DNA from: Billgrantia saliphila
GTDB taxonomy: Bacteria > Pseudomonadota > Gammaproteobacteria > Pseudomonadales > Halomonadaceae
NCBI RefSeq assembly: GCF_002930105.1
Contig: NZ_PJRN01000001.1
Location: 1-64,000, forward strand
DNA: 64,000 nucleotides
Direction of reading: 5' to 3'
In this document: positions 1-64,000 of the stretch, one piece after another
Numbering within the stretch: position 1 is the first letter of the stretch
How the letters are laid out: every line of letters starts with the position of its first letter
Made by a program: the position numbers and the translations under genes
Notes under the pieces: generated by a model
Seen by the model: only the letters and a program-made list of their open reading frames with translations
Told to the model about the DNA's origin: nothing
Databases searched by the model: none

Positions 1-82
1 TTCGCCGTTTTAGGGCCTCCAGGGAGCATCGCGGAGCGCCGCCCGTCGAAGGCCGGCCAACGGCCCCGGCCCTTCCTCCAAG

Positions 83-119
83 AAAGCCCCGTGTTCGAAG
101 GAACGCGGGGCTTTTCTTT
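83..119 (+). terminator. Intrinsic terminator of the gene upstream of the window
   Basis: A 14-bp stem (arms 83-96 and 101-114, one G-T pair) closes a GAAG loop and runs into a T-rich tract. It ends transcription from a gene lying before base 1. I see no gene in bases 1-246; the rest of this stretch is the leader of rlmM, with no promoter I could place confidently. Confidence 0.85.
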
Positions 120-246
120 GCCGGGACCATGCGTTTCAGTAGTTGCGGCATCAAGGGTGAGCCTCGGAGCCACCGTGCCTGCCGACAGCCGTTGTCCGGC
201 CTGGTAACATTCGCGGGCATCCAACATCTGGCATAAAGAGGTTTGA

Positions 247-1332
247 ATGTCCCGCTTGGCGAAGCATATTACGCCCGACCAACTGCTCTTCTACTGCCGT
301 CCCGGGTTCGAGCACGATGCCTCTGCGGAGGTGGCGGCCTACGTTGACCAGCTGGGTTGGCAGGGCAATGCGGAGTTCACGCCTCAAGGGGGGTATGTGC
401 GCCTCGTCGTGGATGATGAGCGGCCGGCCAATGAGCTTCACCGCGAACTTGATTTCAAGCGGCTCGTCTTTGCTCGGCAGAGCCTGGTAGCGCTGCCGCC
501 ATTGAAACTGTCCCGAGATGACAGGCTATCCCCCATCGTGGAGCAGATAGTCGCGAGTGGCTGGAGCTTCGATGCGATCTGGCATGAAACGCCCGATACC
601 AACGAGGGCAAGGCGTTGGCAGGTCTGATCAAGGCGCTGACGCGTCCCCTCGAGTCGACGCTGCGCAAGCGTGACGCCCTGCGCCGCAAGGCCGGCGGCC
701 GTCGTCTGCATCTGTTCTGGACGGATGGTGACCGGGTGCAGCTTGGCATGAGTTTCCCCGGCAACCGCAGCGAGCTCCCTGGAGGCATCAGACGCCTACG
801 CTCTCCCCAGGCGGCACCCAGCCGTTCGACGTTGAAGCTGGAGGAGGCCTGGCACGAGTTCGTGCCGCGGGACGAATGGGATGCTCGGCTGGCGGAAGGG
901 ATGCAAGCCGCCGATCTGGGTGCGGCTCCGGGTGGCTGGACTTGGCAACTGGTCCAGCGCGGCATGCATGTCTTCGCCATCGACAATGGCCCGATGGAAC
1001 GAAGCCTGATGGCATCGGGCATGGTCGATCACTTGCGTGAGGACGGCTTTGTCTGGGAGCCGCCGTATCGCCTGGACTGGCTGGTTTGCGACATCGTGGA
1101 CAAACCGGCGCGTGTGACGGCAATGGTTCAGCGCTGGCTGACGCGGCGCTGGTGTCGAGAAGCGGTCTTCAATCTCAAGCTACCGATGAGGCGCCGCTGG
1201 GAGGAGGTACAGCGTTGCCTCAATGGCCTCGAAACGGCGTTGCTTGAAGCCGGCGTTCGGAGCGAACTGCATTGCCGCCACCTCTACCACGATCGCGAAG
1301 AGGTCACGGTGCACGTGCGGCTGCTCGATTAA
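247..1332 (+). CDS. rlmM: 23S rRNA 2'-O-ribose C2498 methyltransferase RlmM
   Basis: This 361-residue protein matches RlmM, the cytoplasmic enzyme that uses S-adenosylmethionine to methylate the 2'-hydroxyl of C2498 in 23S rRNA. The N-terminal third resembles the THUMP-like RNA-binding part of the family. The C-terminal Rossmann domain carries the SAM-binding motif DLGAAPGGW at residues 223-231, followed by FAIDNG, and a conserved lysine in FNLKLPM near residue 310. Length is normal for the family. It stands alone, downstream of a terminator, and faces a convergent small gene. Assignment is from whole-protein resemblance and the FtsJ-like motif. Confidence 0.95.
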   Translation: MSRLAKHITPDQLLFYCRPGFEHDASAEVAAYVDQLGWQGNAEFTPQGGYVRLVVDDERPANELHRELDFKRLVFARQSLVALPPLKLSRDDRLSPIVEQIVASGWSFDAIWHETPDTNEGKALAGLIKALTRPLESTLRKRDALRRKAGGRRLHLFWTDGDRVQLGMSFPGNRSELPGGIRRLRSPQAAPSRSTLKLEEAWHEFVPRDEWDARLAEGMQAADLGAAPGGWTWQLVQRGMHVFAIDNGPMERSLMASGMVDHLREDGFVWEPPYRLDWLVCDIVDKPARVTAMVQRWLTRRWCREAVFNLKLPMRRRWEEVQRCLNGLETALLEAGVRSELHCRHLYHDREEVTVHVRLLD

Positions 1333-1349
1333 GGGCAGTCGAAGGGTAT

Positions 1350-1637
1350 TCAGTAAGAGGGTTCGTAGATGCGAATCGACTCTTCCTCGGTCAGCAGAGG
1401 GAGGATGCGCTGCATGACACGGGCACGTTCCTCGCTGGTGTACCATTCGTTCCATGCGCTCAGATCACGCCACTTCACGATCATCAGGCGGCGGTCGCTA
1501 TGGCCCAGTTCGGCGAGAGTCTCGCCGCCGAAAAAGCCCCTGGCGCCGAGGGACCAGCGCATCGCTTCGCGTGCCGCCTCCTCGTATTCCTCCTCCAGGC
1601 CAGGCATGATACGACGTTCGATAATGATCTTGATCAT
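1350..1637 (-). CDS. Antibiotic biosynthesis monooxygenase (ABM) domain protein
   Basis: A 95-residue single-domain protein of the ABM (dimeric alpha-beta barrel) type. Typical traits are the opening strand IKIIIERRIMPG, a helix rich in Glu and Arg, and the segment MIVKWRDLSAWNEWYTSEER, which matches the strand-then-helix pattern of this family. Such proteins are usually homodimers with oxidase or stress roles, so the family gives no exact function. It converges with rlmM, and its start lies only 29 bp from the divergent tusA start, so the two may share a regulatory gap. The ribosome binding site is weak. Confidence 0.75.
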   Translation of the reverse strand: MIKIIIERRIMPGLEEEYEEAAREAMRWSLGARGFFGGETLAELGHSDRRLMIVKWRDLSAWNEWYTSEERARVMQRILPLLTEEESIRIYEPSY

Positions 1638-1665
1638 CTAGCAGCTTCCTACGCCGAGGTCATCG

Positions 1666-1917
1666 ATGACGAATAGCGCCGACTCGCTGCCCGACTTTCA
1701 GGCCGAACTGGACACTCGCGGCCTCTATTGTCCGGAGCCCATCATGCTCATGCATAACAAAGTGCGTGACATGAGCGCCGGCGAAATCCTCAAAGTGGTG
1801 GCGACCGATCCGGCCACCACTCGCGACGTGCCCAAGTTTTGCAGCTTCCTGGGGCACGAGTTGCTATCCCAGCAGGAGTCGGACGGACAATATCTCTACT
1901 TTATCCGTTTAGGCTGA
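1666..1917 (+). CDS. tusA: Sulfur carrier protein TusA
   Basis: An 83-residue TusA/SirA-family protein. The sulfur-accepting cysteine is Cys22 in the signature [11 protein letters not shown], followed by the family's second conserved region [11 protein letters not shown]. TusA takes persulfide sulfur from the cysteine desulfurase IscS and passes it to the TusBCD-TusE relay for 2-thiolation of the tRNA wobble uridine; homologues also feed molybdenum cofactor synthesis. The start ATG has GAGG eight bases upstream. Length is typical. Nothing nearby belongs to the relay. Confidence 0.93.
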
Positions 1918-1941
1918 TGTAATGCCAGTCGACCTGAAATG

Positions 1942-2646
1942 TCAGTCGCTGGACCCATCGGGAACGACCATCAAGGCCAGCGCTTCCAGGGTGCAAGGGT
2001 CCTGCTCGCGAATGCGATTGGCAATGCTGCGCTGGAAGAAATAGACCACGCGATGGCGGCTACGGCCAGGGTAGAGACAAGGATCACCAGGAAGAATCGG
2101 TGTCGACTCGACGAGCGCTTCATCCGCCAGAAGGGCCTCGATGTTGCCGTCGCTGTAGAGGCGCCAGCCGAAGACCTGCTTCAACTGCCAAGGGCAATCT
2201 TCGTCGTCGATGCACAGGGCGTGGGTGCCCTGGGTGTCGGGGATCTGCTGGATAAGGGTGATTTCCCGCGTCTCCTCGTAATCGAAGTAGGCGGCGGCAT
2301 GCTCAAGCTCGCAGGCCTTGTGAGGGGGCGCGACATCGAGCAGTTCCTCAGTCTCGGGGTCACGATAGCCGACGAAGCAGCCATGTTCGGAGTCGTCCAG
2401 CCGATGGCAGGCGGTTAGCGCCTCCATCCACGGAACCAGGCCAACCACTTCGCCATCCTCGCGCAGCCCCCAGGCGAGGATGGGCATGCCGTAGAGGGAG
2501 TCGGGGTCCGAGGCCAGGCTGTAGACCATCTCGAGGCCATCGAGCTCGGGGGAAAGGCGAACCAGGCGCTGCTTGGCCTGGAGCTTTCGGCGCATCGTTT
2601 CCAGGTCGATGACCCGGGCAGGGCGGGGTGACGGTGTCATACCCAT
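1942..2646 (-). CDS. Conserved hypothetical protein, 234 aa
   Basis: I do not recognise a family. The protein is acidic and soluble, with no signal peptide or membrane segment. It is rich in Asp and Glu and has several short segments that look like beta strands. The start has an excellent ribosome binding site (GGAGGGAGG four bases before ATG). It is codirectional with the DUF3080 lipoprotein gene upstream, but a gap of about 127 bp containing an AT-rich stretch suggests its own promoter. The codon pattern is that of a real gene, and antisense frames here are clearly shadows. Confidence 0.6.
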   Translation of the reverse strand: MGMTPSPRPARVIDLETMRRKLQAKQRLVRLSPELDGLEMVYSLASDPDSLYGMPILAWGLREDGEVVGLVPWMEALTACHRLDDSEHGCFVGYRDPETEELLDVAPPHKACELEHAAAYFDYEETREITLIQQIPDTQGTHALCIDDEDCPWQLKQVFGWRLYSDGNIEALLADEALVESTPILPGDPCLYPGRSRHRVVYFFQRSIANRIREQDPCTLEALALMVVPDGSSD

Positions 2647-2773
2647 GATCCTCCCTCCAGATTCTGCATGGCCGAGCGGTTGTCACGGCTGCGGCACGGC
2701 TGACGGGATCGACTCCTACCTTTCACACACCAATATCATAGAGTCGATGTGCAAGTTAAGCCTGCCGTCGTTT

Positions 2774-3826
2774 TTACTCGCACCGATCGCGTAACACCTG
2801 CCACTGGCGACGATGTTCCTCGCGCGCCCGGCGCAAGGCGGGCAGAGGGGCTTCAGGGTTCTCCAAGGAGAGCCAGCGCCGCCGATAGGCGGCAACCGCA
2901 TCGGGTGGCGGGACGTGGCTGTCGAACAGAGCATCGACAGCTTGCAGCCAGCGCTCGGCGGCCGCTTCGAGCCGATCCAGCCAATCAAAGGCCGGCAGTT
3001 CGGACAATTCGCGTGCCAGATCGGGAGAGGACGTAGCCTGTATCGGGCAGCTCGTGCCTTTGGCGAGGGTATCGTTCAACAGCGTGTTGGCCTCACTCAA
3101 TCGCTGCTCGGCAAGAAGCAGGGCACGCAGGAGTTCGGCAGTGAATGGACGATTGCGCAGCGTACCGAGATGGCCCTCGAGCGTGGCGGAGTCGGGGGAC
3201 CAGTGGGGATTGAACTGGTTAAGCGTAGCTTCGCGCAGCCAGGCGACGGCTTCGAGCTGCGCGTCGAGCGCTTGGGTCTCGCCTGGCGACAGAGGCGAGC
3301 TCGCCCGAGAGAAACTGCCTACCCATTCCTCAGAGTCGAACTGACTGTTCCAGCTGACTCGCGGTAGCTGCTCGGTCTTGGTCTGGATGAGCCGCTCGAG
3401 CCGCTCGCGATGTGGCTCGGAGAGGGTGTTGGGGACTTCGCTGTTACTGCAGGCATGCAGGCGGCGCCAAAGTTTGAGTTCGTAGATCCAACGTTGGCTG
3501 GGTGGGGCCACGCGACCAAGCTGGTTGTTACGAGCGGCGATCAGCGAGGTGATACGACACTCGCGCAGTGCATAGACGTTGAGAAGGCTTTCGCGGGTCT
3601 CGGGGATGGGGAAAAGACGCTCCTTTCGCTCGGGGAAAGCCCCGATATTGCCCGGCTCGCCCCTTTCGGGGATCGGTAGATCCAGCGCCATGGCCAGTTC
3701 ATGCTGATAGTCGTTCAACCTGGCTTCGCCTTCGTTGACATCGCTGCAACCCGTGAAAAGGACCAGGAACAGCACGAGGGCGAAGCCTCGAAGCGTTTCA
3801 GCTCTGGGATGCGTCCCGTGTGTCAT
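2774..3826 (-). CDS. DUF3080 family lipoprotein
   Basis: A 350-residue secreted protein. Residues 12-27 form a signal peptide ending in a lipobox (LFTGC, lipidated Cys27), so it should be anchored in the outer or inner membrane. The body is helical, with the pattern ALRECRITSLIAARNNQLGRV seen in DUF3080 proteins of marine gammaproteobacteria; no enzymatic activity is known. Its start overlaps the 3' end of the MATE exporter gene by 29 bp and has GGGAG six bases upstream, so the two genes are probably translationally coupled in one operon. Confidence 0.75.
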   Translation of the reverse strand: MTHGTHPRAETLRGFALVLFLVLFTGCSDVNEGEARLNDYQHELAMALDLPIPERGEPGNIGAFPERKERLFPIPETRESLLNVYALRECRITSLIAARNNQLGRVAPPSQRWIYELKLWRRLHACSNSEVPNTLSEPHRERLERLIQTKTEQLPRVSWNSQFDSEEWVGSFSRASSPLSPGETQALDAQLEAVAWLREATLNQFNPHWSPDSATLEGHLGTLRNRPFTAELLRALLLAEQRLSEANTLLNDTLAKGTSCPIQATSSPDLARELSELPAFDWLDRLEAAAERWLQAVDALFDSHVPPPDAVAAYRRRWLSLENPEAPLPALRRAREEHRRQWQVLRDRCE

Positions 3827-5246
3827 AGGCGACTCCCTTGGCCCTGCGCCGAAGGCGTTCGCTGAGTAGCACGGCCGCCACGGTGAGGCCGCCGATCAGA
3901 CCGATCCAGTATCCATGCACCCCCATCGGCGCGCTCAGCCCGGCCAGCCCCTGTGTGCCCAGCCAGTGTCCACCGCCCAGGCCGACCAGCCAATAGGCGA
4001 ACATGGTGATTATCATGATGATCCGGGTATCCTTGTAGCCTCGCAGGGCACCCGCCAGGTTGACCTGCAGCGAATCCGAGACTTGATAGAGCATTGCCAG
4101 CAGCACCAGCGAGAGCGCCAGCCGCTGGACATCCGCATTGTGCGTGTAGAGGCCGATGACCGGCTCGGCGGTCAGCCAGAGCAGGGCGCTGTTGAACAGA
4201 GCGATGACAAGCGAGAGCAGGATGCCGTTCCATGCCACCAATCGTGCCCGTGCCGTGTGGCCCTGGCCCAGCGTGTTGCCGACCCGTACGGTCAGCGCCA
4301 TGCTCAGGGCCAGCGGCAGCATGAACAGGATCGAGGTGTAGTTCAGGGCGACCTGGTGCGCCGCCACCGTCACCTCGCCGAGGCTGGCGATGAACAGCGA
4401 GATCAGGGTGAAGAGGGTGACCTCGACGAAGATTGCCACGCCGATCGGTACGCCGACATAGAGCAGCTCACCGATGATGCGCCAGCGGGGCGGCGTGGGA
4501 GAGCGCCATAGAATCACGTCGCCGTAGGCTCGGGAGCGGCGGGTATAGAGGGCCATGGCCAGACACATGGACCACATGGAGAGCGCAGTGGCGATGCCAC
4601 AGCCAAAGGCTCCCAGGGCCGGAAGGGACTGCGCCCAGGTCGGCAACGAGTCACCGAACACCCCGCTCAATCCCGCACCTCCATAGATCAGTACGAAATT
4701 GCTGGGAATGTTTACCCCAAGCCCCACCAGGCTGATCCATAGCGCCGGTCGAGTGTGATTCATGCCGTCGGAAAAGGCGCGTAGCGCCTGGAACAAGGCC
4801 ACGCCCGGCATGCCGAAGGCCACTGTCGAGAGGTAGGCGGCGGAGCGTGTTGCGACCTCGGCGGGTACCTCCATCAAGCGAAAGATGGGCGCCACCAGCA
4901 CCCACAGCAGCAAGGCGGCGACGACTCCGAGCGCCAAGGCCACCCATAGCGCCTGATGCACGTTGGGACGAATTCGCTCGGTCGCGCCTGCGCCCAGCAA
5001 GTGGGCCACGATGGGCGTGAGCCCCATCAAGGTGCCGGTCATGAAGAGCATCAGCGGCAACCACAGGCTGGAGCCCACCGAGACGGCGGCCAGGTCGGTG
5101 GCGCTGACTCGCCCGGTCATCATGATGTCGACGACGCTCATGCCGGCCTGGGCCAGCTGGGCGCCACAGATCGGCAGCGTCAGACGAATCAATGGCCGCG
5201 TTTCCGTGCGGCTGACGCTCAGCAGGTCGGTAAGGAACGATGCCAA
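3798..5246 (-). CDS. MATE family multidrug/sodium antiporter
   Basis: A 482-residue inner-membrane protein with about twelve hydrophobic segments in two homologous halves, as in NorM-type MATE exporters. Signatures include the N-terminal LPICGAQLAQAGMSVVDIMM, matching the family's P-x-x-x-x-x-x-x-x-x-x-D-x-x-M pattern, and ALRAFSDGMNHTRPAL in the first half. These carriers expel cationic drugs in exchange for Na+ or H+. The gene lies first in a two-gene operon with the DUF3080 lipoprotein. Substrate cannot be read from sequence. Confidence 0.9.
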   Translation of the reverse strand: MASFLTDLLSVSRTETRPLIRLTLPICGAQLAQAGMSVVDIMMTGRVSATDLAAVSVGSSLWLPLMLFMTGTLMGLTPIVAHLLGAGATERIRPNVHQALWVALALGVVAALLLWVLVAPIFRLMEVPAEVATRSAAYLSTVAFGMPGVALFQALRAFSDGMNHTRPALWISLVGLGVNIPSNFVLIYGGAGLSGVFGDSLPTWAQSLPALGAFGCGIATALSMWSMCLAMALYTRRSRAYGDVILWRSPTPPRWRIIGELLYVGVPIGVAIFVEVTLFTLISLFIASLGEVTVAAHQVALNYTSILFMLPLALSMALTVRVGNTLGQGHTARARLVAWNGILLSLVIALFNSALLWLTAEPVIGLYTHNADVQRLALSLVLLAMLYQVSDSLQVNLAGALRGYKDTRIIMIITMFAYWLVGLGGGHWLGTQGLAGLSAPMGVHGYWIGLIGGLTVAAVLLSERLRRRAKGVAYDTRDASQS

Positions 5247-5321
5247 GGGTTATGCTCCATAAGACAGGACACCTCAGCGAAGCGCCGAGAGGAACCGGTT
5301 ATGTTAGCAATATCCGGTGAA

Positions 5322-5350
5322 TTTCGCCGCGCGAGTGACTTCCTTATACT
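5322..5350 (+). promoter_or_regulatory. Candidate promoter of epmC
   Basis: A weak -35 (TTTCGC, 5322-5327) lies 17 bp before a good -10 (TATACT, 5345-5350). It would start RNA close to the ATG at 5357, which argues that translation begins at the next ATG, 5375. Confidence 0.4.
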
Positions 5351-5374
5351 GGGCGCATGTCAGCTAACCATGGG

Positions 5375-5965
5375 ATGTCCGTGAGCCATCGACTCGAAGA
5401 CGTGATTGCCCTGTTCGACAGGCTCTTCCAGGCGCGCTTCAACACGCATCTCGTGCGTGGCGGCGACGAGCCGCTGTATCGTCCGGCCGATGCCGGCTGC
5501 CCTTACCATCGGGTCATTTTTGCGCGGGGTTACTATGCCAGTGCACTGCACGAGATCAGCCACTGGTGCATTGCCGGCGAGCGTCGCCGCCAGCTCGAGG
5601 ACTATGGCTACTGGTATCTACCCGACGGTCGAGATGCCGAGCAACAACGTCGCTTCGAGGCCGCCGAAGTGGCGCCACAGGCGCTCGAACTGCTGTTCTC
5701 CCGGGCCTGCGGGCTGCGCTTCCATGTCAGTGTCGATAACCTGGGCGGCAATGTCGAGGTGGACCGTGAGGCCTTCAGCGCTCGCGTCGAAGAGCGTGCC
5801 GCCCGTTACGAGCGAGAGGGGCTACCGCTCAGGGCCGCCGCCTTCCGTGCCGCCCTCCTGGCCTTCTACGCGGAGGGCGAGCCACTCTCCCGTGCCGTGA
5901 GCATCGGCCTGCGACACCTGGATCAGGCATATCCCTCGGCGGCCCAGGCCTCGCTGCCAAGCTGA
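5375..5965 (+). CDS. epmC: Elongation factor P hydroxylase EpmC
   Basis: A 196-residue protein matching EpmC (YfcM), which hydroxylates the beta-lysyl-lysine made on elongation factor P by EpmA and EpmB, helping ribosomes pass polyproline stretches. The metal-binding signature HEISHWCIAG sits at residues 59-68 and is followed by the family pattern EDYGYWYLPDGR. I chose ATG 5375 rather than 5357 because homologues begin close to the helix HRLEDVIALF and because a -10 hexamer lies just before 5357. EpmA and EpmB are not in this window. Confidence 0.88.
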   Translation: MSVSHRLEDVIALFDRLFQARFNTHLVRGGDEPLYRPADAGCPYHRVIFARGYYASALHEISHWCIAGERRRQLEDYGYWYLPDGRDAEQQRRFEAAEVAPQALELLFSRACGLRFHVSVDNLGGNVEVDREAFSARVEERAARYEREGLPLRAAAFRAALLAFYAEGEPLSRAVSIGLRHLDQAYPSAAQASLPS

Positions 5966-6774
5966 AGCAGCGGGGCCAGCGCCGGCATGGCTTGTCGAGC
6001 CGGGTAGGCCACGCCGATCGTCTGATGTATATCGAGCCCTTCCAGCGACCGACACTGCACGTCGGGGCGGTCCAGGATATCCGGCCAGGCCGGCACCAGC
6101 GAGGCGCCTACCCCGGCGGCCACCAGTCCCAGGGTGTATTCGATAGTGCGCAGACGCGCACGCACCTGGCAGCGCAAGCCGGCGGCATTCAGTGCGGTGG
6201 CCAACTGCTCCATGGCAGCACAAGGCTGGCGCCAGATGAACGGGAGCCCCTCGAGATCGACCAAGGCCACGGTACTCTTCAGGCCCAACGGATGTCCGCT
6301 GGGCAGTGCCAGGCAATAGTTGTCATGCCAGATCGGCTGAAAGGCCTCACCCGGTGACAGATCCTGCTCGCCGATAATGCGTGCGTCACAGCGCTCCTCT
6401 GGGTTGACCAAGGTCAATGCCAGGTTGTCGCCCTGTCCGATGAACTCCTTGAGCAGAGAGGTCATGCGGTTTGCGCCCAGCGAGCGCATCAATCCCAGCC
6501 GCACCGGAGTCGGCGGCGCGGGCGTGCGGAAAAGCCGCGTGATGGCACTGAGGCCCTCACTGACCCGGCGGGCCAGCGGATAGAGACGATGTCCCTCCTC
6601 GGTGGGGGTAATGCCACGGCGATGGCGCTCGAAGAGGGGGGTGCCCAGCCGCTCCTCGAGTTGGACTAGCGCCGTGGAGATCGACGGTTGGGCCACGTGG
6701 CAGCGCCGGGAAGCGGCACTGATCGAGCCGCACTCGTAGGCAGCGATGAAATAGCGCAGGCTTCGCACATCCAT
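5923..6774 (-). CDS. LysR family transcriptional regulator
   Basis: A 283-residue LysR-type regulator. The N-terminal winged helix-turn-helix is canonical (DVRSLRYFIAAYECGSISAA followed by QPSISTALVQLEERLGTPLF), and the remainder fits the periplasmic-binding-protein-like effector domain. It is divergent from the fused E1 dehydrogenase gene across a 77-bp gap holding a dyad suited to LysR proteins, so it probably controls that operon in response to a metabolite of the pathway. Its 3' end overlaps the 3' end of epmC by 43 bp. Effector unknown. Confidence 0.92.
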   Translation of the reverse strand: MDVRSLRYFIAAYECGSISAASRRCHVAQPSISTALVQLEERLGTPLFERHRRGITPTEEGHRLYPLARRVSEGLSAITRLFRTPAPPTPVRLGLMRSLGANRMTSLLKEFIGQGDNLALTLVNPEERCDARIIGEQDLSPGEAFQPIWHDNYCLALPSGHPLGLKSTVALVDLEGLPFIWRQPCAAMEQLATALNAAGLRCQVRARLRTIEYTLGLVAAGVGASLVPAWPDILDRPDVQCRSLEGLDIHQTIGVAYPARQAMPALAPLLQLGSEAWAAEGYA

Positions 6775-6798
6775 AAGATTGGCCTATAGCTGGGGCAG

Positions 6799-6813
6799 GA
6801 TATCGATATTATC
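6799..6813. promoter_or_regulatory. Candidate LysR-type operator between divergent genes
   Basis: The sequence GATA-N7-TATC forms a perfect interrupted dyad in the middle of the 77-bp gap between the LysR gene and the E1 gene. LysR-type boxes are commonly dyads of about 15 bp with a T-N11-A core, which this fits (T6801 to A6811 spans a shorter core, so the match is approximate). Confidence 0.4.
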
Positions 6814-6851
6814 TCTTTGGCTTTAGGGCGCGCTAGGCTGTAACCCAAGTC

Positions 6852-9101
6852 ATGGCAGCCTTGGAGTTCCACGTGCTCGAACCCTTATCCCAGGAGCAGC
6901 GCTTTCTTTCCGCGTTGCGTACCGGTGATTGGCCCGCGTCGGAACGGGCTTGGCGAATCGACGAGGTCGACCTCACTCCGGCTGAATTGATTGAGCTGTT
7001 TGAGACACAGTTGATGAGCCGACATCTCGATCTTCACGCACGGCGCTTGCAGGCGAGGGGCGAGGCCTTCTACACCATCGGTAGTGCCGGTCACGAGGGT
7101 AATGCTGCCATTGCGCGCGCTTTTCGCCACACGGATCCCGCCTTTCTGCACTATCGCGATGCCGCCTTCTTGCTGCAGCGTAGCCGTAGCGTGCCGGGCC
7201 AGACTCCGCTATGGGATCTGCTGCTGAGTTTCGCCGCCTCGGCGGAAGATCCCATTTCCGGCGGTCGACACAAGGTGCTGGGCTCGAAGGCTCTGCACGT
7301 ACCGCCACAGACGAGCACCATCGCTTCCCACCTGCCTAAGGCCATGGGGGCTAGCTACGGGATCGGGCTGTGGCGGCGATTGGGTGGCGGCGGGGAGTGG
7401 CCGGCCGACAGCGTGGTGATCTGCAGCTTCGGCGATGCCTCGTTCAATCACTCTACCGCCCAGGGGGCACTCAATGCCGCCGGCTGGGCGGCCTATCAAG
7501 GCATCCCCATGCCGCTGGTGATGGTTTGCGAGGACAATGGCATCGGCATCTCCACGCCAACCCCGAAGGGCTGGATCGAGGCCAGTATGCGTGCCCGTCC
7601 CGGCTTTCACTACCTGAGCTGCGACGGCCTCGATCTGCTCGACACTTGGCACGCCGCTCGCGAGGCGGAGCGCATCGCGCGGCGTCATCGGCAGCCGGTG
7701 TTCCTGCACATGCGCTGCGTACGTCTCTTCGGGCATGCCGGCTCCGATGCCCAGCAGGCCTACCTGGCCCCCGCGCGCATCAAGGCCGACGAGGCTCGCG
7801 ATCCGCTACTGGTCAGTGCCGGCCTGCTGCAGCGTCACGGCGTGCTCGACACAGACGCCATCGGCGCGCTTTATCACTCGGTGGCCGAGCGGGTGGCCTA
7901 TGTCGCCGAAGAGGCCATCCGTCGTCCCAAGCTGGAAACGGCCGAGCAGGTCATGACCAGCATCGTTCCGCCGATTCGCGCAAGTCGTGCACGTTCCTGG
8001 CAGGGCGAAGTGGATGCCACCCCCGCGCCCATGGCCAAGCTGCTCAACCAGGCCCTCATACGCTTGATGGCTCGATATCCCCACCTGGTGATGGCCGGCG
8101 AGGACATCGGACGCAAGGGTGGGGTGTACGGCGTCACTCAGCGTCTGCAGGCCCAGTTCGGGCCGCATCGAGTGATCGACACCCTGCTCGACGAGCAGAG
8201 CATTCTCGGTCTCGGTATCGGACTGGGGCAGAACGGCCTGGTGCCGATTCTGGAGATCCAGTTCCTGGCCTATCTGCACAACGCCGAGGACCAGTTGCGC
8301 GGTGAAGCGGCGACCTTAAGTTTCTTCTCCAATGGGCAGTACACGAATCCCATGGTGGTTCGCATCGCCGGGCTCGGCTACCAGAAGGGCTTCGGGGGCC
8401 ATTTTCATAACGACAACGCCATCGCCGTGCTGCGCGACATTCCCGGCTTGCTGGTGGCCTGTCCCTCGAACGCCGCCGACGCGGTGGGGTTGCTGCAGGA
8501 GGCGGTGCGCCTCGCCGAGGAGGAGCAGCGCGTGGTGGTGGTGCTCGAGCCGATCGCGCTCTACCACGCTCGCGACCTGCACGAGGAGGGGGATCAGCAG
8601 TGGTGCTTCGCCGATCCCGGGCCGGAGCATCGTCTGCCGATGGGCGAGCCCGGCCAGTGGGGCGAGGGGCGACAGCTGGCCATTCTCACCTACGGCAATG
8701 GTGTCTATCTCTCCCGCCAAGCCGCGGCACGACTCGAAGCCGAGGGGGTGGAAGCGAGAATCGTCGACTTGCGCTGGCTGACCGGCATCGATCACGACGA
8801 GGTGTATCGTCGAGTCGAAGGCTGCGAACAGATCCTGGTGGTGGACGAATGCCGCCGCAGCGGCTCGCCCAGCGAGGAGCTTGTCACCGCGCTGGTGGAG
8901 CGCGGCGTGGCCGGCGAGCGCCTGCATCGGCTGACCGCCGAGGACAGCTTCATTCCACTGGGACGGGCGGCCACGGTCACGCTGCCTTCGGTTGCCGCCA
9001 TCGTCGAGCAGGGTTTACGCCTCGCGTCACCCAGCATGAAGCGCAACGAAGCAGCCGTGAAGACGGCCGACAAGGTATCGGCAGGGAGCAACGAAGCATG
9101 A
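6852..9101 (+). CDS. Fused E1 alpha-beta thiamine-dependent 2-oxo-acid dehydrogenase
   Basis: A 749-residue protein joining both halves of a heterotetrameric-type E1 in one chain. Residues about 40-370 are E1-alpha-like: the thiamine diphosphate motif runs from GDASFNHSTAQGALNAAGW to EDNGIGIS. Residues about 390-735 are E1-beta-like: GEDIGRKGGVYGVT, LDEQSILGLGIGLGQNG and FGGHFHNDNA. E1 enzymes decarboxylate 2-oxo acids and pass the acyl group to lipoyl-E2. No E2 or E3 gene is nearby. It overlaps the next gene by ATGA, so the two are coupled. Resemblance is to branched-chain or acetoin-type E1 rather than AceE; substrate unknown. Confidence 0.85.
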   Translation: MAALEFHVLEPLSQEQRFLSALRTGDWPASERAWRIDEVDLTPAELIELFETQLMSRHLDLHARRLQARGEAFYTIGSAGHEGNAAIARAFRHTDPAFLHYRDAAFLLQRSRSVPGQTPLWDLLLSFAASAEDPISGGRHKVLGSKALHVPPQTSTIASHLPKAMGASYGIGLWRRLGGGGEWPADSVVICSFGDASFNHSTAQGALNAAGWAAYQGIPMPLVMVCEDNGIGISTPTPKGWIEASMRARPGFHYLSCDGLDLLDTWHAAREAERIARRHRQPVFLHMRCVRLFGHAGSDAQQAYLAPARIKADEARDPLLVSAGLLQRHGVLDTDAIGALYHSVAERVAYVAEEAIRRPKLETAEQVMTSIVPPIRASRARSWQGEVDATPAPMAKLLNQALIRLMARYPHLVMAGEDIGRKGGVYGVTQRLQAQFGPHRVIDTLLDEQSILGLGIGLGQNGLVPILEIQFLAYLHNAEDQLRGEAATLSFFSNGQYTNPMVVRIAGLGYQKGFGGHFHNDNAIAVLRDIPGLLVACPSNAADAVGLLQEAVRLAEEEQRVVVVLEPIALYHARDLHEEGDQQWCFADPGPEHRLPMGEPGQWGEGRQLAILTYGNGVYLSRQAAARLEAEGVEARIVDLRWLTGIDHDEVYRRVEGCEQILVVDECRRSGSPSEELVTALVERGVAGERLHRLTAEDSFIPLGRAATVTLPSVAAIVEQGLRLASPSMKRNEAAVKTADKVSAGSNEA

Positions 9102-10192
9102 ATCCGATCCGTGATGTTTCCCGTTCCTCCTCGGTCCGCGAGCGTCTGTTGATCGTATGTCCCGGTCGCGGAACCTACAACGCCGCCGAGTGGGGCACGC
9201 TGGGCCGCCATGCCGGTGGCTGCGACTGGCTGGCGCGCTTCGACGGCCAGCGTCGCGAAGCCGACCTGCCGAGTCTGACCGAGTTGGACGGTGAGATTCC
9301 CTTCCGCCAGAGTCTTCACGGTCGAGGTGAGCATGCGTCGCCGCTGATCTACGCCTGTGCCTGGGCCGATTTACTCGCCATCGACCGCGAGCGCTACGAG
9401 ATCGCCGCGGTGACGGGCAATTCCATGGGCTGGTACATTGCCCTGGCGGCGTCGGGCGCCCTGGATCCCGACGAGACGCTGCAGCTGATCGGTACCATGG
9501 GGCGATTGATGCAGGAGACGCTGGCAGGCGGTCAGGTGATCTACCCCTGGGTCGACGAAGCGTGGCGGCCGGACTGGCTGCTACGGCGGGAGTTGCTCGG
9601 ACTGATCGAGCGCATTCACGGCAACGAGGATGCCGAGCTGTACCTGTCCATCGACCTTGGGGGGATGCTGGTGTTCGGCGGCAATGAGGCCGGCCTGGCG
9701 CGGCTGACGAAGGCGCTGGCGCCGCGCGACCGCTTTCCCCTGCGGCTGCATCAGCATGCCGCTTTCCACACGCCCCTGCAGTTCGGTGTCAGGCAGACGG
9801 CGCGCAGACAGCTTTCCGCCGAGCCGTTCCGTGCCCCCGAAGTGCCCTTGATCGACGGTCGCGGTCATGTCTGGACGCCCTGGAGCAGCGATCCTGAGCG
9901 TCTTTGGGACTACACATTGGGCGAGCAACTGGTGGCGCCATACGACTTCACCGCGGCAATCAAGGTTGGAGTGCGCGAATTTGCACCGGATCGCATCGTG
10001 ATACCCGGCCCGGGAGCGACGCTGGGTGGTGCCACGGCTCAAGCCTTGATCCAGCTCGGCTGGCGGGGGCTGGACAGCAAGGCGAGTTTCCAGGCGCAGC
10101 AGGCGCGGGATCCGGTATTGCTGTGCATGGGCATTCCCGAGCAGCGCGAGCGACTCGTCCGCGACACCGAGCCGATGCCGCTCGACGTCTGA
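9098..10192 (+). CDS. Malonyl-CoA:ACP transacylase-like acyltransferase
   Basis: A 364-residue protein of the FabD/acyltransferase fold. The segment LLIVCPGRGTYNAAEW replaces the usual FPGQG opening, GNSMGWYIAL supplies the nucleophile elbow (serine in G-N-S-M-G), and HQHAAFHTPLQ supplies the conserved catalytic histidine region. The family moves acyl groups between CoA and a carrier thiol. The C-terminal half (GPGATLGGATAQALIQLGW) matches the end of FabD-like domains. The start ATG overlaps the stop of the E1 gene, so both are made together. This is not housekeeping FabD, which sits with other fab genes. True acyl donor and acceptor are unknown. Confidence 0.75.
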   Translation: MNPIRDVSRSSSVRERLLIVCPGRGTYNAAEWGTLGRHAGGCDWLARFDGQRREADLPSLTELDGEIPFRQSLHGRGEHASPLIYACAWADLLAIDRERYEIAAVTGNSMGWYIALAASGALDPDETLQLIGTMGRLMQETLAGGQVIYPWVDEAWRPDWLLRRELLGLIERIHGNEDAELYLSIDLGGMLVFGGNEAGLARLTKALAPRDRFPLRLHQHAAFHTPLQFGVRQTARRQLSAEPFRAPEVPLIDGRGHVWTPWSSDPERLWDYTLGEQLVAPYDFTAAIKVGVREFAPDRIVIPGPGATLGGATAQALIQLGWRGLDSKASFQAQQARDPVLLCMGIPEQRERLVRDTEPMPLDV

Positions 10193-10227
10193 GTGCGGCC
10201 GGGCAGGGCCAGGTGGCGCTGTTGAGG

Positions 10228-10704
10228 TCAGATATCCCCCAGACGCTCGTGAAGACGGAGCATGACCTCCACCTCGTGCTCGGGCCGCAGTGGCTCGAGC
10301 CCCATCTCGCCGAACAGCTCGTTGCGTGCGCGGCTCCATTCGCCGACGGTGAGGTCGGGATACAGACTGTCGGCCGGGGCCAGCTCGACGAAGGGATCGA
10401 TGCCGTAAGTATCGAAGAGTCGCCCCAGCGCCGCTTCGTCCGCGCTGACGCCGGCGGTGAACAGGGTGGCGTTGAAGTGATCGCTCTCCAGTTCTCGGAT
10501 CACGTCCAGAGGGCTGGCCCCGAAGCTGTGCAGCTCCTCCATGCTGTAGCCGTTGAGTTCATTGAACTCATCGTCGAGCCAGTCGTCGTCCGGCTGGATC
10601 AGCGTGTGCTTGATGCGACCATCGGGCAGTACCCAGGCGATCGCCAGAGGCAGGTCGTTATCGTTACCGGTCTCCACGGCGATGAATCCGGGAATGTCGG
10701 CCAT
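10228..10704 (-). CDS. Degenerate DnaQ/exonuclease-fold-like protein beside tatD
   Basis: A 158-residue acidic protein without a named family known to me. Its order of elements resembles a DEDD exonuclease domain: FIAVETGNDNDLPLAIAWVLPDG at the ExoI position, then LNGYSMEELHSFGASPLDVI like the usual his-gly-ile and helix region, then NATLFTAGVSADEAALGRLF at the ExoII position. The metal-binding acids are mostly absent (VET where DxE is expected), so activity is unlikely. The gene starts at ATG 10704, one base after the tatD stop, with GGAG upstream, so it is coupled to tatD. The fold is my inference. Confidence 0.6.
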   Translation of the reverse strand: MADIPGFIAVETGNDNDLPLAIAWVLPDGRIKHTLIQPDDDWLDDEFNELNGYSMEELHSFGASPLDVIRELESDHFNATLFTAGVSADEAALGRLFDTYGIDPFVELAPADSLYPDLTVGEWSRARNELFGEMGLEPLRPEHEVEVMLRLHERLGDI

Positions 10705-10705
10705 A

Positions 10706-11602
10706 TCAGGACTCCTTCTGCTGGGCATGGCCAGGGTTAATCGCGCCGTCGCCTGCCGGCAGGCGAAAGAAGGCCCGGGCGGTGTCGTGGGTGGCGCGGG
10801 CAAGGGTGGCGTCGTCATCGCCGCGCCAGTGGGCGATCTCGCGTACGATCCAGGGCAGGAGCGACGGCTCGTTGCGTCTGCCCTTGAGTTTGGCAGGCAA
10901 ATTGCGCGGCAGCAGGTAGGGGGAGTCGGTTTCCACCATCATCCGCTCAAGCGGAATCTCCCCGACCAGCTCGCGCAGGTGATGTCCGCGCCGTTCGTCG
11001 CAGATCCAGCCGGTCAGACCGATGTGCAGGTCCATGTCGAGATAGCTGAAGAGCGTCTCGCGGTCGGCGGTGAAGCAATGGATGACCGCGTCGACGATAT
11101 CGTCGCGCCAGGCGCGCAGCATCTCGTTCATGCGTCGACCGGCATCGCGTTCATGCAGGAACAGGGGCTTGCCGCTCTCGGCCGCGAGCCCCAGTTGAGC
11201 TTCGAAGGCACGCTCCTGCTCGGCCGGAGTCGAGAAGTTGCGGTTGAAGTCGAGACCGCATTCGCCCACGGCCACCACCTCGGGGAGTCGATGCAATTCG
11301 CGCATGGCCGAGGCCAGCGCGCTATCCCAGCCGCTGGCATCGTGCGGATGCACGCCGGCGGTGGCGTAGAGTCCCGTAACGCGACGCGCCAGCTCAACCG
11401 CCTGCTCGGCATGGGCGAGGTCGGTGCCGGTAACGATCAGCGTGGTGACATTGGCGGCTCGTGCGCGACCCAGCACGGCATCGAAATCCCGGTCGAAGCT
11501 GGCATGAGTCAGGTTGGCGCCGATATCCGCCAGCGGGGCGGGAGAGCGAAACTGCAGCGCCTCGGGGAGAAAATCATCGAAGGGCGCGGTCGGGTCGGCC
11601 AA
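10706..11602 (-). CDS. TatD family metal-dependent deoxyribonuclease
   Basis: A 298-residue TIM-barrel hydrolase of the TatD family (3'-5' exonuclease and AP-endonuclease-type activities are known in the family). Metal ligands are seen in VGECGLDFNRNFS, KPLFLHERDA, VIHCFTADRE and VETDSPYLLPRN. I chose the TTG at 11602: it has a perfect AAAGGAG seven bases upstream, whereas the upstream ATG at 11662 would add 20 unconserved residues and lie close to the uup start. The barrel begins with LADIGANLTH, where the first metal histidine of HxH is replaced (GAN), a common variant of the family. Confidence 0.88.
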   Translation of the reverse strand: MADPTAPFDDFLPEALQFRSPAPLADIGANLTHASFDRDFDAVLGRARAANVTTLIVTGTDLAHAEQAVELARRVTGLYATAGVHPHDASGWDSALASAMRELHRLPEVVAVGECGLDFNRNFSTPAEQERAFEAQLGLAAESGKPLFLHERDAGRRMNEMLRAWRDDIVDAVIHCFTADRETLFSYLDMDLHIGLTGWICDERRGHHLRELVGEIPLERMMVETDSPYLLPRNLPAKLKGRRNEPSLLPWIVREIAHWRGDDDATLARATHDTARAFFRLPAGDGAINPGHAQQKES

Positions 11603-11702
11603 AACGGAGCTCCTTTGTCTGTCTGATGCGCATTGTAGCCGCCACCACGCCGGCTCGGCCATGCGTTACACTAGGCGCCTGTATGACTAACGAGGTGAAC
11701 GC

Positions 11703-13625
11703 GTGACCCTGCTACGTCTGGAACGGTTGCAACTGGCCTATGGCAACCATGTTTTGCTCAATGGGGCCGACCTGGTGCTGGAAAAAGGGGAACGGCTGGC
11801 GCTGGTGGGGCGCAACGGCACCGGCAAGTCGACCTTGCTCAAGCTGGTGGCTGGCGAGATCCTCCCCGACGATGGCAGCATCTGGCGCGCCCCTGGGTTG
11901 AAGATCGGGGTGCTGGAGCAGGACCTGCCCACCGCCTCCGGCGAGACCATCTTCGACGTGGTTGCCCAAGGGTTGCCCCAGGCCGGCGAGCTGCTCGCCG
12001 AATATCACCATCTCGTCCAGTCCACCGATCCCGATATGAAGCGCATGGCAACGCTGCAGAGTCGACTCGAGGCTATCGACGGCTGGTCCTTCCATCAGCG
12101 CATCGACGTGGTGCTGACCCGCTTGGGATTGCCGGCCGACGATCTGATGAGTTCGCTGTCCGGCGGCTGGCGGCGGCGAGTGGCGCTGGCTCGGGCGCTG
12201 GTGGCCGAGCCCGACCTGCTGCTGCTCGACGAGCCCACCAACCATCTGGATCTGGATACCATTGCCTGGCTGGAGGAGCAGCTGCTCGACTTCAACGGGG
12301 CGGTGCTGTTCATCACCCATGACCGTGCCTTCCTGTCGAAGCTGGCGACGACGATCCTCGAGCTCGACCGCGGTCGGCTGGGACGTTACCCCGGCGACTA
12401 TGCGGCGTACCAGCGGCAGAAAACCCACGAATTGGAAATCGAAGCGCGTGAAAGCGCGGAATTCGACAAGAAGCTCGCCCAGGAAGAGGCGTGGATACGC
12501 CAAGGCATCAAGGCCCGGCGAACCCGCAACGAAGGCCGCGTTCGCGCACTGGAGCAGCTGCGACGCGAACGCAGTCAGCGGCGCGAGGTCCAGGGGCGGG
12601 CCAGCTTCGGTGTCGACAGCGGCGAGCGCAGCGGCAAACGCGTGGTCGAGCTGATCGATGTGACCCATCGTTTCGGCGACGAGACGATTATTCGCGACCT
12701 CTCGCTGGAGATTCAGCGCGGCGACCGCATCGGCCTGATCGGGCGCAACGGTGCCGGCAAGACCACGCTGCTCAAGATCCTGCTGGGTGAGCTGGAGCCC
12801 AGCGAGGGCAAGGTGCGCCTGGGCACCAATATCAAGGTGGCCTACTTCGACCAGCTGCGAGCGGGTCTCGAGCCGGAGAAGAGCGTCTACGACAACGTTG
12901 CCCAGGGCAGTGACCGAATCACCGTCGGCGGCAAGGATCGGCACGTCATCAGCTATCTGCAGGACTTCCTGTTCACTCCCGAGCGGGCGCGTCAACCGGT
13001 CAAGGCACTCTCCGGTGGCGAGTCGAACCGGCTTTTGCTGGCGCGGTTGTTCACCCAGCCCGCCAACGTGCTGGTGCTCGACGAGCCCACCAACGATCTC
13101 GACGTCGAGACGCTGGAGCTGCTCGAGGAGCTGTTGCTCGACTTCGATGGCACGCTGCTGCTGGTTTCCCACGATCGCGCTTTCATGGACAACGTGGTCA
13201 CCGGAGTTCTCGCCTTCGAGGGCGACGGCGTGGTGCGCGAATACGTCGGCGGCTACAGCGACTGGGTGCGCCAGGGCGGCAAGCTGCCGCCGGCGCCTTG
13301 GGAGGGGGCGGCGCGTCAGCAGGTGGAACCGACCGCTGAGCCTCAAGCAACGGCCAAGGCGTCCGTATCGGTATCGTCGTCGGCGAAAAAGCCCGCCAAA
13401 CTCTCCTACAAGCTGCAGCGTGAGCTGGACGCGCTGCCGACCGAGATCGAAAGGCTCGAAGCCGAGGTGGCGGCACTTGAAGCGAGGGTCGCCGATCCGG
13501 CGTTCTACCAACAGGATGCCGACAGCGTGGCGGAGACGCTTCAAGCCATGAGCGACAGACAGACGGAGCTCGACGCCGCCATGGAACGCTGGATGGAGCT
13601 CGAGGCACTGGCGGCGGGAGAGTAA
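11703..13625 (+). CDS. uup: ABC-F ATPase Uup
   Basis: A 640-residue soluble ABC-F protein with two ATPase domains: Walker A GRNGTGKST and GRNGAGKTT, signatures LSGGWRRR and LSGGESNR, Walker B LLLDEPTNHLD and LVLDEPTNDLD. The linker between them has the charged arm typical of ABC-F factors. The C-terminal stretch from KKPAKLSYKLQRELDALP onward is a coiled coil that binds DNA or branched structures in Uup. ABC-F proteins act on ribosomes, and Uup also affects replication-associated recombination and transposon excision. Start is GTG 11703 with a GAGG ten bases upstream. Confidence 0.92.
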   Translation: MTLLRLERLQLAYGNHVLLNGADLVLEKGERLALVGRNGTGKSTLLKLVAGEILPDDGSIWRAPGLKIGVLEQDLPTASGETIFDVVAQGLPQAGELLAEYHHLVQSTDPDMKRMATLQSRLEAIDGWSFHQRIDVVLTRLGLPADDLMSSLSGGWRRRVALARALVAEPDLLLLDEPTNHLDLDTIAWLEEQLLDFNGAVLFITHDRAFLSKLATTILELDRGRLGRYPGDYAAYQRQKTHELEIEARESAEFDKKLAQEEAWIRQGIKARRTRNEGRVRALEQLRRERSQRREVQGRASFGVDSGERSGKRVVELIDVTHRFGDETIIRDLSLEIQRGDRIGLIGRNGAGKTTLLKILLGELEPSEGKVRLGTNIKVAYFDQLRAGLEPEKSVYDNVAQGSDRITVGGKDRHVISYLQDFLFTPERARQPVKALSGGESNRLLLARLFTQPANVLVLDEPTNDLDVETLELLEELLLDFDGTLLLVSHDRAFMDNVVTGVLAFEGDGVVREYVGGYSDWVRQGGKLPPAPWEGAARQQVEPTAEPQATAKASVSVSSSAKKPAKLSYKLQRELDALPTEIERLEAEVAALEARVADPAFYQQDADSVAETLQAMSDRQTELDAAMERWMELEALAAGE

Positions 13626-13677
13626 CGCCGCAAGCCGAGAAGCAAGCTTGCTTTGCGCGGGCTCTAGTTGGGATACG

Positions 13678-13704
13678 CTGGCCGCCGGGTACCTCGGCGG
13701 CCAG
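13678..13704. terminator. Hairpin between convergent uup and the stress protein gene
   Basis: A perfect 10-bp GC-rich stem (13678-13687 with 13695-13704) and 7-base loop lies between two genes that converge. No T tract follows on either strand, so it may be an RNA-stabilising or weak bidirectional termination element. Confidence 0.45.
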
Positions 13705-13721
13705 TGTGATATCGGCAGGGA

Positions 13722-14177
13722 TTATTCGGCGCTCTGTTCGCCTTTCTTGCCCACCCGCACCGCGAGCACGTCGCACTGGGCGCCGTGCAGCACGCCGGTG
13801 GAGGTGGAGCCGAGCAGCAGGGCGAAGCCATGGCGGCCATGGGAGCCTACCACGATTAAATCGACATCGTTCTCGTCGGCGAAACGATGGATCTCGGTAT
13901 CGGGCATGCCCACGACAACGTGCTGGTTCTCCTTCGCCACGTGAGGATCGGCGATCTCGGCCAGGCGCTGCTTGGCATGCTCGTCGAGTTGATCCTGGAT
14001 ACTGGTCAGATCCATGGGGATGTCACCGCCGTAGGCGAAGCCCAGCGGCTCCAGCGTGTGCATGATCGACAGCTTCGCCTGGTTGCGCTCGGCGATCTGC
14101 ATGGCGCGCTCAAGGATTCTGTGAGAATCCTTGGTCAGGTCGACGGCGACCAGGATATGGCGATACTCATTGCTCAT
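13722..14177 (-). CDS. Universal stress protein (UspA family)
   Basis: A 151-residue single UspA domain. It opens with YRHILVAVDLTKDSHRILE and ends with DLIVVGSHGRHGFALLLGST followed by CDVLAVRV. The glycine-rich loop GSHG...GST resembles the nucleotide-binding loop but with eight rather than nine residues between the second glycine and G-S, as in the UspA subgroup of pseudomonads. Such cytoplasmic proteins accumulate during starvation and other stress. The start has AGGAG seven bases upstream. It is monocistronic and convergent with uup. Confidence 0.92.
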   Translation of the reverse strand: MSNEYRHILVAVDLTKDSHRILERAMQIAERNQAKLSIMHTLEPLGFAYGGDIPMDLTSIQDQLDEHAKQRLAEIADPHVAKENQHVVVGMPDTEIHRFADENDVDLIVVGSHGRHGFALLLGSTSTGVLHGAQCDVLAVRVGKKGEQSAE

Positions 14178-14278
14178 GGCAGACTCCTGCGAAACGGCAC
14201 GATGTATTTGTCATGTCTTCACTCTAGGACGCCTGTCGTGTCAAGACAACGACTTGCGTCAAGAATCAGGAGATACTG

Positions 14279-14833
14279 ATGGTCTGGTTGATGATACTGC
14301 TGGTGCTGATGCTGATGGTGGGGCCGGTCATGTGGTTGCGGCCCGGTCCGCGTCAGCGACGCATCGTGCCGCTGCGCAATGCGGCGAACAAGGCGGGAGT
14401 CAAGGTGGCGCTGGAGAAGCCGCCGCTGCATGACACGAACACGGCCATGCCGGCTTATCGCTGGTACTTTCCGGCCGAGGCGCCCGGACCACGGTTCGTG
14501 CTGGTCCGCGATAGCGAGGCCAGTGAAGTATTGAAGTTCTACCAAGGTGACTGGCGCTGGCGCATCGAGCCATTGAGGCTGCTGCCCGCAGAAGCCCGGG
14601 AGACGCTCGCATCGCTGCTGAGTCGACTGCCTCAGGACGCCTTGGTAGTGGAATCCAGCGAGGCGGCCCTTACTCTCTGGTGGTGGGAGTCGCAGGGTGC
14701 CGAACGTTTTCTGACCTACGAAGCCGATTTCCGACGGTTGCGCGATGCCTTGGCGGGGCATGCCGACCGCCCTCAGCCGAGCCGCTTTTTATCTCAAGAG
14801 CCCGGCGAGACTCCGAAGCCTGACGAGGAATAA
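14279..14833 (+). CDS. Single-pass membrane protein of unknown function
   Basis: A 184-residue protein with one N-terminal hydrophobic segment (residues 2-20) followed by a basic stretch (RPGPRQRRIVPLRNAANKAG), so the soluble remainder most likely stays in the cytoplasm. The middle has the sequence RWYFPAEAPGPRFVLVRDSE and a tryptophan-rich patch TLWWWESQG. The C-terminal tail is proline- and acid-rich and disordered. I do not recognise a functional family; short proteins of this kind in Halomonas are sometimes labelled YajC-like on the first segment alone. Ribosome binding site AGGAG is good. Confidence 0.6.
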   Translation: MVWLMILLVLMLMVGPVMWLRPGPRQRRIVPLRNAANKAGVKVALEKPPLHDTNTAMPAYRWYFPAEAPGPRFVLVRDSEASEVLKFYQGDWRWRIEPLRLLPAEARETLASLLSRLPQDALVVESSEAALTLWWWESQGAERFLTYEADFRRLRDALAGHADRPQPSRFLSQEPGETPKPDEE

Positions 14834-14840
14834 GTTGCGC

Positions 14841-15284
14841 TCATGCCTCGCTCTCCCTGGCTTGAATCTCCAAGCCGTTGTTCTCGATATGGGCCAGCAG
14901 AGCGTCTAGCTGCCGGACATCATCCTCGCTGAGGCCGGCCAGCATTTCGCGTCTCGCCTGGGTCACTACCTCGTCGATCCGCTCGAGCAGTGGGGTTGCC
15001 TCGGGAGTCAGGAAGACCCGCTTGGTACGGCGATCCTGCTCGCAGGGGCGCCGCTCGATAAGGCCCTGCTCCGAAAGCTGGTCCAGGGTTCGCACCAGTG
15101 AAGGAGCCTCCACGCCGATGGCGCGCGCCAAGTCGCACTGGGGCTGGCCGTCGCCGAGCCGCCACAGGTGATAAAGCGTGATCCAGCGAGTCTGGGTCAG
15201 GCCCAGAGGGGCCAGCCGCCGGTCGATCACGGCCCGCCATAGACGTGGCAGACGGGAGAGACGAAATCCGATGTTCTGGTGCAT
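14841..15284 (-). CDS. MarR/SlyA family transcriptional regulator
   Basis: A 147-residue winged-helix protein close to SlyA. Recognition elements are LTQTRWITLYHLWRLGDGQ, the helix-turn-helix CDLARAIGVEAPSLVRTLDQ and the wing ERRPCEQDRRTKRVFLTPE, with flanking helices for dimerisation. SlyA-type proteins counter H-NS silencing or answer to aromatic ligands. Start ATG 15284 has GGAG five bases upstream; the in-frame TTG four codons earlier is less likely. Its 3' end nearly abuts the convergent membrane protein gene. It is divergent from fadB but separated by 353 bp. Confidence 0.9.
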   Translation of the reverse strand: MHQNIGFRLSRLPRLWRAVIDRRLAPLGLTQTRWITLYHLWRLGDGQPQCDLARAIGVEAPSLVRTLDQLSEQGLIERRPCEQDRRTKRVFLTPEATPLLERIDEVVTQARREMLAGLSEDDVRQLDALLAHIENNGLEIQARESEA

Positions 15285-15637
15285 GGGGCTCCGCAAGGAA
15301 AGCGTTGAATTAGCCGAATTGTCCGGACCCCTTGCGTGTAATGCAACACGTGCGGCTCGCCGTCTTGACCTGCCTCAGACGTGTTCCCGGTAACACGGTG
15401 AGTCTGGGGATGCGCTGGGGCCGAGAGGTTCGCTCGAGGGTCTATGCTTCGGCGAGAGTCTGACGCACATGTCGATCCACTCCGATTGCCATGCCCTTGA
15501 TTGCCTTTATCCGTCGCGGTAAGTCGCATCTTGGGCTTGACGTGCTGCCCGGAGTGCACCAAGCTTTCCGAAATCAAACGGCCGTATGAATCTTGGGCAC
15601 TCCTCCAACGCCAACTTCTCTGTGTGGAGATTCGTGG
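15285..15637. other. Regulatory gap between the MarR gene and fadB
   Basis: This 353-bp non-coding stretch separates two divergent transcription units. No open frame in it looks like a gene. Its 3' part holds a PsrA-like site, described separately, and a ribosome binding site (GGAG, 15625-15628) for fadB. I could not place a clear sigma-70 promoter. Confidence 0.5.
15575..15588. promoter_or_regulatory. PsrA-like operator upstream of fadB
   Basis: CAAAC-GGCC-GTATG is one mismatch away from the dyad CAAAC-N4-GTTTG bound by PsrA, the TetR-type repressor of fadBA in Pseudomonas that is released by long-chain fatty acids. It ends 49 bp before the fadB start. The psrA gene is not in this window, so regulation by it is an inference. 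Confidence 0.4.
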
Positions 15638-17815
15638 ATGATCTATCAAGGCAACGCCATCACGGTGGCACGCAACGGCGATGACGTCGCCATGCTCACC
15701 TTCGACCTCAAGGACGAATCCATCAACAAGCTATCCAGCGCGGTGGTGGCCGAGCTGGATGAGGCCGTGCAGGCGATTCGGGCCGAGAGTGGCCTCAAGG
15801 GGCTCGTCATCGGCAGCGGCAAGGATGTCTTCATCGTCGGCGCCGACATCACGGAGTTTCATGGGCTGTTCGAGAAGGGTGAAGAGTACCTGGTCGAGAT
15901 GAACCTCAAGGTTCACGATATCTTCAATGCTATCGAGGATCTGCCGTTCCCCACCGTGACGGCGATCAATGGTCTGGCACTGGGTGGCGGCTGCGAAGTG
16001 ACGCTGACCACCGATTTCCGCATCATGAGCGACAACGCCAAGATCGGTCTGCCCGAGACCAAGCTCGGTATTCTTCCCGGCTGGGGGGGCTGTGTGCGTT
16101 TGCCACGCTTGATCGGCTCCGACAACGCCGTCGAATGGATCGCGGGCGGTACCGAGAATCGCGCCGACGCAGCACTCAAGGTGGGAGCCGTGGACGCCGT
16201 GGTGTCGCGTGAGCAGCTCGAGGCAGCAGCGCTGGACATCCTGGCGCGGGCCAGCGCCGGCGAACTCGACTATCAGGCGCGGCGCGCCGAGAAGACCGGG
16301 CCGCTCAAGCTCAATGCCATCGAGCAGATGATGGCCTTCGAGACCGCCAAGGGCTACGTGGCCGGCAAAGCGGGGCCGCACTACCCGGCGCCGATCGAGG
16401 CGATCAAGGTGATACAGAAGGGCGCCGGCGAAGAGCGAGCCCGCGCCCAGGCCATCGAGGCCAAGGCCTTCGCCAAGCTGGCGCTGACCGATGTCTGCTA
16501 CAACCTGGTGGGGCTGTTCCTCAACGACCAGGTCGTCAAGAAGAAGGCTGGCAAGTACGAGAAGCAGGCCAAGGCAGTGAAGCAGACGGCGGTGCTGGGT
16601 GCCGGCATCATGGGTGGCGGCATCGCCTACCAGAGCGCCTCCAAGGGCACGCCGATCCTGATGAAGGACATCAAGGAAGAAGCCATCGAGCTGGGCCTGA
16701 AGGAGTCGCGCAAGCTGTTCGCCAAGCAGGTGGAACGCGGCAAGCTCTCCACCGAGCAGATGGCCGAGAAGCTGACCCATATCCGTCCCACCCTCTCCTA
16801 CGGCGATTTCGGCCATGTCGACCTGGTGGTCGAGGCGGTGGTCGAGAACCCCAAGGTCAAGGACGCAGTGCTGAGCGAGGTGGAAGGGCTGGTTGGCGAG
16901 GACACCATCCTCACTTCCAACACCTCCACCATCTCGATCACGCGCCTGGCCCAGAACCTCAAGCGTCCCGAAAACTTCTGCGGCATGCATTTCTTCAACC
17001 CCGTGCACCGCATGCCGCTGGTGGAGGTCATCCGCGGCGAGAAGACCGGTGACGCCGCCGTGGCCGCCACCGTGGCCTACGCCCGCGCCATGGGCAAGAC
17101 GCCGATCGTGGTCAACGACTGTCCCGGCTTTTTGGTCAATCGCGTGCTGTTTCCCTATTTCGGCGGCTTCAGCCTGCTGGTCGAGCAGGGCGCCGACTTT
17201 CAGCGCGTCGACAAGGTAATGGAGAAGTTCGGCTGGCCCATGGGGCCCGCTTACCTGCTCGACGTGGTGGGAATGGACACCGCCGTGCACGCCAACGAGG
17301 TGATGGCCGAAGGTTTCCCCGATCGCATGGCCCAGGGGGGTAAGAGTGGCGGCAAGACGGCGATCCAGGCGATGTACGAGAACGACCGCCTGGGGCAGAA
17401 GAACGCAAAAGGTTTCTACGCCTACGAAGAAGACAAGAAAGGCAAGCCGAAGAAGGTCAGCGACGAGGCGGCTCATGCGCTGGTCAAGCAGGTCATGAAG
17501 GAAGAAAAGGAATTTTCCGACGAGGACATCGTCGCGCGCATGATGGTGCCGCTGTGCCTGGAGACCGTGCGCTGCCTGGAGGATGGTATCGTCGCCACGC
17601 CCGCCGAGGCCGACATGGCGCTGATCTACGGCATCGGCTTTCCGCCGTTCCGGGGCGGCGCGCTGCGCTACATCGATGCCATGGGCGTGGCCGAGTTCGT
17701 CAAATTGGCTGACGGCCTCGCCGAAGAACTGGGGCCGCTGTATGCGCCCACCGACAAGCTGCGCCAGATGGCCGATTCCGGCGAGCGTTTCTATTCCAAC
17801 CAGGCCCGGGGCTGA
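15638..17815 (+). CDS. fadB: Fatty acid oxidation complex subunit alpha FadB
   Basis: A 725-residue multifunctional beta-oxidation enzyme. The N-terminal crotonase domain ([14 protein letters not shown] and [17 protein letters not shown], with the catalytic glutamate in [14 protein letters not shown]) hydrates enoyl-CoA. The middle NAD-binding domain starts with [17 protein letters not shown], and the dehydrogenase active region is [17 protein letters not shown]. Length and order match FadB. ATG 15638 begins the family's MIYQGN start and has GGAG upstream. It forms an operon with fadA 28 bp downstream; the two proteins make the alpha2-beta2 complex. Confidence 0.97.
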
Positions 17816-17837
17816 ACCCACCACGATCAGGAGGTGA

Positions 17838-19022
<1,185 letters not shown>

Positions 19023-19039
19023 GCACTTTCGTCGCCGGC

Positions 19040-19069
19040 GGCCTCGTACTTACGTGCGGGGCCGTTTTC
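19040..19069 (+). terminator. Terminator of the fadBA operon
   Basis: An 11-bp stem (19040-19050 with 19055-19065, two G-T pairs) with loop TTAC runs into TTTTCATTT, a textbook intrinsic terminator 18 bp after the fadA stop codon. Confidence 0.9.
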
Positions 19070-19168
19070 ATTTGTGGCGTTAACGTTCTGGTAGACGAAC
19101 AATAAGATTCATTGCGGGTAAGTCATACTCGGCATACCCGGGGATGCTTCCAAGGCCTGGCCGGCGCG

Positions 19169-19630
19169 CTAGAGCACGCCCGCTTCGAGCCCTGCTGCCA
19201 GATAGAGGCCGAGCTCCTCAACCTGATCAACGAAGCCATCCTGCCATTCCCCGCGCAGCACTAACGGTTCCTGTGCCCAGCGCCAGCGCAGCCCGGTGAC
19301 GATGCTTTCCACCGCCCGGCGCGTGCCGGTACCGTCGTGTCCGGCGCGGACATACAGGGCGCATGGCAGCCCCTGCTTCTCCTCCAGTACCGCGTAGTAG
19401 CTGCGGTCGAAGAAGTCCTTCAGCGCTCCGCTCATATAGCCGAGATTCTCGGTGGTGCCCAGGAGGATGGCGTCACACCTCAGCACGTCCTCCGGCCCGG
19501 CGTCGAGAGGAGGCTTGGTCACCACTTCAATATCTTCGATGTCAGGGTGGCTGGCGCCGCGCTTGGCAGCGTCACGCAGGGCCTGGGTATTGGACGAGGG
19601 CGCATGGGCCACGATCAACAGTCGCTTCAT
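19169..19630 (-). CDS. Flavodoxin-like NAD(P)H-dependent FMN oxidoreductase
   Basis: A 153-residue flavodoxin-fold protein. The phosphate loop is VAHAPSSNTQALRDAA near the N-terminus and the second flavin loop is LLGTTENLGYMSGALKDFFD, typical of the WrbA/NADPH-dependent FMN reductase group. Such proteins reduce quinones or free flavin. It converges with fadA and is 82 bp from the divergent YbhB-like gene. The ribosome binding site is poor. No obvious pathway partner. Confidence 0.8.
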   Translation of the reverse strand: MKRLLIVAHAPSSNTQALRDAAKRGASHPDIEDIEVVTKPPLDAGPEDVLRCDAILLGTTENLGYMSGALKDFFDRSYYAVLEEKQGLPCALYVRAGHDGTGTRRAVESIVTGLRWRWAQEPLVLRGEWQDGFVDQVEELGLYLAAGLEAGVL

Positions 19631-19712
19631 GTTTGACAGTCTAACGGCTTTTTCCGACGCTGTTTCGGCACCTTCCGCCTTTTTCGTTCGCTACGACAGG
19701 AGGAGACCACCC

Positions 19713-20189
19713 ATGGCCTTTGCCCTTTCGAACATGCAGTTGGAGAGTTCCGCCTTCCAGGCACATGGCGCCATTCCCACCCGCCACGCCGGCGATGGCG
19801 ACGATGTCTCACCAGCATTGAGCTGGAGCGACGCACCGGAGGGGACCAAGGGGTACGCCGTGATCTGCCACGATCCCGATGCGCCGCTGGTGCAGAAAGG
19901 TGGCTACGGCTTCGTTCACTGGCTGCTTTACAACCTGCCGGGCTCCACCACGTCGCTGACCGAGGGTTGCGCTGAAGGAACGGCAGGCAAGAACGACTTC
20001 GGAAAGCTCGGCTATGGCGGCCCGATGCCGCCGGAGGGGCACGGCGTGCACCACTACTATTTCTGGGTGCTGGCGCTCGACAAGCCGACCGACCTGCCCG
20101 AGGGCCTGGATATCGTGGAGCTGCTGAAGCAGCTCGAACCTCATCTCCTGGGTATGAACCGGCTCGTGGGGACCTACAAGCGGGGCTAG
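19713..20189 (+). CDS. YbhB/YbcL family (PEBP) protein
   Basis: A 158-residue phosphatidylethanolamine-binding-protein-like protein. Marks are GDGDDVSPALSWSDAPEGTK, the ligand-pocket motif ICHDPDAP, GFVHWLLYNLP and GPMPPEGHGVHHYYFWVLAL. It has no signal peptide, like cytoplasmic E. coli YbhB. Its biochemical job is not established; homology to Raf kinase inhibitor is structural only. The ATG at 19713 follows AGGAGG; the longer upstream frame is antisense to the flavodoxin gene and is not used. It may be cotranscribed with the membrane protein gene 31 bp downstream. Confidence 0.9.
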   Translation: MAFALSNMQLESSAFQAHGAIPTRHAGDGDDVSPALSWSDAPEGTKGYAVICHDPDAPLVQKGGYGFVHWLLYNLPGSTTSLTEGCAEGTAGKNDFGKLGYGGPMPPEGHGVHHYYFWVLALDKPTDLPEGLDIVELLKQLEPHLLGMNRLVGTYKRG

Positions 20190-20220
20190 TTTCGCTACGG
20201 TGCAATCAGGGAGGATTGCA

Positions 20221-20937
20221 ATGTTCGAGTGGCTGTCCCAGCACGTCGACCCGATCACCGTGCTGACCAATATCGGCACGTTGTTGATCTGGTTGGTCTA
20301 TGCGCAGCTGCTCTATCTCGGCTTTCGCCGTCAGCGGCGACCTCGCCTGCTCATCAACCGCGGCAGGAAAAGCGGCATCGATGCGCTTTGCATCATCAGC
20401 AACATGAGTGCGGAGCCTATTTTCCTCCAACATATCATCGCTGAACTGAGGACCTCACGCGGCGTGATTACCGTCGATGTGACGGATCGCAAGGATACCT
20501 ATGATGAACAGGCCGAAGGGGAGGCGAGGCAACGCCAGGGAGCGACCCAACGCCCCGATCACGCGCCGATCGTCAAGGACGGCTCACACCAGGGCCCCCT
20601 GGAACCAGGGGGCTTCGTGCATATCGACAGCTTTGGCGAGCTGACGTTGCGGCTGGCTCATGAAGGCGGCATCGAGATGCAGGCGTTAAGGCCGGTCGGT
20701 GATGTGGTATTCCACTCCATCACCGTACGCTTGATTTGCATCTACGGCTCCGAGGATTTGCCGATTGGAGCGGAGCGTCGTTTCGACTACATCGAACACG
20801 AGCCGAGTCACGGCTTGGTTCCGGCGACTTGGGATACCAAGCGGTTGGCATCGCGACGTCAGCGTCGCTGGTTGTGTCGCCAGGTCGATTTGCTGAATCG
20901 GTCCGATGTCCTGGATCCGCTCACGCGTGGCCGGTGA
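20221..20937 (+). CDS. Membrane-anchored conserved hypothetical protein
   Basis: A 238-residue protein with one transmembrane segment near the N-terminus (residues 13-33, TNIGTLLIWLVYAQLLYLGF) followed by a positive patch RRQRRPRLLINRGRKSG, so the rest most likely faces the cytoplasm. The soluble part is beta-rich (CIISNMSAEPIFLQHIIAEL, GGFVHIDSFGELTLRL), resembling small beta domains of unknown role. ATG 20221 has GGGAGG nine bases upstream. It follows the YbhB gene closely. No function assigned. Confidence 0.65.
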   Translation: MFEWLSQHVDPITVLTNIGTLLIWLVYAQLLYLGFRRQRRPRLLINRGRKSGIDALCIISNMSAEPIFLQHIIAELRTSRGVITVDVTDRKDTYDEQAEGEARQRQGATQRPDHAPIVKDGSHQGPLEPGGFVHIDSFGELTLRLAHEGGIEMQALRPVGDVVFHSITVRLICIYGSEDLPIGAERRFDYIEHEPSHGLVPATWDTKRLASRRQRRWLCRQVDLLNRSDVLDPLTRGR

Positions 20938-20987
20938 AAAGGGAGCGGCAGCAGATCATCGCCATCCACGGCTGCAATATCGAGATA

Positions 20988-21000
20988 CAAAATCGTTTTG
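20988..21000. promoter_or_regulatory. Small dyad upstream of ectD
   Basis: CAAAA-TCG-TTTTG, a short perfect dyad, lies 81 bp before ectD in the only stretch that could hold its promoter (20938-21080). ectD is osmotically induced in its family, so this could be a regulator site or part of a UP-like element. No clear sigma-70 hexamers were found. Confidence 0.25.
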
Positions 21001-21080
21001 CAGCCGGAGTATACAAAAGCTAGGGTGATGAACTACCTGCCAACGAATGGCAAGTTCTGTATCGAATCAAGGAGGATGGC

Positions 21081-21989
21081 ATGAACGACACCCAAGATCT
21101 CTTTCCTACCCGGTTGGAGCGAAAGTTGGGAATGTTCGAGCGCTTCGACCCGGTCGTGTACAGCGAAGGTGCTCAGCGTCGAGATGGGCCGCTAAGCGAA
21201 GAGCAACTGCGCGAGTACGAGGAGAAAGGGTTTCTCTCGTTCGAGAATTACTTCGACAAGGATGAAATGGATGCTTTCATTCAGGAGCTGCGTGACTACG
21301 AGGAAGATGAGGATCTCAAGCTCTCCGAAGGCACCATTCTGGAGCCGGGGCGCGAAGAGATCCGCTCGATCTTCGGCATCCATGAGATATCGGAGCGCTT
21401 CAGCCGTCTGACCCGCGACCCAAAGCTACTGGCAATGGTCCAGCAACTGCTGGGCAGCGATGTCTACATTCATCAGTCGCGTATCAATTACAAGCCCGGT
21501 TTCAAGGGCAAGGGTTTCGACTGGCATTCCGATTTCGAGACCTGGCACAGTGAGGACGGCATGCCGCGCATGCGCTCGTTGAGCTGTTCCATCATCCTGA
21601 CCGACAACGGCGAATTCAACGGTCCGCTGATGCTGATCCCGGGGTCGCATAAGATGTTCGTGCCCTGCGTGGGCCGGACGCCAACGGACAACTACAAGGA
21701 GTCGCTCAAGAGCCAGGAAGTGGGTGTGCCCGACAATGCCAGCCTGCGTGAGCTGATGATCAGAGGAGATATCGAGGCGCCCAAGGGGCAAGCCGGCTCG
21801 CTGGTGATGTTCGAGTGCAACACCATGCACGGCTCGAACATAAACATGTCATGCTGGCCACGCAGCAACCTGTTCTTCGTTTACAACAGCGTCGAGAATG
21901 GCTTGGTCAATCCTTTTTGCGGCAATCGCCCACGGCCTGAATTTCTCGCCAATAGAAAGGACTGGAGCCCGCTGAAGCCGGTGCGCTGA
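21081..21989 (+). CDS. ectD: Ectoine hydroxylase EctD
   Basis: A 302-residue Fe(II)/2-oxoglutarate dioxygenase that converts ectoine to 5-hydroxyectoine, a cytoplasmic compatible solute. The EctD signature runs from Phe146 (F-x-WHSDFETWHSEDGMP). Iron ligands are His149, Asp151 and His250, and Arg261 is placed to bind 2-oxoglutarate. Length fits the family (about 300). The start has AAGGAGG eight bases upstream. ectABC is not adjacent; an isolated ectD is known in Halomonas and relatives. This gene is the best evidence that the organism is halophilic. Confidence 0.96.
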   Translation: MNDTQDLFPTRLERKLGMFERFDPVVYSEGAQRRDGPLSEEQLREYEEKGFLSFENYFDKDEMDAFIQELRDYEEDEDLKLSEGTILEPGREEIRSIFGIHEISERFSRLTRDPKLLAMVQQLLGSDVYIHQSRINYKPGFKGKGFDWHSDFETWHSEDGMPRMRSLSCSIILTDNGEFNGPLMLIPGSHKMFVPCVGRTPTDNYKESLKSQEVGVPDNASLRELMIRGDIEAPKGQAGSLVMFECNTMHGSNINMSCWPRSNLFFVYNSVENGLVNPFCGNRPRPEFLANRKDWSPLKPVR

Positions 21990-22016
21990 GCGGTATCGAT
22001 TTTCGTGACGAACATG

Positions 22017-22038
22017 GAGGCGCCGTATTCGGCGCCTC
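22017..22038 (+). terminator. Terminator of ectD
   Basis: A perfect 9-bp stem (22017-22025 with 22030-22038) with loop TATT is followed by ATTTCATT. It lies 28 bp after the ectD stop, so ectD is monocistronic. Confidence 0.85.
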
Positions 22039-22095
22039 ATTTCATTCCCGCCCCACGAAAGCGCAGTTGGCTATGCCCTCGTGGAAGACAGGACT

Positions 22096-22866
22096 TCACA
22101 GACGATGGGCGACAACCCGCAAGCGTACGTAATCGGCCGTCCAGTTGCCGTGACTGTCGCTCAGGCTATAGGCGAGCAGGGAGACCGCATCGTTTAGTAC
22201 CGCTTCACGAACTTCCTCCTCGAGACCGTGCAGGAAAGGACTGGCGAAGGTTGCCAACCAGCCGGCCATGCCGGTGGGCAGCGGCGTTGGTCGAGGAAAC
22301 AGTTCGATCGAATCGATCCTGAAGTCGGCTGCCTCGAGGGCTTCGCGGTACTCTCCCGGAGTAGGAAAATACCAAGGAAAGCGGGCCTTGCCACTGATCC
22401 CGCGCGCCTGCAGCGCCGCCAGCAGGGCGGTGCAGATGGCAGCCACGTTGCCGTGTCCGCCGAATTCGGCGACGAAGCGACCACCCGGTTTGAGTGAACG
22501 ATGGATACCGGCGATCACCGCTTCGTGATTCAGCATCCAGTGCAAGGCGGCGTTGCTGAAGACAGCATCGAATTCATGTTCGAAGGAGAGGTGGTGAGCA
22601 TCCATGGTTCTGGCATCGAGCCCACGCTTACGCGCGGCCTCGACCATGTCGGCGGAAGCGTCCACGCCAATCACGTTGGCGCCGGATTTGGCGATTTTCT
22701 CGGTCAGCGCGCCGTCGCCGCAACCCAGGTCGAGGATGCGCTCGCCCGGCTGGGGAGCGAGCAGGCGGGCCACGTCTTCACCTAGCTCGGCCACGAAGTC
22801 GGCATGATGGGCATAGCTCGTGGCATTCCAGCGCTGGCCAGGGGCGGTGTGAGGCAACTGGGTCAT
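22096..22866 (-). CDS. Class I SAM-dependent methyltransferase
   Basis: A 256-residue methyltransferase. Motif I is ILDLGCGDGALTEKIAK, followed by GVDASADMVEAARKRG and the acidic loop AVFSNAALHWM, then LKPGGRFVAEFGGHGN. The pattern WNATSYAHHADFVAELGEDV upstream of motif I and the ALHWM segment recall the trans-aconitate methyltransferase/BioC-like group acting on small carboxylic acids, but the substrate is not certain. I chose ATG 22866 because the 30 residues upstream are unlike the family. It shares direction with the panE-like gene behind it, 94 bp away. Confidence 0.85.
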   Translation of the reverse strand: MTQLPHTAPGQRWNATSYAHHADFVAELGEDVARLLAPQPGERILDLGCGDGALTEKIAKSGANVIGVDASADMVEAARKRGLDARTMDAHHLSFEHEFDAVFSNAALHWMLNHEAVIAGIHRSLKPGGRFVAEFGGHGNVAAICTALLAALQARGISGKARFPWYFPTPGEYREALEAADFRIDSIELFPRPTPLPTGMAGWLATFASPFLHGLEEEVREAVLNDAVSLLAYSLSDSHGNWTADYVRLRVVAHRL

Positions 22867-22960
22867 GATGAACGGGCTCCGGCGGTTCAAGGGGCAGGGC
22901 AACCGGTACCAGAATATCGCATTCCTGGCCTCCGACCACTGGGCCAGGTAAGACATTTTT

Positions 22961-23905
22961 TCAGGCGACGCTGGGGCCCTCTCCCCGGGCTGCCAGTTCC
23001 TGCGGCATCAACGCCGCGTATATCACCGCATGGGTAGGGGTTGCCACGCCGATTGTGCGCCCCAGCCGTACCACTGCGCCGTTTTGAGACTCCAGTTCGG
23101 AGGGCTCTCCTGCCATGATGTTGCGCTGCATGGAGGAGATACTGTCGGCCGGCATGGCATCGATGAATTGCATGGCGCGGGCGACGGCGTCGTCGGGGAA
23201 GGCGACTCCGAGCCCGCGTGCGACGGCATCGATCTCTTCGAGCATCGCCTCGATCATGGCGCGGGTTTCAGGAAGCTGACGCGTAATGCCGATGGGCGCC
23301 CGGGTGATGCTGCCGATACCGCTCATGGCGCAGATGAACAGGAACTTGCTCCACAGGGCGACCTGGATGTCGTCGGGGATCTCGGCGCTGACCCCATGGG
23401 CGTGGTCGAAGGCGGCCTTGAGCCGGGCAGTGCGCTCGCTGCTCCGACTGTCTCGCTCGCCGAGGCGCACGAAGGGATCCACGCCGGCATGACGTATGTG
23501 GCCGGGCGCCTCGCGCCAGGCCAGGATGCCGCACAGGCCCTCGAGCACCGGGCCTGGACCCAGCACTTCGGCAAGGATGTCGGCGGCCTCCACGCCATTT
23601 TCCAGTGGCAAGACCATGGTATCGGGGCCGACCATGGGCCGAATCGCTTCCGCCGCTTCACGCACCTGCCAGGCCTTGACGGCCACTATCACGCAGTCCG
23701 CCACGCCCACCGAAGCCGGATCATCCGTGGCTTTTACGGATGCCAAGTGGACATCGCCCTTGATGCTCGAGACTCTCAGACCGTCGCGCTGCATCGTTGT
23801 CAGATGTTCACCACGTGCGACGAAGGTTACATCCTCGCCAGCCTCGGCAAGGCGTGCGCCGAAATACCCGCCCACGCCACCGCTACCCATGATGACGAAT
23901 TTCAT
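22961..23905 (-). CDS. 2-dehydropantoate 2-reductase family protein
   Basis: A 314-residue NADPH-dependent ketopantoate reductase-like enzyme. The Rossmann glycine loop is VIMGSGGVGGYFGARLAEAG, and LPLENGVEAAD plus the C-terminal DSISSMQRNIMAGEPSELES match PanE/ApbA, where the conserved Lys in the hinge segment ALWSKFLFICAMS and the Glu of SELE are catalytic. PanE makes pantoate for CoA synthesis; paralogues act on other 2-oxo acids, so I leave the symbol blank. AGGAGG is seven bases before the ATG. Confidence 0.88.
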   Translation of the reverse strand: MKFVIMGSGGVGGYFGARLAEAGEDVTFVARGEHLTTMQRDGLRVSSIKGDVHLASVKATDDPASVGVADCVIVAVKAWQVREAAEAIRPMVGPDTMVLPLENGVEAADILAEVLGPGPVLEGLCGILAWREAPGHIRHAGVDPFVRLGERDSRSSERTARLKAAFDHAHGVSAEIPDDIQVALWSKFLFICAMSGIGSITRAPIGITRQLPETRAMIEAMLEEIDAVARGLGVAFPDDAVARAMQFIDAMPADSISSMQRNIMAGEPSELESQNGAVVRLGRTIGVATPTHAVIYAALMPQELAARGEGPSVA

Positions 23906-23928
23906 ATTACCTCCTTCGGATCTTGCTC

Positions 23929-23944
23929 TATTGGAAGCAATAGT
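23929..23944. repeat. Short hairpin in the panE-like promoter gap
   Basis: CTATTG-GAAG-CAATAG is a perfect 6-bp stem with a GNRA-like loop lying 24 bp upstream of the PanE-like start, between it and the divergent PRPP-synthetase-like gene. It may be part of the 5' leader or an operator. Confidence 0.35.
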
Positions 23945-24158
23945 GGCAGAAATGGAGGCGAGACGCTCTGATGAGGCGGATCAATCCGGGAGGCGTCGGG
24001 GCGGCGACTACCGAGCTCGAAGCCGTCGCCCGTGGGTCGTGTTACGCCGCCTTACGTAACGAGAGTGGCATCGGAAGGGCAGCGAGCGTAAGAACGGTTA
24101 CAGTATCGGTGAAGAGATCACCTCAAGGATGAAAACTGGAGTTGTGACGGGAGCTGTG

Positions 24159-25061
24159 ATGAGGGCAGGCCTGCTTTATTTCGAAGACGAACACACCCCC
24201 GCCTTGCACCTGGCTGCGGCGACGTCCATGACGGACCACTGCGTGGCACGTCACCGCTTCCCCGACAAGGAGCTGTGTCTGCGGTTACCGTTCGGCGAGG
24301 ATGTCGATCTGCCGGATCCGCTGGTCATCTACCGTAGCCTCGATCATCCCAACGAGAAGCTCGTCGAGCTGATGTTGCTTGCTCGTCATGCTCGCCAGCG
24401 TGGGGTGAGACGTCTGATTCTGGTGGCGCCCTATCTGGCTTACATGCGCCAGGACATCGCCTTTCACCCCGGCGAGTTGGTCAGTCAGCGGCTCGTGGGC
24501 GGTTTTCTGAGTGAACTGTTCGATGCCGTGTTGACCGTCGATCCGCACTTGCATCGCATCGAGCGACTCGATCAAGCCATTCCCTTGCAACACGCTCTTG
24601 TACTTTCCGGCGCCCCGCGCCTGGCCGAGCTGATCGCCGAGAAGCGGCCCGAGGCGTTGCTGCTGGGGCCCGACAGCGAATCGGCCCAGTGGGTCGAAAG
24701 CGCTGCCCGGGTCTCCGGTCTCGATCACGGCGTCTGCACCAAGACGCGCCGTGGTGATCGCCAGGTCGATATCACCCTGCCCGATATCGACGTCTATGGG
24801 CGGCGAATCGTGCTCATGGATGACATCGCCAGTTCGGGACATACTCTGGCCGAGGCCGCCCGGCGAGTAGTGGCCGCGGGTGCCGTTTCCGTGGATGTCG
24901 CCGTTACCCACGCCTTGTTCGCCGGGGATGCACTCGAGGTCATTCGGCGTGCCGGGGTGGGCGAGGTCTGGAGTACGGATTGCATCGTTCATGCCAGTAA
25001 TGCGGTCGGCATGGCACCGGCTCTGGCGGACGCGCTGTCTCCCCTGCTCGAATCCGACTGA
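24159..25061 (+). CDS. Ribose-phosphate pyrophosphokinase-like protein
   Basis: A 300-residue PRPP-synthetase-family protein with tandem phosphoribosyltransferase folds. The ATP-loop area has LILVAPYLAYMRQDIAFHPGE and VDPHLHRI, and the PRPP loop is IVLMDDIASSGHTLAEA. The flexible catalytic loop KTRRGDRQVDITLPDI differs from the classical Prs loop, and the PRPP loop lacks the usual DTGGT. It looks like the shorter, class III or paralogous group rather than the housekeeping Prs. ATG 24159 has GGGAG five bases upstream and is preferred over ATG 24129. Activity is uncertain. Confidence 0.75.
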   Translation: MRAGLLYFEDEHTPALHLAAATSMTDHCVARHRFPDKELCLRLPFGEDVDLPDPLVIYRSLDHPNEKLVELMLLARHARQRGVRRLILVAPYLAYMRQDIAFHPGELVSQRLVGGFLSELFDAVLTVDPHLHRIERLDQAIPLQHALVLSGAPRLAELIAEKRPEALLLGPDSESAQWVESAARVSGLDHGVCTKTRRGDRQVDITLPDIDVYGRRIVLMDDIASSGHTLAEAARRVVAAGAVSVDVAVTHALFAGDALEVIRRAGVGEVWSTDCIVHASNAVGMAPALADALSPLLESD

Positions 25062-25187
25062 CCACTGTGGAGATAACCGGCGCCTTGTGCCGCGATGAAA
25101 GCCCCGGTGGGCCCGGGACTGGCCAGAGCGTGTGCGAAAGCGTACAACACGCAGCATAAAAGAGTCGTCGGACAGGAGCGAAGAGCA

Positions 25188-25727
25188 ATGACATTGACGC
25201 GAATTGCCGGTGGGTTGCTGCTTGTCATATTCGTTGGCGCTTGCAGCGGCCGGCCGTCAGCGCCGCCGAGCGACGCGCCTGCAACACCGCCAGCCGTAAG
25301 CGAGACGACACGGCAGGATGTGACGCCGATCGCCACCTCGAGGGAAGATCGTTTCTGGACACCGCCGCTCTTCGTTACGGAAGCGGACGAGGCGCACTAC
25401 TATCTAAGCCGTCTGGCCGATCGTCGCTTCGTCGATGTGTACGGGGGCGAAGAGCACCCGCGAGTCTGGTATATCGCGGCGGAACGCCTAGGGCAGATCG
25501 GGGAACCGGCCATTCCGCTCCTCTTCGGCCTCATCGACAGTCAGGACCCCTACGAGCTGATGCTGGTGCTCTATGCGTTGCAGCTGGCCACGCAGGATCC
25601 CCGTGTCCTGGCCCAGACCGGCGGTGACTATGTACGCCTTGGCGCGGTGCTGGACGAGAGTGCCAACGAGGAGAACCGGGATATAGCCTTGGCTTGGTGG
25701 CAGCGACATGGCTGGCACTGGGAATAG
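25188..25727 (+). CDS. Putative lipoprotein with HEAT-like helices
   Basis: A 179-residue exported protein. Residues 1-19 form a signal peptide with lipobox (VGAC, lipidated Cys19), and residues 20-45 are a proline-rich linker. The C-terminal half (WYIAAERLGQIGEPAIPLLFG followed by PYELMLVLYALQLATQDP) reads as paired helices of HEAT type. I know no function. ATG 25188 follows GGAG; the 31 residues upstream in frame are not signal-like. It is 126 bp downstream of the PRPP-synthetase-like gene, probably with its own promoter. Confidence 0.7.
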   Translation: MTLTRIAGGLLLVIFVGACSGRPSAPPSDAPATPPAVSETTRQDVTPIATSREDRFWTPPLFVTEADEAHYYLSRLADRRFVDVYGGEEHPRVWYIAAERLGQIGEPAIPLLFGLIDSQDPYELMLVLYALQLATQDPRVLAQTGGDYVRLGAVLDESANEENRDIALAWWQRHGWHWE

Positions 25728-25780
25728 CCCGAGTTCGAAGAGAAGCAAGGACGGTGCGGATCGCCTGGCGCTACTTGGCA

Positions 25781-26173
25781 CTAGGTCTCGACGACGGAAA
25801 CCTTTCCTGGAGTGCTGCATGGTGGCTCACCCGATAGGCTCGGCAGCGGTCGCCGCCGCACGGCACGGGTTTTCAGCAAGCGGGCGAATTCCAGCAGGAG
25901 GTGCTGGTCCTCTTCGGGCAGGCCCAGGAACGTCATGTTGAGTGTCGCTTGGCGGGCATCGACGAAGTGCTGCTCATCGCCCAGCGAAAAGATATCCGCA
26001 AGATGGTAGTCAAGTGCCGCGGCGATTCGGTACAACAACTCCAGGCTAGGCTTGGCCGCACCACGTTCGATGCGCGAAAGATTACCCACATGAGACCCCA
26101 CCTGTCTGGCCAGTTGGGCAAGGGTCATGCCCCGCTCGAGCCTGAGTTGCTTGAGCGTTCCGCCAAGATTCAT
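25781..26173 (-). CDS. XRE family transcriptional regulator
   Basis: A 130-residue protein with one N-terminal Cro/C1-type helix-turn-helix: LKQLRLERGMTLAQLARQVG, then VGNLSRIERGAAKPSLELLY. The C-terminal 60 residues are polar with a likely disordered, Ser/Pro-rich tail. ATG 26173 with GGGA upstream starts at the domain boundary; an in-frame extension to 26308 would run through the AT-rich gap and is unlikely. It is divergent from the cytosine deaminase gene and may regulate it. Confidence 0.82.
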   Translation of the reverse strand: MNLGGTLKQLRLERGMTLAQLARQVGSHVGNLSRIERGAAKPSLELLYRIAAALDYHLADIFSLGDEQHFVDARQATLNMTFLGLPEEDQHLLLEFARLLKTRAVRRRPLPSLSGEPPCSTPGKVSVVET

Positions 26174-26437
26174 ATGTTCCCATGCTCCTGCGCTCGCTAG
26201 GGAGAGCTTCATTCTAACCGTAAAAAGCCAAGTCACAAAAAAACCGATATTGACAGCTTGAAGTGCATTATTTGGCCTAGACCAAGTGTATTTAAGGCAT
26301 ATAAGCATTAATTAAATTAAATATATTCCTTTGCTAACGAGGAGTGCCAAAGTCCAGGGTGCCGAGAATAGAGGTAACTGTGCTGTGGAGTTGCTAAGTT
26401 CATGACGACCGACACCCCACCAGGACAAGGAGAGGAA
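26174..26437. other. AT-rich intergenic region between divergent XRE and deaminase genes
   Basis: This 264-bp gap is markedly AT-rich compared with its surroundings, especially 26215-26335, which includes several runs of A and T and TTGACA at 26250-26255. It should hold both divergent promoters. I could not pair hexamers with proper spacing. The low GC suggests a nucleoid-protein-bound control region or transferred DNA. Confidence 0.5.
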
Positions 26438-26875
26438 ATGGACATTCATATGCAGGCGGCGCTGGAGGAAGCCCGTGATGGCTTGGCGGAAGGGGGGATT
26501 CCCATCGGTTCGGTGCTGGTGCACCGTGACCGCATTCTGGGACGGGGCCATAACCGCCGAGTGCAGGCCGGCAGTACGGTACTGCACGGCGAAATGGACG
26601 CGCTGGAGCGTGCAGGGCGCCAGCCGGCATCGGTCTATCGCGAATGCACGCTCTACACAACGCTGTCGCCGTGCGCCATGTGCAGCGGGGCAATTCTGCT
26701 TTATGGCATTCCCCGGGTGGTGGTGGGAGAAAACCGGACCTTTCGCGGCGAGGAGGCATTGCTCAGGACGAGGGGTGTCACGGTCGAGGTACTGCAGCTG
26801 CCGGAGTGCATCGAGCTGATGAGAAACTTCATCGAAAGCGCACCGCAACTATGGCACGAGGATATCGGCGAGTGA
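26438..26875 (+). CDS. Cytosine deaminase of the yeast FCY1 type
   Basis: A 145-residue zinc deaminase. Zinc ligands are His and the catalytic Glu in LHGEMDALE and the cysteines of SPCAMCSGA. The protein resembles yeast cytosine deaminase along its whole length: MDI start, GGIPIGSVLV, LYTTLSPC, LLYGIPRVVVGENRTFRG, and the characteristic C-terminus ending WHEDIGE. Cytosine to uracil salvage is therefore likely; guanine or other nucleobase deaminases are possible. The E. coli enzyme CodA is an unrelated TIM barrel. AAGGAG lies five bases before ATG 26438, which matches the yeast start. Confidence 0.85.
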   Translation: MDIHMQAALEEARDGLAEGGIPIGSVLVHRDRILGRGHNRRVQAGSTVLHGEMDALERAGRQPASVYRECTLYTTLSPCAMCSGAILLYGIPRVVVGENRTFRGEEALLRTRGVTVEVLQLPECIELMRNFIESAPQLWHEDIGE

Positions 26876-26911
26876 GCCATGGCCGACTATGGTGCTCCCG
26901 GGGTGCCTCGT

Positions 26912-27817
26912 TCAGCCTGCAGGCCCGAGGCATGCAGGCAAACTGTCTCGTAGTGAGCGGGGAAGGATATCGAGATCATCGAAGCCGCCCACGCCAGGTG
27001 CGACCACGTTGTCCTCGGCCATCATGATGACCTGGTCGCGAGTCAACGGCGGTCCGGGCAATGGCGAGGCGAGCAGGGCGATGGCATGCCACAGGGCAAA
27101 CGGAACCGGCAGCAGCGGTCGTTCGCGTTCCAGGTAAGCCATGACCTGCTCCAGTACTTCCCGGTAGGCGAGGATGTCGGGCCCTCCGAGTTCGAATAGA
27201 CGACGCTCGAAGGGCACTGAGCCCAGCAGCCGCGAGATCGATCGTGCGACGTCGATAACGTGTACCGGCTGCAGTCGTGTCTCGCCGCGCCCGAACAGCG
27301 GGACGAGCGGTAACCGGGTCAGTTCCGCCAGGCGGTTGAGAAAGGCGTCGTGGGGACCGAACATGACGCTCGGTCGCAGGATGATCGCCTTGGAGTAGGC
27401 GTCGATGACAGCCGCCTCCCCACGTCCCCTGGCACTGACGTAGCGGGAACGCGAGGCGGGGTCGGCACCGATGCCCGAGAGCTGTATCAGTGAGCGTATT
27501 CCGGCCTGCTGGGCGAGCCTGGCGAGCCGTGCGGCACCCTGGACATGGATATCCTCGAAGCGCAGTTGCTTGTGCTCCACGTAGAGGCTGACGGCGTTGA
27601 CCACGCCATCGGCTCCCTCGAGCGCTTTCGCCACATCCTCCTCGCAGCGAATGTCGACCGTTACCCTCTCGAGCGGATCGGTGGTCTCGGCCCATGCGGG
27701 CAGGCGTGGGTTCCGCGCTGCGATGCGCACCGCATGGCCCGCTTCCACCAGCTCCTTCACCACATGGCCACCGAGAAAGCCGGTCCCACCGAATACGGCG
27801 ATAAGCGCCTGCGACAT
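26912..27817 (-). CDS. NDUFA9-like NAD(P)-binding protein
   Basis: A 301-residue atypical short-chain dehydrogenase of the complex I NDUFA9/NmrA-like group. The nucleotide-binding loop is IAVFGGTGFLGGHVVKELVE; later segments are LIQLSGIGADPASRSRYVSARGRGEAAV (which replaces the catalytic YxxxK) and ILRPSVMFGPHDAFLNRLAE. In eukaryotes it binds complex I; in bacteria roles vary from ubiquinone synthesis to redox sensing. GGAGG precedes the ATG. It lies 27 bp after the start side of the Lrp gene's 3' end, both on this strand, so the two may be cotranscribed. Confidence 0.85.
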   Translation of the reverse strand: MSQALIAVFGGTGFLGGHVVKELVEAGHAVRIAARNPRLPAWAETTDPLERVTVDIRCEEDVAKALEGADGVVNAVSLYVEHKQLRFEDIHVQGAARLARLAQQAGIRSLIQLSGIGADPASRSRYVSARGRGEAAVIDAYSKAIILRPSVMFGPHDAFLNRLAELTRLPLVPLFGRGETRLQPVHVIDVARSISRLLGSVPFERRLFELGGPDILAYREVLEQVMAYLERERPLLPVPFALWHAIALLASPLPGPPLTRDQVIMMAEDNVVAPGVGGFDDLDILPRSLRDSLPACLGPAG

Positions 27818-27844
27818 GCTGCCTCCGTCCGTTGTCGTTTCAGG

Positions 27845-28327
27845 CTAAGGTGTCGTGCCAAGCCCTGACAGCGGCAGGGGGCCATTCTCCTTGACCGTGC
27901 GAAGTGCAAAACTGCTGTCAACCGAGACCACCATGGAAAGCTGCTGGAGCCAGCGCAGCCAGGCCTCGAAGCTGCGGAAATCCCCCGTGATCACCTGTAG
28001 CTGGTAGTCGAAGGCGCCGGACAAGGCATGACAGTGAATCACTTCCGGCTGGTCGCGTATGGCCGACTCGAACGCTTCGCTTGCGTGAGCCTGATGGTCG
28101 AGCCGCACCCGGACGAAGGCTGTCAGCGACAGTTCCAGCATGTCCTTGTCCAACTCGGCGCGGTAGCGGGTGATCAAGCCGGCTTGCTCGAGTCGGCGTA
28201 TGCGGCGTGCGCAGGGGGAGGGCGACAGGTTGACCAGCTCGGCCAACTCGGCGGTCGTCAGACGGGCATCTTGCTGCAGAGCTTCAAGCAGCATGCGGTC
28301 GATGCGGTCGAGTTTCAGATTGCGCAT
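27845..28327 (-). CDS. Lrp/AsnC family transcriptional regulator
   Basis: A 160-residue feast/famine regulator. The winged helix-turn-helix is LDRIDRMLLEALQQDARLTT to LSPSPCARRIRRLEQAGLIT, and the C-terminal RAM domain (SLTAFVRVRLDHQA, then VIHCHALSGAFDYQLQVITGD) binds an amino acid effector. GAGG lies nine bases before the ATG. It is upstream of, and codirectional with, the NDUFA9-like gene. The regulon and ligand are unknown. Confidence 0.92.
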   Translation of the reverse strand: MRNLKLDRIDRMLLEALQQDARLTTAELAELVNLSPSPCARRIRRLEQAGLITRYRAELDKDMLELSLTAFVRVRLDHQAHASEAFESAIRDQPEVIHCHALSGAFDYQLQVITGDFRSFEAWLRWLQQLSMVVSVDSSFALRTVKENGPLPLSGLGTTP

Positions 28328-28563
28328 GGCGGTGCCTCGTCAATGTGGCGTTTCGATATTCCTTGGCTGATACCGCTAAACCTTCCCTCAAGTCTGGCGA
28401 ATGCGAGCCGCACTCGCCAGTCAATCCATCGCTACGCATGCCAGAGAAGGTTGACGTACGACGAGCCTCGCGCCGTTCGGGCAGATGGCTCCGATTTCGC
28501 CGCGTCCCTCTGCACCGCTTAGGGAAGCGTTGAGGCCCGGATAGGTGGGGCGAGGCATTCTTG

Positions 28564-28569
28564 TATAAT
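28564..28569 (+). promoter_or_regulatory. Candidate -10 element for the EAL protein gene
   Basis: A perfect TATAAT lies 53 bp before ATG 28622. No good -35 is 16-18 bp upstream, so activator help or an extended element would be needed. Its closeness to ATG 28577 (RNA would begin almost on it) favours the later start. Confidence 0.35.
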
Positions 28570-28621
28570 CTTCAGGATGATAAAAACCATAACGAAACCT
28601 GTCATCAGGGATGGGGGGAGC

Positions 28622-30352
28622 ATGATACGCAAGGGAACGAGTTCTGGGGTCTGGCTGGCCCTGGAGAGCCGGTGGCAGGCTTGCCCCGCTGCGCTGCGCC
28701 ACTTGCTGCGAGGCCTGATGCTGGCAGCACTGCTGGCGCTGGGCACGGCCCTTGTCTATGTCACGGGGGGGACGCGTTATGCCTACCCTTACCTGATGCT
28801 GATCCCGGTGCTGCTGGCCGGGGCCTGGTATACCTGGAAGGGCTCCCTGGCGGTCGCGTTCGCTGCGGGATTGCTGATGGCGATGATGCCGCTCTCGGCG
28901 GCAACCGGCGAAGCGCAGACGGTGCTCAACTGGTTGATCCGACTGGGTCTGTATCTGATTATCGGCGGCTTTGCCGGAGGTCTGTTCGAACGCCTGCAGC
29001 AGAGCCGAATCAACATGGAACTGGCGGCACGCACCGACCCGCGCGCCGGGCTGCCCAACGATATCGCCCTTGAATCGGACCTGGCCTGCTGGTTGCGGCG
29101 CCATCCCCGACAGGACGGTCGCAAGGTCGGTCTGGTGCTGGTACGCCTCGACGATCTCGATGACGTTATCGAGGCGCTGGGCGCCGACGCTTCCGACGCG
29201 CTGGCGGTGGCGATGAGCGAACGCTTTTCGCGCCTCGGCCCTAATCTGGCCGGTTGCTATCGTCTCAGCGACGGCGAACTGATGTTGCTGTTCTGGCCAG
29301 TCGAGCGCGAGGAACTCGAACGCCTTGCCCTGCGTGTGGTGGAGCTGGGGGAGGACAACCTGGTGGTGCTTGGCGTGCCGCTACGAGTTCAACTGGTGCT
29401 CGGCAGCACCCTTCAGCAGCGCGAGCAGGATACGCCGGGGAGTCTGATCCGCGAGGCGCGGATTGCCATGCTGGCGGCCTCGGAGAAGCATCGCTCGCAT
29501 TGCCATTTTCAACCCTCCTTCGCGCGGCGCAGCGTGCAAAACGTGAAGTTGATCGCCCGGGTACGGCGCGGGCTCGAACAAGGCGAATTCGAACTGCATT
29601 ACCAGCCCAAGGTGCGTCTGGGGGATGGCCGGATCAACGGCTGCGAAGGGCTGATTCGCTGGCGCGACGAAAGCGGGTCCCTGGTGTCGCCCGGGCTGTT
29701 CATGCCCAAGGTCGAGAACACCACATTGATTGCCCCGGTGACGCGTTTCGTATTGAACGAAGCCTGCGATTTTGCCTTGCGCTACGGTAACCGCGTCAGT
29801 ATCAACTTCTCGGTGCGCAACCTGATGGACGACGTGCTGGTGGAGGAACTCAGACAGCGCGTTCAAGAGTCCGGGCTGGATCCCTCCCTGCTCGAGATCG
29901 AGATTACCGAAAGCGCGTTGATGCACGATCTGTTTGCCGCCAAGCTGGCGCTGGAGCGAATGTGCGGCTTTGGCATTCATGTTAGCGTCGATGACTTCGG
30001 CACCGGCTTTTCCTCCTTCGAGTACCTGCGTCACTTGCCGATCACCGGGCTCAAGATCGATCGCGCCTTCGTCAGCGGGCTCGAGCAAGATGCCCGGGCG
30101 CGCAAGTTAATGGCGTGCCTGATCGAAGTGGGACACGCCCTGGACCTGGAAGTCACCGCCGAAGGCGTCGAGACGGAACCGCAGCATCACATTTTGCGCG
30201 AACTGGGCTGCGATCAGGCCCAGGGGTTTCTCTACGCCAAGGCCATGCCGGCCGATGACCTGCTCCATTGGTGCCGCGAGCGCGAACGGCGCTTGCGCCA
30301 GGGTGATCCGCTGGTACCCGCTCGACATCAGCGGCCCGCCTCATTTCGTTGA
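28622..30352 (+). CDS. Membrane GGDEF-EAL protein, probable c-di-GMP phosphodiesterase
   Basis: A 576-residue inner-membrane signalling protein. Residues about 25-125 contain four hydrophobic segments. Residues about 140-300 form a GGDEF domain whose active motif has decayed to LSDGELMLLF, so it cannot make c-di-GMP. The C-terminal EAL domain carries GCEGLIRW (E-G-L for E-A-L), the asparagine of INFSVRN, EIEITES, the metal motif VSVDDFGTGFSS, LKIDRAFV and AEGVE, so phosphodiesterase activity is likely. The start is uncertain between 28577 and 28622. Confidence 0.85.
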   Translation: MIRKGTSSGVWLALESRWQACPAALRHLLRGLMLAALLALGTALVYVTGGTRYAYPYLMLIPVLLAGAWYTWKGSLAVAFAAGLLMAMMPLSAATGEAQTVLNWLIRLGLYLIIGGFAGGLFERLQQSRINMELAARTDPRAGLPNDIALESDLACWLRRHPRQDGRKVGLVLVRLDDLDDVIEALGADASDALAVAMSERFSRLGPNLAGCYRLSDGELMLLFWPVEREELERLALRVVELGEDNLVVLGVPLRVQLVLGSTLQQREQDTPGSLIREARIAMLAASEKHRSHCHFQPSFARRSVQNVKLIARVRRGLEQGEFELHYQPKVRLGDGRINGCEGLIRWRDESGSLVSPGLFMPKVENTTLIAPVTRFVLNEACDFALRYGNRVSINFSVRNLMDDVLVEELRQRVQESGLDPSLLEIEITESALMHDLFAAKLALERMCGFGIHVSVDDFGTGFSSFEYLRHLPITGLKIDRAFVSGLEQDARARKLMACLIEVGHALDLEVTAEGVETEPQHHILRELGCDQAQGFLYAKAMPADDLLHWCRERERRLRQGDPLVPARHQRPASFR

Positions 30353-30358
30353 GGCGGG
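30335..30358 (+). terminator. Hairpin overlapping the stop codon of the EAL gene
   Basis: An 8-bp perfect GC-rich stem (30335-30342 with 30351-30358) surrounds the stop TGA at 30350-30352. A T-containing tract follows about 12 bases later, so this is a possible but weak terminator separating the EAL gene from the suf promoter. Confidence 0.45.
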
Positions 30359-30461
30359 TAGCTAGGCGTTCCGTTTTCTCCCTCTCCATCACTCACGTGC
30401 CGTCGTCGCGCTATCGGCGCGCCATCTGCCGTGGGCAGAGGCAACGATGATTCCTATTTAT

Positions 30462-30480
30462 GAGAATGATTGTCGTTTTT
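30462..30480. promoter_or_regulatory. Fur-box-like site upstream of the suf operon
   Basis: Counted by eye, 13 of 19 bases match the classical Fur box, including the core GA-AATGAT and TC-T. The site lies 53 bp before the proposed -35 of the Rrf2 gene. Iron repression of suf by Fur is established in several bacteria, and this position would suit it. Confidence 0.6.
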
Positions 30481-30532
30481 GATGGAAACGGCAGCGAACG
30501 TGCCTGCAACGTGCCGCATTTCTGTCTGGGTC

Positions 30533-30561
30533 TTCACATCGAATTCATACAGGACTAAAAT
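30533..30561 (+). promoter_or_regulatory. Promoter of the suf operon
   Basis: TTCACA (30533-30538), 17-bp spacer, TAAAAT (30556-30561). The start of RNA would be about 50 bases before the ATG of the Rrf2 gene. The -10 is embedded in the IscR-type dyad. Confidence 0.55.
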
Positions 30562-30571
30562 GGTCCGAAAT
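30547..30571. promoter_or_regulatory. IscR type-1-like operator at the suf promoter
   Basis: The 25-bp site fits the E. coli IscR type-1 consensus in its core GACT-(A/T-rich)-GTC and in its flanking ATA; the inner dyad is GGAC-N7-GTCC. It overlaps the -10, an arrangement that would repress transcription. The first gene of the operon encodes an Rrf2-family protein, so autoregulation by that [2Fe-2S] protein is the likely meaning. Confidence 0.6.
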
Positions 30572-30617
30572 GGAGATCAGGGTATCGGCTCTCGCCGCGG
30601 AACCCCAGGAGACAGGC

Positions 30618-31082
30618 ATGCTGAAGCTTTCCCGCCTGACCGACTATGCCGCCGTGATCATGGCGCAGATTGCTCGCCATCCGGAGCAGTCCCATGCTGC
30701 GGCGGAGCTGGCCGAGGCCGTGCAACTGCCGCATCCAACGGTCAGCAAGACACTGAAGATGCTGGTTCGGGCGGGGCTGCTTGAATCGCGCCGCGGGGCA
30801 CAAGGTGGCTATTCCCTGGCTCGGCCGGCATCGAGGATAACGGCGATCGACATCATCACAGCGATCGAAGGGCCGGTGGCGATGACCGAATGTAGCCACG
30901 CCGAGGGGGACTGCGACCTGCTGGCCACTTGCGGCGTTTCCGACAACTGGCAGCGCGTGTCGCTGGCCGTTCGCACCCTGCTCGACAGCGTGACCCTGGC
31001 CCACTTGGCCGATACTGCGCCGATCAAGCTGCCGGTGCAGCTACCCATACAGAGCGTGAGCCTGGCCGTCGACACGGCCTGA
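30618..31082 (+). CDS. SUF-system Rrf2 family Fe-S regulator
   Basis: A 154-residue Rrf2/IscR-family regulator. The N-terminal winged helix is [20 protein letters not shown] to [32 protein letters not shown]. Three cysteines (Cys92, Cys99 and Cys105) are spaced as in IscR's [2Fe-2S] site. It should sense Fe-S status and control the operon it heads. ATG 30618 has AGGAG eight bases upstream and starts the conserved domain, unlike the upstream ATG 30570. sufB follows after 70 bp. Confidence 0.92.
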
Positions 31083-31152
31083 GCCACCGAACCGGATTCA
31101 TTACCCGAGGCGAGTTCGCTCGCCGGCCCAACCGCCCGGGAGGGGAGAGACC

Positions 31153-32595
31153 ATGGCAAGTCAGGAAATGGAACAGCTGGTTCGTCGCGAATACAAAGAA
31201 GGGTTCGTGACGGACATCGAGAGCGATACGGTCCCGCCGGGGCTCGATGAGAGCGTCATCGCCTTCATCTCCAACAAGAAGGGCGAACCCGAGTGGATGC
31301 TCGAATGGCGTCTCAAGGCCTACCACCAGTGGCTCAAGATGACGCCACCCTCGTGGGCGCACCTGGACTATCCGCCTATCGACTACCAGGGGATCTCCTA
31401 CTACAGCGCGCCCAAGCGGCCCGAGGACCGTCCCCAGAGCCTCGACGAGGTCGACCCCAAGCTGCTCGAGACCTATGAGAAGCTGGGCATTCCGCTGCAC
31501 GAGCGTGCCGCGCTGGCTGGCGTGGCGGTGGATGCGGTGTTCGATTCCGTTTCGGTGACCACCACCTTCAAGGAGAAGCTGCACGAGGCGGGCGTGATCT
31601 TCAGCTCGATCTCCGAGGCGATCCGCGACTACCCGGAGCTGATCAAGCAATACCTGGGCACGGTGGTGCCGGTGGCGGACAACTTCTTCGCCGCGCTCAA
31701 CTCGGCGGTGTTTACCGACGGTTCCTTCGTCTTCGTGCCCAAGGGCGTGACCTGCCCAATGGAGCTTTCCACCTACTTCCGTATCAACGCCGCCAACACC
31801 GGTCAGTTCGAGCGCACCCTGATCATCTGCGAAGAGGGTGCCCAGGTATCGTACCTGGAGGGCTGCACCGCGCCGATGCGCGACGAGAACCAGCTCCACG
31901 CCGCTGTGGTCGAGCTGGTGGCATTGGACGACGCCTATATCAAGTACTCCACGGTGCAGAACTGGTATCCCGGCGATGAAGACGGCAAGGGCGGCATCTA
32001 CAACTTCGTCACCAAGCGTGGCGACTGCCGCGGCGACCGTTCGCGCATCAGCTGGACCCAGGTCGAGACCGGCTCCGCCATCACCTGGAAGTACCCCTCC
32101 TGCGTGCTGCGCGGGAAGGACAGCATCGGCGAGTTCTACTCGGTGGCGGTGACCAACGGTCGCCAGCAGGCCGATACCGGTACCAAGATGATTCACATCG
32201 GCGAGGGGTCGCGCTCCTATATCGTTTCCAAAGGCATCTCCGCCGGCCGCAGCAACCAGTCCTACCGGGGATTGGTCAAGATCGGCCCGCGGGCCAAGGG
32301 AGCGCGCAACTTCACCCAGTGCGACTCGCTGCTGATCGGCGACCAGTGCGGCGCACACACCTTTCCGTACCAGGAGATCGGCAACAGCACCGCGACCATC
32401 GAGCACGAGGCGACCACCTCCAAGATCGGCGAGGACCAGCTGTTCTACTGCCAAAGCCGCGGTATTTCGGAGGAGGATGCGGTGAGCATGATCGTCAACG
32501 GCTTCTGCAAGGACGTGTTCCAGGAGTTGCCGATGGAGTTCGCGGTGGAGGCGGAAGCCCTGCTGAACGTCACCCTCGAAGGAGCTGTGGGCTAA
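31153..32595 (+). CDS. sufB: Fe-S cluster assembly scaffold protein SufB
   Basis: A 480-residue SufB, the scaffold subunit of the SufBC2D complex that builds [4Fe-4S] clusters in the cytoplasm. Marks include the N-terminal [20 protein letters not shown], the core ECHK-type cysteine segment [20 protein letters not shown] and [20 protein letters not shown]; the C-terminal segment [20 protein letters not shown] follows. Length matches the family. A GGAGGGGAGAG ribosome binding site lies just before the ATG. The gap to sufC is unusually long (see separate entry). Confidence 0.97.
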
Positions 32596-32783
32596 GGAAA
32601 CGGCTGCGCGACCTGTACGGCGTTGAGCGCGGATTCGGGAGTGCAAGTTTACAGTCGTAAACTCCGCTTTTCTTTACCGCGCTCGCCTTGTCCAGGCGCC
32701 GCTCGCCCGTTTCGCTGGGTTCGCTGAAGGACATCATTTACCGAGTCGCGATGACGGCTCGCAGAATCGAAAAGGTATTCAAG
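32596..32783 (+). other. Long sufB-sufC spacer with an internal hairpin
   Basis: A 188-bp spacer interrupts an otherwise overlapping operon. It contains a hairpin, AGTTTAC-AGTC-GTAAACT (32646-32663), followed by CCGCTTTTCTTT, which looks like an attenuator or an mRNA processing or stability element. In-frame upstream starts for sufC (32688, 32751) exist but would add unconserved residues. Confidence 0.5.
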
Positions 32784-33536
32784 ATGCTCGAAGTCAAGGA
32801 TCTGCACGTCACGGTGGAAGGCAAGGAAATCCTCAAGGGTCTCAACCTGACCATCAACGCCGGGGAAGTGCACGCCATCATGGGGCCCAACGGGGCCGGC
32901 AAGTCGACCCTGTCGGCGGTGATCGCGGGCAAGGAGGGCTACGAGGTCACCGGAGGCACGATCACCTTCGAGGGTCAGGACGTGCTGGAAATGGAAATCG
33001 AGGAGCGTGCCCAGGCCGGGCTGCTGCTGGGCTTCCAGTATCCCGTGGAGATCCCGGGGGTCAAGAACATCTACCTGCTCAAGGCGGCGCTCAATGCCCA
33101 GCGCGAGGCGCGCGGCGAGGACGAGATCCCCGCTCCCGAGTTCCTGAAACTGGTCAAGGAGAAGCTGGCGCAGATGAAGATGGACGCCAGCTTTCTGCAA
33201 CGCGCCGTCAACGAGGGTTTCTCCGGCGGTGAGAAGAAGCGCAACGAGATCCTGCAGATGCTGGTATTGCAGCCCAGGCTCGCCATGCTCGACGAAATCG
33301 ACTCCGGGTTGGATATCGACGCCATGCGCGTGGTGGCCGATGGCGTCAACAGTCTGCGCGCCGAGGATCGCGGCATTCTACTGGTGACCCATTACCAGCG
33401 CCTGCTCGATTACATCGTACCCGACCGGGTCCATGTGCTGGTCGAAGGCCGTATCGCCAAGAGCGGTGATGCCGAACTGGCGCGCGAACTCGAAGCCCGC
33501 GGTTACGACTGGGTAGTGGAGGAAACTGCCGCATGA
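32784..33536 (+). CDS. sufC: Fe-S cluster assembly ATPase SufC
   Basis: A 250-residue ABC-type ATPase that powers the SufBCD scaffold. Walker A is GPNGAGKST, signature FSGGEKKRNE, Walker B LAMLDEIDSGLD, and the H-loop is LLVTHYQRLL, all intact. Length fits SufC (about 250), supporting ATG 32784 (first residues MLEVKDLHV). sufD overlaps its end by ATGA, so translation is coupled. Dimers of SufC bind SufB and SufD. Confidence 0.97.
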   Translation: MLEVKDLHVTVEGKEILKGLNLTINAGEVHAIMGPNGAGKSTLSAVIAGKEGYEVTGGTITFEGQDVLEMEIEERAQAGLLLGFQYPVEIPGVKNIYLLKAALNAQREARGEDEIPAPEFLKLVKEKLAQMKMDASFLQRAVNEGFSGGEKKRNEILQMLVLQPRLAMLDEIDSGLDIDAMRVVADGVNSLRAEDRGILLVTHYQRLLDYIVPDRVHVLVEGRIAKSGDAELARELEARGYDWVVEETAA

Positions 33537-34912
33537 GCGATGTCGAACAGCAGTCAAGCGAGGTGAAGACCTTTCTCGACCGTCTCGTCGAGCGCAACGC
33601 GAGCCGTGCCGAATCGCAAGGGCCAGAGCCGACCTGGATCGCCGCACGGCGCCAGGCGGGGGCTGCACGCTTCGAGGCGCTCGGCTTTCCCACCCGTCGC
33701 AACGAGGCGTGGAAGTATACCGACGTGCGCGCCATTGCTCGCGGCGACTTCGAGCTGACCGATAGCGCCGAGTTCTCGCCCGCGTCGGCGGCGGCGATCA
33801 CGCTGCCCGTCGAGGCCTATCGTCTTACCTTCGTCGACGGCGTGTATTCGGGGGCGCTCTCCGATCTGGGCGATTTGCCGAGCGGAGTGGCGGTACTGCC
33901 GCTGTCCCAGGCGCTGGCCGAGAACCACGAGGCCGTCGGTGGCCCGCTGGGGCGGCTCACCGGGGTCGAGTTCTCGCCCTTCTCGGCGCTCAATACCGCC
34001 TTCATGGAGGAAGGCGCCGTGGTGCGCCTGGCACCGGGTAGCGTGGTGGAGAAGCCCATCGTGCTGCAGTTTCTGTCGCGGGCCAACGCCAAGCCGGTGA
34101 TGAGCCATCCGCGCATACTGGTCGAGGCCGGCGCACGCAGTCAGGCGACGCTGATCGAACACCACGTCGGTGAGAGCGAGGCGGCCAACTTCACCAACCT
34201 GGTGGCTGAGCTGCTGCTCGACCGGGGTGCCATCCTGACCCACTACAAGCTGCAGGAGGCACCGCTCGGCGATTTGCACGTGGCCAGCATTCACGTTGAG
34301 CAGGGCCGCGACAGTCGCTACACCTCGTTCAACCTGAACCTGGGCGGTGGCCTGGTGCGCAACGACCTGATAAGCGAACTCAACGGCGAGGGGGCCGAGG
34401 CCAACTTCTACGGACTGTTCTATGGTCAGGGACGTCAGCATATCGACAACCATACCCTGGCCAATCACAACGCTCCGCGCACCTTCTCCAACGAGAACTA
34501 CAAGGGCATTCTCGACGACCGCGCCCGCGGTGTGTTCAACGGCAAGGTGGTGGTCAAGCGCGACAGCCAGAAGATCGAAGGCTTCCAGAGCAACGCCAAC
34601 CTGCTGCTCTCCGACCGTGCCGAGATCGACGCCAAGCCGGAACTCGAGATCTATGCCGATGACGTCAAGTGCTCCCACGGCACTACCACGGGGCAGCTCG
34701 ACGAGGAAGCCGTGTTCGCCCTGCGTACCCGCGGTATCGATGAGCAGACCGCTCGCGGCCTGCTGACCCTGGCCTTCGCCGGCGAGGTGATGGAGCAGGT
34801 GAGCCTGGATGCCATCGCCGAGCGCGTGGAGCTGGCCGTGGCCGGCAAGCTGCCGGAGCGCTTCAACCTGGCCGGGCTGGTGGAAGCCGCCATGGCCCTG
34901 CACGACGAGTGA
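33533..34912 (+). CDS. sufD: Fe-S cluster assembly protein SufD
   Basis: A 459-residue SufD, paralogue of SufB and third part of the SufBC2D scaffold. The right-handed beta-helix core is clear (VEAGARSQATLIEHHVGESE, then DRGAILTHYKLQEAPLGDLH). The conserved histidine that works with SufB in cluster formation lies near the segment ADDVKCSHGTTTGQLDEEAV. It starts within the last codons of sufC and its stop lies 15 bp before sufS. Confidence 0.96.
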   Translation: MSDVEQQSSEVKTFLDRLVERNASRAESQGPEPTWIAARRQAGAARFEALGFPTRRNEAWKYTDVRAIARGDFELTDSAEFSPASAAAITLPVEAYRLTFVDGVYSGALSDLGDLPSGVAVLPLSQALAENHEAVGGPLGRLTGVEFSPFSALNTAFMEEGAVVRLAPGSVVEKPIVLQFLSRANAKPVMSHPRILVEAGARSQATLIEHHVGESEAANFTNLVAELLLDRGAILTHYKLQEAPLGDLHVASIHVEQGRDSRYTSFNLNLGGGLVRNDLISELNGEGAEANFYGLFYGQGRQHIDNHTLANHNAPRTFSNENYKGILDDRARGVFNGKVVVKRDSQKIEGFQSNANLLLSDRAEIDAKPELEIYADDVKCSHGTTTGQLDEEAVFALRTRGIDEQTARGLLTLAFAGEVMEQVSLDAIAERVELAVAGKLPERFNLAGLVEAAMALHDE

Positions 34913-34926
34913 GCGAGGAGAACGCG

Positions 34927-36186
34927 ATGAACCACCTGGCCACCGAGCGCGCGCTCGACGTCCCGGCCCTCGACGTGGCCGGGATTCGCGCCCAGTTTCC
35001 GATCCTCGAACGGCAGGTGCACGGCCGTCCGCTGGTCTACCTGGACAACGCGGCGACCAGCCAGACGCCGCTGGCGGTAATCGACGCCTTTCGCGATTAC
35101 TACAGCCGTTACAACGCCAACATTCATCGCGGCCTGCATACCCTGGCCGATGAGGCGACTGCGGCATACGAGGCGACTCGCGAAACGGTTCGTGGCTTTG
35201 TCAATGCCGCGGACCGGCGCGAGATCGTCTTCACCCGCGGCACCACCGAGGCAATCAACCTGGTGGCCAATAGCTGGGGGCGCGCCAATCTGAAGGCGGG
35301 AGACGAGGTGCTGGTCTCACTGCTCGAGCACCATTCCAATATCGTGCCGTGGCAGCTGCTGGCCGACCAGCTCGGCATCGTGGTCAAGGTGATCCCGGTG
35401 GACGAGCGTGGTGTGCTCGACCTCGATACCTACCGTCGGCTTTTCACCGAGCGCACCCGGCTGGTGGCGGTGAATCACGTCTCCAACGCCTTCGGCACCG
35501 TCAATCCGGTGCGCGAGCTGGCGGCCATTGCGCACCAGAACGGTGCCCGAATCCTGGTCGACGGCGCCCAGGCAGTGCCGCACCAGAAGGTCGACGTGCG
35601 TGAGGTCGATGCCGACTTCTACGCCTTCTCGGGTCACAAGGTCTACGGACCCACCGGCGCCGGGGTGCTCTACGGCAAGGCCGAGCTGCTCGAGGCGATG
35701 CCGCCGTGGCAGGGTGGCGGCGAGATGATCAAGAGCGTCTCGTTCGACGTGCCTACCACCTTCGCCGACGTTCCGCACAAGTTCGAGGCGGGTACGCCGG
35801 CCATCGCCGAGGTAATTGCCTTGGGCGTGGCGCTCGACTGGGTCAGCGGTGTGGGAATCGAGCGCATCGGCGCCTGGGAAGCGACGCTGCTGGAGCGTGC
35901 CACCACAGCCGTATCGCATATCGACGGGCTGCGCCTGCTGGGAACGGCGCCGGACAAGGCCGGCGTGCTCTCCTTCGTGGTCGAGGGGGCGCACTCGCAG
36001 GACATCGCCCTGCTGATCGACCAGCTGGGCGTGGCGATTCGCACCGGCAACCATTGCGCCCAGCCATTGCTGGCGCACTTCGGCGTGACGGCGACCTGCC
36101 GAGCATCATTCGCCGTCTACAACACCCTGGAAGAGGTCGAGGTCTTCGCCGAGTCCCTCGAACGTGTCATTGGAATGGTGCGCTAA
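34927..36186 (+). CDS. sufS: Cysteine desulfurase SufS
   Basis: A 419-residue pyridoxal-phosphate enzyme that removes sulfur from cysteine as an enzyme-bound persulfide for the SUF pathway. YLDNAATSQTP opens the fold, the cofactor lysine lies in YAFSGHKVYGPTGAGVLYGK, and the catalytic cysteine is Cys377 in IRTGNHCAQPL, a class II (SufS) arrangement with a short loop. Class II enzymes need SufE or SufU as sulfur acceptor, and neither is in this operon. ATG 34927 has AGGAG six bases upstream; an in-frame GTG at 34909 is less likely. Confidence 0.96.
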   Translation: MNHLATERALDVPALDVAGIRAQFPILERQVHGRPLVYLDNAATSQTPLAVIDAFRDYYSRYNANIHRGLHTLADEATAAYEATRETVRGFVNAADRREIVFTRGTTEAINLVANSWGRANLKAGDEVLVSLLEHHSNIVPWQLLADQLGIVVKVIPVDERGVLDLDTYRRLFTERTRLVAVNHVSNAFGTVNPVRELAAIAHQNGARILVDGAQAVPHQKVDVREVDADFYAFSGHKVYGPTGAGVLYGKAELLEAMPPWQGGGEMIKSVSFDVPTTFADVPHKFEAGTPAIAEVIALGVALDWVSGVGIERIGAWEATLLERATTAVSHIDGLRLLGTAPDKAGVLSFVVEGAHSQDIALLIDQLGVAIRTGNHCAQPLLAHFGVTATCRASFAVYNTLEEVEVFAESLERVIGMVR

Positions 36187-36188
36187 GC

Positions 36189-36761
36189 ATGTCGACCATC
36201 GAACAGATCGCCAGCCTCGAGAAAGGGCAGACGTTACCGCTGCAGCGCGATGTCGATGCCATTTCCATTCCCTTCGGCAAGACGGTGACCCTGCCGGAAG
36301 ACAGCGTGGTCAGCGTAATGCAGGCCAAGGGCAGCTCGGTCAGCGTCGGCTACGAGGGGCGCCTCTATCTCATCGAGGGCAGCAATCTGGACGCCCTGGG
36401 GCTTGAACCGCTGCCCCGGCCGACCCTGCCCGAGGATGCCGGCGACGAGGAGATCGAGCAGTTCGTCTGGGACCAGCTTCGCACCTGTTTCGATCCCGAG
36501 ATACCGGTCAATATCGTGGACCTGGGGCTGGTCTATGGCTGCCGTATCGAGCGCCTGATCAGCGGCGAGCGCATCGTCACCATCCGCATGACGCTCACGG
36601 CGCCGGGCTGCGGCATGGGCGACGTTATCGCCGCCGATGCGCGCAACAAGATTCTGGGGGCTCCTCAGATCAGCCGTGTGCACACCGAAATCGTCTTCGA
36701 TCCGCCCTGGAGCCGTGAGATGATGAGCGACGAGGCGAAGCTCGAGCTCGGCATGTTCTGA
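36189..36761 (+). CDS. sufT: Fe-S protein maturation factor SufT (DUF59/MIP18)
   Basis: A 190-residue SufT. An N-terminal beta domain (GQTLPLQRDVDAISIPFGKT) precedes the MIP18/DUF59 domain, which has RTCFDPEIPVNIVDLGLVYG and LTAPGCGMGDVIAADARN; this domain helps deliver clusters to target proteins under high demand. The start lies two bases after the sufS stop. It is the last gene of the operon; no intrinsic terminator is obvious afterwards. Confidence 0.92.
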   Translation: MSTIEQIASLEKGQTLPLQRDVDAISIPFGKTVTLPEDSVVSVMQAKGSSVSVGYEGRLYLIEGSNLDALGLEPLPRPTLPEDAGDEEIEQFVWDQLRTCFDPEIPVNIVDLGLVYGCRIERLISGERIVTIRMTLTAPGCGMGDVIAADARNKILGAPQISRVHTEIVFDPPWSREMMSDEAKLELGMF

Positions 36762-36920
36762 CTGCAAGCCAGAACCGCGGCTGCGCTCACAATCCGCTGC
36801 GAGGCGCCGCCACCCATCGAGTCGGCTGGCATGTGGCCCCGCTCCGTGATGGCTAGGCTTGGAGCTTCGCTTTCGATACGAGTCTGTGCTTGCGGTACCT
36901 TTTCCTGGTTCGGGACATCG

Positions 36921-37640
36921 ATGCGCGCGGTGGTATGGAACTCCTTCAAATTAGTACTGATGTCGCTGGGGAGCGTGCTGCTGCTGGCGGCGCTGCTGTT
37001 TGTCGGCGCCAATCTCTGGGTGCTGGGCCAGACCCACTCGCGGATCGAGCTTGAGCTGCCGCTGTGCGGCCCCGATCGGGTCGGCATCGTGTTCGGCACC
37101 TCGCACTGGACTCGCAGCGGGCGTCGCAACCCCCATTTCGACGCGCGTATCCATGCCGCCTCGCGCTTGATTCGCCTCGGTCGAATCGAGCATCTGCTAC
37201 TCTCCGGCGACAATCGGACGCGTTACTACAACGAGCCCATTACCATGTGGCGTGACCTGCGTGCCCAATCCGTACGCGACCAGGACATGACCCTCGATTA
37301 CGCCGGTTTCAGTACTTTCGATACCTTGGCGCGGGCGCGGGACGTGTTCGGTGTCGAGCGGGCACTCTTGGTGACCCAGGCTTGGCACCTGCCACGGGCC
37401 TTGTTCATTGCCGATGCGCTCGGTCTCGAGGTGAATGGATGCGCCGCGCCGGAGCGTCCGGTGACCGGGCTATGGCGGCTGAGAGCGAGGGAATGGGTGG
37501 CACGGGCAGCCACGGTGGGGGATCTTTACTTGTGGGGACGGGAACCCTACTTCCTGGGACCGCTGGAGCCGCTGCAGATCGCCCCGCCCACTTGGCAGCA
37601 GTGGCTGGAGCTTGAGTTGGAGCCGGAGTACGCCAACTAG
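36921..37640 (+). CDS. SanA-like DUF218 membrane protein
   Basis: A 239-residue protein with one N-terminal transmembrane segment (LMSLGSVLLLAALLFVGANL) and a periplasmic or cytoplasmic-facing DUF218 domain. Signatures are GIVFGTSHWTRSGRRNPHFD, HLLLSGDNRTRYYNEP, DYAGFSTFDTLARA and VTQAWHLPRALFIADALG, matching SanA of E. coli, which affects envelope permeability to vancomycin. The biochemical role is not settled. ATG 36921 is chosen because the region upstream to 36831 is not conserved-like. It is 159 bp after sufT and probably independent. Confidence 0.87.
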   Translation: MRAVVWNSFKLVLMSLGSVLLLAALLFVGANLWVLGQTHSRIELELPLCGPDRVGIVFGTSHWTRSGRRNPHFDARIHAASRLIRLGRIEHLLLSGDNRTRYYNEPITMWRDLRAQSVRDQDMTLDYAGFSTFDTLARARDVFGVERALLVTQAWHLPRALFIADALGLEVNGCAAPERPVTGLWRLRAREWVARAATVGDLYLWGREPYFLGPLEPLQIAPPTWQQWLELELEPEYAN

Positions 37641-37655
37641 CCGATACCGAACGAA

Positions 37656-38099
37656 TTAGCGGCGACGCTGCTTCTGCAGGCGGTAGAGCTCACGGATCAA
37701 GGCGCGGCAATCCTTCCAGCACTGTTCCACGACCGGCTCCAGGGGAGCGGGAAGGGGATGGGTGTAAAGGGTGGACAGCGCTTGCATCAGCACGCGCTCC
37801 TGCTCGAGCAGTTCGCCAATGACGACCTGGCTCTCGTTGCCTACGAAGCTTTTCAGACGGCTCCATAGCCACATGTAATCGTCGCGTTCGACGTCGGCAT
37901 CCCGGGGTAGCAGGTCGAGGTGACGGCGGGCCAGTTCCTGCAGCTTGCGCATTGCCTTGGCCCTGGCTTCGTAATGGGGCTTCAGGGCCTCGCGCAGCGA
38001 GGGACGCAGGCGCTCGAGATTGTCCTGAAAGTAATCGATGCTGTCAGCCAGCGCTTCCAACACGCCGTCCATCGCCACTTGGCGATTATCGAGAAACAT
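37656..38099 (-). CDS. Helical conserved hypothetical protein
   Basis: A 147-residue, wholly alpha-helical soluble protein with basic C-terminus (YRLQKQRRR). Its pattern of long amphipathic helices (ALADSIDYFQDNLERLRPSL and LKPHYEARAKAMRKLQELAR) is like four-helix-bundle stress proteins such as DUF2383, but I cannot assign it. It lies 110 bp downstream of rimK on the same strand and may be cotranscribed, though the gap allows its own promoter. Confidence 0.55.
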   Translation of the reverse strand: MFLDNRQVAMDGVLEALADSIDYFQDNLERLRPSLREALKPHYEARAKAMRKLQELARRHLDLLPRDADVERDDYMWLWSRLKSFVGNESQVVIGELLEQERVLMQALSTLYTHPLPAPLEPVVEQCWKDCRALIRELYRLQKQRRR

Positions 38100-38209
38100 G
38101 AGCGGTCACCTCCTCCGGTGACGCAGATTGTGGCGGGGGAAACACTGTTTTGCTACCCCCCGCAGCCAAAATATGTCCCTTTCTACAAATTCGGGCGCTT
38201 TTCTCGCAA

Positions 38210-39124
38210 TTACCCCTTGGGCTTAGGCGGCGCCTTGACCTTGCGCTCGGAAGAAGCATTCTTTTCGATATGCTCGATGATCAGGCCGGCAATGTCCTTG
38301 CCGGTCGCGGTTTCGATGCCTTGCAGCCCCGGCGAGGAATTGACTTCCATGATCACCGGACCGTGGTTGGCACGCAGCAGATCGACCCCCGCGACCCGCA
38401 GGCCCATCGCCTTGGCGGCACGAATCGCCGTGGAGCGTTCCTCGGGTGTGATGCGAATGAGGCTGGCCGTCCCGCCGCGATGCAGGTTGGAGCGGAACTC
38501 GCCCTCGGCGGCCTGTCGTTTCATCGAGGCCACCACCTTGTCACCGACCACCAGGCAGCGGATATCGGCGCCGCGGGCCTCCTTGATGTACTCCTGCACC
38601 ATGATATTGGCCTTCATGCCCATGAAGGCCTGAATTACCGATTCCGCCGCCTGATTGGTCTCGGCCAGTACCACACCGATGCCCTGAGTGCCTTCCAGCA
38701 GCTTGATCACCAGTGGGGCGCCCTTGACCATGGTGATCAGGTCGGGAATGTCATCCGGCGAGTGGGCGAAACCGGTGATCGGCAGCCCCAATCCCTTGCG
38801 CGACAGCAACTGCAGTGAGCGCAGCTTGTCGCGAGAGCGGGTAATCGACACCGAGTCGTTGAGCACGTAGGTGCCCATCATCTCGAACTGACGCAATACG
38901 GCGCAGCCGTAGAACGTCACTGAGGCACCGATGCGCGGAATCACGGCATCGAAGGGTTCGAGTTCCACGCCCTTGAGATGAATCGAAGGGTGATGGGCGG
39001 CGATGCTCATGTAGCAGCGCAGGGTGTCGACCACCCGTATGGTGTGGCCACGCTGCTCGGCGGCCTCCATCAGGCGGCGAGTGGAGTAGAGATTGCGGTT
39101 GCGGGACAACAGCGCGATATGCAT
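38210..39124 (-). CDS. rimK: Ribosomal protein S6 glutamate ligase RimK
   Basis: A 304-residue ATP-grasp ligase that adds glutamate residues to the C-terminus of ribosomal protein S6. [20 protein letters not shown] is the family start, and the ATP-grasp core has [40 protein letters not shown] and the metal-binding EVNSSPGL. The C-terminus is extended by a basic tail ([12 protein letters not shown]). It is the third gene of an operon after rimB and a DUF3549 gene. Known link: in Pseudomonas RimK activity changes ribosome composition and c-di-GMP-linked behaviour. Confidence 0.95.
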
Positions 39125-39154
39125 CGGAGGCTCCGGAGCGGAAAAGCCGGTGGA

Positions 39155-39592
39155 TCAGGGTTCGCCATGCAGGAAAGTGGCCCCTGGGGCCACGAGTAGG
39201 CGGCGTAAGGCACGGCGGCCGAGCAGCATGGGATGGCTCATGTCGCGACGATCGGCCAGCGTCAGCTCGACCATCATTTCCAGTTTGCCCATCTGCAGCG
39301 GGGTGCGAATGACATAGCGCCACTCTCTTTGACCGTTGGAACTGGTAACGCGTCGACGATCGTGGAGGTGGGTGCGGAATACGTGAGGCGGTGTTTCCCT
39401 GCCGCCGCTGCGAGTCGTGAAGCTGACCCAAAGGTGGCCTTCATCCTCGAAGATTTCGATGTCCTCGGCGTGCAAGGCGGAGGTGCGCGCGCCGGTATCC
39501 GCCTTGGCGCACACCGTCATGCCGATTTCGGGCAGCGTGACCATCTCACGGCGACCGATGACAGCCTTGGGCGTGTAGGGAAGTTCCTTCAT
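39155..39592 (-). CDS. rimB: RimB-type retropepsin-like protease
   Basis: A 145-residue protein of the retropepsin-like aspartic protease group once called ATP-dependent zinc protease (DUF785). The active-site motif is AKADTGARTSALHAEDIE (Asp-Thr-Gly) and the C-terminal MLLGRRALRRLLVAPG is conserved. In Pseudomonas, RimB acts with RimK on ribosomal protein S6. ATG 39592 with GGAAAGGA upstream is chosen; the longer frame to 39673 overlaps the upstream gene. rimK starts 30 bp after its stop. Confidence 0.88.
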   Translation of the reverse strand: MKELPYTPKAVIGRREMVTLPEIGMTVCAKADTGARTSALHAEDIEIFEDEGHLWVSFTTRSGGRETPPHVFRTHLHDRRRVTSSNGQREWRYVIRTPLQMGKLEMMVELTLADRRDMSHPMLLGRRALRRLLVAPGATFLHGEP

Positions 39593-39617
39593 TGCATTCC
39601 TTTCCAACTGCTCATGC

Positions 39618-40655
39618 TTATTGGCCGAGGCCGACGAGACGCCGACCGATGGCGGAGTCCCGCGACGCTTCACGCAGGATCATAAGCACCGGCAGGCGCA
39701 GGCGGGGAATCAGTGCCAGGTCGCGAGCGGCAGAGGCGAAATTGGCTCGAGGCTGTTCCGCCAGCCGCAACAGGAATCGCGGCAGGCGTTCGGCGTCTTC
39801 GAGATGCATCCAGCCGCGCCCGGCGATGGCAGCCAGCAGGTCGGGGCCGCAGGCTGCGTTGTCGTCGAGCAGCGTGTCGAACCAGGCGCCGGCGACCGTC
39901 TCGGAAGCACCACCGACTGCCCGCACGCAGGCGCACAGAACTTCCAGGTCGCCCTGGGTTGCAGCCCGTTCCCCGCGCTCGCGCAGTGTCCGCGCAAGCG
40001 CATCCGGTGCCGCCACATGCTCCAGACAGTAGCATAGCGAGACCAGTACTTCGCGCGGCAGCGTCGGCAGCCTTGCAGCCAGCTCACGGGCGCCGTCGTC
40101 GTCCAGACGCACGATGAAATCGGCTAGGCCCTGCAGTCCCAGAAACTGCCAGTCGACTTCCTGCTGGCCGCTGAGATAGGCCTCCACCGGTTCCAGGTGG
40201 GGGCTGGCCGGCTTGCCCATGCTCTGCGTTGCACGAGCGTGCAGCATGGCCTGGAAAGGCAGCGAGGGGGTGAAGGCAAGCGGATTGTCCTGCATCAGGT
40301 TGTCCACCGCCTCCGCCTCGTCATTCTCTGCAGTGCTCCCGATGCGCGTTACATTGCGACCCAAGGTGACCAGCAGCCGCTCCAGGAAGGCATCCCGGGG
40401 AGCCGGTACCAGCTGGCCCTGTTCATCGAGGGGAAGGGCGAGGAACCAGATCAACGGATCGACCAGGTCGCCCAGACGGAAGACGATGCCAAGGCGTGCC
40501 TGACCCTGCCAGGGAAGCGGCCAGGGGATTGTGCCTTCCTCGAAGCGCGACAGGGTGTCCAGGGCGCACGGCTCTACTCGACGGCCCATATGGTAGAGGC
40601 TGACCTCGGCGCCGGTGCGTGCAAAGAAATCGTGAAGCGTGTGGATTGGCTGCAT
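39618..40655 (-). CDS. DUF3549 family protein
   Basis: A 345-residue soluble protein of unknown function typical of marine gammaproteobacteria. It opens with IHTLHDFFARTGAEVSLYHM and RRVEPC, has an alpha-beta N-terminal half and a C-terminal half of repeated helices like HEAT or ARM repeats (ARELAARLPTLPREVLVSLC). GGGAG is six bases before ATG 40655. Its stop is 25 bp before rimB, so DUF3549, rimB and rimK form one operon, suggesting a role connected with ribosomal S6 modification. That link is inferred from position only. Confidence 0.85.
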   Translation of the reverse strand: MQPIHTLHDFFARTGAEVSLYHMGRRVEPCALDTLSRFEEGTIPWPLPWQGQARLGIVFRLGDLVDPLIWFLALPLDEQGQLVPAPRDAFLERLLVTLGRNVTRIGSTAENDEAEAVDNLMQDNPLAFTPSLPFQAMLHARATQSMGKPASPHLEPVEAYLSGQQEVDWQFLGLQGLADFIVRLDDDGARELAARLPTLPREVLVSLCYCLEHVAAPDALARTLRERGERAATQGDLEVLCACVRAVGGASETVAGAWFDTLLDDNAACGPDLLAAIAGRGWMHLEDAERLPRFLLRLAEQPRANFASAARDLALIPRLRLPVLMILREASRDSAIGRRLVGLGQ

Positions 40656-40972
40656 GTCGGCTCCCATTTGAGCGTGAACTCTACCGTGCCGGCCGGGGGC
40701 TTGTCAGCCACCCTGCGGGGCTGGCCGCCTGGATTGATCAAGAAATGATCATGCCTGGCGATCCCCCGGTTTCTCTGCTACTGCGACGAGTTTCCATAGC
40801 TTATCCACAGCCTCTTGCAGCGAATCTGTGCATTACCCTCCCGCGCAGCTACGCTATGGCTGACATAACCAAGGGCTATTGGAGTTGCGCAGTGTTATTT
40901 TCTACTGTAACTGCTTGGATGGAATAAATTTCAGCTTTAATATTCCAAATAAATATTGTGGAGGTGGGTCAT
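40656..40972. other. Regulatory gap between DUF3549 and the amino acid ABC operon
   Basis: This 317-bp non-coding stretch separates divergent operons. It becomes AT-rich towards the transporter (40885-40955) and contains a small inverted repeat TGATCA-AGAAA-TGATCA (40736-40752). No ORF here looks genuine. I could not place a convincing promoter. Confidence 0.45.
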
Positions 40973-41731
40973 ATGAAGCGCTCTTTTGCCGCGGTGATGC
41001 TATCCGGTGTTCTGGGCCTGGTTGGCGGTCTCGCTCAGGCTGCCGATGACGTGCTCAAGGTGGGCATGTCGGGCAGCTACTTTCCTTTCACTTTCGTCGA
41101 GCAGGACACGCTCAAGGGCTTCGAAGTGGATGTCATGCGTGCCGTAGGCGAGGAGTTGGGCGTGGAGGTTCAGTTCGAGACCGCCAACTTCTCCGGCCTG
41201 TTCGGCATGCTCGAGTCCGGCCGTATCGATACCATCGCCAACCAGATCACGATCACCGAGGAGCGTCAGGCCAAGTATCTCTTCACTGAACCGTACGTCT
41301 ATGACGGCGCGCAAGTGGTGGTCAGGGCCGGTAACGACGAGATCTCCGGGGTCGAGGATCTCAGGGGCAAGCGTGTCGCCGTCAACCTCGGCTCGAACTA
41401 CGAGCAATTGCTGCGCGAGCTGCCTTTCGCCGATGAGATCGATATCCGCACTTATGACAGCAATATAGAACAGGACACCGCCCTGGGGCGTGTCGATGCG
41501 TTTGTCATGGACCGAGTGAGCGCCAGCCAGGTGATTCAGGAGAAGCCGCTGCCTCTGCAGCTTGCCGGCGAACCGTTCTCGAGCATACGCAATGCCTTGC
41601 CGTTCCGTGACACCGAAGCGGATCGCGCACTGCGTGACCGGGTCGACGAGGCGCTCGCTGCACTGCGCGAGGACGGCACGCTGACGGCGATCTCCGAGCG
41701 CTGGTTCGGTACCGATATCACACGTCCGTGA
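40973..41731 (+). CDS. Polar amino acid/cystine-type ABC transporter binding protein
   Basis: A 252-residue periplasmic solute-binding protein. Residues 1-23 are a signal peptide ending AQA. The mature protein starts ADDVLKVGMSGSYFPFTFVE and carries the family landmarks GFEVDVMRAVGEELGVEV, GMLESGRIDTIANQITITEE and ISGVEDLRGKRVAVNLGSNY. Resemblance is to cystine or polar amino acid binding proteins (FliY/TcyA group). GGAGG lies before the ATG. It heads a three-gene operon with a permease and ATPase. Confidence 0.9.
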   Translation: MKRSFAAVMLSGVLGLVGGLAQAADDVLKVGMSGSYFPFTFVEQDTLKGFEVDVMRAVGEELGVEVQFETANFSGLFGMLESGRIDTIANQITITEERQAKYLFTEPYVYDGAQVVVRAGNDEISGVEDLRGKRVAVNLGSNYEQLLRELPFADEIDIRTYDSNIEQDTALGRVDAFVMDRVSASQVIQEKPLPLQLAGEPFSSIRNALPFRDTEADRALRDRVDEALAALREDGTLTAISERWFGTDITRP

Positions 41732-41746
41732 TCCGAGCGTCCCAAC

Positions 41747-42421
41747 GTGCGAATCCTCGATTTCGATTACATGCTGGGGCTGGTGCCCATTCTGCTGCGC
41801 TATCTGCCGCTGACGCTGCAGATGGCCGCGGCGGGCATGGCCCTGGCCCTCGTCCTGTCCTGCGGTCTGGCCGTGATCCGCGTGTTGAGAATACCGGGAT
41901 TGAACGCCGCCACGATGCTGTTCATCTCTTTCTTTCGTGGCACACCGCTGCTGGTGCAGCTGTTCCTGTTCTACTATGGTCTGCCGCAAGTGCTGGCCTT
42001 CCTGACCCAGATAAACGGCATCACCGCGACCATCATGGGGCTCACGCTGCATTTCTCTGCCTACATGGCGGAGTCGATTCGCGCCGCCATCGTTGGCGTC
42101 GACCGTAGCCAGACCGAGGCTGCCCTGTCGATCGGCATGACCAACAGTCAGCTGATGCGACGCATCGTGCTGCCTCAGGCGACACGCGTCGCCGTTCCGA
42201 CTCTGATGAATTACTTCATCGACATGATCAAGGCGACGTCGTTGGCCTTTACGCTGGGCGTCACGGAGTTGATGGGGGCGACACAGAAAGAGGCGGCCGG
42301 AAGCTTTCTCTATTTCGAAGCCTTCATCACGGTGGCGGTCATGTACTGGATCATTGTCGAGCTGCTGGCCTGGTTCCAGAGATGGCTGGAGGGGCGACTC
42401 AACAGGGCATATCGCAGATGA
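41747..42421 (+). CDS. Amino acid ABC transporter permease
   Basis: A 224-residue inner-membrane permease of the HisMQ/TcyB type with about five transmembrane segments. Family marks are FISFFRGTPLLVQLFLFYYG and the EAA loop EAALSIGMTNSQLMRRIVLP, which docks to the ATPase. The start appears to be GTG 41747 with only a weak ribosome binding site, 15 bp after the binding-protein stop. It overlaps the ATPase gene by ATGA. A single permease implies a homodimer in the membrane. Confidence 0.92.
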   Translation: MRILDFDYMLGLVPILLRYLPLTLQMAAAGMALALVLSCGLAVIRVLRIPGLNAATMLFISFFRGTPLLVQLFLFYYGLPQVLAFLTQINGITATIMGLTLHFSAYMAESIRAAIVGVDRSQTEAALSIGMTNSQLMRRIVLPQATRVAVPTLMNYFIDMIKATSLAFTLGVTELMGATQKEAAGSFLYFEAFITVAVMYWIIVELLAWFQRWLEGRLNRAYRR

Positions 42422-43176
42422 TCAGGATCGCCAACCTCGTCAAACGCTTCGGCGACAATACCGTGCTCGATGGCATCGATCTGGAAATCGAGCAGGGCGA
42501 GATCATCGTGGTCATCGGTCCTTCGGGGACCGGCAAATCTACGCTGCTGCGCTGTATCAATTTCCTCGAGCGCCCGGACGCAGGCCGCCTGGTCATCGGC
42601 GATCTCGACGTCGACGTCACGCGAGCCAGCCGTGCCGATATCCTGGCGGCGCGACGGCGCACGGCTTTCGTCTTCCAGAACTATGCTCTGTTCGCTCACA
42701 AGACGGCTCTCGAAAACATCGCCGAGGGATTGATCGTGGTGAATCGCTGGTCCAAAGCCAAGGCTCATGCGCGAGCCAGGGAGATCCTTCAGCGCATCGG
42801 CTTGGCCGATCGCGCGGATGCCTATCCGGCTTCGCTCTCCGGCGGTCAGCAGCAGCGCGTCGGCATCGGCCGTGCCATGGCAGCCCAGGCCGAGGTGATA
42901 CTGTTCGACGAGCCGACCTCGTCGTTGGATCCCGAATGGGTGGAAGAGGTGCTGGCGTTGATGAAGCAGCTGGCGCGCGAGCGCCAGACCATGCTGGTGG
43001 TTACCCACGAAATGAGCTTCGCGCGGGACGTGGCGGATCGAGTGGTGTTCATGGAGGGGGGGCGCATCGTCGAGCAGGGGCCGCCCTCGCAGCTGTTCAA
43101 CGCGCCGCGCGATCCACGTACGCAGGATTTCCTGCGCAAGATACTTGGAGGCCAGCCGTCTGCGGCGGTGTCTTGA
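42418..43176 (+). CDS. Amino acid ABC transporter ATP-binding protein
   Basis: A 252-residue ATPase of the polar amino acid uptake family. Walker A is GPSGTGKST, signature LSGGQQQRVGIGRAM, Walker B VILFDEPTSSLDPE and the H-loop VVTHEMSFARDVADRVVFM, all intact. ATG 42418 overlaps the permease stop. It completes the transporter. Import of cystine or another polar amino acid is likely; a nearby gamma-glutamylcyclotransferase gene hints at thiol metabolism but does not prove it. Confidence 0.93.
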   Translation: MIRIANLVKRFGDNTVLDGIDLEIEQGEIIVVIGPSGTGKSTLLRCINFLERPDAGRLVIGDLDVDVTRASRADILAARRRTAFVFQNYALFAHKTALENIAEGLIVVNRWSKAKAHARAREILQRIGLADRADAYPASLSGGQQQRVGIGRAMAAQAEVILFDEPTSSLDPEWVEEVLALMKQLARERQTMLVVTHEMSFARDVADRVVFMEGGRIVEQGPPSQLFNAPRDPRTQDFLRKILGGQPSAAVS

Positions 43177-43251
43177 GACACGAGGAGGGTCACGGGGACG
43201 ATGGGGGGCTGTGTTATGCGATAATGGTCGCCTCAACGACCAGGAGATCCC

Positions 43252-43584
43252 ATGACAGTCCACGAGGAACTCGACGTAGCGCTTCGCCGCCTCGAGGCCA
43301 CCATGAAGGCCACCAACATGTGGCGCATGTCAGCGCCCGACACCGAGGCGTTCGAGAGTCAGCAGCCCTTCTGCATCGATACCATGGCGTTGCCCCAGTG
43401 GCTGCGATTCGTCTTCATTGCCCGGTTGGATGCACTGATCGAGGCCGAAGCCCCGATGCCGGAAAAATGCGACGTGGCGCCGGCCGTGGCGGCTTATCTG
43501 ATTCAGGAAGGAGCTCGCACTCAGGATCGTCTGTTGATGTGCAAGGCCGTGGAGGAGATCGACCGTCTGGTGACCGAGAACTGA
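43252..43584 (+). CDS. yqcC: YqcC family protein
   Basis: A 110-residue helical protein of the YqcC family (DUF446). Conserved features are ATNMWRMSAPDTEAFESQQP, FCIDTMALPQWLRFVFIARL and the end helix. Function is unknown; in many gammaproteobacteria the gene neighbours truC, which encodes the tRNA pseudouridine synthase for U65, but no truC is here. GGAG lies before the ATG. The next gene follows after 23 bp and is likely cotranscribed. Confidence 0.88.
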   Translation: MTVHEELDVALRRLEATMKATNMWRMSAPDTEAFESQQPFCIDTMALPQWLRFVFIARLDALIEAEAPMPEKCDVAPAVAAYLIQEGARTQDRLLMCKAVEEIDRLVTEN

Positions 43585-43607
43585 CTGGCGGGAGGTGGCA
43601 GGACCGC

Positions 43608-44108
43608 ATGCCGTATTATTTCGCCTATGGCAGCAACATGAACGTGGCTCGGGTCGAGGCGCGCATCGGTGTCGTTCGGCGTGCCCTGGCCGGTGTGCTG
43701 CACGGTCATGCACTGCGCTTCGACAAGGCCTCGCGTATCGCCGGCCTGGCTCATGCCAACGTAGTACCCGCTTCGGGTGAGCGGGTCGAGGGCGCGCTGT
43801 TCGAACTGTTGCATCCTGAGCAGATCGAACGGATGGATCCTTACGAAGGCTACCCTCACGACTACCAGAGGCAGCGTCGTGCGATCGTCACCGCCGAGGG
43901 GGCGATCGAGGCTTGGGTCTATATCGCGGCTCCCGGCACCACCGCTGATGCGTTGAGGCCCGCCAGCGAATACCTGGCGCACCTATTGGCGGGCAAGCCC
44001 TTCCTCAGTGCCGATTATCACCGTCGGCTGACCAGGGTGGACGCGGTTAGCGGCCTCGATGACGGCGCTCTGGAACAGCTCGGCCTGTCCCGACACAGCC
44101 CACGTTGA
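43608..44108 (+). CDS. Gamma-glutamylcyclotransferase family protein
   Basis: A 166-residue protein of the GGCT fold. The substrate loop is YYFAYGSNMN near the N-terminus, and the glutamate of MDPYEGYPHDYQRQ is the expected catalytic acid. Members turn gamma-glutamyl peptides into 5-oxoproline, or handle gamma-glutamylamines; this one has a plain single domain. GGAGG lies upstream of the ATG. It shares an operon with yqcC. Confidence 0.88.
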   Translation: MPYYFAYGSNMNVARVEARIGVVRRALAGVLHGHALRFDKASRIAGLAHANVVPASGERVEGALFELLHPEQIERMDPYEGYPHDYQRQRRAIVTAEGAIEAWVYIAAPGTTADALRPASEYLAHLLAGKPFLSADYHRRLTRVDAVSGLDDGALEQLGLSRHSPR

Positions 44109-44174
44109 TCCGGCCGGAGCATGACGAACGAGGCCGCCAACCGGCGGGCCTCGTCGTGCTGGTTGCCTGGCCTG

Positions 44175-44234
44175 TCAGAAGCGATAGCTGACGCCGGCCA
44201 TGAAGACCCAGGGATCGATGCTCACCGAGCCCAG
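44175..44234 (-). pseudogene. C-terminal remnant of a second OmpW-type porin
   Basis: Read on the minus strand, 19 codons plus a stop encode LGSVSIDPWVFMAGVSYRF, which matches the end of E. coli OmpW (SVRLDPWVFMFSAGYRF) including the terminal phenylalanine needed for barrel assembly. Nothing upstream continues the protein; the intact ompW terminator lies immediately before it. It is a relic of a tandem copy that was deleted. Confidence 0.75.
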
Positions 44235-44239
44235 AACGA

Positions 44240-44266
44240 AAAAAACGCCGGGCATAAGCCCGGCGT
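44240..44266 (-). terminator. Terminator of the ompW-like gene
   Basis: A perfect 9-bp stem (44245-44253 with 44258-44266), ATAA loop, and on the minus strand a run of six T. It lies 21 bp past the stop of the ompW-like gene. Confidence 0.92.
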
Positions 44267-44287
44267 GATATGGCAACTGCTTTCTAA

Positions 44288-44890
44288 TCAGAAGCGGAAG
44301 GTCACCCCGCCGCCGATGGTTACCGGGTCCACTTTAACTTCAACTTCGCTGCCACCCGCGGAGACATCAGAGTGGACTTCGGCATAATTGGCGAAGCCGT
44401 TGAGCATGAGATTGTCGGTGATGGCAAGGTCGATTCCGACCTGGCCGGCAGCACCGTAGCTATTATCTGCGTTGATGCCATCCGGCTCGCCGGAGAAGCG
44501 GGTGTAGTTGACCCCTGCGCCGACGTACGGCTGTACCTTGGAGTCCAGCCCGCCCAGCGGATAGTAGTTCACCAGCAGATTGACTGGCATGCGGTCAATG
44601 GAGCCAATGCCGGTGCCACCGAGGGCGAGATCGTGCTCGATCTTCTCCGAGCTGTTCAGCTCGACGCCGACCTTGTCGTGAAAAAGGTAACCGGCACCGA
44701 AGGTAAAGCCGCGAGCATCGTCGATTGAAAGATCCTGGCCGGCCACCTGGCCATTATCGGAACTCGGTTCGGACTGGGCGAAACCGCCGCGTACGAAGGC
44801 ATCACCAGCGCCATAAGCCAGGGCCGCCTGGCTCGCGAGGGTGAAGCCGGCAGCGATGGCCACCACAGATAGCAGACGAGTCGTTTTCAT
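44288..44890 (-). CDS. OmpW family outer membrane protein
   Basis: A 200-residue eight-stranded beta-barrel protein. Residues 1-25 are a signal peptide (cut after ALA). Family marks are GAGYLFHDKVGVELNSSEK, the segment NLLVNYYPLGGLDSKVQPYVGAGVNYTRF and the terminal strand ending VTFRF. OmpW porins form narrow channels for small hydrophobic compounds, and expression tracks osmolarity and oxygen in other species. ATG 44890 (AGGAGG 8 bases upstream) is chosen over GTG 44893. The mature protein is acidic, as expected in halophiles. Confidence 0.9.
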   Translation of the reverse strand: MKTTRLLSVVAIAAGFTLASQAALAYGAGDAFVRGGFAQSEPSSDNGQVAGQDLSIDDARGFTFGAGYLFHDKVGVELNSSEKIEHDLALGGTGIGSIDRMPVNLLVNYYPLGGLDSKVQPYVGAGVNYTRFSGEPDGINADNSYGAAGQVGIDLAITDNLMLNGFANYAEVHSDVSAGGSEVEVKVDPVTIGGGVTFRF

Positions 44891-45140
44891 CACAGCGTCC
44901 TCCTGGTTTTGCTAGCGCCGGGTGATTCCGGTGACTTGGATGTAGAGAGTATAGGAACACTGTTTCTAAAAGTCCTGTTTAATTTTGTTATTGCCGCATC
45001 GTGCTGTTCAGTGGGAATAATTTCGCTCGTGGCTAATTTTTTTGCCTTGCATATGCGGAGCGTAAGGCTACAAGGTGTACAACTATTTCCGTTATGCAGC
45101 ATTGGCATGGGACGAAGGGAAGCGCTAAGTCTTGTCTAAG
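44891..45140. other. Divergent regulatory gap upstream of ompW and the 7-bp repeat
   Basis: This 250-bp stretch is AT-rich around 44945-45045 and holds TATACT (minus strand, 44948-44953), a probable -10 for the ompW-like gene. On the plus strand it leads into the tandem repeat array. No supported gene; the open frame from 45094 exists because the repeat has no stop codons. Confidence 0.45.
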
Positions 45141-45231
45141 CGACAGGCGACAGGCGACAGGCGACAGGCGACAGGCGACAGGCGACAGGCGACAGGCGAC
45201 AGGCGACAGGCGACAGGCGACAGGCGACAGG
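45141..45231 (+). repeat. Thirteen perfect tandem copies of the heptamer CGACAGG
   Basis: The 7-bp unit CGACAGG is repeated exactly 13 times with no variation (91 bp). The last copy runs into the ribosome binding site (AGGAG, 45229-45233) of the small membrane protein gene that starts at 45242. A 7-bp unit shifts frame and promoter spacing by one step per copy, the design of slippage-driven phase variation. The array has no stops in any frame. Confidence 0.97.
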
Positions 45232-45241
45232 AGACGAGACG

Positions 45242-45538
45242 ATGATGGCAGAGTTGCGCAGAGAGCCGGTGTGGCTGACTTTGGCGGCCATGCTGCTGGC
45301 AGCGGCGCTGGCGTTATGGCTGTTGGCAAAACCCGGGTTGATCAGTGGATTGCCGTTACCGTTGCGCCTGCCGGCGATCGCATTGGGGGTCTGGGCGCTG
45401 GGAGCCGCTTTTATGCAGCCGCTGGGGCTCGAGCTGCGACGTCGCTGGCAGCGACGTCTCACCACACCGCCTTTCAGCTTGATGGCGCTGGGCGCGTTCA
45501 CGCTATTGCTGATAGTTCGTGCGCTCTGGCTGGCCTGA
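45242..45538 (+). CDS. Small inner-membrane protein behind a tandem repeat
   Basis: A 98-residue protein with three likely transmembrane segments (PVWLTLAAMLLAAALALWLL, LPAIALGVWALGAAFM, FSLMALGAFTLLLIVRALWL) joined by an arginine-rich loop (LRRRWQRRL). It resembles small respiratory-operon membrane proteins in size only; I do not recognise a family. Two consecutive ATG codons follow an AGGAG that overlaps the last 7-bp repeat copy. A terminator follows. Expression may vary with repeat number. Confidence 0.7.
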   Translation: MMAELRREPVWLTLAAMLLAAALALWLLAKPGLISGLPLPLRLPAIALGVWALGAAFMQPLGLELRRRWQRRLTTPPFSLMALGAFTLLLIVRALWLA

Positions 45539-45548
45539 GTCCGTAATG

Positions 45549-45576
45549 CAGAAGCCGCCCGAATGGGCGGCTTCTG
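45549..45576. terminator. Bidirectional terminator between the small membrane gene and putP
   Basis: A perfect 12-bp stem (45549-45560 with 45565-45576) and GAAT loop lies between two convergent genes. Flanking T runs are poor on both strands, but stem strength is high. Confidence 0.75.
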
Positions 45577-45613
45577 TGGCAGGCTGCCGTATGGCAGGTA
45601 AGGGGGCGTCGGG

Positions 45614-47092
45614 TTACGCCTCTTCGAAAGTATCGAAGTCGGCGGTCACCTTGAGGTCGGGTTCCTCGGTAGCCAGGCTTGCCACGACGATGGCGATGTA
45701 GGCCAGGATGACGCCCGGGACGATCTCGTAGAGATCGAAGATGCCACCGGACAGCTCTGCCCAGACCACCACGGTCACGCCGCCCACCACGATACCGGCC
45801 AGGGCGCCCCACTTGTTCATGCGACGCCAGTAGAGCGACATGATCAGCGCCGGGCCAAAGGCGGCACCGAAGCCGGCCCACGCATAGGCGACCAGGTCGA
45901 GTACGGTGGAATCGGGATTGAGCGCCAGTAGATAGGCAAAGATGGCAATGGCTATGACGGCGAAACGGCCGACCCAAACCAGCTCGGTCTGGCTGGCATC
46001 CTTGCGGAAGATCGCCTTGTAGAAGTCGTCGGTCAGCGCCGAGGATGAGACCAGCAGCTGTGAATCCGCAGTGGACATGATAGCCGCCAGGATCGCAGCG
46101 AGCAGAATGCCGGCGATCACCGGATGGAAGATCAGGTTGACCATGACCATGAACACGGTCTCGCCGTCGGCCAAGTCGCGCTGTACGAAGCCTACCCCGA
46201 GCAGACCCACTGCCACCGAGCAGACCAGTGCGAGGGCGGTCCAGCTAACCGCGATGCGGCGGGCGGCGGGAATGTCGCGATCGCTGCGGATGGCAGCGAA
46301 ACGCGCCAGGATGTGCGGCTGGCCGAAGTAGCCCAGGCCCCATGCCAGTGAACTGATGATGCCGATGGCGGTCAGCGCCTCACCGGTGGAGGCGTCGCGG
46401 AACCAGGAGAGCATGTATTCGCTCTCGGCAGCCAGTGCCGCAGTCGTACCGTCCATGCCCCCCAGGTCGCCGAAGGCGACGATCGGCACGATAGCCAGCG
46501 CCGCCGCCATCATCAGACCCTGGATCAGGTCGGTCCAGGAAACGGCCAGGAAGCCACCGAAGAAGGTGTAGGAGATGACTGCGATGGTGCCGATGGTCAC
46601 CGCTACACTGTAGTCGTAGCCGAACACCGTCTCGAACAGCCGGCCGCCCGCGACCAGGCCGGAACTGGTATAGAAAAGGAAGAAGAGCAGGATGAAAACT
46701 GCCGAGATCACTCGCAGCAACTGCGACTTGTCGCGGAAGCGGTTGGCGAAGTATTCCGGCAGCGTCAGGGCGTCACTCACCTTGAAGCTGTAGAGTCGCA
46801 GGCGGCGTGCCACGACCAGCCAGTTGAGCCAGGTCCCGATCAGCAGGCCCACGGCGATCCAACTTGCCGAGATACCGCTGACATAGGCGGCGCCTGGCAG
46901 GCCCAGCAGCAGCCAGCCCGACATATCCGACGCCCCGGCGGAAATCGCCGAAGTCCACGGGCCAAGCGTGCGCCCGCCGAGGATGTAGTCGGACAGGTTG
47001 GTGGTGCGCTTGTAGGCAACGATACCGATGCCCAGCATCACTATGAGATACACCACAAAGGTGAAGCCGATAGCCATGTTATTTTGAACCAT
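45614..47092 (-). CDS. putP: Sodium/proline symporter PutP
   Basis: A 492-residue inner-membrane sodium:solute symporter with about thirteen hydrophobic segments. PutP marks are the opening helix FVVYLIVMLGIGIVAYKRTT, LGGRTLGPWTSAISAGASDM (sodium and proline site residues), and FGGFLAVSWTDLIQGLMM. It imports proline as nutrient and osmoprotectant. ATG 47092 has AAGGA upstream. It follows putA by 42 bp in the same direction, so putA and putP are likely one operon, unlike the divergent E. coli arrangement. Confidence 0.95.
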   Translation of the reverse strand: MVQNNMAIGFTFVVYLIVMLGIGIVAYKRTTNLSDYILGGRTLGPWTSAISAGASDMSGWLLLGLPGAAYVSGISASWIAVGLLIGTWLNWLVVARRLRLYSFKVSDALTLPEYFANRFRDKSQLLRVISAVFILLFFLFYTSSGLVAGGRLFETVFGYDYSVAVTIGTIAVISYTFFGGFLAVSWTDLIQGLMMAAALAIVPIVAFGDLGGMDGTTAALAAESEYMLSWFRDASTGEALTAIGIISSLAWGLGYFGQPHILARFAAIRSDRDIPAARRIAVSWTALALVCSVAVGLLGVGFVQRDLADGETVFMVMVNLIFHPVIAGILLAAILAAIMSTADSQLLVSSSALTDDFYKAIFRKDASQTELVWVGRFAVIAIAIFAYLLALNPDSTVLDLVAYAWAGFGAAFGPALIMSLYWRRMNKWGALAGIVVGGVTVVVWAELSGGIFDLYEIVPGVILAYIAIVVASLATEEPDLKVTADFDTFEEA

Positions 47093-47134
47093 TGGGGGTT
47101 CCTTCAATGTTGTTGTGGTAACAGACGAGCCCTA

Positions 47135-50100
47135 TCACTCGTCTCCCAGCGCAAGCAGTGACGCATTGCCGCCCAGTGCGGCGGTATTGACGGTCACCGT
47201 TTTTTCCGTGGCGAAGCGCAGCAGGTAATGCGGCCCGCCAGCCTTGGGGCCGGTACCGGATAGTCCCTGCCCGCCGAACGGCTGTACGCCCACGACGGCG
47301 CCGATGATATTCCGGTTTATATACACATTACCAACTCGAATCTTCTGTGCGACCAGTTGGGCAAAGGATTCATTGCGGCTGTGGACGCCGAATGTCAGCC
47401 CGTAGCCCTTGGCATTGATGGATTCTAAGACTCGCTCGATCTCGCTGGCCTTGTAGCGCACGATATGCAGCACGGGGCCGAACTGCTCCCGTTCCAGGGC
47501 ATCGATCCCATCGATACGGAAGGCCACCGGTGGCACGAAGGTACCCGACGCGGTATGCGCCGGATCCAGACTTGCTTCGGCAAGCAGTCGCCCTTCGCCC
47601 TTGAGTCGTTCGATGTGGGCCATCAGGCTCTGGCGCGCGTCTTCGTCGATCACCGGGCCGACGTCGGTGCCGAGGTCGCGGGGATCACCCACGTGCAGCT
47701 CATCCATGGCGCCACGCAGTATTTCGATGACCCGGTCGGCCACGTCGTCCTGCAGATAGAGCACGCGCAGGGCACTGCAGCGCTGGCCGGCGCTCTGGAA
47801 TGCCGATTGGATCACATCGGCGACCACCTGCTCGGGCAAGGCGGTGGAGTCGACGATCAACGCATTCATGCCGCCCGTTTCGGCGATCAGAGCGGGGAGC
47901 GGAGCGTTGTCGCGTGCCGCCAGGGCGCGGTTGATGATCTGGGCGGTATCGGTGCCGCCGGTGAAGGCGACCCCGGTGATGCGCGGATCGGAGCTGAGCA
48001 CGCTGCCCACGGTGGGTCCGTCGCCCGGCAACAGCTGGACCACGTCACGGGGCATGCCGGCTTCATGCAACAGCTCGACCACCCGATGGGCGACGATGGA
48101 AGTCTGCTCGGCGGGCTTGGCCAGCACGGTATTGCCCGCGACCGCGGCCGCCACCATCTGACCGCAGAAGATCGCGACCGGGAAGTTCCATGGGCTGATC
48201 GCCGCGAACACGCCCTTGCCGTTGTGCATCAGTTGGTTCGACTCGCCGGTGGGGCCGGGCAACTGGGTCGGCTCACCGAAGATCTCCTCGGCGCGCATGG
48301 CATAGTAGCGGCAGAAATCCACCGCCTCGCGGATCTCATCGACGCCGTCGGTGAGCAGTTTGCCGCCTTCGCGCGAGCAGAGCGTCATCAGCTCCGCCAT
48401 GTTCTCTTCCATCAGGTCGCCCAGGCGGCGCAGTATGGCGGCGCGCTCGGCCACGGGCGTGGCTTCCCAGCGGGGGAAGGCGGCCCAGGCGGCATCCAGC
48501 GCGCGTGAGGCCTGGTCGCGGGTGGTCCACTGGACGCTGCCGACACGCTGCCGACGGTCGTAGGGGTTGAACACTTCATGGATGTTCGCCGTGTCACGCT
48601 CCACCTCGAAGGCGAGCAGCGGGCCGACGTCGTAGCTGCGTTCCATGAAGCCCGCCATGGCTTTCATCAACGGGTCGTAGTGGCTGCGCACGTTGAGGTT
48701 AACGCCCTTGGAGTTGAGGCGTTTCTCGCCGTAGATATCGCGAGGCAGGGGAATGCGCGGGTTGGAGAAGGTGCGGTACTGCGCCAGTGTCTCGACCGGA
48801 TGCACGCAGAGCGACTCCACCGGCACCTTGGGGTCCACCAGCTGGTGCACGAATGAAGAGTTGGCACCATTCTCCAGCAGGCGGCGTACAAGATAGGGGA
48901 GCAGGTCCTTGTGGGCCCCCACGGGGGCATAAATGCGGCAGTACGTCCCATTGGGGGCCCGCTTCAGTGCCGCATCGTAGAGCGCCTCGCCCATGCCGTG
49001 CAGACGCTGGAATTCGAACGGCCGCGTCGCTTCGTTGGCCATCTCGAGGATGGTAGTGATGGTGTGCGCGTTGTGAGTGGCGAACTGAGGAAAGATGCGG
49101 CCACGCGTCTGGTCCGAGAGCAGGAAGCGTGCGCAGACCAGGTAGGCGACGTCGGTGCAGGCCTTGCGGGTAAAAACCGGGTAGCCCTCGACGCCGAGCT
49201 GCTGCGACTCTTTGATCTCGCTGTCCCAATAGGCGCCCTTGACCAGGCGCAGGGGAATCTCGTCGCCCTGACGCTCGGCCAAGCGATTGAGATAGTGCAG
49301 CACCGGCAGCGCGCGCTTGGAGTAGGCCTGCACCACCAGGCCGAAATGGCCCCAGCCCTTGCAGGTGTCGCTTTCGTAGATGGCGCGGAAGACCTCGATC
49401 GACAGCTCCAGGCGATCGACCTCCTCGGCGTCGATGGTCAGCGCCACGCCGCGCTCGCGCGCCATGGCGGCTAGCTCGCGCACGCTGCCGACCAGCTCAC
49501 GCAGCACCTGCTCGCGACGGCCGAATTCGTAGCGCGGATGCAGGGCCGAGAGCTTGATCGATACGGAAGGGGCTGGCGTCCGCTCGGTCAACGTGCGGCT
49601 GGTGTTGCCCACCCGCTCGATGGCGCGGGCATAGTCGTCGAAATAGCGCTTGGCATCGTCGCGGGTGCGCGCCGCTTCGCCGAGCATGTCGTAGGAGTAC
49701 GTATAGCCCTTGTCGAACAGCGGCCTGGAGCGCTTCAGCGCCTCGTCGATGTCGCGGCCAAGCACGAACTGCCTGCCCATGATCTTCATCGCCTCGTACA
49801 TGGCGCGGCGGATAACCGGCTCACCCATACGGTTGACCAGGCGATTGATGAAGGTGGTGGGCTTGCCGTCGCGCGGCTTGTCGAGAGTGACGACGCGACC
49901 GGTCATCAGCAGGCCCCAGGTCGAGGCGTTGACCAGCCAGGATTCGCTCTGGCCCATGTGGGCCTTCCAGTCAGCGGGGCCCAACTTGTCCTCGATCAGC
50001 GCGTCGGCGGTGGCCTTGTCGGGGATGCGTAGCATCGCCTCGGCCAGGCACATCAGCATCAGGCCCTCGTGGGTATCGAGGCTGTACTGCTGCAGCAACT

Positions 50101-50326
50101 CATCGATGGTATCGACTGCGGTATCCATCTCGCGCACTTCGCGCACCAGCTCGGCGGTCTTGTCCGCGATGCGGCGGAAGTCGCCGGGGTCGGCGCTCAG
50201 CACGTTGACCAGCTCTTGGACAAAGGCATCTTCCTCGACCACATAGTGCTCGCTGATACGCGCGAAGAGCGTATCGAGATCCTGCTGCCAGGTAGCAGCA
50301 TCCAGCATTGTATTGGCGTTGAGCAT
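47135..50326 (-). CDS. putA: Bifunctional proline dehydrogenase / P5C dehydrogenase PutA
   Basis: A 1063-residue enzyme that oxidises proline to glutamate at the membrane. The FAD-binding proline dehydrogenase part includes YCRIYAPVGAHKDLLPYLVR and RRLLENGANSSFVHQL. The NAD-linked P5C dehydrogenase part has PWNFPVAIFCGQMVAAAVAG, the glutamate of LIAETGGMNALIV and catalytic cysteine in SAGQRCSALRVLYL. It lacks the N-terminal ribbon-helix-helix DNA-binding domain of E. coli PutA, so it cannot repress itself. ATG 50326 has GGGGGA upstream. Confidence 0.95.
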   Translation of the reverse strand: MLNANTMLDAATWQQDLDTLFARISEHYVVEEDAFVQELVNVLSADPGDFRRIADKTAELVREVREMDTAVDTIDELLQQYSLDTHEGLMLMCLAEAMLRIPDKATADALIEDKLGPADWKAHMGQSESWLVNASTWGLLMTGRVVTLDKPRDGKPTTFINRLVNRMGEPVIRRAMYEAMKIMGRQFVLGRDIDEALKRSRPLFDKGYTYSYDMLGEAARTRDDAKRYFDDYARAIERVGNTSRTLTERTPAPSVSIKLSALHPRYEFGRREQVLRELVGSVRELAAMARERGVALTIDAEEVDRLELSIEVFRAIYESDTCKGWGHFGLVVQAYSKRALPVLHYLNRLAERQGDEIPLRLVKGAYWDSEIKESQQLGVEGYPVFTRKACTDVAYLVCARFLLSDQTRGRIFPQFATHNAHTITTILEMANEATRPFEFQRLHGMGEALYDAALKRAPNGTYCRIYAPVGAHKDLLPYLVRRLLENGANSSFVHQLVDPKVPVESLCVHPVETLAQYRTFSNPRIPLPRDIYGEKRLNSKGVNLNVRSHYDPLMKAMAGFMERSYDVGPLLAFEVERDTANIHEVFNPYDRRQRVGSVQWTTRDQASRALDAAWAAFPRWEATPVAERAAILRRLGDLMEENMAELMTLCSREGGKLLTDGVDEIREAVDFCRYYAMRAEEIFGEPTQLPGPTGESNQLMHNGKGVFAAISPWNFPVAIFCGQMVAAAVAGNTVLAKPAEQTSIVAHRVVELLHEAGMPRDVVQLLPGDGPTVGSVLSSDPRITGVAFTGGTDTAQIINRALAARDNAPLPALIAETGGMNALIVDSTALPEQVVADVIQSAFQSAGQRCSALRVLYLQDDVADRVIEILRGAMDELHVGDPRDLGTDVGPVIDEDARQSLMAHIERLKGEGRLLAEASLDPAHTASGTFVPPVAFRIDGIDALEREQFGPVLHIVRYKASEIERVLESINAKGYGLTFGVHSRNESFAQLVAQKIRVGNVYINRNIIGAVVGVQPFGGQGLSGTGPKAGGPHYLLRFATEKTVTVNTAALGGNASLLALGDE

Positions 50327-50517
50327 GGGAGTCCCCCGGATGTCACACGTCCCGAAACGGCGAATCGCCATGCTCAGGGCGGGCTGCCTGAGCATGGATA
50401 TGTTCCTAAACTGTAGGGCGGGATAATGGGGGGTGCTTGCGAAAACCGAGGTTTGCCTTGTCGATTTCGCGGTAGATGGCAGTGAAAGCCTTGAAGATTA
50501 GACTTAAGTCGTATGCT
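50327..50517 (-). promoter_or_regulatory. putA upstream region
   Basis: This 191-bp gap separates an AraC-type regulator gene from putA, both on the minus strand. No gene is seen in it. Part of a dyad, listed separately, lies at its upstream end. Hexamers close to sigma-70 were not convincing. Confidence 0.45.
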
Positions 50518-50523
50518 CTAATC
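50496..50523. promoter_or_regulatory. Dyad GATTAGA-N14-TCTAATC at the end of the araC gene
   Basis: Two perfect 7-bp arms (50496-50502 and 50517-50523) are 21 bp apart centre to centre, two helical turns, which suits a dimeric regulator. It overlaps the araC stop codon, about 170 bp upstream of putA. It could be the regulator's operator, or simply a 3' hairpin with a large loop. Confidence 0.4.
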
Positions 50524-51306
50524 GGTTTGACAAAGACGTGGAGCGCTCAGTGCCGCGCGGCGCAGTTGGCTGGGTGGGCAGCCGAAGGCGCTGCGGAAGG
50601 CATGCGACAGCGCGCTCTGGTGAGCGAAGCCGGTCGTCACAGCGATCTGCGAGAGAGGCAGGTGGCTCTCCTCGAGCAGGCGCCGAGCCGCCTCCAGGCG
50701 ACGTCGTCGAACGTACTGCCAGGGCGAGAGACCGGTTTGGTGGCGAAAGCGGCTGCGGAAATGCGCTTCGCTGAGGCAGGCCTGTCGTGCCAGGTCGGCT
50801 ACCGCGATCGGGCTGGCCAGGTGTTGGTCGATGAAGCGGTCGAGTCGGGTCAGGTCAAGCCGGCGCGTCGGGGGCGGGGTAGGGCCGCCGAGCCTGGCAT
50901 GCAGGCAGCCCAGGAAAGTGGCGGCCAGGCGGTCGCTCTGGGCGGCGCTGAGGCTCTGCTGGCTATCCGCTTCGAGCAGCAGGAAGTCGAGATACTGCTC
51001 GAGAGGCTTGTCCAGGGCGAAGAAGCGGGGAGCATCGAAGAGACGCGACAACTCGTGGTGATAGCCGGTGAGGGAAGGCGCATCGGAAGGTAGGTCGAGA
51101 ATGAGCTGGCGATTCTCACCTTGGCCGACGTAGTAGTGCACGTGGTTGGCCGGCACGATGCAGCCCGAGAGAGCGGAAATGGCACCTCCCAGACCCTCTA
51201 TCTCGAACTCCGCCTGTCCCTGCAGGCCGATCACGATCTGATGGAAGTCGTGGGCGTGATGCTGGGTGGCAGTGTCGAGGGGAATCTGACGTATGACGCT
51301 GGGCAT
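50518..51306 (-). CDS. AraC family transcriptional regulator, probable put regulator
   Basis: A 262-residue AraC-type activator. The N-terminal cupin-like sensor opens with HHAHDFHQIVIGLQGQAEFE and CIVPANHVHYYVG; the C-terminal double helix-turn-helix is ISPIAVADLARQACLSEAHF-like (from DQHLASPIAVADLARQA through SPWQYVRRRRLEAARRLLEE and FAHQSALSHAFRSAFG). ATG 51306 follows GGGAGAGG. It lies upstream of and codirectional with putA. In Pseudomonas an AraC-type protein (PruR) activates proline catabolism, so a similar role is likely. Confidence 0.9.
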   Translation of the reverse strand: MPSVIRQIPLDTATQHHAHDFHQIVIGLQGQAEFEIEGLGGAISALSGCIVPANHVHYYVGQGENRQLILDLPSDAPSLTGYHHELSRLFDAPRFFALDKPLEQYLDFLLLEADSQQSLSAAQSDRLAATFLGCLHARLGGPTPPPTRRLDLTRLDRFIDQHLASPIAVADLARQACLSEAHFRSRFRHQTGLSPWQYVRRRRLEAARRLLEESHLPLSQIAVTTGFAHQSALSHAFRSAFGCPPSQLRRAALSAPRLCQTD

Positions 51307-51361
51307 GGGCCTCTCCCGCCTGGCTATCCGACTCGGCGAGGATATCATATTCGCCGCGTCG

Positions 51362-51742
51362 TCAGGGGTCGCCCGAGCCGCGCCGACGCTGGCGCAGGCG
51401 ATGGTGCGCATCCAGATGATCGCGCAGTGCCGTTAGTTCCTTGCGTCCGGTGTCGTTGAGCAGCGGTTTGCCCTGGGCAATCTGCCAATGGCGTCCATAC
51501 TCCTGCATCACATGCTGGGCGCGGCGTCTCACGCCTTCCAGATAGTCGTCGTGGCGGATCGGGTAGTTCATGACGATGTTCCACTCGGTCGGAGTGACCT
51601 CGTTTCTCAACGCCTTGTCGAACAGCGCCAGCAGTTGCTCAGGCTCGGTGCGATAGCGCGGCGTGCGTGAGAACAGCAGGATGAGCACCGTTCCGCCGAC
51701 GACGAGCAGGCAGACAGCGAAGATGAGCAGATAGAGCGCCAT
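51362..51742 (-). CDS. Single-pass membrane protein of unknown function
   Basis: A 126-residue protein with one N-terminal transmembrane segment (residues 2-24, LYLLIFAVCLLVVGGTVLIL) and a charged cytoplasmic part with predicted helices (PRYRTEPEQLLALFDKALRN, then YLEGVRRRAQHVMQEYGRHW) and a very basic C-terminus (RLRQRRRGSGDP). I do not recognise a family. It lies between tRNA-Gly and the AraC gene, on the same strand as both. Confidence 0.6.
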   Translation of the reverse strand: MALYLLIFAVCLLVVGGTVLILLFSRTPRYRTEPEQLLALFDKALRNEVTPTEWNIVMNYPIRHDDYLEGVRRRAQHVMQEYGRHWQIAQGKPLLNDTGRKELTALRDHLDAHHRLRQRRRGSGDP

Positions 51743-51804
51743 GCGAAAGCCTGGGAGGTGGGCGCGAAGGCGTTGCCGAATGCCGGATCGTGCCGACCGC
51801 GAAG

Positions 51805-51878
51805 TGGAGCGGGTGAAGGGAATCGAACCCTCGTCTTAAGCTTGGGAAGCTTCTGCTCTACCATTGAGCTACACCCGC
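51805..51878 (-). tRNA. tRNA-Gly (anticodon CCC)
   Basis: A 74-base cloverleaf on the minus strand. The acceptor stem GCGGGTG pairs with CACCCGC; the T arm has GGTTCGATTCC; the anticodon loop is TTCCCAA, giving CCC; and the CCA end is encoded (51805-51807). The sequence is close to E. coli tRNA-Gly(CCC). It reads glycine GGG codons. One pair in the anticodon stem (27-43) is a mismatch. Confidence 0.96.
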
Positions 51879-52312
51879 GAGGCGGTTTCGATAGTAAAAC
51901 CAAGGGTTTGGGCTTTGCAAGCCGGCTTGAGCATTTTCCGTCCGAATGCTCATAACACCTTGTTTCTTCGGCCTTGGCCATGTTTTTCTTCGGCCTTGGC
52001 CATGATGTGATGGCGCGTCGGCAAGCCTCGCCGGCGCGCCATCCGTGACGTTCAATGCTGTGGCGGTGCGCCACCATGGCGATGCGAAAAAATTTCTGAA
52101 GTACTGGCGAACTTTTTTGCTTGATGCTGTCTTATCTGATACAGGCAACAGCGCGATGGCAGTCGCTAACACTGTTGTTCTGGCTCGCAGTTTCGATCTT
52201 GCCGCCCATGCCCTGCATGTGGCGGCTTCTTTTCGTCCGCGGTAGAGCAGCAGGTGCTGCACCCGGCGCGGACCGGGTGCTATCGGTTGCCGTTCGAAAG
52301 CTTCGGAGAGGC
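51879..52312. other. Gap between tRNA-Gly and the CBS-domain gene
   Basis: A 434-bp region with no supported gene. It contains a tandem direct repeat of the 19-mer TTCTTCGGCCTTGGCCATG (51964-51982 and 51986-52004, 22-bp period). The rest shows no clear promoter, hairpin or coding pattern; small open frames here lack ribosome binding sites. Confidence 0.55.
51964..52004 (+). repeat. Two direct copies of a 19-mer next to tRNA-Gly
   Basis: TTCTTCGGCCTTGGCCATG occurs twice, separated by 3 bases (51964-51982, 51986-52004). Each copy includes the small palindrome GGCC-TT-GGCC. It looks like a short tandem duplication in the tRNA leader. Confidence 0.8.
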
Positions 52313-52723
52313 TCAGAGATAGCGCATGCGCAGGATGGCGGTGAGCACATCCCGGCGCGTGACGATGCCGCAAAGGCACCCCTGCTCGGTAACCGGATAC
52401 ACCTTTGGCTTGTTGCCGCTGAGCATCTCCTGGGCCAGGTCGGTGATGCTCTTGGTCGGGGAAACCGACAGCACTTCGTTGCGCATGAGTTCCTTGACCA
52501 GAGGCGCCTCGTCGTTGAGGTAGGCGCTCTGCAGCAACTTGCCCATCACGTCCTGCTCGGAAATGAAGCCGATCAACCGGTCGTGATGGTCGACGACCGG
52601 GACGCCGGGCAGGCGATGCAGTGCCAACCCCTCGGCCAGGGTGATGATCGAAGTGGTACCGGTCACTCGATAGCAGTCGCGGGACATGATTTCACGAACG
52701 ACGGTCGGGGCCCTATTGAGCAT
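52313..52723 (-). CDS. CBS-domain pair protein
   Basis: A 136-residue protein made of two CBS motifs (VREIMSRDCYRVTGTTSIIT to LHRLPGVPVVDHHDRLIGFI, and VKELMRNEVLSVSPTKSITD to NKPKVYPVTEQGCLCGIVTR). Such pairs bind adenine nucleotides and act as energy sensors or ligand modules. No partner domain is attached, and the target is unknown. ATG 52723 has AAGGAG upstream. It is a free-standing gene convergent with no near partner. Confidence 0.85.
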   Translation of the reverse strand: MLNRAPTVVREIMSRDCYRVTGTTSIITLAEGLALHRLPGVPVVDHHDRLIGFISEQDVMGKLLQSAYLNDEAPLVKELMRNEVLSVSPTKSITDLAQEMLSGNKPKVYPVTEQGCLCGIVTRRDVLTAILRMRYL

Positions 52724-52945
52724 GGCGCATCTCCTTGTTCGATCGCCTTGGCGGGACAATTCCAGCATAGTCGAGCCGTCAGCGATGCAGCGGATGACGC
52801 TAAACTGGCAACTAACGCTATGAACTGGCGCCGCCGGTCGGAACCTGGCCTGGTTCCGCTGGTTCCAAAGACAAAGCGTTGCATCGAGGGGCAGGTAGCG
52901 GTTTTCGTCTCGAAGCGATTTTCGTCACGCAGCAAAGGAGAACGT

Positions 52946-53485
52946 ATGGACGCGCGCGAGTATTTGGCGAGAAAAGGGCTCGACGGCAAGCGCGATGAAG
53001 AGCGCCCCAACACGCTTGAGGAGAAAGCCTGGGAGCGAGCTCGCCAATCGGGGGAACACCGACCGCATGCCGGCACGCCCTACGACTGGGAGGATTGGGA
53101 GCGCTACCACGACGAGCTGGCCGAAGATGCCGAAACCATCGAGCAGAAAATCGATCGCGAGGCGCATCGTCACGAACTGGAGCGCACCGAGCAGGAGCGG
53201 GCAGCGGACAAGCCGGTTCAGCACTACGAACCGGCCGCCGAACCCGCCGTGCAAGCATCCCAAGCGCCTCCCGCGGTGGGGAGGAGCACGGCCGAAGAGG
53301 CTTGGGCCGCGTCGCCGTCGCTGCGGCTGTCTCTCAAGGCACTGGCCGTCCTTATGCCACCCTTGGCCGTGGGACTCTCACGGGGTGGCGGGCAACGTGT
53401 CGCCCTCAATCTCCTTCTTACGCTACTGGGTTGGGTGCCCGGTATCGTGCACGCCTGGCGGTGGCTCGGGCGTGCTCTACGCTGA
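52946..53485 (+). CDS. YqaE/Pmp3-domain membrane protein with long soluble N-terminus
   Basis: A 179-residue protein. Residues 1-125 are charged and hydrophilic with helix-forming segments (DAREYLARKGLDGKRDEERP, EDAETIEQKIDREAHRHELE). Residues 128-178 form two hydrophobic segments matching the YqaE/Pmp3 family: LKALAVLMPPLAVGLSRGGG then VALNLLLTLLGWVPGIVHAW. Plain Pmp3 proteins are about 52 residues and affect membrane potential and salt tolerance in yeast and plants. AAAGGAG lies five bases before the ATG. Function of the extension is unknown. Confidence 0.8.
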   Translation: MDAREYLARKGLDGKRDEERPNTLEEKAWERARQSGEHRPHAGTPYDWEDWERYHDELAEDAETIEQKIDREAHRHELERTEQERAADKPVQHYEPAAEPAVQASQAPPAVGRSTAEEAWAASPSLRLSLKALAVLMPPLAVGLSRGGGQRVALNLLLTLLGWVPGIVHAWRWLGRALR

Positions 53486-53701
53486 GTATCTTCCCTTGAT
53501 TCCTTCTTTCTGCTTGTCCGGGTCGGTCATCTCGCCGGCCTCTACCTGGGGCAATACCTCCCCCCGACCTGTAGCGAAACATATTCGCAACCGAAAAATT
53601 AGCGGTGAAGCGTAAGCGGACCTCGCCGAAGAGTCGCTATGCTGATGGAAGGCCGTCAGTTGACGTGACGGGGCTTGCTTATACCAAGGTATAGGGTTCG
53701 T

Positions 53702-53711
53702 TTCGAACATT
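53702..53711. promoter_or_regulatory. GlpR half-operator 1
   Basis: TTCGAACATT fits the reverse complement of the E. coli GlpR consensus WATKYTCGWW. First of three sites in the same orientation ahead of the glpK remnant. Confidence 0.6.
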
Positions 53712-53755
53712 GGCGTTGCTCATCGGCGCAGGCTTGGGCTAGTCTCGCTATCGGA

Positions 53756-53765
53756 AACGAACATT
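53756..53765. promoter_or_regulatory. GlpR half-operator 2
   Basis: AACGAACATT is an exact match to the reverse complement of the GlpR consensus. It begins 54 bp after site 1 and 30 bp (about three helical turns) before site 3. Confidence 0.68.
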
Positions 53766-53785
53766 TGGTGTGTGAAATGATTGCA

Positions 53786-53795
53786 AACGAACATT
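53786..53795. promoter_or_regulatory. GlpR half-operator 3
   Basis: A second exact AACGAACATT, 30 bp after site 2 and 68 bp before the ATG of the glpK remnant. Glycerol-3-phosphate releases GlpR in its family; the glpR gene is not in this window. Confidence 0.68.
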
Positions 53796-53862
53796 CGGGA
53801 GTTCCAGTTCGTTGCTTGCGGCGCCGCTTCACTCACCGACAACAACAATCCGGGCGAGGCGC

Positions 53863-54422
53863 ATGTCTTACCTCTTTTCAATCGATCAGGGCACGACCAG
53901 TTCCCGAGCCATCGTATTCGACCGCTCGCTGCGGTCGGTGGCTGTCACGCAGCGTGAGCTCGCCCAGCCCTTTCCCGGCGCGATGGGCTCAAGCTGTTTG
54001 CCGACGCCGCCGAGACGGAGCGCCTGGCCGATCAGGCCCGGGCGGGGCATAGCGTCTATCCGGTTCCCGCCTTCACCGGCCTGGGAGCATCCCACTGGGA
54101 CCCGCGAGCTCGCGGTGCCATCTTCGGCTTCACGCGTGATACCGGTATTGCCGAACTCGTGGCGGGGGGGCTGCAGTCGGTATGTTTCCGGTCCCGCGAC
54201 CTCTACCGCTGCATGGTCGAGGACGTCGGGGTGAGCAATGGTCGGCTGCGGGTCGATGGCGGCATGGTGGGCAGTGGCTGGCTGATGCCGTTTCCGGCAG
54301 ACATGCTCGGTCAGGAGGTCGACCGACCCACCGTGCTCGAAACGACGGCGCTGGGCGCCGCCTACCTGGAGGCGTTGGGAGTGGGCTGGTATCGCTCACT
54401 CGGCGAGCTGGCCGCGCTGTGA
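53863..54422 (+). pseudogene. glpK: Glycerol kinase gene destroyed by an internal deletion
   Basis: The N-terminal 38 or so codons (from 53863) encode [20 protein letters not shown], the start of glycerol kinase. At about 53977-53984 the frame changes and, from 53982 in another frame, the text resumes with [60 protein letters not shown] and [20 protein letters not shown], all late GlpK motifs. Roughly 250 codons between these parts are missing (family length about 495), the join is out of frame, and the C-terminal 40 or so residues are also gone. The gene cannot make an enzyme. It directly precedes the glycerol ABC operon. Confidence 0.93.
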
Positions 54423-54489
54423 CAGGGCGCGACGCCATGCATGCCGATGGTTCCCGCAACGCCTCAACAACGATGACAAAGAGTTCAGC

Positions 54490-55578
54490 ATGTCACTGAG
54501 ACTTGAAAACATCGACCATGTGGTCAATGGAGCCACCCACATCGAGGGTATCAGCCTCGAACTGGCGCCTGGCTCCTTCAACGTGCTGCTAGGCCGGACT
54601 CTGGCCGGCAAGACGACGCTGATGCGCATCATGGCCGGCCTCGAGACGCCGACCAGGGGCAAAGTCCTGATGCATGGCGAGGACGTGACGCGAACCTCGG
54701 TACGCAAGCGTAACGTCTCGATGGTCTATCAGCAGTTCATCAACTATCCGGGGCTCACGGTCTTCGACAACATCGCCTCGCCGCTCAAGCTGGCGCGGGT
54801 GGCTCGCGAGGAGATTCGCCAGCGCGTCCACGAGACGGCCAGCATGCTGCACATCGAGCACCTTCTCGATCGCTATCCCGCGGAACTCTCCGGCGGTCAG
54901 CAGCAGCGTACCGCCATGGGCCGGGCGCTGGTCAAGGATGCCGATCTGATCCTGTTCGACGAGCCGCTGGTCAACCTCGATTACAAACTGCGCGAGGAGT
55001 TCCGCGAGGAGTTGCGAGAGCTGTTCAAGGCGCGCAACTGCATCGCCGTTTATGCGACCACCGAGCCCAACGAGGCGTTGGCGCTGGGAGGCCATACCGC
55101 TGTGCTTCACGAGGGGCGACTGCTGCAATACGGCCCGACCGAGGATGTCTATCATCGTCCGCGCGACGTCCTCACCGCCGAGATGTTCTCCGAGCCGCCG
55201 ATCAACGTCGTCCCGGCGATGGTCTCGGACTCGGAGGTCACCTTCGATCGCGACGTCCATTTTCCGCTCAATCGGGACCTGGCGAGCCTGGCCCCCGGTC
55301 ATTACCAGTTCGGCGTGCGCGCCTCCCATATCGGGCTCGCGCCGCAGGGGGAGGATGACCTTGAGCTGACAATGAAGGTCGATATCGCCGAGATCAGCGG
55401 GTCGGAAACCTTCCTGCACGTGCACAACGATCTCTGCCACCTGGTGCTGCACCTGAGCGGTATCCATCCATTCGCCGTCGATCAAGAGATCAAGGTCTAT
55501 TTCCCGACCCACAAGATCTACGCCTTCGACCGGCATGGCGACGTCGTGCATATTCCCGCACGCCCAGGAGCGCACTGA
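54490..55578 (+). CDS. glpS: Glycerol ABC transporter ATP-binding protein GlpS
   Basis: A 362-residue ATPase with a C-terminal TOBE-type regulatory region, matching GlpS of the rhizobial GlpSTPQV glycerol importer. Walker A is GRTLAGKTT (35-43), the signature LSGGQQQRTAMGRAL is intact (133-147) and Walker B is LILFDEPLVNLD. The H-loop histidine is replaced: VYATTEP at 187-193 has Thr191 where His is normal. It works with GlpT as a heterodimer. The gap to the glpK remnant is 67 bp. Confidence 0.9.
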   Translation: MSLRLENIDHVVNGATHIEGISLELAPGSFNVLLGRTLAGKTTLMRIMAGLETPTRGKVLMHGEDVTRTSVRKRNVSMVYQQFINYPGLTVFDNIASPLKLARVAREEIRQRVHETASMLHIEHLLDRYPAELSGGQQQRTAMGRALVKDADLILFDEPLVNLDYKLREEFREELRELFKARNCIAVYATTEPNEALALGGHTAVLHEGRLLQYGPTEDVYHRPRDVLTAEMFSEPPINVVPAMVSDSEVTFDRDVHFPLNRDLASLAPGHYQFGVRASHIGLAPQGEDDLELTMKVDIAEISGSETFLHVHNDLCHLVLHLSGIHPFAVDQEIKVYFPTHKIYAFDRHGDVVHIPARPGAH

Positions 55579-56675
55579 TGGCCCAGATCACTCTCAAGTC
55601 GCTGGCGCACAGCTATGCGCCCCATCCCACCGGTCCCGAGGACTACGCCATTCGCGAGATGGATCATGTCTGGCAGCAGGGGGGTGCCTATGCACTCCTG
55701 GGGCCGTCCGGTTGCGGCAAGTCGACCCTGCTCAACATCATCTCGGGCCTGCTCACGCCCTCGGACGGCCAGGTGATGTTCGACGAGCAGGTGGTCAACG
55801 AGCTGCCGCCCGAAGCGCGCAACATTGCCCAGGTGTTCCAGTTCCCGGTGGTCTACGACACCATGACCGTATACGACAACCTGGCTTTCCCGTTGCGCAA
55901 TGTAGGCAAGCCAGAGGCGAAAGTTCGCGAGCGTGTCAATGAAGTGGCCGCCATCCTCGACCTCACCTCGCTGCTCAAGCGCAAGGCGCGCAACCTCACC
56001 GCCGACGAGAAGCAGAAGGTCTCCATGGGACGTGGCCTGGTGCGCGACGACGTCTCGGCGATTCTCTTCGACGAGCCGCTCACCGTGATCGATCCGCAGT
56101 TGAAGTGGAAGCTGCGGCGCAAGCTCAAGGAGATCCACGAGCGCTTCAACATCACCATGATCTACGTGACCCACGACCAGCTCGAGGCTTCCACCTTCGC
56201 CGACAAGATTGCGGTCATGTACGACGGACAGGTGGTCCAGTTCGGTACTCCGCGCGAACTCTTCGAGACACCGGCTCATACCTTCGTCGGTTACTTCATC
56301 GGCAGTCCCGGCATGAACTTCGCCGAGATCGCGCGCACCGACAGCGGTGCGCGCACCGGCACCGTCGACCTCACCCTGCCGCCGGCCATGCTCGATATCA
56401 TTCGCCAGACCCGCTCGCGCAATCTCAAGCTGGGCATTCGTCCCGAGTTCGTCGAGGTGACGAATGTACCCGGAGACGACACCTACGAAGTGGAAGTCGG
56501 CATGACGCAGGATCTCGGTACCTATCGAATCGTGTCGTTTACCTTCGCCGGCGAGACGTTTCGCGCCCGCCTGGGAGAAGACCAGCCTCCGCCGGGGCGC
56601 ATCGCCCACGTTCGTTTTCCCGAGGCGTGGCTGAACCTGTACATCGACGAGTGCCGCGTGGAGGTGGGGCAATGA
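55578..56675 (+). CDS. glpT: Glycerol ABC transporter ATP-binding protein GlpT
   Basis: A 365-residue ATPase partner of GlpS, not to be confused with the glycerol-3-phosphate antiporter of the same name in E. coli. Walker A GPSGCGKST (42-50), Q-loop QVFQFPVVYDTMTVYDNLAF, Walker B AILFDEPLTVID (161-172) and H-loop His199 (YVTHDQ) are intact, but the signature is degenerate: LTADEKQKVSMGRGL instead of LSGGQQQR (140-154). The start overlaps the GlpS stop (TGATG). The C-terminal domain is TOBE-like. Confidence 0.9.
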   Translation: MAQITLKSLAHSYAPHPTGPEDYAIREMDHVWQQGGAYALLGPSGCGKSTLLNIISGLLTPSDGQVMFDEQVVNELPPEARNIAQVFQFPVVYDTMTVYDNLAFPLRNVGKPEAKVRERVNEVAAILDLTSLLKRKARNLTADEKQKVSMGRGLVRDDVSAILFDEPLTVIDPQLKWKLRRKLKEIHERFNITMIYVTHDQLEASTFADKIAVMYDGQVVQFGTPRELFETPAHTFVGYFIGSPGMNFAEIARTDSGARTGTVDLTLPPAMLDIIRQTRSRNLKLGIRPEFVEVTNVPGDDTYEVEVGMTQDLGTYRIVSFTFAGETFRARLGEDQPPPGRIAHVRFPEAWLNLYIDECRVEVGQ

Positions 56676-57556
56676 ACAAGGTCCAGAACAATCGGGCGTG
56701 GTTCCTTATCCTGCCCATGCTGTTGCTGGTGGCCTTCTCGGCCATCGTGCCGCTGATGACGGTGGTCAACTACTCGGTGCAGGACGTTTTCGACGCCCAC
56801 ACGCGCTTCTTCACCGGCACCGAGTGGTTCGAGGCCACTCTCAACGACCGCTCCCTGCAGGCGGCGCTGCTGCGCCAGTTCGCCTTCTCCTTCACCATTC
56901 TGGCGATCGAGGTGCCGCTCGGCATCGGCATCGCGCTGCTGATGCCCAAGCGTGGCTGGCAGGCTTCCGCGGTGCTGATCCTGATCACGCTGCCGCTGCT
57001 GATTCCGTGGAACGTGGTGGGCAGTATCTGGCAGCTCTTCACTCGTGGCGATATCGGCCTGATGGGCGTGGGCATCCGCGAACTGGGCTACGCCTACAAC
57101 ATCACTCGCAACCCCACCGATGCCTGGGCCACGATCATCCTCATGGACGTGTGGCACTGGACGCCGTTGATCGCGCTGCTGTGCTACAGCGGCCTGCGCT
57201 CTATCCCGGATGCCTATTACCAGGCGGCGCGTATCGACCGCGCCTCGCGCTGGGCCGTCTTCCGCTATATCCAGCTGCCCAAGCTCACCAACGTGCTGGT
57301 GATCGGCGTGCTGCTGCGCTTCATGCACTCCTTCATGATCTATGCCGAACCGTTCGTGCTCACCGGCGGAGGACCGGGCAGTTCCACCACCTTCCTCAGC
57401 CAGTCGCTGACTACCATGGCCATCGCGCAGCAGGACCTGGGCCCCTCAGCAGCATTCTCGCTGATCTACTTCCTTATCATCCTGCTGGTCTGCTGGGTGT
57501 TCTACACCGCGATCATGAACAGCCAGAAAGACACCACGACCCAAGGAGAGGCCTGA
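56672..57556 (+). CDS. glpP: Glycerol ABC transporter permease GlpP
   Basis: A 294-residue MalF/UgpA-type permease with six transmembrane segments (for example FLILPMLLLVAFSAIVPLMT and VPLGIGIALLMPKRGW). The EAA coupling loop is YYQAARIDRASRWAVFRYIQ. It matches the first permease of the glycerol importer. ATG 56672 overlaps the glpT stop by ATGA, so translation is coupled. glpQ follows after 1 bp. Confidence 0.9.
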   Translation: MNKVQNNRAWFLILPMLLLVAFSAIVPLMTVVNYSVQDVFDAHTRFFTGTEWFEATLNDRSLQAALLRQFAFSFTILAIEVPLGIGIALLMPKRGWQASAVLILITLPLLIPWNVVGSIWQLFTRGDIGLMGVGIRELGYAYNITRNPTDAWATIILMDVWHWTPLIALLCYSGLRSIPDAYYQAARIDRASRWAVFRYIQLPKLTNVLVIGVLLRFMHSFMIYAEPFVLTGGGPGSSTTFLSQSLTTMAIAQQDLGPSAAFSLIYFLIILLVCWVFYTAIMNSQKDTTTQGEA

Positions 57557-57557
57557 C

Positions 57558-58451
<894 letters not shown>

Positions 58452-58467
58452 AGGGGAGGAAGCCACA

Positions 58468-58740
58468 ATGGAATGGATGGTCTGGACCCTGCCCACGGCA
58501 ATCTTCTTCTCAGTCATCGCCGCCATTCTGCTCGGCATGACGGCTTGGGAGCTGGTCTCTCCGACAGTGGAGCGGCGCGGTTTCCTGCCGATCGCCACCA
58601 CCCGCGGCGACCGGCTCTTCATCGGTTTACTTTCAGCGGCCTATATCCACCTGGTGACGGTCGGCTTCACCGAGCTCTCGATTTGGTTTGCCCTGGGGAT
58701 CTCCGTCCTCTGGTTGCTGGTGCTGATGCGCTGGGGCTGA
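58468..58740 (+). CDS. glpU: DUF2160 membrane protein of the glycerol ABC operon
   Basis: A 90-residue inner-membrane protein with three hydrophobic segments (TAIFFSVIAAILLGMTAWEL, GLLSAAYIHLVTVGFTELSI, FALGISVLWLLVLMRWG) and a TTRGDRL loop. DUF2160 proteins occur almost only between the permease and binding-protein genes of glycerol-type ABC operons, and this one is in that place. The symbol follows the rhizobial operon and is tentative. It may stabilise or regulate the permease. Its ribosome binding site is GGGGAGG. Confidence 0.8.
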   Translation: MEWMVWTLPTAIFFSVIAAILLGMTAWELVSPTVERRGFLPIATTRGDRLFIGLLSAAYIHLVTVGFTELSIWFALGISVLWLLVLMRWG

Positions 58741-58802
58741 ACCAAGGCAGTACGGACGATAACCGTGTCAAGGATGACGACCACACGCAGAACGAGGTCA
58801 AC

Positions 58803-60545
<1,743 letters not shown>

Positions 60546-60582
60546 AAAAGCCGGCGTCGGGCAGAGCGTCCGACTCGGCTCA

Positions 60583-60603
60583 GGCCCGGCACATTGCCGG
60601 GCC
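60583..60603 (+). repeat. Hairpin in the glpV-glpD gap
   Basis: A perfect 9-bp stem (60583-60591 with 60595-60603) and CAT loop lies 38 bp after the glpV stop. No T run follows. It may form a stem that protects the importer mRNA end. Confidence 0.55.
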
Positions 60604-60647
60604 GCATCGAAATACGTGTTTCCGGTAGCCCGTCCGGGTCATCCCAG

Positions 60648-60679
60648 GCCCCGTTCGGCGCTCGCCGAGCGGGGCTTTT
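60648..60679 (+). terminator. Terminator just before glpD
   Basis: A long stem (about 12 bp, one G-T pair, arms from 60648 and ending at 60675) is followed by TTTT. It ends only 19 bp before the glpD start, and the glpD ribosome binding site (AAGG, 60688-60691) follows immediately. It either ends the importer operon or acts as a leader attenuator for glpD. Confidence 0.8.
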
Positions 60680-60698
60680 GCTTGCAGAAGGTCCGCAC

Positions 60699-62372
60699 AT
60701 GGAACTGCGTAGCAGCAACATCGACAGACTCGACGGCGAGGAGTTCGACGTCCTCATCGTGGGCGGCGGCATCAACGGGGCAGCCTCGGCGGCCGCCCTG
60801 GCCGGCAAGGGCGTGCGGGTCGCGCTGATCGACCGCGGCGATTTCGCCGGCAGCACCAGCATGCACTCCTCCAATCTGGTCTGGGGCGGCATCAAGTACA
60901 TGGAAAGCCGTGACTTCGCCCTGGTGAGAAAGCTGTGCAAGAGTCGCAATCACCTTATCAAGAGCTATCCCGCTACGGTGCAGGAGATCCGTTTCCTTAC
61001 CACCATCGCGCAGGGCTTTCGCTACCACCCGCGCTATCTCTGGGCAGGCGCCTGGCTCTACTGGCTGATCGGCAACGGTTTCACCCGCATACCGCGCTTC
61101 CTCTCGCCGCGGGCGATCCGCGACAGCGAGGCGATCATCGACATCCGCGACGCCGTGGGAGGCTTCGAATACTCCGATGCCTACCTGCACGACAACGACG
61201 CGCGATTCGTCTTCAACTTCGTTCGCGGTGCGCTCAACTACGGCGGCGTGGCGGTGAATTACGTCGAGTCGCGGGGAGCCCGGCGCCAGGGGAACGTCTG
61301 GGTCACCAGGGCGCGCGACGTGATCGACGGCAACGAGGTCGAAATCCGTTCGAAGGTGCTGATCAATGCCGCCGGCCCCTGGGTCGACGAGCACAACGGA
61401 TTGACCGGCCAGGCCACGGATCATCGCCATGTCTACTCCAAGGGCATACACCTGATCGTGCCGCGGCTGACCGACAGCCGGCGCGTGCTGGCGTTCTTCG
61501 CCGACGACGGTCGACTGTTCTTCGTCATTCCCATGGGGCCGAGGACCTGCATCGGCACCACCGACACCCGCGTCGAGCGCCCCGAGGTGACGGCTACCGA
61601 CGCCGACATCCGCTTCGTCCTCGACAACATCAACAAACGGCTGCGGCTCGACGAGCCGCTGGGCAACGAGGACATCATCTCCATTCGCTGCGGTGTGCGT
61701 CCCCTGGCGGTCAAGGCCAGCGGCGGCGGCGACCGCGACTTCCTACAGCTCTCGCGCAAGCACGCCATCGACATCAACCGGGCCGATGCTCACCTGAGCA
61801 TCTTCGGCGGCAAGCTCACCGATTGTCTCAACGTGGGCGAGGAGATCGTCGCCGCCGTCGAGCGCATGGGAGTGCGCGTGCCCCATGCGAAGCATCGTTG
61901 GTACGGCGAGCCGCCCGCCGAGGTGCGCCGCGAGTTCCTGCATCAGGCCCGGCTGATGCGGCTCGATGCACTGACAGTGGCGGAGGCGTCGGAACCGTTG
62001 TCGACTCGGCTATGGCGACGCTACGGCATTCATGCCCTCGGCATGCTCGAGGAGATTCGCGAGGACCCACGCCAGGCCGAGGTGCTGATCGAAGGCACCG
62101 AGTACCTGCGCTGTGAGCTGCGCCATGCCAAGCGGCGCGAGATGGTCACACGGCTCGAGGATTTCCTGCGGCGTCGCTCGAAGATCGCGCTGGTGGTACA
62201 CGAGGACACCATGCGTCGCTCGCCGGGGCTGCGCGAGGCCTGCACCATCCTGTTCGGCGACCAGGCCGATGCCCGACTCGAAGAGTACTTCGCCACCACG
62301 AGACGCGAGCGCGGCGAGAACGCCATCGATGCGTCCGGCGAAGCGCTAGGCTCCGCAACGCCACGGGTTTGA
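60699..62372 (+). CDS. glpD: Aerobic glycerol-3-phosphate dehydrogenase GlpD
   Basis: A 557-residue FAD-dependent membrane-associated enzyme that oxidises glycerol-3-phosphate to dihydroxyacetone phosphate and feeds electrons to quinone. The FAD loop is DVLIVGGGINGAASAAALAG, followed by LIDRGDFAGSTSMHSSNLVWGG; later marks are LINAAGPWVDEHNGLTGQ-like and IGTTDTRVERPEVTATDADI. Longer than E. coli GlpD (about 500). ATG 60699 is favoured because the upstream frame runs through the terminator. It sits beside the glycerol importer, giving a glycerol use cluster, but lacks a working kinase here. Confidence 0.93.
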   Translation: MELRSSNIDRLDGEEFDVLIVGGGINGAASAAALAGKGVRVALIDRGDFAGSTSMHSSNLVWGGIKYMESRDFALVRKLCKSRNHLIKSYPATVQEIRFLTTIAQGFRYHPRYLWAGAWLYWLIGNGFTRIPRFLSPRAIRDSEAIIDIRDAVGGFEYSDAYLHDNDARFVFNFVRGALNYGGVAVNYVESRGARRQGNVWVTRARDVIDGNEVEIRSKVLINAAGPWVDEHNGLTGQATDHRHVYSKGIHLIVPRLTDSRRVLAFFADDGRLFFVIPMGPRTCIGTTDTRVERPEVTATDADIRFVLDNINKRLRLDEPLGNEDIISIRCGVRPLAVKASGGGDRDFLQLSRKHAIDINRADAHLSIFGGKLTDCLNVGEEIVAAVERMGVRVPHAKHRWYGEPPAEVRREFLHQARLMRLDALTVAEASEPLSTRLWRRYGIHALGMLEEIREDPRQAEVLIEGTEYLRCELRHAKRREMVTRLEDFLRRRSKIALVVHEDTMRRSPGLREACTILFGDQADARLEEYFATTRRERGENAIDASGEALGSATPRV

Positions 62373-62396
62373 GGCGAGCCGCACCGCATCAGCGCG

Positions 62397-62424
62397 TTGA
62401 AGCGGAGCAGCATGTGCGTATAAT
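62397..62424 (+). promoter_or_regulatory. Promoter of the EamA transporter gene
   Basis: TTGAAG (62397-62402), 16-bp spacer and a perfect TATAAT (62419-62424). Its RNA would start about 28 bases before the GTG start. Confidence 0.7.
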
Positions 62425-62458
62425 GCCCCGTCAACTTTCATGATCCAAGAGGTTAACC

Positions 62459-63328
62459 GTGGGCTATCTCATCGGCGTCACCGCGCTCTGGGCCTTCTCG
62501 TTCTCGTTGATCGGCGTCTACCTGGCGGGCCAGGTCGACAGCTACTTTGCGGTCCTGGTGCGCGTTTCGCTGGCGGCGCTGGTATTCCTGCCGTTCCTGC
62601 GGCCCTCGCTACTGGTCGGGCGCCAGCGCCTGGCCCTGATGGGGCTGGGGGCGGTGCAGTTGGGCATGATGTACATCTTCTTCTATCAGTCCTTCCTGCT
62701 GCTGACGGTGCCGGAAGTGCTGCTGTTCACCATTTTTACGCCGCTCTACGTGACGCTGCTCGACGATGCGCTGTTCGGTCGCTTCACGCCGTTCTACCTG
62801 CTCACCGCCGCCCTGGCCGTGCTGGGAGCCGCCGTGATCCGCTACAACGGTGTCGATAGCGGCTTCTGGCTCGGTTTCCTGGTGGTGCAAGGGGCCAATC
62901 TCTGCTTCGCGCTGGGGCAGGTAGGCTATCGTCGCCTATCCGCGTCGCTGCCGGCCTCGCTGCCGCGCCATAGCGTCTTCGCCTGGTTCTATCTGGGCGC
63001 TCTGGTCGTGGCCCTGCCGGCTTTCGCCCTGCTCGGCAATGCCGCCGCGCTGCCGAGCACCGGTGTGCAATGGGGTGTGCTCGCCTGGCTGGGGCTGGTG
63101 GCCTCGGGGCTCGGCTACTTCCTTTGGAACCTGGGGGCGACCCGCGTCGATGCCGGTGCCCTGGCGATCATGAACAACGCGCTGATCCCGGCCGGGCTCG
63201 CGGTCAATCTGGTGATCTGGAACCGCGACGCCGACCTGGTGCGGCTGGCGCTGGGCGGCGCGATCATCGTCGGTTCGCTCGTGCTCAACGAATGGTGGCT
63301 GCGTCGCCGCCAGCCCGCCGCTGCCTGA
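62459..63328 (+). CDS. DMT superfamily (EamA) transporter
   Basis: A 289-residue inner-membrane protein with ten hydrophobic segments in two EamA repeats. Marks are VTALWAFSFSLIGVYLAGQV in the first and ALAIMNNALIPAGLAVNLVI near the end. It resembles carboxylate/amino acid/amine exporters, so it may export metabolites; direction is unproven. GTG 62459 has AAGAGG six bases upstream. It has its own promoter. NAD kinase follows, 62 bp on. Confidence 0.87.
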   Translation: MGYLIGVTALWAFSFSLIGVYLAGQVDSYFAVLVRVSLAALVFLPFLRPSLLVGRQRLALMGLGAVQLGMMYIFFYQSFLLLTVPEVLLFTIFTPLYVTLLDDALFGRFTPFYLLTAALAVLGAAVIRYNGVDSGFWLGFLVVQGANLCFALGQVGYRRLSASLPASLPRHSVFAWFYLGALVVALPAFALLGNAAALPSTGVQWGVLAWLGLVASGLGYFLWNLGATRVDAGALAIMNNALIPAGLAVNLVIWNRDADLVRLALGGAIIVGSLVLNEWWLRRRQPAAA

Positions 63329-63390
63329 GCGGTTTGCCCGGCTTGCGGCCAGCCTCCATAATGAGCGGCCATGATCCGAGAGGCGAGGGC

Positions 63391-64000
63391 ATGCAAAAGC
63401 AGCACGGCGGGTTCAAGAATATCGGTCTGATCGGTCGCCTGGGCAGTTCCAAGGTGGTCGACACGCTCAAGCGGCTGATGCGTTTTCTCGATGATGGCGG
63501 GTATCACGTCATCGTCGAGGATCGCACCGCGACCGTGCTGCTCGACCATGGCCATCCCGAGGCCAGCCGGCGCACCCTGGGCGAACTCTGCGACTTGGTG
63601 ATCGTGGTGGGGGGCGACGGCAGCCTGCTGGGCGCGGCGCGCACGCTGTGTCATAGCGGTACCCTGGTTCTGGGGGTCAATCGCGGACGGCTAGGCTTTC
63701 TCACCGATATCTCGCCCGATGAGCTCGAGGAGCGCGTGGGCGAGGTGCTGGCCGGTCGCTTCGAAGTCGAGGAGCGCTTTCTGCTCGATGCCGAACTCTA
63801 TCGCGACGGCACCCAGGTGGGCAGCGGGGACGCCTTGAACGAGGTGGTGCTGCACCCCGGCAAGGCGGTGCGCATGATCGAGTTCGAGCTGTTCATCGAC
63901 AACCAGTTCGTCTACAGCCAGCGCAGCGATGGCCTGATCATGGCCACGCCCACCGGTTCCACCGCCTACGCGCTGTCCGGGGGCGGTTCCATCATGCATC
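63391..64000 (+). CDS. nadK: NAD kinase (partial, cut by the window end)
   Basis: The first 203 codons of NAD kinase, which makes NADP from NAD with ATP. The frame is open to the end of the window. Marks are NIGLIGRLGSSKVVDTLKRL, the catalytic GGDGSLLGAAR (aspartate of GGDG), VLGVNRGRLGFLTDI, LNEVVLHPGKAVRMIEFEL, and TPTGSTAYALSGGGSIMH near the end. About 90 residues should follow outside the window. ATG 63391 follows GAGGCGAGGG. Confidence 0.93.
   Translation, partial: MQKQHGGFKNIGLIGRLGSSKVVDTLKRLMRFLDDGGYHVIVEDRTATVLLDHGHPEASRRTLGELCDLVIVVGGDGSLLGAARTLCHSGTLVLGVNRGRLGFLTDISPDELEERVGEVLAGRFEVEERFLLDAELYRDGTQVGSGDALNEVVLHPGKAVRMIEFELFIDNQFVYSQRSDGLIMATPTGSTAYALSGGGSIMH

Follow-up and report, generated by a model that had tools for sequence, protein, structure and literature searches.

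Architecture of the locus

The window, that is, the whole stretch of 64,000 nucleotides of Billgrantia saliphila DNA that was analysed, carries a fused E1 gene, a gene for a FabD-like protein and a divergent gene for a LysR-type regulator (Table 1). A preliminary description of this DNA had reported an E1 alpha-beta fusion overlapping an acyltransferase by ATGA, and a divergent LysR gene behind a 77-bp gap with a GATA-N7-TATC dyad. All of these features were borne out: the E1 domains exceed the Pfam cut-offs, the start ATG of the FabD-like gene at 9098 falls within the ATGA shared with the E1 stop, and the gap between LysR and E1 (6775-6851) is 77 bp long and includes the dyad.

Table 1. Genes and sequence elements of the locus
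Feature	Positions	Strand	Remarks
LysR-type regulator	5923..6774	-	divergent from E1; Pfam HTH_1 and LysR_substrate
Putative LysR box GATATCGATATTATC	6799..6813	.	T-N11-A type; contains GATA-N7-TATC
TAGGCT, -10-like hexamer of putative E1 promoter	6834..6839	+	kept in the intergenic alignment
Fused E1 alpha-beta, ThDP-dependent 2-oxoacid dehydrogenase E1	6852..9101	+	Pfam/NCBIfam, PDB relatives, alignment
ATGA stop/start overlap of E1 and FabD-like gene	9098..9101	+	
Predicted FabD-fold serine acyl-transfer enzyme	9098..10192	+	conserved PGRGTYN, GNSMGWY and FHT motif with His224

The E1 reading frame comprises E1_dh (residues 52-362; 86.9 bits), the transketolase pyrimidine domain Transket_pyr (394-565; 93.0 bits) and Transketolase_C (605-699; 57.0 bits), and seven NCBIfam models match it as well, each with a score under the model's cut-off. 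Translation probably starts at GTG 6873 and not at ATG 6852, since most genus loci in an alignment of 25 keep the GTG, which is preceded by GGAG. Among 87 aligned rows of four groups (the divergent E1 group being analysed without G201), His295, His517, His519, Glu448, Gly194-Asp195 and Asn229 are invariant; we take these to be the catalytic His and ThDP-site (Glu, GD...N) positions. The ThDP motif itself reads GDA..EDN instead of GDG..NN. Glu417 is invariant in pair-bearing rows and is replaced by Gln in 7 of the 31 E1-only rows, a change that may reflect decaying or altered E1 function in some E1-only genomes. As for E1 residues marking the presence of the partner, there is one fixed difference, at position 25, and it is uninformative. 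That selection on E1 is relaxed in genomes lacking the partner was considered and rejected: E1 pN/pS is higher in them (0.33 versus 0.185 at pS 0.35-0.5), but E1-specific relaxation is unclear because the ratio of the flanking gene 'dn' rises in the same way (0.20 versus 0.115), whereas that of EpmC does not. With the OGDH E1 of the same genome as a query (E 1e-6), no match was found in the best 80 of 340 related loci, and the fused E1 does not belong with the DHTKD1/OGDH-type single-chain E1s by this query.

The FabD-like protein carries the GNSMG nucleophile elbow at residues 107-111, as described previously, and the best Foldseek matches of its predicted structure are FabD structures (3k89, E 9.9e-18); the structure comparison gives a VIA Z of about 33 and an rmsd of 2.2-3.5 in the top rows. 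The model thus has the predicted FabD fold with a Ser-His dyad. In 94 distinct sequences, His224 is present in all and Ser109 in 93, the remaining one having a gap. However, the term "malonyltransferase-like" used in the preliminary description is doubtful, as the position of the malonyl-binding Arg117 of FabD is taken by Met (Met134 here) in 92 of the 94 sequences, by Thr in one and by a gap in another. The residue before the nucleophilic Ser is Asn and not His in 93 of the 94, and Arg24 occupies the oxyanion position. The protein reaches 28.8 bits with the FabD family model (cut-off 260.9) and 38.1 bits with that of the malonate decarboxylase epsilon subunit MdcH (cut-off 297.9), and it lies outside both families; a Pfam search returned no family at E 0.001. 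Malonyl transfer and a role in fatty acid synthesis were rejected in view of the family scores together with the missing Arg.

Conservation of the pair and its neighbourhood

E1 and the FabD-like protein are a widely co-conserved pair. Within a phylum sample of 398 genomes the FabD-like protein occurs in 16, and in 16/16 of them E1 lies directly upstream, which is the co-conservation that the preliminary description had asked for; conversely, the FabD-like gene is missing from 13 of the 29 E1-bearing genomes. These searches scored the best five (FabD-like) or two (E1) candidates per genome, so that copies may be missed. Among the best 80 of 340 related loci E1 is present in 78, and in 77 of the 78 it is directly followed by the FabD-like gene on the same strand. 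The exceptions without E1 are L059, at a contig end, and L076, where the FabD-like gene stands with genes for glutaryl-CoA dehydrogenase (GcdH) and piperideine-6-carboxylate dehydrogenase (P6CDH) and no E1 adjoins. An acyltransferase found mostly without E1, which had been named as a refutation of the pairing, is therefore not what the genomes display. It should be kept in mind that the related loci were picked up by patterns derived from the FabD-like protein of the window and so favour carriers of it; the phylum sample and the genus genomes give less biased counts. In the genus (90 genomes, of which 81 have a completeness of 90% or more and a contamination of no more than 5%, so that assembly gaps may account for a few absences) 36 of the 61 E1-bearing genomes are without the FabD-like gene, and in one genome (G024) the FabD-like gene lies at a contig start without E1. 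The counts for genus loci given below refer to 56 rows, 25 pair-bearing and 31 E1-only, and leave out five E1-bearing genomes (G003, G030, G093 and G098, which have broken contigs, and G105).

The divergent regulator follows the FabD-like gene closely: LysR is present at 25/25 pair-bearing and 0/31 E1-only genus loci, and the 15-bp box (with at most two mismatches) lies upstream of E1 at 24/25 and 0/31, respectively. Conservation of the box is more than expected by chance, and the box is probably a LysR site. TAGGCT, which would serve as the -10-like hexamer of the E1 promoter, recurs upstream of E1 in 4 of the 6 E1-only loci viewed. In other words, at the fetched genus loci LysR, box and FabD-like gene are jointly present or absent while E1 stays, a pattern that we interpret as joint loss. 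The effector of LysR would be a signal of lysine use.

The lysine pathway does not figure in the preliminary description and was revealed by the neighbours of the relatives. GcdH, HglS, P6CDH or a lysine-dehydrogenase-like gene is found in 42 of the best 80 of 340 loci. In this same set, GcdH adjoins 35 of the 54 non-Halomonas loci, including the E1-less L076, and at 29 non-Halomonas loci it immediately precedes E1 in the same orientation; its best PDB match is human glutaryl-CoA dehydrogenase (1sir, E 1.5e-190). The gene order is GcdH-E1-FabD-like-P6CDH-saccharopine/lysine-dehydrogenase-like in L051 and aminotransferase-GcdH-E1-FabD-like-P6CDH in L220, and HglS is directly upstream of the pair at four Halomonas loci. 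A pathway gene adjoins only 4 of the 26 Halomonas-group loci, the window having none, and none is present at 16 of the 54 non-Halomonas loci, some of which are on short contigs (all among the best 80 of 340). Three genomes (G117, G442 and G191) have GcdH-E1 but no FabD-like gene next to it; therefore, the link between E1 and GcdH is independent of the FabD-like gene. In the window genome itself, HglS and P6CDH share an island, and a 75% identical GcdH lies elsewhere. Presence of GcdH in the genus is uninformative, because 87 of the 90 genomes have it. P6CDH goes with the FabD-like gene (20/25 pair-bearing versus 5/31 E1-only rows; Fisher p 2e-6), although this rests on only four independent contrasts and a tree-based sign test is not significant. 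HglS shows no association (14/25 versus 12/31, p 0.28) and was rejected as a correlate.

Judging by these lysine and glutaryl-CoA neighbours, the most likely substrate of E1 is 2-oxoadipate. Two observations point the other way: HglS of the window genome already consumes 2-oxoadipate, and both HglS and P6CDH are missing from 19/31 E1-only and 4/25 pair-bearing rows, so that E1 may use another substrate there.

Acyl acceptor and role of the FabD-like protein

The absence of E2 and E3 from the vicinity, as claimed earlier, was confirmed: none of the best 80 of 340 loci, which span up to 8 kb on each side where the contig allows, was matched at E 1e-6 by E2, E3 or AccB queries taken from the same genome. 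A dedicated E2/E3 always close to the E1 fusion, the other refutation proposed, was thus not found, and these E1 gene clusters show no E2/E3 of their own; one distant E1-only relative (G408) does have, at a distance of about 5 kb, a piece of an OGDH-type E2/E3. It had also been suggested to look for an E2 elsewhere. The window genome does have three full-length E2 matches, none near the pair, but each is beside another E1 gene (OGDH, branched-chain and PDH, names that were assigned from gene order and sequence), and the only further match covers 51 positions and has an internal stop, so that a dedicated E2 was rejected. Since E1 often occurs without the FabD-like gene and keeps its catalytic residues, it should have an acceptor other than the FabD-like protein.

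We propose a scheme which, taken as a whole, we regard as about evenly poised between right and wrong. The fused E1, as the E1 of a bacterial 2-oxoadipate dehydrogenase in lysine catabolism, would decarboxylate 2-oxoadipate on ThDP and pass glutaryl to the lipoyl arm of a borrowed housekeeping E2 of the OGDH, branched-chain or PDH type. Borrowing is suggested because the loci have no E2 match, the three genomic E2s have their own E1s and E1 occurs without the FabD-like protein. When lysine is used, LysR would induce the FabD-like gene together with E1, and the FabD-like enzyme would lift glutaryl off the lipoyl arm via an acyl-Ser109 intermediate and hand it to CoA or, less likely, to water. 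Such unloading would keep the borrowed E2 core, presumably a poor fit for glutaryl, from stalling, and glutaryl-CoA would proceed to glutaryl-CoA dehydrogenase. The unloading role is suggested by the accessory status of the FabD-like gene in the genus and by a precedent: passages of PMC12643935 describe glutaryl stalling on lipoyl-E2o and its clearance by the serine hydrolase ABHD11. A stronger version, which we put forward tentatively and consider rather doubtful, makes the FabD-fold protein a substitute for the E2 core, namely a glutaryl-lipoyl:CoA glutaryltransferase working with the orphan E1 and any cellular lipoyl arm. If this is the case, acyl transfer to CoA in a 2-oxoacid dehydrogenase would proceed via a serine ester and not via the histidine of a CAT-like E2. 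Against transfer to CoA, the residues in which the FabD-like protein differs from FabD resemble those of acyl hydrolases.

Indeed, the FabD-like protein might simply be a proofreading hydrolase, modelled on the PksD/PedC acyl hydrolases in fold and on ABHD11 in function, that removes stalled acyl groups from a lipoyl arm or carrier by hydrolysis and not by transfer, the glutarate set free being reactivatable by a CoA transferase. We consider this unlikely. Its absence from many E1-bearing genomes is what might be expected of an editor, the ABHD11 precedent (PMC12643935, in part) applies here as well, and the Met and Asn replacements fit, a missing Arg at the 117 position being called diagnostic of acyl hydrolases in a passage of PMC11775670. 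However, according to the same passages, acyl hydrolases have Gln or His as the oxyanion residue and in many cases G(A/S/V)SL around the Ser, whereas Arg24 and GNSMG are found here, and PksD has only trace activity on malonyl, which is charged like glutaryl. The tight overlap and near-constant adjacency also suggest a stoichiometric partner.

Less probable still is that E1 acts on another 2-oxo acid, or that the FabD-like protein loads ACP with glutaryl taken from CoA, e.g. for pimeloyl/biotin precursors in the manner of BioZ. The E1-only rows without P6CDH and HglS would agree with another substrate, and alphaproteobacteria use glutaryl-CoA for biotin synthesis (PMC7645780); FabD-fold relatives, moreover, usually serve ACP. 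Nevertheless, the neighbours are lysine and glutaryl-CoA genes, and the ten identified of 60 neighbour clusters (ORFs of at least 80 aa) include no carrier-protein or biotin gene. Finally, the preliminary description had proposed direct hand-over, in which the acyl group passes from E1 to the Ser of the FabD-like protein and on to CoA or ACP without a lipoyl protein, and for all the gene overlap, the adjacency and the absence of E2 matches from the best 80 of 340 loci, we find this highly improbable: the FabD-like gene is missing from so many E1-bearing genomes of both the genus and the phylum sample, the catalytic His and ThDP-site residues are kept in the 42 E1-without-FabD-like rows examined, and a ThDP enamine must undergo a two-electron oxidation, normally by lipoyl, before a serine could accept the acyl group, while the recurrent oxidoreductases of the loci are lysine and glutaryl-CoA enzymes, none of them an evident ThDP-enamine oxidant.

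Comparison with known systems

The fused E1 has the same domains in the same order as the alpha2beta2 E1s of the branched-chain/pyruvate type (PF00676, PF02779 and PF02780), and sequence comparison with the PDB places it closest to beta and alpha subunits of 2-oxo acid, pyruvate and branched-chain E1s. In contrast to these, alpha and beta are in one chain, no E2/E3 of its own adjoins and the partner is FabD-like; in the alignment, GRQMPVHYG of the human BCKDH alpha subunit stands opposite GRH-KV-LG, which has additional basic residues. The human 2-oxoadipate dehydrogenase (DHTKD1 with the shared DLST) resembles our proposal both in its reaction, from 2-oxoadipate to glutaryl-CoA, and in sharing its E2 with OGDH, but DHTKD1 has the OGDH-type E1 architecture, different from that of the fused E1, and we know of no FabD-like partner of it. 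With the malonyl-CoA:ACP transacylase FabD, the FabD-like protein appears to share the whole predicted fold and the Ser-His dyad at only about 17-22% identity; Arg117 is replaced by Met, and what we take to be the FabD motifs GHSLG and GQGS read GNSMG and GRGT. The conserved operon would warn against annotating the FabD-like gene as a malonyltransferase. Like the PksD/PedC hydrolases of trans-AT PKS, the protein combines a FabD fold with the lack of the malonyl-binding Arg, but it has Arg and not Gln/His at the oxyanion position and Asn before Ser, and no PKS genes were seen among the identified neighbours of the pair.

The divergent LysR gene recalls GcdR-gcdH of Pseudomonas putida, where, according to PMC6667623, glutaryl-CoA dehydrogenase is under the control of a divergent LysR that has a T-N11-A box as well as an inverted repeat around 7 bp. 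Arrangement and type of box are alike, but the sequence of the box is different (GATATCGATATTATC here, GTGACAAAATATCAC there). HglS, a 2-oxoadipate dioxygenase/decarboxylase unrelated to the pair, acts on 2-oxoadipate too; in P. putida it leads to 2-hydroxyglutarate instead of glutaryl-CoA, which is bypassed (PMC7286885, in part). A route from 2-aminoadipate to glutaryl-CoA in Phaeobacter inhibens is mentioned in a passage of PMC5653290, after Drueppel et al., who may have put forward genes for it. We found no open-access paper describing the pair and none naming bacterial genes for the step from 2-oxoadipate to glutaryl-CoA, and the available portion of a PLoS Genet 2022 paper on gap filling contains no passage on this step. 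The conserved GcdH-E1-FabD-like operon of Alpha- and Gammaproteobacteria would fill this gap and, if its FabD-like protein does unload glutaryl-lipoyl, would give a bacterial system for the stalling of glutaryl-lipoyl that was recently described in human cells.

Gene layout and co-occurrence of the pair

The arrangement given in the preliminary description, namely the E1 fusion, its ATGA overlap with a FabD-like gene and a LysR gene across a 77-bp gap, was confirmed in the window, which comes from a Halomonas-group genome with Billgrantia/Halomonas as its closest records. The E1 start is more likely to be the GTG at 6873 than the ATG at 6852, because the equivalent GTG, preceded by GGAG, is common to most of 25 aligned genus loci, in which the ATG is unconserved. 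In most fetched genus genomes the locus is framed by EpmC and the gene at 10231-10695.

Features of the E1 locus in the window
Feature	Position	Strand	Remarks
EpmC (elongation factor P hydroxylase) gene	5357-5965		just beyond LysR
LysR gene	5923-6774	-	faces 77-bp gap before E1
15-base box	6799-6813		GATA-N7-TATC; probable LysR site
Fused E1 gene	6852-9101	+	full alpha-beta E1 domain set in Pfam
FabD-like gene	9098-10192	+	ATGA overlap with E1 end
Flanking gene	10231-10695

E1 was found in 78 of the fetched related loci (the best 80 of 340), missing only from L059, where the contig is cut, and L076. The FabD-like gene comes next in 77 of these 78, on the same strand and within 250 bp by alignment ends. 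In a phylum sample of 398 genomes, with the top five FabD-like and top two E1 candidates per genome scored, the FabD-like protein was present in 16 genomes, all among the 29 with E1, and the table coordinates make the two genes same-strand neighbours in 16/16. Co-conservation thus holds across genomes, and both counts show a one-way association: the FabD-like gene nearly always accompanies E1, and the converse does not hold. The pair is real, widespread and, as far as the open-access literature searched shows, uncharacterised; among the papers listed there, which leave out most subscription papers and preprints, none describes it in title or abstract. In one single-contig genome (L184, G031:C1:3404116-3406343), the FabD-like gene is intact and the adjoining E1 reading frame is broken into two that overlap, reflecting either a frameshift or a sequencing error.

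E1 loci lacking the FabD-like gene

Among 90 genomes of the genus, E1 occurs in 61, the FabD-like gene in 26 and both in 25, so that 36 E1-bearing genomes lack the FabD-like gene. We compared 56 genus loci, the window's own plus those fetched from 55 of 60 further E1 genomes. The E1-only loci represent the same genomic place, since they too are flanked by the 'dn' gene (31/31) and EpmC (28/31; gene orders of 14 were also viewed). Every locus has either LysR together with the FabD-like gene (25) or neither of them (31), and the 15-base box is found in 24/25 pair-bearing versus 0/31 E1-only loci. On the E1 tree the presence/absence state changes five times, at least four of them on starred branches, a count that does not separate gain from loss. 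Repeated loss is the likely direction, as more distant relatives (L025-L028, L036) carry the FabD-like gene.

The E1 catalytic His, Glu448 and the ThDP-site residues are kept in all four aligned E1 groups; Glu417 is Gln in 7/31 E1-only rows. Outside the genus, three genomes (G117, G442, G191) have GcdH (glutaryl-CoA dehydrogenase) with E1 and lack the FabD-like gene. A divergent fused E1 group (48-51% identity) from two other gammaproteobacterial families had no FabD-like gene in the members searched; eight of nine were fetched (L205-L211 and L221, in genomes G197, G140, G390, G503, G319, G260, G408 and G499). One of them, G408, has an OGDH-type E2/E3 piece about 5 kb off E1. A GcdH-like gene (51-52%) lies a few kb away in 4/8 of these loci.

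An alpha-beta E1 requires an oxidant and an acceptor, normally lipoyl-E2. Because E1 occurs without the FabD-like gene and with its catalytic and ThDP-site residues kept, its acceptor should be something other than the FabD-like protein, and the handover of the acyl group straight from E1 to this partner, as originally suggested, is unlikely in that direct form. The accompanying remark that no E2 is nearby was borne out: queries with the window genome's own E2s found none near the pair in the best 80 of 340 loci. The window genome encodes three full-length E2s, each with OGDH, branched-chain or PDH E1 genes.

Lysine-pathway genes around the pair

Neighbours were clustered from ORFs of at least 80 aa; 10 of 60 listed clusters were identified, and family searches followed. 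In the best 80 of 340 loci, GcdH (best PDB match human GCDH) occurs in 35, every one among the 54 non-Halomonas loci; P6CDH (piperideine-6-carboxylate dehydrogenase) in eight (L051 copy, 824.1 bits against 730); a saccharopine/lysine-dehydrogenase-like gene (Sacchrp_dh_C) in six; and HglS (2-oxoadipate dioxygenase/decarboxylase) in four Halomonas loci (L020 copy, 745.8 bits against 550). At least one of the four is present in 42 of these 80 loci (38/54 non-Halomonas, 4/26 Halomonas-group); some of the 16 non-Halomonas loci with none are on short contigs. These enzymes converge on 2-oxoadipate or glutaryl-CoA. The most complete versions of the proposed route are L051 and L220, with much of the lysine route in a single run; L220:4213-11380 holds a class I/II aminotransferase, GcdH, E1, the FabD-like gene and P6CDH. 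In L076 (6779-10519, a Micavibrio MAG) the FabD-like gene stands back to back with GcdH and adjoins P6CDH with no E1 beside it, and is therefore itself tied to glutaryl-CoA genes.

In the window itself no lysine or glutaryl-CoA pathway gene adjoins the pair. Apart from it, the same genome has HglS, LysR and P6CDH in one island (L130:7067-12403) and, elsewhere, a GcdH that shares 75% identity with the L057 copy. The island LysR is 83-85% identical to a LysR beside the pair in L017, L020 and L027. According to published work, Ruegeria pomeroyi has lysine dehydrogenase and aminoadipate-semialdehyde dehydrogenase genes with consecutive locus tags, several lysine-pathway genes being reportedly verified experimentally (PMC4334477), and a 2-aminoadipate to glutaryl-CoA route is reported for Phaeobacter inhibens (PMC5653290, which cites Drueppel et al., whose paper may name candidate genes).

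A putative glutaryl-unloading enzyme

Human 2-oxoadipate dehydrogenase and OGDH use the same E2, on which glutaryl adducts become stuck until a serine hydrolase clears them (PMC12643935). The best-supported account, to which we give a roughly even chance, is that the fused E1 would act on 2-oxoadipate with a borrowed E2 and that the FabD-fold enzyme would be an accessory unloading glutaryl, of importance when lysine flux is high. Such a role fits the accessory status of the gene, its joint absence with LysR and the box, and the co-occurrence of P6CDH (20/25 pair-bearing versus 5/31 E1-only rows, p 2e-6), an association with only four independent contrasts and not significant in a tree-based test. 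Counting against a lysine-flux role are the lack of association with HglS (14/25 versus 12/31), the rows missing both HglS and P6CDH (4/25 pair-bearing, 19/31 E1-only) and the near universality of GcdH (87/90 genus genomes).

The FabD-like protein matches no Pfam family at E 0.001 and scores far under the thresholds for both FabD and MdcH. AlphaFold predicts a complete FabD fold for it (mean pLDDT 92; against FabD structures, Foldseek E about 1e-17, VIA Z about 33). The label 'malonyltransferase-like' suits the predicted fold and the Ser109/His224 pair, kept in 93/94 and 94/94 distinct aligned sequences, and does not suit the family score or the Arg117 position. Like FabD, the protein has the fold and the Ser/His pair, whereas FabD's Arg117, the His preceding the catalytic Ser and the oxyanion Gln are replaced by Met (92/94), Asn (93/94) and Arg (93/94), respectively. 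These substitutions make a plain malonyl transferase unlikely; it is tempting to speculate that a longer dicarboxylate, glutaryl for instance, could be bound by the conserved Arg24. PksD-type hydrolases, too, are marked by the loss of Arg117 (PMC11775670), so the enzyme may either transfer an acyl group to CoA or, like those hydrolases that share the missing Arg117, hydrolyse it.
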